Source: Desulfobacteraceae bacterium
Lineage (GTDB): Bacteria; Desulfobacterota; Desulfobacteria; Desulfobacterales; JAABRJ01
Reading direction: 5' to 3'
Assembly: GCA_022340425.1 (NCBI GenBank)
Contig: JAJDNY010000048.1
Coordinates: 1-38,310, forward strand
Length of the DNA: 38,310 nt
The position numbers were made by a program, and so were the translations under genes. Of this stretch, positions 1 through 38,310 are shown piece by piece; the first letter of the stretch is position 1, and each line of letters opens with the position of its first letter. The notes below the pieces were generated by a model. It was not told where the DNA came from, searched no databases, and saw nothing but the letters and a program-made list of their open reading frames with translations.

Positions 1-2586
1 GGCCCCGCACCCCAGCTAAAATTGGAAAACGCGGCGCTGCGGCTGGCTGATCTGGCTTTCAGCCTGCCGGAGGCCGGACAGCCGTTTTTCGAACTGCAAG
101 CCGCCGAAGCGCGCGGCGCCAGCTTTGACCTGGACGCCCGACAGCTGGCGGTCGAAAAGCTGGAGATCAGCCGCGGCAGGGCGACGGCGGCCGTGACGGC
201 CGACGGCACGCTGGACCTGCAGCGAATCGTCGGCAGTGGGTCTGCCGGCGGCGCCCCCCAGGACTCACCCGCTGCCGCAGACAGCCGGCCCTGGGCCTTT
301 GGCATCAAGACGATCGCAATCCGGGAGATGGCGCTCGCCTACCGCGACGACCGCCGCACCCCGGCCGTCGCGGCGGAAATTGGCGCCTTCGGGGCCAACC
401 TGGCCCTGGACGGGGGCTTTGCCGCCGGAGAGCCCGAGCTGCGGCTGGAACCCATCGCCGCTGAACTGGCGGATATTCGGCTGTCCGCCGACCAATCCGA
501 CCCGGTGCTGAAGGTGGCCCGCCTGGCGGTTGCGGAGGGCGCCTTTGACCTGGGCGGCCGGGCCTTCACGGCGTCGCGCATCGGCCTTGCGGGCGGGGAG
601 GTCGACCTGGTCCGCGACCGGGAGGGCCAGATCAACCTGGCCCTGCTGCTGGCCGAGCGCGGTGCGGTGGGTCGTGGCGTTGAAGAGGCGGCCCAGGCCG
701 GCACCCCCTGGCAGTTTGCGTCCCAGACCATTGAGCTGTCGGGTTTCGCCGTGGCCATCCGCGACCAGACCGTGAAGCCCGAGGGCGCGCTGATCACCCT
801 CGACCCCCTGAACGTCACCTTGACCGGGGTGGACGGCAAATCCCCGACCGCCTTCGCCGTCGACCTCAAGGTCCGCCAGGGCGGCGCGGTCACGGTCCAG
901 GGCAGCGCCGATCCCTCCAAAAAAACGGTGGGCGCAGACGTCCAGGTGGTGGACCTGGCCCTGCCCCCCTTTCAGCCCTACCTCGATCCCGTCGTGAGGC
1001 TCAACCTGGATTCCGGCACGTTCTCCACCCAGGGCCGGCTGGATTATGCCCCGAGCGCCGAAAAGGGGGAGCTGGCCTACGACGGCGGCTTCGACCTGGC
1101 CAAGCTGGTGCTCACCGAGCCCGGGGTCAAGGACACCTTTCTCGGCTGGCGAAATTTGAAAACCTCCCAGCTCAAATTGCGGCTGAAACCCGATCGGGTC
1201 GAAATCGACGCGCTCAACCTGGTCCGGCCCGTGGGCAAACTGATCATCGCCGAAGACCAGTCCGTCAACGTGGCCACGGTGTTCAAAAAGCCGGAAGGCG
1301 GAGCGCCGCCAGCCGCCACGGCAAAGGGCGGCCAGAAAATCTTTCCAGTCAAAATCCGCAAAATCCGGGTCCAGGAAGGCGACCTGACCTTTGCCGACCT
1401 GAGCCTGGTCATTCCCTTTGCCACCCAGATCCACCGCCTCACGGGGGTGATCATCGGGACCTCCTCGGCCAAGGATGCCCGCGCCCAGGTCGACTTGAAC
1501 GGCCAGGTGGACGAATACGGCACCGCCCGCATCGGGGGTGAAATCAACGTCTTCGACCCCACAGGCTTCACCGACGTCGAGATGCGCTTCAAGAACCTGG
1601 AGATGGCCAACCTGACGCCCTACTCGGGCCAGTTCGCCGGCCGCAAAATCGATTCCGGCAAGCTCTCCCTGGAACTGCTTTACAAGATCGACAACAGCCA
1701 GCTTTTGGGCGACAACCAGATCGTGGTGGACCGTCTCAAGCTGGGAGCCCGGGTGGAGAGCCCCAAGGCGGTCAACCTGCCGCTTGACCTGGCCGTCGCC
1801 CTGCTGGAGGACCGCAACGGGGTGATCGACATCGGCTTGCCGGTCAAGGGCGACCTGAGCAACCCCGAGTTCAGCGTGGGGCACCTGGTCTGGAAGGCAT
1901 TCGTCAACCTGATCACCAAGATCGTCACCTCGCCCTTCAGCGCCCTGGGCGCACTGCTGGGCGGGGAAACCGAAAATCTGGACATCGTGGCTTTCGAACC
2001 CGGCAAAAGCGAGGTGCCGCCGCCGGAGGCGGAGAAGCTGCAGCAGCTGGCCCAGGCCATGCAAAAGCGCCCCCAGCTCAAACTGGTGGTGCAGGGCCGC
2101 TTCAGCCCCCAAAAGGACGGCGAGGCGCTGCAAAACCTGGCGCTGCGCCGCGCCCTGGCCGCCTTCTCCGGCGACCGGGAGCTGGCCCCGGAGGAGGACC
2201 CCGGTCCGGTGGACTACAGCGACCCTGATACCCAACGGCGGCTGGAGAAGATGTTCCGGGAGCGCTTCGGGCGGCAGGCCCTGAAGGACTTCATGGCAGG
2301 CCTTGAGCCCCCGACCGGCAAAGCCCCCGCCGCCGGGCAGGAGGCCGCCCCCGACCCGGGACTGGTTTCCAAGGCGCTTTTCGCCCGCCTGGCGGCCGCG
2401 GAGGCCCTCCCCGAAACCGCCCTGCCCGCTCTCGCGGCCGCCCGGGCCGAGGCCATCGTCGCGCGGCTGACCACCGACGGCGGGATCGCAGCGGACCGCG
2501 TGACCACCAAAAACCCGGAGCCGGCGGGCGAGGAGGCCCCGGTGACCTCCAAGCTAACCCTGGATATCGTCCAGAAACCGTCGTAG
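1..2586 (+). CDS. DUF748/AsmA-like large envelope protein, 5' end missing
   Basis: The reading frame is open from the first base of the window, so the true start lies upstream; the TTG at 22 is only the first start-like codon and has no ribosome site. About 861 residues are visible, ending at TAG 2584-2586. The sequence is built of repeated beta-rich segments typical of DUF748 proteins, which belong to the AsmA-like group of envelope-spanning proteins. Near the C-terminus a stretch with the motif VAFEPGKSE and the following Pro/Glu-rich helix resembles the OmpA-like end seen in this family. Ala/Glu-rich low-complexity sequence follows. No membrane anchor is visible, because it would lie in the missing N-terminus. 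The exact role is unknown; AsmA-like relatives act in envelope assembly or lipid transport. The gene is followed by a good hairpin terminator. Confidence 0.8.
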   Translation, partial: GPAPQLKLENAALRLADLAFSLPEAGQPFFELQAAEARGASFDLDARQLAVEKLEISRGRATAAVTADGTLDLQRIVGSGSAGGAPQDSPAAADSRPWAFGIKTIAIREMALAYRDDRRTPAVAAEIGAFGANLALDGGFAAGEPELRLEPIAAELADIRLSADQSDPVLKVARLAVAEGAFDLGGRAFTASRIGLAGGEVDLVRDREGQINLALLLAERGAVGRGVEEAAQAGTPWQFASQTIELSGFAVAIRDQTVKPEGALITLDPLNVTLTGVDGKSPTAFAVDLKVRQGGAVTVQGSADPSKKTVGADVQVVDLALPPFQPYLDPVVRLNLDSGTFSTQGRLDYAPSAEKGELAYDGGFDLAKLVLTEPGVKDTFLGWRNLKTSQLKLRLKPDRVEIDALNLVRPVGKLIIAEDQSVNVATVFKKPEGGAPPAATAKGGQKIFPVKIRKIRVQEGDLTFADLSLVIPFATQIHRLTGVIIGTSSAKDARAQVDLNGQVDEYGTARIGGEINVFDPTGFTDVEMRFKNLEMANLTPYSGQFAGRKIDSGKLSLELLYKIDNSQLLGDNQIVVDRLKLGARVESPKAVNLPLDLAVALLEDRNGVIDIGLPVKGDLSNPEFSVGHLVWKAFVNLITKIVTSPFSALGALLGGETENLDIVAFEPGKSEVPPPEAEKLQQLAQAMQKRPQLKLVVQGRFSPQKDGEALQNLALRRALAAFSGDRELAPEEDPGPVDYSDPDTQRRLEKMFRERFGRQALKDFMAGLEPPTGKAPAAGQEAAPDPGLVSKALFARLAAAEALPETALPALAAARAEAIVARLTTDGGIAADRVTTKNPEPAGEEAPVTSKLTLDIVQKPS

Positions 2587-2597
2587 GGGAGGCCGCG

Positions 2598-2623
2598 CCC
2601 TGCCACCGGCAGGGATTTTATTT
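2598..2623 (+). terminator. Rho-independent terminator of the DUF748 gene
   Basis: A perfect 7-bp stem (CCCTGCC at 2598-2604 with GGCAGGG at 2608-2614) and an ACC loop are followed by ATTTTATTT. It starts 12 bases after the stop codon of the upstream gene. Confidence 0.7.
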
Positions 2624-2652
2624 GAGCATAAAAAAACCTGGTCCTCTGGGCC

Positions 2653-2676
2653 GGAATTATTTATTCCCGCGACCCT
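2653..2676 (-). repeat. Fragment of the MITE found at 38015-38175 (one terminal arm)
   Basis: Twenty-three of 24 bases match the reverse complement of 38016-38039, the left terminal inverted repeat of the element at the window's right end. Only one arm is present. The rest of the element is absent or replaced, and a 128-bp repeat starts two bases further on. Read as a degraded remnant. Confidence 0.6.
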
Positions 2677-2678
2677 GC

Positions 2679-2806
2679 GCGAGTTCCACAGGGTCCGCCG
2701 GCTGCGAGAAGCGCAGGACAGCCCGAAGGGCCCCGGGACGCAAGCGGTTTTTTTTGGTTCGTTTTCTTGTCCGCACAAGAAAATGAACACAGCCGAATCG
2801 GAATTG
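2679..2806 (+). repeat. 128-bp dispersed intergenic repeat, copy 1
   Basis: Positions 2679-2806 align without gaps to 19531-19658 with about 12 mismatches by eye. The repeat contains a perfect 9-bp hairpin (TTTTCTTGT 2762-2770, CCGC loop, ACAAGAAAA 2775-2783) preceded by a T-run. Weaker similarity continues on the right to about 2885, including a shared CGCACGGCG motif. Both copies lie in intergenic DNA in the same orientation. Spurious Arg/Lys-rich ORFs on the opposite strand are by-products of the repeat. Confidence 0.8.
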
Positions 2807-2916
2807 CCGACTCCCCCCTGCCGCGGGGTCCCCAGCAAAGTCCCTTTCTGAAAAAAAAACGCACGGCGAGGTAGGAGCCTTTTTTCGGTGGTCCCCCAAT
2901 TATTTGCAATCAGCGC

Positions 2917-2944
2917 TTGCTTTTTAAAACGGCTGTGGTATCTT
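2917..2944 (+). promoter_or_regulatory. Candidate sigma70-type promoter for the cold-shock gene
   Basis: TTGCTT at 2917-2922 and TATCTT at 2939-2944 are separated by 16 bases. This predicts transcription from about 2951 and a 5' leader of about 120 bases, long leaders being common for cold-shock mRNAs. Confidence 0.5.
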
Positions 2945-2960
2945 CAGAGCAATCAATAAA

Positions 2961-2983
2961 GGCTCGGCATCAAGTGCCGGGCC
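2961..2983 (+). promoter_or_regulatory. Hairpin in the cold-shock mRNA leader
   Basis: GGCTCGGCA (2961-2969) pairs with TGCCGGGCC (2975-2983) over 9 bp with one G-U pair and a TCAAG loop. It begins about 10 bases after the predicted transcription start. A structured leader near the 5' end is common in csp mRNAs and can affect stability or temperature-dependent translation; the function here is inferred. Confidence 0.45.
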
Positions 2984-3072
2984 GGTTTCGTTCTTAGGGA
3001 AAACTCCATTTGCAAAAGTGGCAGCCTGAAGTTTGAAACTATGAGAATTTTTTGAAAGGAGGGTATGTCACC

Positions 3073-3273
3073 ATGGCAAATGGAACCGTAAAGTGGTTTA
3101 ACGCCAGCAAAGGCTTTGGCTTCATCGAGCAGGAAGACGGCCCGGATGTGTTTGTTCATCATTCGGCCATCAACGCTTCCGGCTTCAAGTCGCTCAACGA
3201 CGGCGACCAAGTGACCTTTGAAGTTCAGCAGGGTCCCAAGGGTCCTTCTGCAGTCAACGTCACCGTAGTCTAA
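3073..3273 (+). CDS. Cold-shock domain protein (CspA family)
   Basis: This is a 66-residue single cold-shock domain that binds single-stranded RNA and DNA and acts as an RNA chaperone. RNP1 is KGFGFI at residues 13-18 and RNP2 is VFVHH at 26-30. The aromatic Trp8 and Phe9 of the binding face are present, and the length is normal for the family. The ATG at 3073 was chosen because GGAGGG (3058-3063) lies 9 bases upstream; an in-frame TTG at 3052 overlaps that ribosome site and is unlikely. The gene is monocistronic, between its own promoter and a strong terminator. Whether it is cold-induced or constitutive cannot be told from sequence. Confidence 0.95.
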
Positions 3274-3299
3274 GTCCGAGCCGTTAGCGCTAAAAAAAA

Positions 3300-3336
3300 G
3301 GCATTTTCGCCCCTCGGGGCGGGAATGCCTTTTTTA
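3300..3336 (+). terminator. Strong Rho-independent terminator after the cold-shock gene
   Basis: A 14-bp stem (3300-3313 with 3316-3329, two G-U pairs, very short loop) is flanked by an A-run upstream and a T-run downstream (3330-3335). It could also work for leftward transcription. Confidence 0.85.
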
Positions 3337-3383
3337 TTTTCGTCTGCCCGCCCCATCACAGGCGCACATGCCCCCACCGGTGA

Positions 3384-3412
3384 TTGACCCCCGCCCGCGG
3401 GATGCATAAATT
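3384..3412 (+). promoter_or_regulatory. Candidate sigma70-type promoter for the sulfur-carrier/selenoprotein pair
   Basis: TTGACC (3384-3389) and TAAATT (3407-3412) are separated by exactly 17 bases. The predicted start is about 3419, giving a leader of about 55 bases to the ATG at 3474. Confidence 0.55.
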
Positions 3413-3473
3413 TGTTTAACTGTATTCCGCCGCTGCAGGCAACCCGCCCAACGCAAGCCAAAGGAGAGCCAAA

Positions 3474-3710
3474 ATGAACGTCACCGTGAAGTGTTTTGCC
3501 ACCCTGGCCGAAGCCGACAGTTGCGACTACCGTGACAGCACCCCCTACGAACTGCCCGCCGGCGCCGCCGTCAAGGACTTGATGGCGCGGATAAACGTTG
3601 CCGAGGACCAAGTCAAGCTGGTGTTCATCAACGGGAAAAAAGTCGAGCCCAGCGCCCGGCTGGCCGACGGCGACCAGGTGGGACTGTTTCCGCCGGTGGG
3701 GGGGATGTAG
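3474..3710 (+). CDS. MoaD/ThiS family sulfur-carrier protein
   Basis: This is a 78-residue beta-grasp (ubiquitin-like) protein. Members carry a C-terminal thiocarboxylate used to make molybdopterin, thiamine thiazole, cysteine or other sulfur compounds. The N-terminal strand, the central LVFINGKKVE stretch and the terminal LADGDQVGLFPPVGG motif fit the family. AAGGAGAG (3461-3468) lies five bases before the ATG. The protein ends Gly-Gly-Met rather than Gly-Gly, so one residue would have to be removed before activation. It lies 56 bases upstream of the selenoprotein and probably shares its transcript. No E1-like (MoeB/ThiF) or large-subunit gene is nearby, so the recipient pathway is unknown. 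Confidence 0.85.
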   Translation: MNVTVKCFATLAEADSCDYRDSTPYELPAGAAVKDLMARINVAEDQVKLVFINGKKVEPSARLADGDQVGLFPPVGGM

Positions 3711-3766
3711 CCGCCGGATGGCAAGTGCCGGAAATAGCGCGTCAAACCGAGCAGAAGGGCGAAAAA

Positions 3767-4303
3767 ATGGAACAAGACCATCGCAGCGCGCCAAATCCCA
3801 TTGTCACGCTGGCAGACGGCGCCCAGACCCACCTCAGCCGGCTGTGGCAGGACCAGCCGCTGGTCCTCGTCTTTTTGCGGCATTTCGGCTGACCGTTTTG
3901 CCGCGAGCAGGTGGCGCAGTTGCGCCGCGCAAAGCACCGCTTCGACCAGGCCGGCGCCCGGGTTGTGCTGGTGGCCATGGGCACCCCGGCGGAATCCAAC
4001 GTTTTCGCCCGGGAACAGGCAATCCCGTTTGAGATGGTCTGCGATCCGGAGCGAAAGGTGTACCAGGCCTTCGACCTGGAGCAGATCACACCCCGGGGGT
4101 TTCTCAGGCCATCCGTCGCCCTGAAGGGGGTCATGGCCATGGCCAGAGGGCACGGCATCGGTCTCCCGGTGGGGGATGTGCGCCAGCTGCCGGGGGTTTT
4201 CATCATCGACCCCAGCGGCACGATCGTCTTCAGCCACTTCGCCGCCGACCCGGCCGATCACCCGGCGCCGGAGGAGATCCTAACGGCGTTGGCCGCGGTC
4301 TGA
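3767..4303 (+). CDS. Selenocysteine-containing peroxiredoxin-like protein (AhpC-TSA_2 type), TGA read through
   Basis: The frame starts at ATG 3767 (AGAAGGG seven bases upstream) and reaches TAG-free sequence interrupted only by TGA at 3890-3892, then continues in the same frame to TGA 4301-4303. Reading the internal TGA as selenocysteine gives 178 residues, with Sec42 in the motif FLRHFG-U-PFCREQ. This is a UxxC version of the CxxC redox site of peroxiredoxin-like thioredoxin-fold proteins (AhpC-TSA_2, related to SelU/PRXL2). Conserved family features continue after it: the VVLVAMG strand, FLRPS, and the GVFIIDPSGTIVFSH motif close to the C-terminus. Sequence on both sides of the TGA is conserved-looking coding sequence, which argues against a pseudogene. 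A candidate SECIS hairpin lies at the expected distance. Likely a thiol/selenol peroxidase or reductase. Conventional callers would truncate it to start at GTG 3911. Confidence 0.85.
3890..3926 (+). promoter_or_regulatory. Sec-coding TGA with candidate bacterial SECIS hairpin
   Basis: TGA occupies 3890-3892. Downstream, GGCGC (3913-3917) pairs with GCGCC (3922-3926) around an AGTT loop that begins 25 bases after the TGA. Bacterial SECIS hairpins sit immediately downstream of the UGA, with an apical loop roughly 16-37 bases away carrying a G in its first two positions; both criteria are met. The lower stem was not folded computationally. Confidence 0.6.
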
Positions 4304-4311
4304 CCGGACCG

Positions 4312-4328
4312 CGGCGCCACCGGCGCCG
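4312..4328. terminator. GC hairpin between convergent genes
   Basis: A perfect 7-bp stem (CGGCGCC 4312-4318, ACC loop, GGCGCCG 4322-4328) lies between the selenoprotein stop and the end of the leftward DUF2237 gene. There is no T-run, so it may act as a weak bidirectional terminator or simply protect 3' ends. Confidence 0.4.
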
Positions 4329-4334
4329 GAGAGT

Positions 4335-4712
4335 TCAGGAATCCTCATCGGGTGCGGCGTGTTTGACCAGATCGGCCATGGCCACGTGCTGCAGCGCCGC
4401 TTCATGAGTGGCCCGCAGGATCACCGGCGGCGCCACCCCAGCCTCCAGCGCCTCCTGCCAGCGCAGGGCGCACAGGCACCAGCGGTCCCCGGGCTTGAGA
4501 CCCGGAAACCCCAAGCGCGGCTGAGGGGTGCTGAGATCGTTGCCCATGATTTGGGTGATGTGCAAAAACTCGTCCGTCACCCGCACGCAGACCGTATGGG
4601 AACCAACGTCAGTCGGGCCGGTGTGACAGCTGCCGTCGCGAAAAAAGCCGGTCAGCGGCGACAGCGAGCAAGGTTCCAGTTCGGTGCCGAGCACATTTTG
4701 CGCCTTTGTCAT
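4335..4712 (-). CDS. DUF2237 family protein
   Basis: This is a 125-residue soluble protein matching the DUF2237 (COG3651) pattern over its whole length: NVLGTELEPC near the N-terminus, GFFRDGSCHTGPTDVGSHTVC in the middle region, TDEFL, GNDLSTP, FPGLKPGDRWCLCALRW, and EALEAGVAPPVILRATHE. The conserved cysteines (in EPC, GSCHTG and WCLC) suggest a metal- or cofactor-binding or redox role, but no function is established for the family. The start ATG at 4712 is preceded by AAAGGA. It converges with the selenoprotein gene and follows the leftward MFS gene's promoter region without overlap. Confidence 0.85.
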   Translation of the reverse strand: MTKAQNVLGTELEPCSLSPLTGFFRDGSCHTGPTDVGSHTVCVRVTDEFLHITQIMGNDLSTPQPRLGFPGLKPGDRWCLCALRWQEALEAGVAPPVILRATHEAALQHVAMADLVKHAAPDEDS

Positions 4713-4832
4713 ATCCTGGGTCCTTTCCTTCAGCAGTCGGCGGCGGGCGCCGGTCTGGTAAACGTTTCCGCAAAAAGCCGTTTCACTGCGACAACGTAAT
4801 CAGCCCGTGCCCGAAGGCAACAGCTGGGGCCC

Positions 4833-6080
4833 TCACCGTGGCGGGTCCTCCTTCCCAGCCTCCGGGGCCGCCCCCTTCCCTTTCAGAAGCGCCAGCGCCA
4901 GGGGCCCCACCGCGCTTCCCAGGCCCATGACGACAAAGGCCGCACCCCAAGCCAGGGTGGGGGTGCCCTGCAGAAGATCCAGGGCAAGGCCTGTCGCCAG
5001 CGGCCCCAGAAAGGCCGCCGTGAACCCCAGGGTGGAATGCACCGCCAGCGTTGCGCCGCGGCCGCCGGCCGGCGCGCTGGCCACCGCCCCGGCGGTCAGC
5101 GAGGCCGAGTCCCCCAGCACGGCAACCCCGTAGAAAAGCGCCAGAGCCACCACCACCCCATAGGGCAGCGGGGCCGCGAAGCCGACCCCGAAGCCCAGCA
5201 GGGCCGAGACCAGCATGATGGCGACAATGGTCTTGGGCCGCCCCAAGCGCCGGCAGAGCTCGTTTCCGCCGATGCTGGCGGGCAGGCCGATGAGATTCAC
5301 CAGGGCCACCACCTGGGTGGGGCTCAAGCCGGCCGCACCCCCAGGCTGCAACTGGCGGCTGAATGCCAGAAAGGCCACCATCCAGGAGCGCAGGCTGAAG
5401 AGCTCCCACATGTGGGCGGCATAGCCTAGGATGTAGGCCATGGCCTGCCGGCTGCGCAGCACCACCGCCAGACCGGCGGCGAAGCGGGGGGCGGCCAGGT
5501 TCCTGTCCACCCGCCCGGGGGGGGCGCCGAACCCCGCCAACAGCACGCCCGCCAGGGTCAGCAGCCCCGAGGCGGCGAAGGCCCAGCGCCAGCCCAGGGC
5601 CGCGTGAACCTCGCCGGCCAGCAGGTAGGAGAGGCTCGCCCCGACGCTGAAAGATGCCGTGTAGAAGGAGACGTAGCGCGATTGGCGCGGCCCCGCGACA
5701 TGGTCGCTCAGGAGCTTCAGCCCCGGCATGTAGACGCCGGCCAGACTGACCCCGGCCAGAAAGCGGAAAACCAGCGCCGACCAGAAGCCCTCTGCCAGCC
5801 AGGCAAAGCCCAGCGCGGCCGCGACCCCGGTGAGCAGCCCGAAAAGCAGGATCCCGCGGGCGTCACGCCGGTCGGTCAGGACGGTCAAAAGCGGCACCGC
5901 GAGCACATAGGCCCCGTAGTAGACCGCGCTCAACCAGCCGGCCTGGACGTTGCTCAAGCCCCAGGCCTCGAGAAAAAAGGGCAGCAGCGCGGCAAAGGTC
6001 GCCAGCCCCGCCAGCCCGAGGATTTCCACCCCGCAAAGCAGCAGGGTCACCCCCAGCGGCGCTCTGGGCTCATCTGGCAT
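4833..6080 (-). CDS. MFS transporter
   Basis: This is a 415-residue protein with about 12 hydrophobic segments. The loop between segments 2 and 3 carries LLTVLTDRRDARGILLFG, the MFS signature region, and the segment 4-5 region FRFLAGVSLAGVYMPGLKLL is typical of drug/metabolite MFS carriers. The ATG at 6080 is preferred over a TTG at 6107, because the extra nine residues are Arg-rich and have no ribosome site. Substrate cannot be assigned. It is transcribed leftward; a short gap separates it from the orphan membrane protein upstream. Confidence 0.85.
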   Translation of the reverse strand: MPDEPRAPLGVTLLLCGVEILGLAGLATFAALLPFFLEAWGLSNVQAGWLSAVYYGAYVLAVPLLTVLTDRRDARGILLFGLLTGVAAALGFAWLAEGFWSALVFRFLAGVSLAGVYMPGLKLLSDHVAGPRQSRYVSFYTASFSVGASLSYLLAGEVHAALGWRWAFAASGLLTLAGVLLAGFGAPPGRVDRNLAAPRFAAGLAVVLRSRQAMAYILGYAAHMWELFSLRSWMVAFLAFSRQLQPGGAAGLSPTQVVALVNLIGLPASIGGNELCRRLGRPKTIVAIMLVSALLGFGVGFAAPLPYGVVVALALFYGVAVLGDSASLTAGAVASAPAGGRGATLAVHSTLGFTAAFLGPLATGLALDLLQGTPTLAWGAAFVVMGLGSAVGPLALALLKGKGAAPEAGKEDPPR

Positions 6081-6275
6081 GGCCGCCCGGCCCCGGCGTG
6101 AGGTCAAAGAGGTCGCTGGGTGACCTACGCCTGGTTTTGGGGGGAAATATCGGCCTCCGGAAAGATGAGCTTGGCCCCGGTGGGAGCCCGAAAGGTGCTA
6201 GCGAGCATTGGGAGAGGGGCTTTGAGAATTTTGGGAATATCATCGCAGTTGTCGCTGGACTGGCTATTTGTTGAT

Positions 6276-7421
6276 TCAAATAAAGAAATTCACTATCAGT
6301 GACAAAAACGAGGGCAGCAAGGGGATGACGATCATTCCCAGAAAAGCCTCGATTGATTTGAAATTAAAGGGCCACACGGGAATTGTCTGGATCAGATTGT
6401 TACGGGTTTCCTCCAGCTTCTCAAAAATTTTAACGCCGTTTTCCAGGTTCGCATTTTGGAAATCGGCGCGAATCAATTCTTCAAACAGCATTTTCTCTTT
6501 TTGACTTATGCGGGATATGAGCCTCTCTTTTTCCGCCTTCATTTGGTAGTGTGGAGCACCCAGCGGGAAAAAAAACAGCAGCGGCGCCAATATGGCATAG
6601 CCGCCGAGCATCAGTGGATTTCCGATGTCTGAAAACAGGGAGAGATCCTGAACCATTATTTTATCGATGACCTTCAGGGAAATATACACTCCGAACAGTA
6701 GGAGAATGTAGTTGAAAAACATACAGGTGCTGCTGATCCGCTTGAGCCCACAGCTCCCATCAGGATGCCAAGGGTCCAGTTTGATATTGAACTTCCCGGC
6801 ATTGAAAAATTCGTGAAGCCCCCAGGAAAAGATCACCACCTTCCAAATCAAAACCAGAGCCCAGTATATCAGGACAACTTGAATCAACGCAGCATAGGCC
6901 CCCACAGGCGTGAGCCCTTGTCGGCTGCTTAGAACATCCATCAGGATCGGCCCTCCCACCATCCAGCTTGGATCCTCATGATCCAAAATCTGCTGGAAAT
7001 ACAAATAGTTCAAGACAAATGTGGCCCCCATGAAGACCACGGGGTGAAGGTAACCGTTAAACCGGGCCGCAAGCCACTTACGGAAATTGTCGATTTGTTC
7101 GGGTTGCTTTTCTTGAAGCGTGTTTTCGAAGAGGTATTCAAATAAATCGGGGATCCCCTGATAAAATCGAAGGGTTAACCCGATGACGAATGGAAACAGA
7201 TACAACAGTGAAATAGACCAGCTGATGTTCTCCAGGTAAGTGACATAGTCATCGGAGTTCTCCCCCCCTGTAATAACCGCCCAGACCGTCAGGCTGAGGG
7301 ATACCAGCAAAAAAAAGAGAATCCCCAATCTAACCGGCGTTACAAATTTACAGGACGCGATGGCTTTGATCACAGGTTCAGTTTCGTAGACCTGAAAATG
7401 AAAGCGTGATTCAGTTGTCAT
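6276..7421 (-). CDS. Hypothetical multi-pass membrane protein, AT-richer than neighbours
   Basis: This is a 381-residue protein I do not recognise. About six or seven hydrophobic segments are visible: near residues 30-52, 70-88, 124-145, 172-200, 232-252, 268-290 and the extreme C-terminus (about 360-381). A charged, helical stretch of roughly 60 residues with many Glu, Lys and Asn (about 298-350) may form a coiled coil before the last segment. GGGGAG lies eight bases before the ATG at 7421. Its base composition and its use of Lys, Asn, Ile and Phe differ clearly from the GC-rich flanking genes, which suggests acquisition by transfer. It sits beside a decayed MFS gene, as expected for a region of gene turnover. 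Confidence 0.7.
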   Translation of the reverse strand: MTTESRFHFQVYETEPVIKAIASCKFVTPVRLGILFFLLVSLSLTVWAVITGGENSDDYVTYLENISWSISLLYLFPFVIGLTLRFYQGIPDLFEYLFENTLQEKQPEQIDNFRKWLAARFNGYLHPVVFMGATFVLNYLYFQQILDHEDPSWMVGGPILMDVLSSRQGLTPVGAYAALIQVVLIYWALVLIWKVVIFSWGLHEFFNAGKFNIKLDPWHPDGSCGLKRISSTCMFFNYILLLFGVYISLKVIDKIMVQDLSLFSDIGNPLMLGGYAILAPLLFFFPLGAPHYQMKAEKERLISRISQKEKMLFEELIRADFQNANLENGVKIFEKLEETRNNLIQTIPVWPFNFKSIEAFLGMIVIPLLPSFLSLIVNFFI

Positions 7422-7539
7422 TTTTCCAACTCCCCAATGCGGTGCGCCGTCCAGAGGGCGAAGTTTTGTTTAAACGCAACCCTGCAGTGGTGACACTGGC
7501 AACACGGCCGGTGAATAGGCCACGGAACCGTTCTTTGCC

Positions 7540-8485
7540 TCAAGACGCGGGCGGAAGGTTTTTCCGTTTCATCTCCAGCAGCCCGATTGCCAGGATGTTG
7601 GTCAGCAGCAGCAGGCCGATGCCGGTGACGCCGGCCCAGCCGAAGGCCTGGTAGCCGTAGCCGCTGACGGTGATCCCGACCGACCCGCCCAGGTAGTAGA
7701 GAGGGCAGGTAATTGAAGAGCACCGAGAAAATCCAGAAGGCGCTGAAGGCAACCGCAAAGATCCGCAGCAGATCGGGGCGCGCGATCAGTGCGAGAAACC
7801 CGTCGCCGCGGGCTTCAGCGCCCGCTTCACGCGCCTCGCGCGGCAGCCACAGCAGTGCGGCGAGCGTGGCGGCGGCGCTCAGCAGCGAGGCTGTGACAAA
7901 GGCCCAGCGCCAGTCCAGCGGCGGGTGAATCCAGCCGCCCAGCAGGCGGCCCCCCAGACCGCCGGCAACCGTGGCGGCAACGTAGGACCCCATGACCACG
8001 TTGAACCGTTCCACCGGCAGGCTGCGGGCCAGGTAAGCGACCAGGCAGGTGGTCATGGTCGGGATAAAGAGGCCCTGGACAAAGCGGAACACGATCAAGA
8101 GCGCCATCTGATGGGTGACGGCGCAGAGGAGGCCGAAAAGGGTCAGGACGATACCGCCGACGGCGATCAGCGGTTTGACGGGGAAGCGGTCGGCCAGGCG
8201 GCCGAAGGGCAGGTTGGCCAGGGCGATCCCCACGATCACGGCCGAGACGGTGTAGGACGCCTGTTTCTCGTCCATCCCGAACTCCTGCCGGATCACCGGC
8301 AAAACGGGCTGCACCAGGTAAATGGCGGTGAAGCTGGCCGAGACCAGGGTTTGCAGGCCAAAGGTGCCAACGGCTGACAATTCCGTAAAAAGGCCAACTT
8401 CTGCGTTGCGCTGCATCTCGAAGTCGCTGCGGCCTACAGGTGTATGCCTCACTCCTCGAGATTTGCGCGCCTTGAAATAGGCCAT
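7540..8485 (-). pseudogene. MFS transporter pseudogene: internal deletion plus frameshift, repeat-derived 5' end
   Basis: The N-terminal two-thirds of an MFS carrier is readable (IYLVQPVLPVIRQEFGMDE, then LANLPFGRLADRFPVKPL) up to the motif FSVLFNYLP. After about 7703 the frame turns to nonsense, running to 7418. The C-terminal end of the same family resumes in another frame (LYYLGGSVGITVSGYGYQ, then MKRKNLPPAS) and stops at 7540. Family members have roughly 80-100 more residues between these two pieces, so segments of about TM7 to TM10 are missing and the join is out of frame. The first 35 or so codons of the open frame are translated repeat DNA (8381-8524). An original start is not visible, so the promoter and start were probably also lost. 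Confidence 0.75.
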
Positions 8486-8524
8486 TTTACGAAACTTTTT
8501 GGATTTTAACTTACTGGTTCATCA
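8381..8524. repeat. Palindromic dispersed repeat, copy A
   Basis: This stretch shares long identical blocks with 12228-12370: TTCCGTAAAAA at the left end, CTGCGTTGCGCTGCATCTCG then AAGTCGCTGCGG in the middle, and CTCGAGATTTGCGCGCCTTGA on the right. Matching 5' and 3' halves (ATCTCGA with TCGAGAT) make it an extended imperfect hairpin. It overlaps the 5' end of the MFS pseudogene. The central loop differs from copy B. Confidence 0.8.
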
Positions 8525-8638
8525 ACGGCGCGTGGGGGCATCGTCTTCCTGTGGGGGGCCGCCGCGGGTGCTGTAGGGGCCTTGCCGCCGAAAAGCGGGC
8601 GCCCGCAGCCGGCAAGCTGGGTGCCGCACCGGCGGCGC

Positions 8639-11323
8639 TCAGAACCCCGGCAGTCTGAATTTCAGCGTGACCTCGCCGGTCTCGCGGTCGATCTGCACCA
8701 TCCGGCCGTCGGCGGCGGTGGGGGTCAGCTTCTGGCCCGTGACCATCTCCAGCAGTCCGCCGACAAACTGCATCCCGGTGTTGAGCACGGCCTCGATCTT
8801 TTCGGGCGGCTGGGAGGCCAGGAGATGGGCCCCGCCGTCGAGCTGGGCGGGAGCCCCGGCGTTTGGCGCCGAAGACGCCGACTCGGCCTCCTCGCCGGTG
8901 ACGTCCAGGGCCTCCCCGGCCTTTCGGAGGGCTTCGGGGTTGAGGAAGTGGGGCGTGTCCTCGGGAATCTCTTCCGGCGCCGCGGCGGGCGGGGCGGACG
9001 CCTCCAGGCTATCGCCCAGCATCTCGCGCAGGCGGTTGACCAGCTCGGTGCGTTTTTCGTGGGAGAAGGTCACCAGATCGGCGCCCCCCTCGAAGACCCC
9101 TTTGAAGAGGTCGGTCTTGAGTTGAATGCCGGCCAGTATTTTCTCCTCGATGCTCTCCTTGGCCACCAGGTTGATCACGTTGATGCAGCGGCTTTTCTGC
9201 CCGATGCGGTTCACCCGGCCGACGCGCTGCTTCAGGCGCGCCGGGTTCCAGGGCAACTCGAAATTCAGCACGCAGTCCGCCGCCTGCAGGTTGAGCCCCG
9301 TGCCGCCGGCATCGGTGGAGAGAAAGACCCGGCAGTCGGGGTTGTGGGTGAACTCGTCGATCAGCGCCTGGCGTTTCGGGACCGGCACCTTGCCCGAGAG
9401 TTCCACGAACGGGATACCGGCATCCGAGAGGTGGCGGCCGATGAGGTAGGTCATGGTGGTCCACTCGGAGAAGATCACCATCTTGCGGTTGCTCTGCACC
9501 ACCAGCTCGTCAACGATCCCGCGCAGCTCGTCGAGCTTGGGGGAAATCTTGGTTTTACGGTCGATGAGGTAGGTGGCGTTGCAGGCCTGACGCATCCGCA
9601 GCAGCAGCTCCTGCATGCGCCGCAGGTCGACCGGGGTCAGAAACTTCTTGTGGAGCAGCGGCATCAGGGCCTGGGCGTAGCCCGCGTGCAGCTTGCGCTG
9701 CTGGTGGTGCAGATCGATGTAGTAGGTGTTCTCCACCTGTTCGGGAAGATCGTTAAGCACCTCCTCCTTGCGGCGGCGGATCACCAGGCCCTGCAGCCGC
9801 TGGTGCAGCCGGTCCAGGTTGCGGTAGCCGACGATCTTGTTTTTGGTGCTGCGGCTGAGCATGAAATGCTCGGCCGCAAAGCGCCACAGCGGCGAGAGCA
9901 GCCGCGGGTCGAGAAACTGGACGATGGAGTAGACGTCCTCCAGCTTGTTCTCCAGGGGGGTGCCGGTCAGGACCAGGGCATGCCGCCGCGGCAGGCGCTT
10001 GACGGCATCGGCGGTCTTGGTGGAGAAATTCTTGATCCGCTGGGCCTCGTCCAGGATCACGAGGTCCGGCTCGAAGCGCCGGAGGGTGCTAACATCGCGC
10101 AGCACGGCCTCGTAGTTGGTGATCTTGAAATAGGCCGGGTCCTCGAGATAGGTCTCCCGGCGTTTTTTAGGCGGGCCCGACACGACCACCGCCTTTTGGT
10201 CCGAGAACCGCTCGATTTCCCGGCGCCACTGCTCTTTCAGGGAGGCCATGGTGACCACCAGCACCTTGCTGAAACCGAAAACCTCCTTTTTCAGGGTGGC
10301 CAGCGCGATGGCCTGCAGGGTCTTGCCGAGGCCCATCTCGTCGCCGATCAGGGCGGCATCGCGGTAGAGCCCGAAACGCACCCCGTCCTCCTGGTAGGGG
10401 TAGAGCCGGACCTTAAGGTTGGGCGGCGGCGGCGGATTCTTCTCGGCCAGCTCGACCAATTGCCGGCGTTCGGCGTCCCGCGCCAGGGCCGCGAAGACCC
10501 CCTCCTGGACCCGGACCTGCTTGTTGCCGTCCAGCTGCGGCAGCACATTCCATAAGGGGGCCATGCCATCTCCGGTGTAGGCCCCGTGCTGGTCGAAGCA
10601 CGGCGCCAGGATCCGCCGCAGGTCCACGGTCTGGTCCTTGGGCAGCTCCGAGAAGACCCGCGGGGCGGCATCGGCCGAGTCCCAGTAGAGATCCACGAAA
10701 GGGAAGCGTTCCTGCGCCAGACGCTTGGCGAAGTCTTTGCGGCGCTTCAAACGCTGGGTCAGGCAGATGAGATGCTTGCAGGTTCCCAGGCGGTTGATGA
10801 GGTAATCGGGGCAGGTGCAGTGCCCGCCGCCCTGGTCCGGGGTGTGCAGGGTCACCGTGTACTGCCGCCCGTTTTCGGTTTCCAGCAGGTGCTGCCCCTT
10901 GAGCATCTCGCCTTCGGTGATCTTGAAATGCTCGTTGCGAGCGCGGCTTTTACGGTCCTCCAGGGCCTGGGTGCGGATCTCCTCGGGGGTGAGAAAGGCC
11001 TCCTGGTCCGGCTCGGGCGGCGACTGCCGGGCTTGACGCGCGTCCAGCAGGTCCTTGGTGTAGAGCAGGACCGCCACGGTGTGTTTGCAGCCGTTGCCGG
11101 GATAGGGACAGGAACACGAGGTGGCCAGCGCCTGGCCGCCGAGATCGACGCGGGTGGTGTAGTCGCCGTAGCTGCCGTCCACTTGGTAGGCGAAGCGCCC
11201 GGCTTCAAAATCCTGGTCCTCCAGAATGAAGGCGCCGTTTTCGTAAAGGCGCAGCCCCCGTTTGTAGATCAGGAAAGAGTCGGCCACGTCGTGGCGGATG
11301 AGGTCGCGGGTCAGGGCGAACAT
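8639..11323 (-). CDS. SNF2-family helicase with two SWIM zinc-binding motifs
   Basis: This 894-residue protein is a RapA/SNF2-type ATP-dependent DNA translocase. N-terminal SWIM motif 1 has Cys70-x-Cys72 with Cys79-x-His81, and a second has Cys169-x-Cys171 with Cys182-x-His184. The helicase core follows: Walker A GDEMGLGKT at about 325-333, the DEAQ box near 421, TGTPLENK, and the C-terminal lobe with FSEWTTM, STDAGGTGLNLQAAD and QRVGRVNRIGQK near 699. A less conserved tail of about 150 residues is acidic and Ala/Pro-rich. AAAGGAG lies eight bases before the ATG. The gene starts 42 bases after the M23 peptidase gene ends and is probably cotranscribed. Likely remodels protein-DNA complexes; the precise target is unknown. 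Confidence 0.9.
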   Translation of the reverse strand: MFALTRDLIRHDVADSFLIYKRGLRLYENGAFILEDQDFEAGRFAYQVDGSYGDYTTRVDLGGQALATSCSCPYPGNGCKHTVAVLLYTKDLLDARQARQSPPEPDQEAFLTPEEIRTQALEDRKSRARNEHFKITEGEMLKGQHLLETENGRQYTVTLHTPDQGGGHCTCPDYLINRLGTCKHLICLTQRLKRRKDFAKRLAQERFPFVDLYWDSADAAPRVFSELPKDQTVDLRRILAPCFDQHGAYTGDGMAPLWNVLPQLDGNKQVRVQEGVFAALARDAERRQLVELAEKNPPPPPNLKVRLYPYQEDGVRFGLYRDAALIGDEMGLGKTLQAIALATLKKEVFGFSKVLVVTMASLKEQWRREIERFSDQKAVVVSGPPKKRRETYLEDPAYFKITNYEAVLRDVSTLRRFEPDLVILDEAQRIKNFSTKTADAVKRLPRRHALVLTGTPLENKLEDVYSIVQFLDPRLLSPLWRFAAEHFMLSRSTKNKIVGYRNLDRLHQRLQGLVIRRRKEEVLNDLPEQVENTYYIDLHHQQRKLHAGYAQALMPLLHKKFLTPVDLRRMQELLLRMRQACNATYLIDRKTKISPKLDELRGIVDELVVQSNRKMVIFSEWTTMTYLIGRHLSDAGIPFVELSGKVPVPKRQALIDEFTHNPDCRVFLSTDAGGTGLNLQAADCVLNFELPWNPARLKQRVGRVNRIGQKSRCINVINLVAKESIEEKILAGIQLKTDLFKGVFEGGADLVTFSHEKRTELVNRLREMLGDSLEASAPPAAAPEEIPEDTPHFLNPEALRKAGEALDVTGEEAESASSAPNAGAPAQLDGGAHLLASQPPEKIEAVLNTGMQFVGGLLEMVTGQKLTPTAADGRMVQIDRETGEVTLKFRLPGF

Positions 11324-11365
11324 GCAATGGTCTCCTTTCAGTGGGGTGCAAGCCGCGGCGGTGCT

Positions 11366-12199
11366 TCAGGGGCGCTGGCCGGCGGGCATGGGCGGCACCA
11401 GCAAGGTGGGGTCGATGCGCTGCTCGAACCAGTTCATGCGCCAGTCCAGGTGGGAACCGGTGACCCGCCCGCTGGCGCCCACGCGGGCGATCACCTCGCC
11501 CTGGCGAACGGCCTGCCCCTCGCGCACCAGGATGGCGCTCAAATGCAAAAATGTAGAGGACACCCCGTGGCCATGGTCGAGGATCAGGGTGCGGCCGGAG
11601 AAGAACATGTCCGGGTGGACCAGGCTGACCACCCCGTCGGCCGGGGCTTTGACCGGGGTGCCGGCCGGGGCCGCGATGTCGACGCCGTAGTGGGGCCGGC
11701 GCGGTTCGCCGTTTAGAATCCGCTGGCTGCCGTAAACCCCCGAGATCCGGCCGTGGACCGGCCAGATGAAGCCCCGGGCGAAATCGGTGCGTGGGTCGTC
11801 GCGCTCGCGGGCCGTGCGCGCCAGCGCCGCCTCCCGCCGGATGCGCTTGAGGTCCTCGGGCGCCGGCGTCACCTTGCGCTGAGGCAGCCCGCCGATCCGC
11901 TGGATATCGTAGCTGCGGGCGGCGATGCGCACCGGGTGGCGTGTTTCACCGCCGTCGGCGGTGCGCAGGGTGAGGACGGTTTCCAGCGGCGCATCACGGT
12001 CAAAGCCGATCACGAAAAGCCCGTCGGGCGAAAGGCGCAAGGTGCGCCCCTGGAAGGCGACCGTGGTCCCCGGCGCCGCCCGGCCGATCAGCAGGCCCCC
12101 CTGCACCCGCTGGCCCTTCAGCTCGATAGCGGCTGCCGGCGCCGTCAGGGCCAGCAGAACCAGACCAGAGACCAGGGGGCGCCAAAAGATGGTGTGCAT
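11366..12199 (-). CDS. M23 family (LytM-type) metallopeptidase, exported
   Basis: This is a 277-residue protein with an N-terminal signal sequence (hydrophobic core about residues 8-20, then APAAA). A beta-rich domain is followed by the peptidase domain at about 145-265. Zinc-site residues visible are His170-xxx-Asp174 (HYGVD), the DHGHG turn, and His219 in FLHLS. The third motif is GSHLDW: His250 is followed two residues later by Asp252 where the classical family has a second His ligand. Other M23 proteins with HLDWRMNW ends exist, so this may be a subfamily feature rather than loss of activity. Likely cleaves peptidoglycan cross-bridges in the periplasm or regulates such enzymes. The ribosome site is weak. 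Confidence 0.85.
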   Translation of the reverse strand: MHTIFWRPLVSGLVLLALTAPAAAIELKGQRVQGGLLIGRAAPGTTVAFQGRTLRLSPDGLFVIGFDRDAPLETVLTLRTADGGETRHPVRIAARSYDIQRIGGLPQRKVTPAPEDLKRIRREAALARTARERDDPRTDFARGFIWPVHGRISGVYGSQRILNGEPRRPHYGVDIAAPAGTPVKAPADGVVSLVHPDMFFSGRTLILDHGHGVSSTFLHLSAILVREGQAVRQGEVIARVGASGRVTGSHLDWRMNWFEQRIDPTLLVPPMPAGQRP

Positions 12200-12216
12200 G
12201 ACTTCAACCCCGTTTC

Positions 12217-12373
12217 AATTCTGACGGTTCCGTAAAAAGCCCAAGTTCTGCGTTGCGCTGCATCTCGAAGTCGCTGCGGCGTACCTTAAGTACGCCTCAC
12301 GCCTCGAGATTTGCGCGCCTTGAACTTGAACTTTTTTCGAAACCGTCTGGTTTTTGACTTTTTACCGCTTTAT
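12217..12373. repeat. Palindromic dispersed repeat, copy B (most complete)
   Basis: Related to 8381-8524, and followed head-to-tail by a truncated copy at 12374. Its core is a perfect hairpin (GGCGTAC 12278-12284, CTTAA loop, GTACGCC 12290-12296) inside a longer stem in which ATCTCGA pairs with TCGAGAT and AAGTTC with GAACTT. It lies between the start of the M23 gene and the end of yceH. Confidence 0.85.
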
Positions 12374-12450
12374 CAATTCTGACGGTTCCGTAAAAAACCC
12401 AAGTTCCCCGTTGCGCCGCGTTTCGAAGTCGTCGCGGCCCCGACCGGGCC
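12374..12450. repeat. Palindromic dispersed repeat, copy C (truncated, diverged)
   Basis: It begins with the same CAATTCTGACGGTTCCG block as copy B, directly adjoining it, and keeps CCGTTGCGCCGCG and TTCGAAGTCG as diverged versions of the core. The right half is missing because the sequence runs into the 3' end of yceH at 12452. Confidence 0.65.
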
Positions 12451-12451
12451 C

Positions 12452-13114
12452 CTACTCAAATTTGCGCTTGAATTCCAGAAACTCCGCACGCAGGTCGTCC
12501 AGCGCCTGCCGCAGACCCGCAACCGCCTGTTCCAGCGCGGCGATCCCTTCGGAGGAAGCCGCGCCAGGCCCCGGTGCGGCGGCCGACACGGGTTCGCCCC
12601 TTTCTGCCTCCGGCTCCGGTGGGCAGAAGCAGTGGGCAAAACGGTTTTCCTTGTGCCCCGGCCGGCGGGGGAGTTCCGCCGCAAACGGCCCCTGCTCGTG
12701 GGCGATCAGCCTCTGCAGGGTGTGCTCCACCGCGGCCAGGCCGCCAAACTCCAGCAGCCGGGCGCTGCGCGCGCGCAGTTCACCGGCGGTCTGGGGCCCG
12801 CGCAGGAGCAGTTCACACAGCAAGGCGAGTTCGCTTACGGAAAAATCGGCCGTGTCTTTCAGGTTGTGCTCGTACTTGGGGACGCGGCTGCCCTGGGTCT
12901 TGACCTGCCAGACCAGCCGCCGGCGGCGCAGCCCGTCCAGCCCCCGGATGACGGCCGCCTCGTCCAGGGTCATGACCGGGTCGCGGTTGGTCTTCTGGTT
13001 GCAGGCGGCAATCAGGGCGTTCAGGGTCAGCGGGTAATAGTCGGGGGTCGCCATCTGCTTTTCGATCAGCGCCCCCAGGATGCGGGCTTCGACGGGATCC
13101 AGCGAAATATCCAT
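12452..13114 (-). CDS. yceH: YceH/DUF480 family protein
   Basis: This 220-residue protein matches the DUF480 (YceH) family, which folds as two winged-helix domains. N-terminal hallmarks are VEARILGALIEKQMATPDYYPLTLNALIAACNQ (read across about residues 7-40) and SRVPKYEHN; the second domain shows LALLCELLLRGPQTAGELR. A C-terminal helical tail of about 50 residues is Ala/Glu/Leu-rich and may be a coiled coil. The start at 13114 has GGAGG six bases upstream; a longer open frame to 13171 lacks a ribosome site. The family's role is unknown, although the fold suggests DNA binding. It is divergent from the PHP phosphatase gene. Confidence 0.9.
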   Translation of the reverse strand: MDISLDPVEARILGALIEKQMATPDYYPLTLNALIAACNQKTNRDPVMTLDEAAVIRGLDGLRRRRLVWQVKTQGSRVPKYEHNLKDTADFSVSELALLCELLLRGPQTAGELRARSARLLEFGGLAAVEHTLQRLIAHEQGPFAAELPRRPGHKENRFAHCFCPPEPEAERGEPVSAAAPGPGAASSEGIAALEQAVAGLRQALDDLRAEFLEFKRKFE

Positions 13115-13414
13115 GCGGTTCCTCCGGCTGCCGGCGCTGCCGCCGGCAAAATGGGGATGATCCCCCGCCACCGACGGGCGCCCCCTGCCCCGCCGGCGGG
13201 AAAATCAAGGGGCGGACATGCGGGTTTTTTTACCACGCTTTGGGAAAAACTGGGAAGAAAAATGAAAAAAATCGGTCCCCCGCCGCACAATCCGCTTGAC
13301 GCGCGCAGGGGGCGGCCGCACCATACAGTCGATGAGCCAAAACCGGACCGCGGCCGCCGGGAATACATCCCGGGGCAGCACGACCGCCGCGCCCCTTGAC
13401 CAGGAGCCACGCCC
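13115..13414. other. Divergent intergenic region between yceH and the PHP gene
   Basis: This 300-base region must contain both promoters. It holds an AT-rich patch with T- and A-runs at about 13225-13270. No hexamer pair with good spacing stood out, and no ORF here looks coding. Confidence 0.4.
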
Positions 13415-14209
13415 ATGCTGGTGAATGCCTATCCCGGCTTCGACTGCCACATCCACAGCAGCTTTTCGGACGGTTGCGCGAGCCTCGAAGCCATGGCCCG
13501 CAGCGCCGTTGCCCGGGGTCTGAACGGTGTGGTGTTCACCGACCACATGCCGCTGCCCTTCGAAAACCGCTATGCCCTGGCGCATCGACGGTTGGAGGCC
13601 TATCGCGCCGAGATCCAGGCCGTGCGCCGGCGGATGAGCGGCCGCCTGCAGGTGCTGATGGGACTGGAGATGGAATACCTGCCTTCCCACGGCGCCTGGA
13701 GCCGAGAGATCGCCCAAGACCCCTGGGACGTCCTGATCGCATCGGTGCACCAGCTGGAAGAGAAAGGCCGGCGTTTCCTGATCAACGGCACTGCGGCGGA
13801 GTTCGTCACGGCCCTGGAAACCGGTTTCGGGGGGGACCTCCGGCGCCTCTGCGAGGCCTACTACCGACAGAGCATCGCCATGGTTGAAACCGGCCTGTTC
13901 CGCATCCTGGGCCACCTGGACGTCCTGGGCAAACACAACCGCAACGGACGCTTTTTCGACGAAAGCGCCCCCTGGTACCGGGAGTTGGTGGCCGCGCTGC
14001 TGGCGGCCGTCGGGCAGGCCGGAATGGTGGTGGAGATCAACACCGGCGGTCTGGACCACGACGTCCGCAGCGCCTACCCGGGCCCCCGGATTCTGGCGGC
14101 TATCGAGAAGAAGGGGATTCCCGTCTGCCTCTCCTCGGATGCCCACCGGCCGGAGGATGTCGCCCGCCACTTCGCGCGTTTCCCGACGGCGGCTCAGCAG
14201 GAGCCCTGA
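13415..14209 (+). CDS. PHP-domain phosphoesterase, histidinol-phosphatase (HisJ/HisK) type
   Basis: This 264-residue single-domain PHP protein has the metal-site motifs in order: His12-x-His14 with FSDG (Asp19), FTDH with Asp43 and His44, GLEMEYLP (Glu85, Glu87), SVHQL (His112), GHLDV (His167, Asp169) and SSDAH (Asp242, His244). This full set of trinuclear-metal ligands and the length fit histidinol-phosphatase, which makes histidinol in histidine synthesis. Other PHP phosphoesterases share the fold, so the substrate is inferred. AGGAG lies eight bases before the ATG. No other his gene is near, which is usual for PHP-type HolPases. Confidence 0.85.
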   Translation: MLVNAYPGFDCHIHSSFSDGCASLEAMARSAVARGLNGVVFTDHMPLPFENRYALAHRRLEAYRAEIQAVRRRMSGRLQVLMGLEMEYLPSHGAWSREIAQDPWDVLIASVHQLEEKGRRFLINGTAAEFVTALETGFGGDLRRLCEAYYRQSIAMVETGLFRILGHLDVLGKHNRNGRFFDESAPWYRELVAALLAAVGQAGMVVEINTGGLDHDVRSAYPGPRILAAIEKKGIPVCLSSDAHRPEDVARHFARFPTAAQQEP

Positions 14210-14231
14210 CGGCACCGGCGCCGAGTGCCGT
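14209..14231. terminator. Hairpin between convergent PHP and DnaJ-like genes
   Basis: A perfect 7-bp stem (ACGGCAC 14209-14215 with GTGCCGT 14225-14231) fills the space between the two stop codons. There is no T-run. It probably separates the two convergent transcripts. Confidence 0.45.
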
Positions 14232-14792
14232 TCAGGTTCTCGGGTGCCATTTGCGCCAACCGCGGTAGGCCGCCAGCTCACCCTGCAGCGCGTTGATGAT
14301 GGTGGTCAAAACGGCCAGGTCATCCATGAAGCCCAGCAGCGGGATGAAGTCGGGAACCAGATCGGTGGGGACGAGGAAATAGATCAGGCCGGCTGCGATC
14401 ACCCCCAGGGTGATCCCGTCCAGCCGGTAGCGGCCGGCGACGGCATCCCGAAAAAGACCATACAGATCGTTGACCGCTGCCATGACCTTGCCGAAGACCG
14501 GCGTGGCCCGCTGCATTTTGCGTTCGAAAGCCCCCTTCTCGTCATACGCCTCGAAATCCCGCCCGCCCGCAAACCGCAGCATCCGATCATACGTCTTGCG
14601 CCGCCCGGGATCGCCCAGGACGTGATAGGCCTGGTTCAGGACCTTGGTGATCTCCTCTGCCTCGGCCTGCCGCTGGGGGTTTTTGTCAGGGTGAAACTCC
14701 TTGAGCTTGCGGTGGTAGGCATGCCGGATCTCTGCCGCGGGGGCTGCGGGATCGACCTCCAGGAATTCGTAGTAGTTGGGTGATGGGTCCAT
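14232..14792 (-). CDS. J-domain protein fused to a DUF1232 membrane segment
   Basis: This is a 186-residue protein. Residues 6-70 form a J domain with the invariant HPD at 34-36 (FHPDK) and the YDRML end, which stimulates the ATPase of Hsp70/DnaK. A charged linker (about 75-100) leads to residues 125-165, a DUF1232-like hydrophobic hairpin with the signature YFLVPTDLVPDFIPLLGFMDD. The protein is therefore probably a membrane-associated co-chaperone. The start at 14792 was chosen because the J domain begins right after it; a longer frame to 14861 adds a non-conserved stretch. It converges with the PHP gene and diverges from the RND operon. Confidence 0.85.
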   Translation of the reverse strand: MDPSPNYYEFLEVDPAAPAAEIRHAYHRKLKEFHPDKNPQRQAEAEEITKVLNQAYHVLGDPGRRKTYDRMLRFAGGRDFEAYDEKGAFERKMQRATPVFGKVMAAVNDLYGLFRDAVAGRYRLDGITLGVIAAGLIYFLVPTDLVPDFIPLLGFMDDLAVLTTIINALQGELAAYRGWRKWHPRT

Positions 14793-15100
14793 GGCGACGG
14801 TTTCCGCTGGGATGGCGCACGGCAGTTGGCGGACAGTAGGCAATGATCGCTGGCCTGTCAACCGCCATCAGTCCACCAGATGCTGAAAAAGCGGATTAAC
14901 CCCTTTCCCGGCCATCCGGTGGCGGGATGGCCGCCGACTGCAAGCGGTGGGATTTGACAAAAAGGCTTCGATCCTTACCCCTTCTGGAACGCGGCTGCCA
15001 CCGGAGGGTGCGGCCCGTCCACAACCGTTTGCCATCAGGGGGCATCCACGGCCCGGCACCATCTGCCGCCGGCCGCCGCCCCCCGGGGAGGACCGATCCG
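14793..15100. other. Divergent intergenic region upstream of the RND operon
   Basis: This 308-base region lies between the DnaJ-like and RND adaptor genes. A TTGACA at 14954-14959 is a possible -35 box for the RND operon, but no convincing -10 box follows at 16-18 bases. The open frame that extends the adaptor upstream through here is Arg-rich and looks non-coding. No repressor gene or clear operator is visible. Confidence 0.35.
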
Positions 15101-16198
15101 ATGCCCCATAGAGTCTCTTGCCGATACTGCCTGATCGCCCTGTTGGCCCTGGGGCTTGCCATGCCCATGCTGTCGCCGGCCGCCGCTCAGCCGGCAGCTC
15201 CCGTGATCCTCAAGGAAGTGCGCCGCGACCGCTTCGTGGATCGCGTGGAAGCTTTGGGCACCCTGCGCGCCAACGAGAGCGTCGATCTGACCGCGACGGT
15301 GTCCGAAACGGTGACCGACATCCATTTCGAAGATGGTCAACGGGTCGCCCGGGGGGACATCCTGGCGGAGATGACCAGCCGGGAGGAGCACGCCTTGCTG
15401 GAGGAGGCCCTCTCCACCGTCACCGAAGCCAAGAGCCAGTATGAGCGCGTGCGCCCCCTGGCCCAGCGCGGCTCGGCTTCCCAATCCCTGCTGGAGCAGC
15501 GGCGGCGCGAGTACGAGACGGCCCGGGCGCGGCTGCAGGCCATCGAATCCCGCCTGCGCGACCGCCTGGTCATCGCGCCGTTTGACGGTGTCGTGGGCTT
15601 GCGCAACATCAGCGTGGGGACCTTCATCGAGCCGGGGGACCTCATCACCACCCTGGACGACGACAGTGTGATGAAGCTGGACTTTACCGTGCCGGCGGTT
15701 CACCTGGCAACCCTGCGTCCGGGGCTGCCCATCGAAGCGCGGTCGGCCGCTTTTACCGGGCGCGAGTTCCAGGGCACGGTGACCAGCATCGACAGCCGCA
15801 TCGACCCGGTGACGCGTTCCATCACCGGCCGGGCCGTGCTGGCAAACCCGGAGCGGGAGCTGAAGCCGGGGCTGTTGATGAGCCTCGCACTGCTCAAAAA
15901 CCCCCGGGATGTTCTGGTCGTTCCGGAAGAGGCCCTGATCCCCAGCGGGCAGCAAAACCACGTCCTGGTGGTGGACCCGAACGCTCCGCAGCCGGTCGCC
16001 CAGCAGCGCCCGGTGACCATCGGCGCCCGCCGGCCGGGGGAGGTGGAAATCCGCGAGGGCCTCGAAGCCGGCGAATTCGTCGTGATCCACGGCACCCTCC
16101 GCGCCCGGCCGGGCCAGCCGGTGAACGTGACGGCCGTGGCCGCTGGCGACGAATCCCTGCAGGACCTGCTGACCCGGGCGCAGGGGAGGACCGAGTGA
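15101..16198 (+). CDS. RND efflux periplasmic adaptor (membrane fusion protein)
   Basis: This is a 365-residue protein with an N-terminal signal sequence (LIALLALGLAMPMLS then AAAQPAA) and no lipobox Cys at the cleavage point. The usual adaptor layout follows: first lipoyl half (TATVSETVTDIHFEDGQRV), a short alpha-hairpin with EAKSQYERVRPLAQRGSASQS, the second lipoyl half (LVIAPFDGVVGLRNISVG), a beta-barrel, and the membrane-proximal domain ending near RPGQPVNV. It links the inner-membrane permease to an outer-membrane channel. The ATG at 15101 has GGGGAGG upstream and sets up the signal peptide correctly. Its stop TGA shares one base with the permease ATG (TGATG), so the two are translationally coupled. 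Confidence 0.9.
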   Translation: MPHRVSCRYCLIALLALGLAMPMLSPAAAQPAAPVILKEVRRDRFVDRVEALGTLRANESVDLTATVSETVTDIHFEDGQRVARGDILAEMTSREEHALLEEALSTVTEAKSQYERVRPLAQRGSASQSLLEQRRREYETARARLQAIESRLRDRLVIAPFDGVVGLRNISVGTFIEPGDLITTLDDDSVMKLDFTVPAVHLATLRPGLPIEARSAAFTGREFQGTVTSIDSRIDPVTRSITGRAVLANPERELKPGLLMSLALLKNPRDVLVVPEEALIPSGQQNHVLVVDPNAPQPVAQQRPVTIGARRPGEVEIREGLEAGEFVVIHGTLRARPGQPVNVTAVAAGDESLQDLLTRAQGRTE

Positions 16199-19100
16199 TG
16201 CTGCTCTCCGACGTTTCGGTCAAACGCCCGGTCTTCGCCTCGGTGATCTCCCTGCTGCTGGTGATCTTCGGCCTGGTGGCCTTCGGGCGGCTGCCCCTGC
16301 GGGAGTACCCGGACATCGACCCGCCGGTGGTCTCCATCGACACCCGCTATCCCGGTGCGGCGGCCAATGTCGTCGAAACCCAGATCACCCAGCCGATCGA
16401 GGAGCGCATCGCGGGCGTCGAGGGCATCGCCGCGATTTCCTCCAGCAGCGAGGACGGACGGTCCGTGGTGACGGTGGAGTTCAACACCGGCCGGGATGTG
16501 GACGGAGCGGCCAACGATATCCGCGACCGGGTCGCGGGCATCCTGGACGACCTGCCCGAGGAGGCCGAAGCGCCCGAAATCCAGAAGGTGGATTCCAACG
16601 AAGACGTGATCATGTGGCTGAACCTGACCAGCGACCGCCTGGGCGTGCCGGAGTTGACCGATTACGCCGAGCGCTACCTGGTAGACTATTTCAGCGTCCT
16701 GGACGGCGTCGCCCGGGTGCGGGTCGGCGGCGGTCAGCGCTATGCCATGCGGATCTGGCTGGACCGGCAGGCCATGGCGGCCCGCAATATCACGGTGGCC
16801 GACGTCGAGGACGCCCTGCGGGCCGAAAACTCGGAGCTGCCGGCGGGCAGCATCGAATCACGCCAGCGGCAGTTCACGGTGCGCGTCCAGCGCGCCTTTC
16901 GCACCGCCGGGGACTTCGCCCAGCTGGTCATCGCCCGGGGGGAGGACGGACACCTGGTGCGCATGGGGGACATCGCCCGGGTGCAGCGGGGCACCGAAGA
17001 GGACCGCACCTTCTTCCGGGGCAACGGTGTCTCCATGGTGGGAATCGGTATCATCAAGCAATCCACGGCCAACACGATCCAGGTGGCGCGCGCCGCCAAG
17101 GCGGAAATGGAGCGCCTCAACCCGACCCTGCCCGAGGGCATGACCATCGCCCAGAGCTACGACACGTCGGTTTTCGTGGAAGGCGCCATCAACGAGGTCT
17201 ACAAAACCCTGGCCATCGCCATCCTCCTGGTGGTGGTGGTGATCTACCTCTTTCTGGGCAGCGTCCGGGCCACCCTGGTTCCCGCGGTGACCGTGCCGGT
17301 TTCCATCGTCGCCAGTTTCATCGTGCTCTATGCCCTCGATTTTTCGGTCAACCTGCTGACCCTCCTGGCGCTGGTCCTGGCCATCGGGCTGGTGGTGGAC
17401 GACGCCATCGTGGTTCTGGAGAACATCTTCCGGCGCATGGCCGAAAAAGGCGAATCCCCGCTGGTGGCGGCATACAGGGGCACCCGCCAGGTGGGCTTTG
17501 CGGTGGTTGCCACCTCGCTGGTGCTGATCGCGGTCTTCGTTCCGATCGCGTTTCTGGAGGGCGACGTGGGCCGCCTGTTTTCCGAGTTCGCCCTGACCAT
17601 GGCGGCGGCCGTGGCCTTTTCCAGCATCGTGGCCCTCAGCCTCTCCCCGATGCTGGCCTCGAAGATCCTGAAAAGGCCCTCCAGCGGCCCTCCCCGCGGC
17701 GTCGCGGCGGGGACCGACGCCCTCTTCCGGTGGACGCGCAGGCGCTACCGCCGCCTGCTCAACCGCAGCCTGAAGCACCCCCTGCCAGTTGTCGGGCTCT
17801 TTGTCCTGCTGCTGGTGGCAGCGGCCTGGCTCTTGGTTCAAATTCCCACCGAATACGCCCCCCAGGAGGACCGGGGCGCATTTTTCGTGATCGTCAACGG
17901 TCCCGAGGGGGCCTCTTTCGCCTACATGCAGGAGTACATGGACGAAATCGAGCGCCGCCTGATGCCATTCGTCACCAGCGGCGAGGCCACCCGGCTGCTG
18001 GTGCGGGCCCCGCGCACCTTCGCCAACTTCGAGAACTTCAACACCGGGATCGTGATTTTCGTTCTGGATGACTGGGACCGCCGCCGGTCCGCCTGGACCA
18101 TCATGGAGGACGTGCGCGCCCGCCTGGCCGGTCTTCCGGGGGTGCGAGCCTTCCCGGTCATGCGCCAGGGCTTCGGGGCTTCCATCCAGAAACCGCTGCA
18201 GTTCGTGCTCGGCGGCGGCACCTACGCCGAACTAGCCCAGTGGCGGGATATCCTGCTGGAACGGATCGCGGCCGACAACCCGGGGCTGGTGGGGATCGAC
18301 TGGGACTACAAGGAGACCAAACCGCAGCTGCAGGTCAGCATCGACTACGACCGCGCCGCCGATCTGGGGGTGACCGTCGGCACCATCGGCCGGACCCTGG
18401 AAACGCTGCTGGGCTCCCGGCGGCTGACCACCTACATCGATGCAGGCGAGGTCTACGACGTGATCCTGGAGGGGACGCGTGAGGCCCAGCGCACCCCCAC
18501 CGACCTGCAGCACATCTTTGTCCGCTCCGACCGCAGCAACGAATTGATCCCCCTCTCCAACTTCGTGGAAGTGGCGGAACTGGCCGATTCCGGCACCCTC
18601 AACCGCTACAACCGGGTGCGCGCCATCACCCTGGAGGCCAACCTGGCCGATGGCCTGGCCCTGGGCGAGGCCCTGGCCTATTTGGAAGGCCTGGCCCGGG
18701 AGCACCTGCCGGAAAACGTCATCATCGACTACAAGGGGCAGTCCCAGGACTACAAGTTCTCGTCGCGGTCGATCCTCTTCGTCTTCCTGCTGGGCATCCT
18801 GGTGGTGTTTCTGGTGCTGGCGGCGCAATTTGAAAGCTACATCAACCCCCTGGTGATCATGCTGACGGTGCCCCTGGCCATCGCCGGGGGTCTCTTGGGG
18901 ATTTACGTGACCGGCGCCACCTTGAACCTCTACAGCCAGATCGGGCTGATCATGCTGGTGGGCCTGGCGGCCAAAAACGGAATCCTGATCGTGGAGTTCG
19001 CCAACCAGCTGCGGGGTCAGCGGATGAGTTTTCACCGCGCCATTCTTACGGCCGCCGAAGTCCGCCTGCGCCCCATCGTCATGACCGGGGTGACCACCGC

Positions 19101-19323
19101 CGCCGGCGCTGTGCCCCTGATCCTGTCCGCCGGCGCCGGGGCCGAAACCCGGATGGTGATCGGCACGGTGGTCCTGGCAGGGGTCCTGTCGGCCACCTTT
19201 TTCACCCTCTTCGTGGTGCCGGTGGCCTACGGCCTGCTTTCCCGGCGAAGCCGGATCCCCGGCGAGGTCGCCCGCCGTCTGGAACGCGAGCAGGCTGCGC
19301 TGGGCCGGGGGCTGGCCAATTAG
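16198..19323 (+). CDS. RND multidrug efflux permease (AcrB/MexB-like)
   Basis: This 1041-residue inner-membrane proton antiporter is a full-length member of the hydrophobe/amphiphile RND family. It starts LLSDVSVKRPVFASVISLL (TM1) and shows DNA-encoded repeats of two large periplasmic loops. Proton-relay residues are present: adjacent Asp401 and Asp402 in LVVDDAIVVLEN (TM4) and Lys926 in LAAKNGILIVEF (TM10). The C-terminal half repeats the topology, ending with PVAYGLLSRRSRIP. The ATG overlaps the adaptor stop. No outer-membrane TolC-like gene follows, so the complex must borrow one encoded elsewhere. Substrate range cannot be predicted beyond drugs, detergents or other amphiphiles. Confidence 0.93.
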   Translation: MLLSDVSVKRPVFASVISLLLVIFGLVAFGRLPLREYPDIDPPVVSIDTRYPGAAANVVETQITQPIEERIAGVEGIAAISSSSEDGRSVVTVEFNTGRDVDGAANDIRDRVAGILDDLPEEAEAPEIQKVDSNEDVIMWLNLTSDRLGVPELTDYAERYLVDYFSVLDGVARVRVGGGQRYAMRIWLDRQAMAARNITVADVEDALRAENSELPAGSIESRQRQFTVRVQRAFRTAGDFAQLVIARGEDGHLVRMGDIARVQRGTEEDRTFFRGNGVSMVGIGIIKQSTANTIQVARAAKAEMERLNPTLPEGMTIAQSYDTSVFVEGAINEVYKTLAIAILLVVVVIYLFLGSVRATLVPAVTVPVSIVASFIVLYALDFSVNLLTLLALVLAIGLVVDDAIVVLENIFRRMAEKGESPLVAAYRGTRQVGFAVVATSLVLIAVFVPIAFLEGDVGRLFSEFALTMAAAVAFSSIVALSLSPMLASKILKRPSSGPPRGVAAGTDALFRWTRRRYRRLLNRSLKHPLPVVGLFVLLLVAAAWLLVQIPTEYAPQEDRGAFFVIVNGPEGASFAYMQEYMDEIERRLMPFVTSGEATRLLVRAPRTFANFENFNTGIVIFVLDDWDRRRSAWTIMEDVRARLAGLPGVRAFPVMRQGFGASIQKPLQFVLGGGTYAELAQWRDILLERIAADNPGLVGIDWDYKETKPQLQVSIDYDRAADLGVTVGTIGRTLETLLGSRRLTTYIDAGEVYDVILEGTREAQRTPTDLQHIFVRSDRSNELIPLSNFVEVAELADSGTLNRYNRVRAITLEANLADGLALGEALAYLEGLAREHLPENVIIDYKGQSQDYKFSSRSILFVFLLGILVVFLVLAAQFESYINPLVIMLTVPLAIAGGLLGIYVTGATLNLYSQIGLIMLVGLAAKNGILIVEFANQLRGQRMSFHRAILTAAEVRLRPIVMTGVTTAAGAVPLILSAGAGAETRMVIGTVVLAGVLSATFFTLFVVPVAYGLLSRRSRIPGEVARRLEREQAALGRGLAN

Positions 19324-19530
19324 TTTGCCCATCAGCAACCGCCGCCGCCGGTTCCGACAGCCCCAGGGTTGATGGGCCGCTGAGACAAAAATCGGGATGG
19401 TGGTGTTGCGTTTTTAAAAGACGACAGCCGAATTTATCGCCCTTGATGCAGAAAGCGTTTTATGTCCCGTCGTCCCGGGCCGAGCATCGCAGCGGCCGGC
19501 GATAAAGGCCCTGTGGCTGTTTGAGCGTAA
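19324..19530. other. Intergenic region after the RND operon
   Basis: GCCCATCA at 19326-19333 is complementary to TGATGGGC at 19371-19378, a possible large stem-loop 3' of the permease gene, but there is no T-run. The rest shows no coding signal. The 128-bp repeat copy 2 follows immediately. Confidence 0.35.
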
Positions 19531-19658
19531 GCGAGTTCCACAGGTCCCGCCGGCTGCGAGAAGCGCAGGGCAGCCCGAAGGGCCCCGGGGCGCGGGCGGC
19601 TTTTTTTGGTTACTTTTCTTGTCCGCACAAGAAAATGAACACAGACCAATCGGAGTTG
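19531..19658 (+). repeat. 128-bp dispersed intergenic repeat, copy 2
   Basis: Gapless match to 2679-2806 with about 12 mismatches. The same perfect 9-bp hairpin is at 19614-19622 and 19627-19635, with identical CCGC loop and flanks. Weaker similarity continues to about 19735 (CGCACGGCG motif and following T-run). Orientation is the same as copy 1. It lies between the RND operon and a convergent gene. Confidence 0.8.
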
Positions 19659-19755
19659 TAAATCCCGTCTATCCCCGGGTTATCCGGCAATGTTTTCTGC
19701 AAAAACACCGCACGGCGGGGTAAAATGCTTTTTACGCCGCAATCAAGGTTGCGCC

Positions 19756-20271
19756 CTATTCCCGCCACCCGCCGCGGGCGCGCATCAAGCGCGCCTGGAT
19801 GAGCACCCCACCGGCCAATAGAACCAAAAAGCCACCGGCCTCCAGGGCCGGGCCGAGCTCCACCGCCTGGACCACCAGCGAGGCGCCGGCGAGAGAGGAG
19901 ATCAGGATCAGGCCCCAGTCGAAGAGCAGGTAGAGAAGCACCGCGCCCAGGACCCCACCAAGGAGAATGGCCCCCCAGGCCCACGGCGCGGGCAGAGGCC
20001 CCCAAAGCGCCAGGAGGTTCAGCACGCTCACACCCCCAGCCCCAAAACCGGCCAGACCGACCGCCAGCCGCTGAAACACCAGAGCGATCAGCGCCCCCAA
20101 CACCCCGAGCCCCAGCGAAAAAACCAGAATCAGAATTTCGGAGTGCAGCCCCCAGAACTGCTGGCCCAGGTGAAGACCGGCGAAAAACCCGATACCCGCC
20201 ACGAACAGCCAGAACAGCTTGCGGCCCAGGACCAGCAGCAACAGCCCCACCACCACCGAGGTCCAGATCAT
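19756..20271 (-). CDS. Small multi-pass membrane protein of unknown function
   Basis: This 171-residue, very hydrophobic protein has about six or seven transmembrane segments with short loops, starting WTSVVVGLLLLVLGRKLFWLFV. Gly-rich helices such as AGLAGFGAGGVSVLNLLALWG and LLGGVLGAVLLYLLFDWGL are packed like those of DUF4203/TMEM198-like proteins, but I cannot assign the family with confidence. The start at 20271 has AAGGA eight bases upstream; the open frame to 20319 adds a Pro/Arg-rich stretch without a ribosome site. It lies 123 bases downstream of recQ on the same strand and may share its transcript. Confidence 0.7.
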   Translation of the reverse strand: MIWTSVVVGLLLLVLGRKLFWLFVAGIGFFAGLHLGQQFWGLHSEILILVFSLGLGVLGALIALVFQRLAVGLAGFGAGGVSVLNLLALWGPLPAPWAWGAILLGGVLGAVLLYLLFDWGLILISSLAGASLVVQAVELGPALEAGGFLVLLAGGVLIQARLMRARGGWRE

Positions 20272-20394
20272 GGTAATTTTCCTTGGATGGGGCGACGGGC
20301 GGCGCACCCCATGCCGCATCTCCCCGGTTTAAGAAGCTTTTGGCCGGTGGTACCGACCAACGGCCGACACGGTTTCGCCCCACCGCTGAGCCCT

Positions 20395-22212
<1,818 letters not shown>

Positions 22213-22351
22213 AGGGGGATCCGGGGGGTGGATGGTTTTTAGCGGGGGGATCGCGTTGGGCGGCCGCACGCGAGGACCCGGACGACGGCCCAACGGTCCG
22301 GATCGGGGCGCGTCCGGGCCGCCCAGGTGAGATCGGGGGTTTCCACCGCCC

Positions 22352-22846
22352 TCAGGGGGCCGCCGGTATGACCAGAACCGGTATCGGGCAGTCGCGCACC
22401 ACCTTGCGCGAGGTGCCCCCCATCAGCGCCTCCTGCACCAGGCCGTGGCCGCGGTTGCCCACCACCAACAGATCGTAGGCCCCCGTGGCGGCGTGCTCCA
22501 GGATGCGCTCGGCCGCCTTGCCGGGCTCCACGATGACTTCATGCAGGATGAAGCGGCAGGCCGCTATCTGGTCCCCGGCCTCGGTGCAAAAGCGCTCGAT
22601 GCCGGCTTTGATCCCCGCGATCAGCGTCTCCTGGTTCTGGCGCCGCAACTCCGAAACATCCCCCAGACCCAAAAACGCGGTCAACAACAATTCGGCGTTG
22701 GGCGGCAGCTTCTCGATCACGTGCAATACCGTGACGGTCGCCTGGCAGATCTCCGCCAAGCCGGCGGCATAGGCCAAGGCCTGGGTGGCGGTTTCGGAGA
22801 GGTCGGTGGCCACCAGAATCTTTTGGATCCGGGGTTTGTGAACCAT
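22352..22846 (-). CDS. Universal stress protein (UspA family)
   Basis: This 164-residue single-domain protein starts KILVATDLSETATQALAYA, the first strand and helix of the fold. The nucleotide-binding signature near residues 129-150 is GNRGHGLVQEALMGGTSRKV, the G-x2-G-x9-G-[ST] pattern of ATP-binding Usp proteins. GGAGGAG lies a few bases before the ATG at 22846, so the frame to 22876 is not needed. A good promoter lies about 120 bases upstream, giving a leader with a GC-rich hairpin at about 22929-22949. The role is stress adaptation; the partner is unknown. Confidence 0.9.
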   Translation of the reverse strand: MVHKPRIQKILVATDLSETATQALAYAAGLAEICQATVTVLHVIEKLPPNAELLLTAFLGLGDVSELRRQNQETLIAGIKAGIERFCTEAGDQIAACRFILHEVIVEPGKAAERILEHAATGAYDLLVVGNRGHGLVQEALMGGTSRKVVRDCPIPVLVIPAAP

Positions 22847-22969
22847 TTTCGCTCCTCCCAAGGGCGTTGCGGGCATCGCCGGGCGGACGGCCCGGTGGCG
22901 GGACGGCGGCGCCGGGGGTGCGGCTTACGGCCCTTCCCTGGGGAAGGCCCCACTGCCGCATTGAAAATG

Positions 22970-22999
22970 AAAATAGAGAACAGGCGCGGAAGGTGTCAA
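22970..22999 (-). promoter_or_regulatory. Sigma70-type promoter for the uspA-like gene
   Basis: On the minus strand, TTGACA (22994-22999) and TATTTT (22970-22975) are separated by 18 bases. Transcription would start near 22963. The match to consensus is 11 of 12. Confidence 0.65.
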
Positions 23000-23485
23000 G
23001 GATAAATATCGGGGCATGCGGTTTGAAGAGTGGCCGCGGTTGAGCAGCCAGTCTTTGATGGCGTCCCGGATTTACCGCACCTGGGCAAGCTGCTCCTCTG
23101 GAGAGCCGGCCGCCTGGGCCGGATCGGGAAATCGGAGGGCCGCTGATCGATCAGTCGGTGCAGGAGGGTTCGAACCTCCCCAGTTCCGATCAGAAGTTCC
23201 GGGCTTTGGAATTCATCTAGGACAAAATTGTTAAGATTTGATTAAGCCCCAGCCGGTTTTCTTGGGACCCTCCGGTAGATCCTGGATCCCATGTGATCCC
23301 GGGCCCGCCCGAAAAGCTTTTCGATCCAGACGCTGCCGGGCGGAGCATCCACAGGTGCCGGCACAATCACCGGGCAGCCGAAATGGATGGCTTGCTTTTG
23401 CAGCCGCTTTTAGGTAAGGCATCCCCCTTCAGGTCCCACCCCGAAATACGTTCAAGACCCCCGGCGAAAGGATTTGCGGACCAAA
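23000..23485. other. Gene-poor spacer between uspA-like and PagL-like genes
   Basis: About 490 bases without a supported gene. It contains the tRNA T-arm-like remnant at 23163-23179. The short ORFs here have no ribosome site or recognisable motif. Confidence 0.4.
23163..23179 (-). other. tRNA T-arm-like remnant
   Basis: On the minus strand a perfect 5-bp stem (GGAGG with CCTCC) encloses the 7-base loop TTCGAAC, matching the canonical T-arm including the G53-C61 closing pair. Seven bases that could be the 3' acceptor strand follow (23156-23162), but no complementary 5' strand, D-arm or anticodon arm is found upstream. Read as a tRNA 3'-end fragment, possibly an old attachment site, or a chance match. 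Confidence 0.3.
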
Positions 23486-24073
23486 ATGCGGCTTTTACCC
23501 CGGTGCTGCCGGACAGCATTCCTCTGCCTGATCGTGCTCTCACCATCGCCGACTTTGGCGGCCTCGCGTGAGCGTCCCTGGGCGCTGCTCGCTTACGGCG
23601 CCATCTACACGGAGGACCGCTTGGATGATATCTTGACCCTGCGCCCTTCCGTGGAGGATTCCTACCTGGTGGCGTTGGCCCTGAACCGGGAGTTCGCCCG
23701 CACCCACAGGTTTCTGGGCTGGGAGGGGGAGGGACAGGTGGTCAAGCACTTCGGCGACCAGGACCACTTCGAGTTCAACGCCCTGGTGGTCGCCCGCTGG
23801 CACCATTTTCCATGGAATCGGCGGCTGGACACCACCCTGGCTGTGGGGGAGGGGCTCTCCTGGGCCACCGAAACCCCCGAACTCGAGAAGGAAAACCATT
23901 CCCATGCGACCCAAATGCTCAACTACCTGATGTTCGAGCTGACCCTCGCGCCGCCGGGGAGCCGCTGGTACTGGAGCGGCCGCATCCATCACCGTTCGGG
24001 AGTCTTCGGTCTTTTCGACGGCGTGCACGGCGCCTCGGACTTTATCGGGATGGGTCTCGGCTACCGCTTCTGA
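23486..24073 (+). CDS. PagL-like (lipid A 3-O-deacylase family) outer-membrane protein
   Basis: This 195-residue protein has a signal sequence (LCLIVLSPSPTLAAS) followed by alternating beta-strand-like segments, ending in aromatic Phe (GMGLGYRF), as expected for an outer-membrane beta-barrel. The last 30 residues carry RIHHRSGVFGLF (His168/His169 and Ser171), resembling the catalytic His-x-Ser strand of PagL-type acyloxyacyl/lipid A deacylases. Enzymatic activity is not certain, since many such homologues are uncharacterised. The ATG at 23486 has AAAGGA 13 bases upstream; the in-frame TTG at 23474 overlaps that site. The gene is monocistronic, convergent with the ABC genes. Confidence 0.65.
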   Translation: MRLLPRCCRTAFLCLIVLSPSPTLAASRERPWALLAYGAIYTEDRLDDILTLRPSVEDSYLVALALNREFARTHRFLGWEGEGQVVKHFGDQDHFEFNALVVARWHHFPWNRRLDTTLAVGEGLSWATETPELEKENHSHATQMLNYLMFELTLAPPGSRWYWSGRIHHRSGVFGLFDGVHGASDFIGMGLGYRF

Positions 24074-24131
24074 ACGCCGGCGCACATCAACGGGCCGCCC
24101 CCACGCGCCGTCCGGCTTGGGGGGGAAAGGC

Positions 24132-24865
24132 TCAGGCGATCCATTTGCGCTGGATGTTCCAGAGGCTGGCGGCGAAGAGCGCGATGCAGAAGCCGCCCAG
24201 CAGGGCCAGATCCAGGGCCAAGGGCATGGCGTGGCCCCCGTGGACGGCCCCGTGGAGCGCGTCGGCGCCGTAAGTCAGGGGCAGCGCGTAGGCCAGGGGC
24301 TTTAAAAAAACGGGCAGCCTCTCGATCGGAAAAAAGAGCCCGCAGAGGAACATCATCGGAAAGCGGAAAAAATTGGAGAAGGTCTGGGCCTCGAACACCT
24401 CGCTGACCGCCACCGCGATGAAAAGACCGAGAAAGGTCGAGGCCACCGCGATCAGCAAGACCGCCGGCACGAACGCGCCCCAGGCCACCCGGGACATATC
24501 CATGAGAAAGGCCGCCATGGCCACCGGCACGAAGGCGTTGGCCACCCCGAAGACGATCGCCCCGCTGGTCTTGGCCAGCATCAGCAACCCGAAGGGGATG
24601 GGGGCCAGCAGCAGGCGCTCGAAGGAGCGGTTCTTCTTTTCGAAGGTCACCGTCACCGCCAGCATGGAGGTGGTGCCAAAGAGGATCGAAACCGCCACAA
24701 CACCCGGCAGAAGAGTCGCGAGGCTTTCGGCGCCGCTGCCGGAGCGGATGAAGAACATCCCCGTCCAGGCCAGGGGGAAAATCAGGCCCCAGCTGATGTT
24801 GGGCGGTTTCAGGTAATAGGTCCGCATGTCCTTGAGCAGGATGTTCCAGAACGCGATCCAAAACT

Positions 24866-24869
<4 letters not shown>
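24132..24869 (-). CDS. ABC-2 type transporter permease
   Basis: This 245-residue membrane protein has about six hydrophobic segments and is typical of ABC-2 export permeases. Recognisable parts are the N-terminal amphipathic start FWNILLKDMRTYYLKPP, the loop TVTFEKKNRSFERLLLAPI (the ABC-2 signature region), and SNFFRFPMMFLCGLFFPIERLP. The ATG overlaps the stop of the upstream ATPase gene by four bases (ATGA), so translation is coupled. Together they form an exporter; substrate is unknown (drug, lipid or polysaccharide export are common in this class). Confidence 0.88.
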
Positions 24870-25840
<971 letters not shown>

Positions 25841-25871
25841 GATGGATCCTTGGATCCCTCTTGACCGGAAA

Positions 25872-27071
25872 TCAGACGGACAGCCGCTTCCAGCGGAGCA
25901 GATGGGCGATGAGCATCCCGGCGATAAAGCCGGCGGCCAGGTTGGATGCCAGGGTGATACCGAGGATCATCATCGCGACGAAATAATCCTTGCGATCTTC
26001 CAGGTCCATGACCGTCAGGGCCAGTTGCAGGCCGGCAAAAATCAGCAGGACCCCCAGGATAGACATCGGCAGGAGGTTGAAAAAACCCACGATATCGCCT
26101 CCCAGGAGAACGGCCAGCACCACGAAAATCAGGCCAATGATCAGGTTGGAGCCCGCTGTGCGGGCGCCGAAGCGGTAATGGGCCGCCAGCCCGCCGGCCC
26201 CGTGGCAAAGGGGCATGCCGCCGACGGCAAAGCTGAAAAAATTGGCCAGCGCCATGCTCACGCAGACCCTGCGGTTGGTGACCCTGGCGGAGCCGTCGGC
26301 GAAATAGACTTTGGAAAGATCCGTGTAGGCGAGCACCGCGTTGCCCAGGGTCATCGGCAGTTGGGGCAGCACCAGCACCAGCAGGGCAAACGAGAAATCG
26401 GCTGCTGCCGGCAGCCCGAAGGGCAGGATCTGCGGCAGATGGAAGGCAAGACCATCGCGCCCGAGTCCGACCCCGGCGTTGAGCGCCAGCCCGATCACAA
26501 AACCGCCCGCCACGACCATCAGGCCCGCCGGAAAGCGCTTGTTGTCCAGGAGCAGCAGCGTGATCAGGCCGCCGGCGACGCCGATGAGCAGCCCCACCGG
26601 CAGCGGCCCGACGTTCTGCAGGCTGAGATGGGGCTCGGCCGCCTGGTGCAGGATTTGGAAAGCCGAGGTGCCGATCACGAATTTGACCCCGCTGGCGGTC
26701 AGCAGCGCCCCGGTGGAAAGCTGCACGCCGCGGACGACCGCTTGTGGGGTCCAGCGGCGGATGACGTCGATGGCGCCGGTCACCCCCACGACCAAAAGAA
26801 AACCACCCATCAGCAGGGACGCTGCCAGAATCTGGTTGGGGCTGACGGCGGTGGCGATGGCATAGGCGCCGATGACCTTCATCGGCTGGACCGGGACGGT
26901 GATCCCGAAATAGACCCCGGAGAGAATGTAGAAGACACCGATGCTCAAGAACAGGCCCAGCGGGTTGAGACCGTTGAAGAGCACCATGGCGATGGCGATG
27001 GGCAGCAGTGTCCCGAGATCCCCCAGGGACCCGGCCAGCTCCATCCGATTGAAGGCAAAGCGTGGGGACAT
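25872..27071 (-). CDS. Putative sulfate/molybdate permease (MOT1-like)
   Basis: This 399-residue protein has about 10-12 hydrophobic segments. It matches the MOT1/SulP-related family of putative sulfate or molybdate transporters: ELAGSLGDLGTLLPIAIAM at the N-terminus, VPVQPMKVIGAYAIA in the segment 3 region, QLPMTLGNAVLAYTDLSK, and VGGMPLCHGAGGLAAHYRFG. No STAS domain follows, as usual for MOT1-type proteins. GGGAGG lies just before the ATG and only 12 bases separate it from the TauE/SafE gene, so the two are cotranscribed. Sulfate versus molybdate cannot be separated by eye. Confidence 0.85.
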   Translation of the reverse strand: MSPRFAFNRMELAGSLGDLGTLLPIAIAMVLFNGLNPLGLFLSIGVFYILSGVYFGITVPVQPMKVIGAYAIATAVSPNQILAASLLMGGFLLVVGVTGAIDVIRRWTPQAVVRGVQLSTGALLTASGVKFVIGTSAFQILHQAAEPHLSLQNVGPLPVGLLIGVAGGLITLLLLDNKRFPAGLMVVAGGFVIGLALNAGVGLGRDGLAFHLPQILPFGLPAAADFSFALLVLVLPQLPMTLGNAVLAYTDLSKVYFADGSARVTNRRVCVSMALANFFSFAVGGMPLCHGAGGLAAHYRFGARTAGSNLIIGLIFVVLAVLLGGDIVGFFNLLPMSILGVLLIFAGLQLALTVMDLEDRKDYFVAMMILGITLASNLAAGFIAGMLIAHLLRWKRLSV

Positions 27072-27083
27072 CGGTCCTCCCTG

Positions 27084-27836
27084 TCAACCCATGAAAGATT
27101 GTTGCACCAGCTTGGCGCACAGGGCGAAGAGAATGATGCTGAAAATGACCCGGATGCTCCTGCCCTTGAGACGCGTGCTCATGATCCTGGCCCCGGCCTG
27201 GCCCCCGGCAAAGGAGGCCACGGCGGCCGGCAGGATGAACGCCCAATTGATCTTCTCCATGGCGGTGTAACCCAGAAAACCGGTCAGGGAGGAAAAGCAG
27301 ACGATGAAGGTCGAGGAGGCCGCCGCGATTTTGGTGGGTGTTTTCAGCACGTAAATCAGCAGCGGCACCACAAAGATCCCGCCGCCGATGCCCAGCAGGC
27401 CGCCCATGAGGCCGATGCAGGCGCCGATGGCGATGCCGCCACCAGCCTTGCGGGCCGGGGACATGCCGCCGCTTTTTCCTGCGGCCGGGGCCGGGAGCAG
27501 CATGCGCGCCCCCGCCAGGGCCAGTACCACGGCCATGATGATCAGAAAGGGCTTCACATCGATGCGCAGATTGAAATAGGCCCCGATCGGGGCGGCCAGG
27601 CTGGAGGCGATGATCAGTGGGATGGACAGTGAAAAATCCACCATTTTCTTGCGGGAATAGGCGAAGGCGGCGGAACCGGCGGCAACCAGGTTGAGAAACA
27701 GCGAGGCCGAGGCAGCTTCGGTTTTCGCCATTCCAAGAATGACGAAAAGCGGCGAGAAGATCAGCCCACCGCCCAGCCCGACCATGGTCAGCACCAGGGA
27801 AATCAGGAAAACAGCGCCCATCAGCAATGCGGACAT
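27084..27836 (-). CDS. TauE/SafE-type anion permease
   Basis: This 250-residue protein has about seven or eight hydrophobic segments in two repeated halves. Each half begins with the family signature: TMVGLGGGLIFSPLFV near residue 18 and GLLGIGGGIFVVPLLI near residue 145. TauE/SafE proteins move sulfite, sulfoacetate or other organosulfur anions across the inner membrane. The gene lies between an ArsR-type regulator (32 bases) and the MOT1-like permease (12 bases), supporting a sulfur/oxyanion role for the cluster. The direction of transport is not known. Confidence 0.9.
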   Translation of the reverse strand: MSALLMGAVFLISLVLTMVGLGGGLIFSPLFVILGMAKTEAASASLFLNLVAAGSAAFAYSRKKMVDFSLSIPLIIASSLAAPIGAYFNLRIDVKPFLIIMAVVLALAGARMLLPAPAAGKSGGMSPARKAGGGIAIGACIGLMGGLLGIGGGIFVVPLLIYVLKTPTKIAAASSTFIVCFSSLTGFLGYTAMEKINWAFILPAAVASFAGGQAGARIMSTRLKGRSIRVIFSIILFALCAKLVQQSFMG

Positions 27837-27868
27837 GCCACAGACCCCGCGGGTTGTTCAGGGGAAGG

Positions 27869-28345
27869 TCATTCGCTGCAGGGGCCGCGATCCCTCGGGG
27901 TGCAAGGATGCACTTTCGCGTCGCCATGACATGCCGCGATCTGCTCGGAGCTGCGCTTTTCCGGTTTGCCCTTCAGGCGGGCTGGCTGTTGAAAGCAATT
28001 TTGACACATATCGGGCTGTTCCTCATTGAATGGGTTGGCTGGCGCTGTAGATATTCGCCGGCATGGGGCGGTGGAGAGGGAGGCCTCCGCCGCCAGGCGG
28101 TTCAATTCCGCGGCAAGGCGGATGAGTGCCGGGCGGTCAACCGTGTAGTGGGTCCAATAGCCGCGTTTCTCCCCCGAGACCAGCCCCGCCTTGCGCAACA
28201 CCCGCAGGTGCTGCGAGACGGCCGGCTTCGAAACCCCCAGGTGGCGGGCCAGGGCGCCGACACACAGATCGCTGTGGAGAAGTTTGGTCACGATTTGTAG
28301 CCGTTTTTCGTCCGCCAGGGCCTTCAGAATCTTGATCGGTGGCAT
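27869..28345 (-). CDS. ArsR/SmtB-family regulator with Cys-containing C-terminal tail
   Basis: This is a 158-residue protein. Residues 1-90 form a winged helix with recognition-helix region LARHLGVSKPAVSQHLRVL (about 32-50) and wing GEKRGYWTHYTVD. Most ArsR repressors end near residue 100-120; here a tail continues with Cys95, Cys114, Cys117 (CQNC), Cys139, Cys148 and Cys156. Only one Cys (Cys28) lies in the LCVGAL segment where arsenic sensors have CVC. The tail Cys residues could bind metal or react with sulfur species. The regulator heads the five-gene leftward run and likely controls it. Confidence 0.88.
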   Translation of the reverse strand: MPPIKILKALADEKRLQIVTKLLHSDLCVGALARHLGVSKPAVSQHLRVLRKAGLVSGEKRGYWTHYTVDRPALIRLAAELNRLAAEASLSTAPCRRISTAPANPFNEEQPDMCQNCFQQPARLKGKPEKRSSEQIAACHGDAKVHPCTPRDRGPCSE

Positions 28346-28395
28346 GGCTCAAACCAAATAAGTTTTTTCTTAAAAAGATTAAACGAGGCCCGCCC
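28346..28395 (-). promoter_or_regulatory. AT-rich operator/promoter candidate of the ArsR gene
   Basis: Immediately upstream of the ATG, GC-rich DNA changes to a short AT-rich tract with TTTTT-AAG-AAAAA as an imperfect dyad (minus strand, about 28364-28380). ArsR-family proteins commonly bind AT-rich dyads overlapping their own promoter. No clear -35/-10 pair could be assigned. Confidence 0.4.
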
Positions 28396-28893
28396 GGATT
28401 GTCAAGCGCGATGCGGGCCTCGGTCGACCGGGGGAGCGGTGCGGGCAGCGTTTGTGGTGCTGACCCGTTGTCCAAGAAATGGGCGTCAGCCCGTTATTTG
28501 GGGCGCCCGGGGCAGCACGGTGTCTTGCCGCAGACAGGGATAGCAGTTGTATTTACGGCCCGTTTGATCTATGTTTTTTATTATCAATAACGGCGGACAA
28601 GCCATCCGGGCACTTTTTCGCCAGCTTCTGCGTGCGGCAGAGGGCGGGCGGTATTTTTTTCCTGAGCGACCTGCGGCATCGGTGTTCAATACCCACAGGG
28701 TCAGAATATCGCTCTGAAAGCCGACGGCAGCCGCATTGACAGCACCTCATGCTGTGACCCCCGCCTCGAATTCCCATGCCGCTGCTTCTCCAAATACGGA
28801 GCGGGTCTTGATTTGCAGCACGGTCCGCCGCATCTTCGCAGCCCCCACGTTGTTGGCGCCACCACACCCCCCACCTGAAAGGAGCGCTTGCCC
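28396..28893. other. Divergent intergenic region between ArsR and baeRF genes
   Basis: About 500 bases. A 6-bp hairpin (ACAGCA, CCTCA loop, TGCTGT) lies near 28739-28755. An AT-rich stretch at about 28560-28590 could hold a promoter for the rightward genes, but hexamers match consensus poorly. No coding frame is supported. Confidence 0.35.
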
Positions 28894-30045
28894 ATGGACA
28901 GAATCACCTTGGAGAAATTGAAGCACACCTTTCTGACGCCCCAGTCCGACTGGTGCGTGTCCCTGTTCATGCCGACGCACCGGGTCGGACGGGAGACCGA
29001 ACAGGACACGATTCGTTTCCGCAACCTGCTGCGCGCGGCCGAGGAACAGCTCCAGGACAAGGGCCTGCGCCCTGCCAAAGTCCAGGAAATGCTTAAAAAA
29101 CCTCAGCGGCTGCTGCTGGACAAGGGCTTCTGGCAGCGGCAGAGCGACGGCCTGGCAGCCTTCTTTTCCGCCGAGGCTTTTCGCTGCTTTCGCCTGCCGC
29201 TGGCCTTCGACGAACTGGTTGTCATCTCCAAGCGTTTTCTGGTCAAACCGCTGCTGCCGATCCTGACCAGCGACGGCTTGTTTTACATTCTGGCGCTCAG
29301 CCAAAACCAGGTGCGGCTGCTGGAGGGCACACGCCACACGGTGGACGAGGTCGCCCTGGAAGGGGTGCTGCAAAGTCTCGCCGAGGCCTTTCCAGAGGCG
29401 CCGGCGGACAAACAACTGCAATTCCACACCGGCACCCCGTCGGGAACCGGAAAGCGTGCGGCGGTTTTCTACGGCCACGAGATCAGTGCCGTCACCAAGG
29501 ACCGGCTGCTGCGCTGGTTTCGGACCATCGACAAGAACCTGCAGCAGCTGCTCGCGGACCGCCAGGCGCCGCTGGTGTTGGCGGGGGTCGACTATCTTTT
29601 CCCAATCTACCGCGAGGCCAACACCTATCCGCATGTGATGGACGGGGGAATCCCGGGAAACCCCGAGGGGTTGCGGCCCGAGGAACTACACGGCCCGGCC
29701 TGGGGGATCGTCGAGCCGCTCTTCAGGGGCTCGCGGGAGGCCGCGGCCGCCCGCTTCCAGCAGTTGGCCGGTACCGGGCAGACCACCACCGATCTCAGGG
29801 AGGCCCTCCTGGCGGCCCACGGCGGGCGGGTGGAGGTGCTTTTCATTCCCTTCGGGGTTCAGGTCTGGGGCCATTACAGCCCGCAAAACGGCCAGCTGGA
29901 CCTGCACGATTCGCCCGAAGCCGGCGGCGAGAACCTTCTCGACCTGGCCGCCATCCAGGCCCTGACCAAAGGCGGAACGGTATACGCCGTGGCGCCCCAG
30001 GAAGTTCCCGAGCAGGGGCAGCTGGCGGCGATTTTCCGTTATTAG
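28894..30045 (+). CDS. baeRF-family protein (bacterial release-factor-like, eRF1-related)
   Basis: This 383-residue protein resembles the bacterial/archaeal/eukaryotic release factor (baeRF) families, most likely family 3. Hallmarks are VSLFMPTHRVGRETEQDTIRFRNLLRAAEE at the N-terminus (read in parts), FWQRQSDGLAAFFS, FRLPLAFDELVVISKRFLVKPLLPIL, and FYILALSQNQVRLLEGT; the central and C-terminal domains show RWFRTIDKNLQQLL and LVLAGVDYLFPIYREAN. These proteins are predicted to act at the ribosome, but few have been tested. GGAG lies nine bases before the ATG; the TTG at 28888 is too close to it. It is followed by CBS and SLC13 genes in the same direction. Confidence 0.75.
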   Translation: MDRITLEKLKHTFLTPQSDWCVSLFMPTHRVGRETEQDTIRFRNLLRAAEEQLQDKGLRPAKVQEMLKKPQRLLLDKGFWQRQSDGLAAFFSAEAFRCFRLPLAFDELVVISKRFLVKPLLPILTSDGLFYILALSQNQVRLLEGTRHTVDEVALEGVLQSLAEAFPEAPADKQLQFHTGTPSGTGKRAAVFYGHEISAVTKDRLLRWFRTIDKNLQQLLADRQAPLVLAGVDYLFPIYREANTYPHVMDGGIPGNPEGLRPEELHGPAWGIVEPLFRGSREAAAARFQQLAGTGQTTTDLREALLAAHGGRVEVLFIPFGVQVWGHYSPQNGQLDLHDSPEAGGENLLDLAAIQALTKGGTVYAVAPQEVPEQGQLAAIFRY

Positions 30046-30123
30046 GGCCGGGCCGGCTGGGCAGGGCAATGCCGGCGCCCCGGCCCCACGCGATTCGCCA
30101 GGTCCCAAAGCAGGGGTTTTTGC

Positions 30124-30312
30124 GTGAATCAAAAGCGGCATGGCAATCGGCTGTCTTCGGAAACCAAAGGAACTACCGCTGCCCGTGACGGTGGCGCTTT
30201 CTATCGCCACCGATTTTCCCAGTGGCCCAGCGCCCTGACGCTGGCATGTGCCATTTTGATGGTGATGGAAATCTTCAAATGGGTTAAAAGGCGGCAGGAT
30301 GTTGCGGTTTAA
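30124..30312 (+). CDS. Possible small membrane protein
   Basis: This is a 62-residue open frame from GTG 30124, with a single hydrophobic segment (LTLACAILMVMEIFKWV) after a polar N-terminus and a basic end. No clear ribosome site is present and no family is recognised. It may be real, fitting between the baeRF gene and the CBS gene, or chance. Confidence 0.25.
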   Translation: MNQKRHGNRLSSETKGTTAARDGGAFYRHRFSQWPSALTLACAILMVMEIFKWVKRRQDVAV

Positions 30313-30341
30313 CTGGAACTTCTCAACAGGAGGGTCTTCCC

Positions 30342-30893
30342 GTGGAAAAAATGAAAGTGCAAGATCTCATGGTTCCGGCAGACAAGTTCCCCAAGATATC
30401 CGACCAGGCCACCTTCTACGAAGCGCTTGCGGCTTTAGAAACCGCCCAGGAGAAGTTTCTCTCCGGGGAGAGCCCGCAAAGAATCCTGCTGGTGGAGAAC
30501 CAGGACGGCAAGATCGTCGGGAAAATCTCGCCCATCGATCTCTTCGTCGGTCTGGAGACCAACTACAGCCGGGTGAACGCCGAGGAAACCGTCAACCGCT
30601 TCGGGCTGAGCTACGTTTGGAAGTCCATGCAAAAGGATTACAACCTGTGGGAAAACCCCTTCAAGGACCTCTGCCGCAAGGCCAGCGACGTTCAAATCAA
30701 GAACTTTCTCAAAACCCCCACCGAAGGCCAGTCGGTCCGCACCCAGGACACCCTGGCCAAATGCTTTCACCTCTTCGTGATGAACCGCCATGACTCGCTT
30801 TTCGTCTTTGAGGGCGACGAAATTGTCGGGTTGCTCCGATTTACCGATGTCTACAACAAGGTCTCGCAGACCATGAAGGCATGCGGCCTATAG
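30342..30893 (+). CDS. CBS-domain protein
   Basis: This is a 183-residue protein of two CBS-like halves: VQDLMVPADKFPKISDQATF with ILLVENQDGKIVGKISPIDL, and the later half with HLFVMNRHDSLFVFEGDEIVGLLRFTDVYNKV. CBS pairs bind adenosyl nucleotides and act as energy or ionic sensors. The GTG at 30342 is preferred, because AGGAGGG (30328-30334) lies seven bases upstream, whereas the next ATG (30351) is 16 away. The gene is 37 bases from the SLC13 permease, so it may regulate or be coexpressed with that transporter. Confidence 0.85.
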   Translation: MEKMKVQDLMVPADKFPKISDQATFYEALAALETAQEKFLSGESPQRILLVENQDGKIVGKISPIDLFVGLETNYSRVNAEETVNRFGLSYVWKSMQKDYNLWENPFKDLCRKASDVQIKNFLKTPTEGQSVRTQDTLAKCFHLFVMNRHDSLFVFEGDEIVGLLRFTDVYNKVSQTMKACGL

Positions 30894-30930
30894 CACCCGG
30901 CCGCCCATCACACTGGCAAGGCTCACGCCC

Positions 30931-32739
30931 ATGAATCTCACCTTTGATCAGGCAGTGGTGTTCGCCATTCTGGCGGCCACCCTGGTGTTGTTTGTCTGGG
31001 GCCGCTGGCGCTACGATCTGGTCGCCCTGGCCGCCTTGCTGCTGGTTTTCATCGCCGGCCTGGTGCCGGCCGAGCAGGTTTTCCTTGGGTTCGGACACCC
31101 GGCAGTGGTCACCGTGGCCGCCGTCCTGGTGCTCAGCCGCGGCCTGCTCAACGCCGGCGTGGTGGACAGCCTCTCACGCAGCCTGGCGCGGGTGGGCTCC
31201 CGCCCGATGTTGCAGGTGGCCACCCTGACGGGCATCGTGGTGCTCTGCTCCGGTTTCATGAACAACGTCGGGGCGCTGGCGCTCATGATGCCCGTAGCGG
31301 TATGGATGTCCCGCCAAAGCGGGCGCTCGCCGTCGCTATTGCTCATGCCGCTGGCCTTCGGCTCGCTGATCGGCGGCCTGATCACCCTGATCGGCACCCC
31401 GCCCAACATCATCATCGCCATCTACCGGGCCGAAACCGGCGCGCCGGCCTTCGGGATGTTCGACTTCACCCCCGTAGGCCTGGGGGTGGCCGCGGCCGGA
31501 CTGGTTTTCATCGCGCTGGTGGGCTGGCGGTTGACCCCCCGGCGGGAAGCGCAGAGCGCACCGGATGAACTCTTCGAGATCGAGGATTACATCAGCGAGG
31601 TGGTCGTGCCGGAGGGAGCCAAGACCGTCGGCAGGACCATCTTCCACCTCACCTCGGCGATGGAGAAGGAGACCGAGGCGACCGTGGTCGGGCTGATCCG
31701 CGGCGAGCGCCACATCGCGGCGCCGGCGTGGTACGAGGTGATTCAGGCCGGCGACATCCTGATGGTGGAGGCCACCCCCGACGATCTGAAGGCCCTGATC
31801 GACGGCATGGGGCTGGCGCTGGCCGAGTGCAAGGGCGACTGCAAGGAGATCCTGGGGTCGGACGAGATCCGCCTGATGGAGGCCGTCATCACGGCGGACT
31901 CCCCGCTGCCCGGCACCACCGCGGCGAGCCTCCACCTGCGCCGCAATTTCGGGGTCAACCTTTTGGCCATCGCCCGCCGCGGGCGCAGACTGGAGCGCCG
32001 CCTGGGCGAGACCCAATTCATCATCGGCGACATCCTCCTCCTGCAGGGCAGCGAGGAAGCCCTGCAGACCACCCTCAAAACCTTCAAGTGTCTCCCGCTG
32101 GCCGAGCGCGGCCTGCGGATCGGCCAGCCGCGCCAGGTCTTCCTGGCGCTGGGGATCTTCGGCGGGGCTATGGCGCTCTCGGCCCTGAACCTCCTGCCGG
32201 TCCAGGTGGCTTTCATCGCCGCGGCGGTGATCATGGTGGTGACCGGCCTCGTTCCCATGGGGGATATCTACGAGAGCATCGACTGGCCGATCATCGTTCT
32301 TTTAGGGGCCATGTTCCCCCTGGGCCACGCCCTTGAAAGCACCGGCGGGGCCGAGCTGATCGCCGCGCAACTTCTGGTGCTCTCGGGCCATTTTCCGCCC
32401 ATGGCCATCTTGGCGGTCCTCCTGGTGGGCACCATGCTGCTTTCCAACGTCGTCAACAACGCCGCCGCCGCAGTGCTCATGGCCCCCATCGCCATCACCC
32501 TGGCCAACGGGATGGCGGTCTCGGTGGACCCCCTGCTGATGGCCGTGGCCGTGGGCTCCTCCTGCGCCTTCCTGACCCCCGTGGGCCACCAGTCCAACGC
32601 CCTGGTAATGGCCCCCGGCGGCTACCGCTTCGGCGATTACTGGCGCCTGGGCCTCCCCCTCTCAATCCTGATCACGGTCGTCGCTGTGCCCCTGATCCTC
32701 TATTTTTGGCCCATGACCCCGGCCCGGCCTCTGCCGTGA
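30931..32739 (+). CDS. SLC13/DASS-type permease with two RCK-C (TrkA-C) domains
   Basis: This 602-residue protein has an N-terminal membrane half (about 1-205) with the motif GSLIGGLITLIGTPPNIIIA and a C-terminal membrane half (about 395-600) with LSNVVNNAAAAVLMAPIA and SCAFLTPVGHQSNALVM, the paired hairpin signatures of SLC13/DASS anion transporters. Two RCK-C modules lie between them (about 210-292 and 310-380). Such proteins carry dicarboxylates, sulfate or other divalent anions, and the RCK-C domains suggest ligand gating. Sulfate is plausible given the organism type but unproven. The ribosome site is weak. Confidence 0.9.
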   Translation: MNLTFDQAVVFAILAATLVLFVWGRWRYDLVALAALLLVFIAGLVPAEQVFLGFGHPAVVTVAAVLVLSRGLLNAGVVDSLSRSLARVGSRPMLQVATLTGIVVLCSGFMNNVGALALMMPVAVWMSRQSGRSPSLLLMPLAFGSLIGGLITLIGTPPNIIIAIYRAETGAPAFGMFDFTPVGLGVAAAGLVFIALVGWRLTPRREAQSAPDELFEIEDYISEVVVPEGAKTVGRTIFHLTSAMEKETEATVVGLIRGERHIAAPAWYEVIQAGDILMVEATPDDLKALIDGMGLALAECKGDCKEILGSDEIRLMEAVITADSPLPGTTAASLHLRRNFGVNLLAIARRGRRLERRLGETQFIIGDILLLQGSEEALQTTLKTFKCLPLAERGLRIGQPRQVFLALGIFGGAMALSALNLLPVQVAFIAAAVIMVVTGLVPMGDIYESIDWPIIVLLGAMFPLGHALESTGGAELIAAQLLVLSGHFPPMAILAVLLVGTMLLSNVVNNAAAAVLMAPIAITLANGMAVSVDPLLMAVAVGSSCAFLTPVGHQSNALVMAPGGYRFGDYWRLGLPLSILITVVAVPLILYFWPMTPARPLP

Positions 32740-33066
32740 GCGGCCCTGGTGCCGGGCAATAGGAAGAGGCCCGCGCCAACGCCGCAGGCCCCGCGAAAAG
32801 ACGGCCCCGGTTGTTCGGAAACTATAAAGCTTTCCCTCTGTCTTGGAAACTCGCAAGGCGTGGCGATACGCTCGTCTATGCATCCCGGCTGAGACAGCAA
32901 GCAAGCTCGACAGGTTAATGACTGAAACGCACGGCGATGAATACCAACCAATGGAAAGTTGCTAATCTTTCATAATAAGAATTCCCCCAAACAAAGTCAT
33001 ACACTTGAGGGTCAATTCAACGGCCATTCCCGCAAATGATCACGAGGGTTCGGCAAGGGTAAGCAA
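32740..33066. other. Intergenic region before the PLP-enzyme gene
   Basis: About 330 bases, GC-rich at first then AT-rich from about 32930. The AT-rich part (CATAATAAG near 32970) probably holds the promoter of the low-GC PLP gene, but no paired -35 box is convincing. No ORF looks coding. Confidence 0.35.
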
Positions 33067-34041
33067 ATGCAAGAACAGGCCAAATCGATATCGGATCTTA
33101 TAAAAAAATTTCCCCGTGCAAATCTCCTCCAAGCGCCGGCTATAATCCATTATTTACCCCGCCTTTCGTCTCAACTGGGACATAAACTCTATGTTTTAAG
33201 AGAAGATTTGACTGGATTTGCCCTCGGCGGCAACAAAACCAGAAAGGTTGACTATCTCTATGGAGACGCGCTCGGGCAAAAAGCGACCGTTGTGGTTACC
33301 ATGAAGGCCACCAGTTTCAGCAGAAACGCTGCAGCGGCAGCAGCAGCGTGCGGAATCGATTTCCATGTGGTTTTACCCGGTACCGACTTGGACCAGAATC
33401 CGTTAAGCCAGGCTCTTTTTATGCAATGGGGTGCCAAAATTCACTATGAGCCCCAGGGTGAAAATGCGTTGGCCGATTGTCAGGAAGATGTGATAAGGCC
33501 CCTAAAGTCGCAAAAAAAGGTTGTGTACGTGATGCATCCGGGGGGAAGCAACCCCATTGGAGCCCTCGGATATGTCGAAGCCTTCCAGCAAATCCTCGAC
33601 TTCTCGTATCGTTCAGGTATTCATTTTTCACATATCATCCACTCCACAAGTTCAGCGGGCACACAGGCAGGTCTTGTTGTGGGGCAGTGCATCAGCCGAT
33701 ACGAAACCGAAATCATAGGTATCAGCGCCTCCTTAACTTCGTCCGATCAATCTGAGAGGGTTCGTGAGCTTGCCTGGTCGACCGCGAATCTGATCGGAAC
33801 ACCCATCGATCAGAAAAAGGTTATTGTCGATGACAGCTTTGTTGGTCCGGGTTACGCCCAAGCTTCAAAAGAAGGCGAGCAAGCGGCGAAGCTGTTTGCC
33901 CGGATGGAAGGCATATTGCTTGATCCTGTGTACACGGGAAAGGCTGCCGCAGCATTGCTGGACTATTCAAAAAGCGGAAGGCTTTCGAATTGCAATGTGT
34001 TGTTCATTCACACAGGTGGAAACGCCGGCGTCTATTACTGA
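33067..34041 (+). CDS. PLP-dependent enzyme of the ACC deaminase/D-cysteine desulfhydrase family, divergent
   Basis: This 324-residue fold-type II PLP enzyme has the lysine motif GGNKTRK at 54-60 (Lys57 is the expected Schiff-base residue), HPGGSNPIGALGY, a Gly/Ser-rich phosphate-binding stretch HSTSSAGTQAGLVVG, DPVYTGKA and the terminal HTGGNAGVYY. The motif after the lysine, normally Ser-Asn-His-x-Arg in ACC deaminases and D-cysteine desulfhydrases, reads Thr-Ser-Phe-Ser-Arg here, so substrate may differ. Lower GC and a higher Lys/Asn/Ile content than neighbours suggest transfer. AAGGG precedes the ATG. A D-amino acid or cysteine-related lyase is the best general call. Confidence 0.75.
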   Translation: MQEQAKSISDLIKKFPRANLLQAPAIIHYLPRLSSQLGHKLYVLREDLTGFALGGNKTRKVDYLYGDALGQKATVVVTMKATSFSRNAAAAAAACGIDFHVVLPGTDLDQNPLSQALFMQWGAKIHYEPQGENALADCQEDVIRPLKSQKKVVYVMHPGGSNPIGALGYVEAFQQILDFSYRSGIHFSHIIHSTSSAGTQAGLVVGQCISRYETEIIGISASLTSSDQSERVRELAWSTANLIGTPIDQKKVIVDDSFVGPGYAQASKEGEQAAKLFARMEGILLDPVYTGKAAAALLDYSKSGRLSNCNVLFIHTGGNAGVYY

Positions 34042-34219
34042 GGCATCAAAAGAAGGGCCGAACCACTTCCTTCGGTGGACCGGGTTTTCTTGCCGCTGAG
34101 CATTCGTTTTATGAACAGGAGACTGGAACAAACAAAGCAAGAGCAGTCGAGACACTGAATCTCCCGATACGACAAAAAATGATTGACCGGTAAACTGTCA
34201 TCGAATTCCGGCAAATTGA

Positions 34220-35890
<1,671 letters not shown>

Positions 35891-35896
35891 GGGGAA

Positions 35897-35922
35897 GCGG
35901 CGGCTGCGACAGTCGCCGCCGC
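35897..35922. terminator. GC-rich hairpin between malic enzyme and convergent CBS gene
   Basis: GCGGCGGC (35897-35904) pairs with GCCGCCGC (35915-35922), and inner CTG/CAG can extend it. It begins six bases after the malic enzyme stop, with no T-run. It probably marks transcript ends on both strands. Confidence 0.5.
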
Positions 35923-35937
35923 AGGCTCCCGCAAACG

Positions 35938-36411
35938 TCACCTGGGGTTGTTTGCGAACAGGTGGTGGAAGACGTCGGCGATGTAGACGATCCCGATCGG
36001 TTTATTGTTTTGGATCACCGGCAAGCGGCGGTACTTGTTTTTGACCATCCGGTCCAGGATCGTCATCAAGTGCTCGTCGGGGGAGGCCCCGATGACTTCC
36101 GGGCTCATGATCTGCTTGACCTTCTTGTTTTTGAGAGCCTCGATGAAAGGCTGGATCTGACCTTCCCACGAGATATAGTCACCGCTGTAACCATAGTTCA
36201 AAAAGTCGGGACGCAGGTGGTAGAGGAGGTCGAACATGGTGACGACCCCGGCCAGTTCGCTGAATTCGTCGACGACCACCAGGCTGACCGTCTTGTGGCC
36301 CGTTTCCCTGAGCTTTCCGTTCAAGATCATCTCGATGGCCAAGCGGGCGGATTCTTCCGCATGAATCTTGTCAAACTCCGTGACCATAACGTCCCGCGCA
36401 CGCATCGTCAT
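35938..36411 (-). CDS. Two-CBS-domain protein
   Basis: This is a 157-residue protein made only of a CBS pair: residues 4-66 (ARDVMVTEFDKIHAEESARL, then VVVDEFSELAGVVTMFDLL) and 100-155 (IMSPEVIGASPDEHLMTIL, then RLPVIQNNKPIGIVYIADVF). Such stand-alone proteins bind AMP, ATP or related ligands and regulate partner proteins. GGAG lies about eight bases before the ATG at 36411; the open frame to 36453 adds non-conserved sequence. It converges with the malic enzyme and diverges from the GAF gene. Confidence 0.88.
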   Translation of the reverse strand: MTMRARDVMVTEFDKIHAEESARLAIEMILNGKLRETGHKTVSLVVVDEFSELAGVVTMFDLLYHLRPDFLNYGYSGDYISWEGQIQPFIEALKNKKVKQIMSPEVIGASPDEHLMTILDRMVKNKYRRLPVIQNNKPIGIVYIADVFHHLFANNPR

Positions 36412-36477
36412 GTCAATGCTCCTTTTCGCTGCCCCGGGCGGCGGTGCTCGCAACTCGCCCGTGGATGAAATATTGCC

Positions 36478-36528
36478 CCGAACGGTTCTGAAAAACTCCC
36501 CGGGGCCGCCTCTGCGGCCCCCGTTCGG
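36478..36528. promoter_or_regulatory. Compound hairpin upstream of the CBS gene
   Basis: An inner perfect 8-bp stem (GGGGCCGC 36502-36509, CTCT loop, GCGGCCCC 36514-36521) lies inside outer complementary arms CGAACGG (36479-36485) and CCGTTCG (36521-36527). On the minus strand the inner stem is followed by GGGGAGTTTTT, so it may terminate leftward transcription or attenuate the CBS transcript. Confidence 0.4.
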
Positions 36529-36823
36529 TGTGTCTGAAATTGCCCCTCAGCAGCGGCCCAGTAGTGACCGTCCCGGCCAAATCCCGAACCGGACCCGGGA
36601 GGTCGACGGGTGGGTTGCGGACGACGGCCGGCAGCCGGAATGGTGGGCGAATCGCTGCGCCTCCAAGATAAACCGCCGCGGCCCGGAATTCAAGATCGAA
36701 GCCCATCGGCCCACGGCGCAGGGGCGGTGGTAAGTGGCGCGCGCGCGCCCACCGGCAAAAAGCCGCCGTCCAGCGTGGAACTGATCCGGGATAGCCGGCA
36801 AGGTCTTGTATTGACATGACTAA

Positions 36824-36852
36824 TTGACACGCAAGGGCCTTCCTGGTATACC
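36824..36852 (+). promoter_or_regulatory. Sigma70-type promoter for the GAF protein gene
   Basis: TTGACA (36824-36829) and TATACC (36847-36852) are separated by 17 bases, giving a predicted start near 36859 and a leader of about 118 bases. A second TTGACA at 36811-36816, 13 bases earlier, has no matching -10 box. The rest of the 565-base region between the two starts has no supported gene. Confidence 0.65.
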
Positions 36853-36976
36853 CCGCTAAACTCCCAAAGCCCCCTCCCTTATTGACGCGCCGGTTTTCAG
36901 CCGCCGCCAAGCCCAGGGGGCGCCTTGGGCTGAACGCCGACAGCGCCTTTTGATCCCAACTGGAGGCTTGGTTCCC

Positions 36977-38017
36977 ATGAAACGGCAAAACGACTATCTG
37001 CGGTTGATGCTCGACGTCACCAAAACCATCACCGCCTCGCTGGATCCCACCGACAAATTCGAACTGATCGTATCCCGCATCCCCCAGGTCACCGGGGTGG
37101 ACGCCGCGACTATCCGGCTGTTGGACCCCGAGGGCCGCAAACTAATCCTGAAAGCCGCCTCGGGGCTGAGCGAGGCCTATCTCAACCGCGGCCCCATCGA
37201 TGCCGAGGAAAGCGTGCTCTCCGCCCTGGCCGGGACGCCCATCGCGGTCTATGACGCCGCCAACGACCCCCGCATCCGGTACCCCGAAGCCGCCCGCCAG
37301 GAGGGCATCAAGAGCATCCTGGTGGCGCCGATTCCCATTCGGGGCAAGATCAACGGCATTCTGCGCCTGCTCACGCGAACCCCCCGGGAATTCGACCCGC
37401 TGGAGATCGAATTTGTCGCCGCTCTGGCCGAGCAGTGCGGCATCGCCATCGAACTGGCCCGCATTCACAACGCCCAGCAGCGCCAGCTCAGCTACTTCAA
37501 GGTTCTGTCCGAACTGGGCAGAGCCATCAACGAAACCCGGGAGTTGGATAAAATTCTCGACCTAATCGTCACCAAGCTGCCGGAGGCGATGGGTGTTAAG
37601 GCCTGCACCATCCGCCTGATCGCATCGGACAAGGGGCGACTGGAGCTGAAAGCCGCCCACGGGTTGAGCCGCAGCTACCTTGAACGGGGCCCCCTGGACG
37701 ATGAGTTGGCGACCTATTTCATCCTGGACGGGGAGCCGGTGGTGATTCCGGACGCCACCACCGACATCCACACCCTCTATCACAAGGAGGCGGCCCGCGA
37801 AGGGGTGGGCAGCATCCTGGCGGTGCCCATCCTGATCCAGGGCGAAACCATCGGTATGCTGCGGCTGCTGAGTGCAGAACAGCGCCATTTCTCCACCCAC
37901 GATATTAACTTTGCCATGGCCGTGGCCGAGCAAAGCGGGGTGGCGATCCAAAACGCCATCGACTACCAAAAACTGAAGGACCTGCTGCAGGCCTGCGATT
38001 CATCGAAATCCGTTTAG
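36977..38017 (+). CDS. Tandem GAF-domain protein
   Basis: This is a 346-residue soluble protein with two GAF domains that resemble each other (about 25-165 and 195-335). Each carries a similar core: AATIRLLDPEGRKLILKAASGLSEAYLNRG versus ACTIRLIASDKGRLELKAAHGLSRSYLERG (read in short parts), then SILVAPIPIRGKINGILRLL versus SILAVPILIQGETIGMLRLL. No kinase, cyclase, HD-GYP or DNA-binding domain follows, so it is a stand-alone sensor that must signal through a partner. The ATG at 36977 has TGGAGG ten bases upstream. Its stop codon is the insertion point of a MITE-like element. Confidence 0.88.
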   Translation: MKRQNDYLRLMLDVTKTITASLDPTDKFELIVSRIPQVTGVDAATIRLLDPEGRKLILKAASGLSEAYLNRGPIDAEESVLSALAGTPIAVYDAANDPRIRYPEAARQEGIKSILVAPIPIRGKINGILRLLTRTPREFDPLEIEFVAALAEQCGIAIELARIHNAQQRQLSYFKVLSELGRAINETRELDKILDLIVTKLPEAMGVKACTIRLIASDKGRLELKAAHGLSRSYLERGPLDDELATYFILDGEPVVIPDATTDIHTLYHKEAAREGVGSILAVPILIQGETIGMLRLLSAEQRHFSTHDINFAMAVAEQSGVAIQNAIDYQKLKDLLQACDSSKSV

Positions 38018-38175
38018 GGTCGCGGCAATAAATAATTCCACAATATGGCGCCGGATTTTGGTTCGTCGCCAAGGCACATTCGCCGGTGCATATCGGGATA
38101 TGTGCCGGCGGGTGGAACGCCGGTGACGGGCCAAAAGACAATCAAGATGTGGAATTATTTCTTGCCGAGGCCCTA
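38015..38175. mobile_element. MITE-like 161-bp palindromic element flanked by TA (IS630/Tc1-mariner type)
   Basis: Terminal inverted repeats at 38015-38042 and 38148-38175 match at 25 of 28 positions, beginning TAGGG and ending CCCTA. The centre is a 13-bp hairpin (38081-38093 with 38098-38110, two G-U pairs, CGGG loop), and the regions between are also complementary, so the whole element is one long imperfect palindrome. It encodes nothing. A TA at both outer ends fits the TA target duplication of IS630/Tc1-mariner transposons. The left TA is the TA of the GAF gene's TAG stop; right-hand DNA continues with GCC, so removing the element also leaves TAG. Confidence 0.75.
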
Positions 38176-38183
38176 GCCGCCGG

Positions 38184-38206
38184 CCGGGGCCGGTCTCCGG
38201 CCCCGG
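38184..38206. terminator. Perfect 10-bp GC hairpin beyond the MITE
   Basis: CCGGGGCCGG (38184-38193) and CCGGCCCCGG (38197-38206) enclose a TCT loop. Without the MITE it would start nine bases after the GAF stop codon, so it was probably that gene's original 3' hairpin. No T-run follows. The rest, to 38310, is GC-rich with no supported gene. Confidence 0.45.
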
Positions 38207-38310
38207 ACCCCCTTCCCCGCCCCGACCCCAACACGCCCGACAGGCCTGGTGCGGCTCAGGATTTCGGGCCGCCCGGGCCGCTGCGGTCCGCGCCGCCTGC
38301 ACCGATCCCC

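Follow-up and report, generated by a model that had tools for sequence, protein, structure and literature searches.

The window, that is, the whole stretch of 38,310 nucleotides that was analysed, comes from an uncultured, sulfate-reducer-like bacterium and very probably contains at 3767-4303 a gene for a SelL-related/Prx-like oxidoreductase of the thioredoxin fold, in which selenocysteine (Sec) 42 is inserted at the UGA at 3890-3892 through the hairpin at 3911-3928. The support is strong and comprises the reading frame, the position of the codon, its conservation, the covariation of the SECIS hairpin and the presence of selA, selB and selD, all of them observed, together with a predicted fold; from these we infer the insertion of Sec itself. 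The gene is ordinary in kind, one more member of a selenoprotein family that was known before. Its features are as follows.

3767-4303, plus strand: SelL-related/Prx-like UxxC selenoprotein gene, 178 amino acids with Sec42 and then the terminal TGA; matches to NF040769 and PF00578, with homologues spanning residues 1-178.
3890-3892, plus strand: in-frame TGA read as selenocysteine 42 of the U-P-F-C active site; TGA in 26/26 close homologues, TGC or TGT in other phyla.
3899-3901, plus strand: Cys45 codon (TGC), which gives the second residue of UxxC; Cys in most members of the UPFC class, Ala or Ser in other Sec members.
3911-3928, plus strand: bacterial SECIS hairpin with a 7-bp stem GUGGCGC/GCGCCGC and the loop AGUU at 3918-3921, G in loop position 2; recognised by covariation, an invariant TTG codon and published bSECIS criteria.
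4301-4303, plus strand: terminal TGA, regarded as the true stop; read by eye, the homologue alignments ending about here.

The frame from the ATG at 3767 to the TGA at 4301-4303 has a single interruption, the TGA at codon 42, placed in the active-site context FLRHFG-U-PFC. The hairpin found after the terminal TGA has no G in loop positions 1-2. The open reading frame listed in the same frame under table 11 has 130 amino acids and a GTG start and covers 3911-4303; since this mechanical call begins behind the active site, the active-site enzyme would be lost in an annotation that lacks a Sec model. The earlier note on this DNA had claimed that the coding frame runs on past the TGA, and comparison with a relative of the same genus agrees, with dN 0.111, dS 0.334 and dN/dS about 0.33 for the part 3' of the TGA; judged from these substitution rates, that part is under purifying selection within the genus. 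The relative appears to be Desulfobacteraceae bacterium S07.Bin054 (L025), the protein sequence being identical to L037.

A homologue was identified in 39 of 146 relatives, most of them with exactly one internal TGA. Within the order, a close homologue is present in 26 of 389 genomes; all 26 have exactly one internal TGA, and it is always the codon for position 42. Homologues from Armatimonadota, Thermomicrobiota, Bacteroidota and other phyla have TGC or TGT at the same position. The invariant columns of a 36-member alignment are R38, H39, G41, position 42 (Sec or Cys) and G143, so the TGA does stand at the first redox Cys of the family, as had been proposed, and homologues carry Cys or Sec at position 42 throughout. 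A sequencing error for TGC or TGT, also raised earlier, is excluded because the TGA is common to 25 other genomes, including the one of the same genus at 82% protein identity. More generally, the idea that the TGA arose by such an error or by a pseudogene mutation has next to no probability: the Cys at position 42 of distant homologues would suit it, but it is already refuted by the same TGA in 26 close homologues from separate genomes, accompanied by a SECIS that is absent from the Cys forms.

In the hairpin, 3911-3917 pairs with 3922-3928; counting from the first base behind the TGA, the stem begins at base 19 and the AGUU loop at base 26. The hairpin with a G-containing loop described in the earlier note is thus real, but its start had been set at 25 bases after the TGA, which is incorrect. 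Published criteria for bSECIS elements comprise a loop of 3-9 nt, a stem of 4-16 bp, a G in the first two loop positions, a distance from UGA to loop of 16-37 nt and an energy of at most -7.5 kcal/mol (PMC13188914). The hairpin at 3911-3928 lies within all of these limits, with a loop of 4 (AGUU), a stem of 7, a spacing of 25 and -12.3 kcal/mol. On the single sequence it is moderately above chance, given that the folding energy of the stretch alone is not unusual (z = +0.66) and that an equally good hairpin appeared in 81 of 5000 synonymous re-draws.

The comparative evidence, drawn from alignments, is decisive for the SECIS. The AGUU loop is found at the same place in all 26 close homologues, and among them 91.8% of the cells of the stem are paired, compared with 14-65% once the partner strand is slid. 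Compensatory changes were identified at four of the seven stem pairs (among them C-G to U-A, seen in seven genes), and the covariation score of the stem was reached by none of 500 shuffles. The Leu codon of the loop is TTG in 26/26 genes, which are related and do not count as 26 independent events, against 16% of Leu codons elsewhere in the same genes; the codon is set by the AGUU loop. At the allowed positions, none of the Cys homologues has a hairpin that comes near this one in strength, and in one of them (L026) the peptide VAQLR is kept whereas the stem pairing is not. The comparison illustrates cleanly how a SECIS is maintained through covariation and codon choice.

The Sec machinery of this genome comprises selA (594.6 bits), selB (367.5 bits) and selD (378 bits), all over the cut-off. 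The selD gene (L024; contig C8 of this genome, 10234-11160, minus strand) has an in-frame TGA of its own in the context GAG-U-ASK, in line with the UxxK motif given for Sec-type SelD (PMC13188914). It is a second selenoprotein gene of this genome. That the TGA at codon 42 is read as another amino acid, such as Trp by code reassignment or by near-cognate read-through, is extremely improbable: nothing specific speaks in its favour, the invariant position holds Cys and never Trp in homologues, the SECIS is conserved, the Sec machinery is present and the terminator of the gene itself is TGA.

A search of the genome for selABCD, as had been suggested, gave the three genes above and left out selC, the gene of tRNA-Sec. 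It was not found in the own draft assembly (209 contigs, 97.7% complete) with the Rfam model, the selC of a relative as DNA query or anticodon and T-loop patterns, nor beside selA, selB or selD of this genome in local scans. Model, DNA query and patterns also failed to find it in the draft of the same genus (about 560 contigs, 84% complete). Pattern matches were unconvincing by eye; the weak RF01852 matches in the own genome are tRNA-Ser, Arg, Leu, Trp and Tyr, not tRNA-Sec; and a "tRNA-Ser" called by ARAGORN at 5512-5600 (minus strand) lies inside a 424-aa open reading frame (4833-6107, minus strand) and was taken as a false positive.

A selC match over the Rfam cut-off was obtained in 24 of 30 genomes, the own genome being included in the 30, and ARAGORN called tRNA-SeC at 20/20 selC loci retrieved from relatives. 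At most of these 20 loci selC, which in relatives has 98 nt and hardly varies within the order, adjoins an M20 peptidase-like gene, named from its sequence. A search of seven genomes that had yielded no full-length selC did not recover this neighbour either; it had no positive control. An assembly gap is the likeliest reason for the missing selC: a region lost from the drafts fits, neither selC in full length nor the M20 peptidase-like gene having been found in these seven genomes. It is very unlikely that the genus decodes Sec with a tRNA-Sec too divergent for the Rfam model, the DNA query and the patterns, selA, selB and selD being ordinary. Just as unlikely is a recent loss of tRNA-Sec, and with it of TGA reading, that would make the gene at 3767-4303 a decaying relic; the failure to find selC in either genome of the genus, and its neighbour in the seven genomes by the uncontrolled search, would agree with such a loss. 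However, selA, selB and selD are intact, SelD has an in-frame TGA itself, and both the SECIS stem and the frame behind the TGA have been preserved in the two species (82% identity, dN/dS 0.33); moreover both genomes are fragmented drafts, in which the joint absence of selC and its neighbour fits one missing contig.

The Sec42 protein matched NF040769 (NCBIfam, SelL-related redox protein) with 172.6 bits, over the curated cut-off of 120, and Pfam families PF00578 (72.8 bits) and PF13911. NF040769 was matched at E <= 0.001 by 36/36 members of the Sec/Cys alignment. The label AhpC-TSA_2 used earlier was too broad, the narrower family being NF040769. The protein shares with this family the full-length match over the cut-off, the FLRHFG-(U/C) core and the Sec found in many of the members examined, and differs in nothing essential. 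SelL itself has two Sec in a UxxU motif, whereas the motif of this protein, UPFC, combines one Sec with C45. It is not a typical Sec peroxiredoxin (TxxU) either, as HFGU is followed by PFC and no T stands three residues before U. With PF00578 at 72.8 bits and the motif UPFC, it falls by domain and motif with the Prx-like UxxC thiol:disulfide oxidoreductases, which carry the same PF00578 and UxxC and are reported from Deltaproteobacteria; their representative is WP_010940744.1 (PMC13188914, Table 1). The same table gives a cd02970 peroxiredoxin-like family protein with UxxS, of the same superfamily, which resembles the lone-Sec (UxxA/S) relatives, whereas the gene at 3767-4303 keeps Cys45. The earlier statement that Sec-UxxC members are known holds: Prx-like UxxC selenoproteins were already counted as known in 2005 (PMC1088965), were listed for deltaproteobacteria in 2006 (PMC1794560) and are included in a 2026 review (PMC13188914).

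The AlphaFold2 model, with Sec modelled as Cys, has a pLDDT of 93.8 and a pTM of 0.90. Its fold comes nearest to the solved ones of Bcp/PrxQ peroxiredoxins, ResA and human prostamide/PGF synthase. The best sequence match among solved structures is human prostamide/prostaglandin F synthase (PDB 9us9/9usa), a distant protein (23% identity in the structural alignment) of the same fold; its C44/C47 align with U42/C45, with Cys there and Sec here. The natural reading is a Sec-based thiol/peroxide reductase that would work through a U42-C45 selenenylsulfide. SelA and SelD would make the amino acid on tRNA-Sec, and SelB bound to the 3911-3928 hairpin would bring Sec-tRNA-Sec to the ribosome at the UGA. 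Sec42 lies just before helix 43-54 of the model and would there attack the substrate, either a peroxide or a disulfide. Cys45 would resolve the resulting selenenyl intermediate by forming the U42-C45 selenenylsulfide, which a thiol donor would then reduce.

Many relatives (L047-L065, L114 and L115; for example L051 at 1492-2028, minus strand) keep Sec but carry Ala or Ser where the second Cys would stand, with UxFA, UPIA and UVFS motifs; Cys45 would therefore not be essential in the family. On the tree, Sec members that mostly have UxxA/S motifs form a second lineage, and one UPFA member lies inside the UPFC class. Apparently the second Cys was lost with Sec retained more than once on this tree. 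Such relatives make the need for Cys45 testable. Two SECIS registers are found in this one protein family: the AGUU loop at the 26th base in the UPFC class (3911-3928 in the window), and in the other Sec class (L048-L065) a loop at the 17th or 18th base after the UGA, with a stem of the GGCAGC/GCUGCC type. No conserved neighbourhood was obvious in the flanking open reading frames of 21 loci, compared without homology analysis. Directly upstream of the gene, at 3474-3710 (plus strand), a ThiS/MoaD-like small ubiquitin-fold protein was identified, which ends in PVGGM, one residue past the usual Gly-Gly end.
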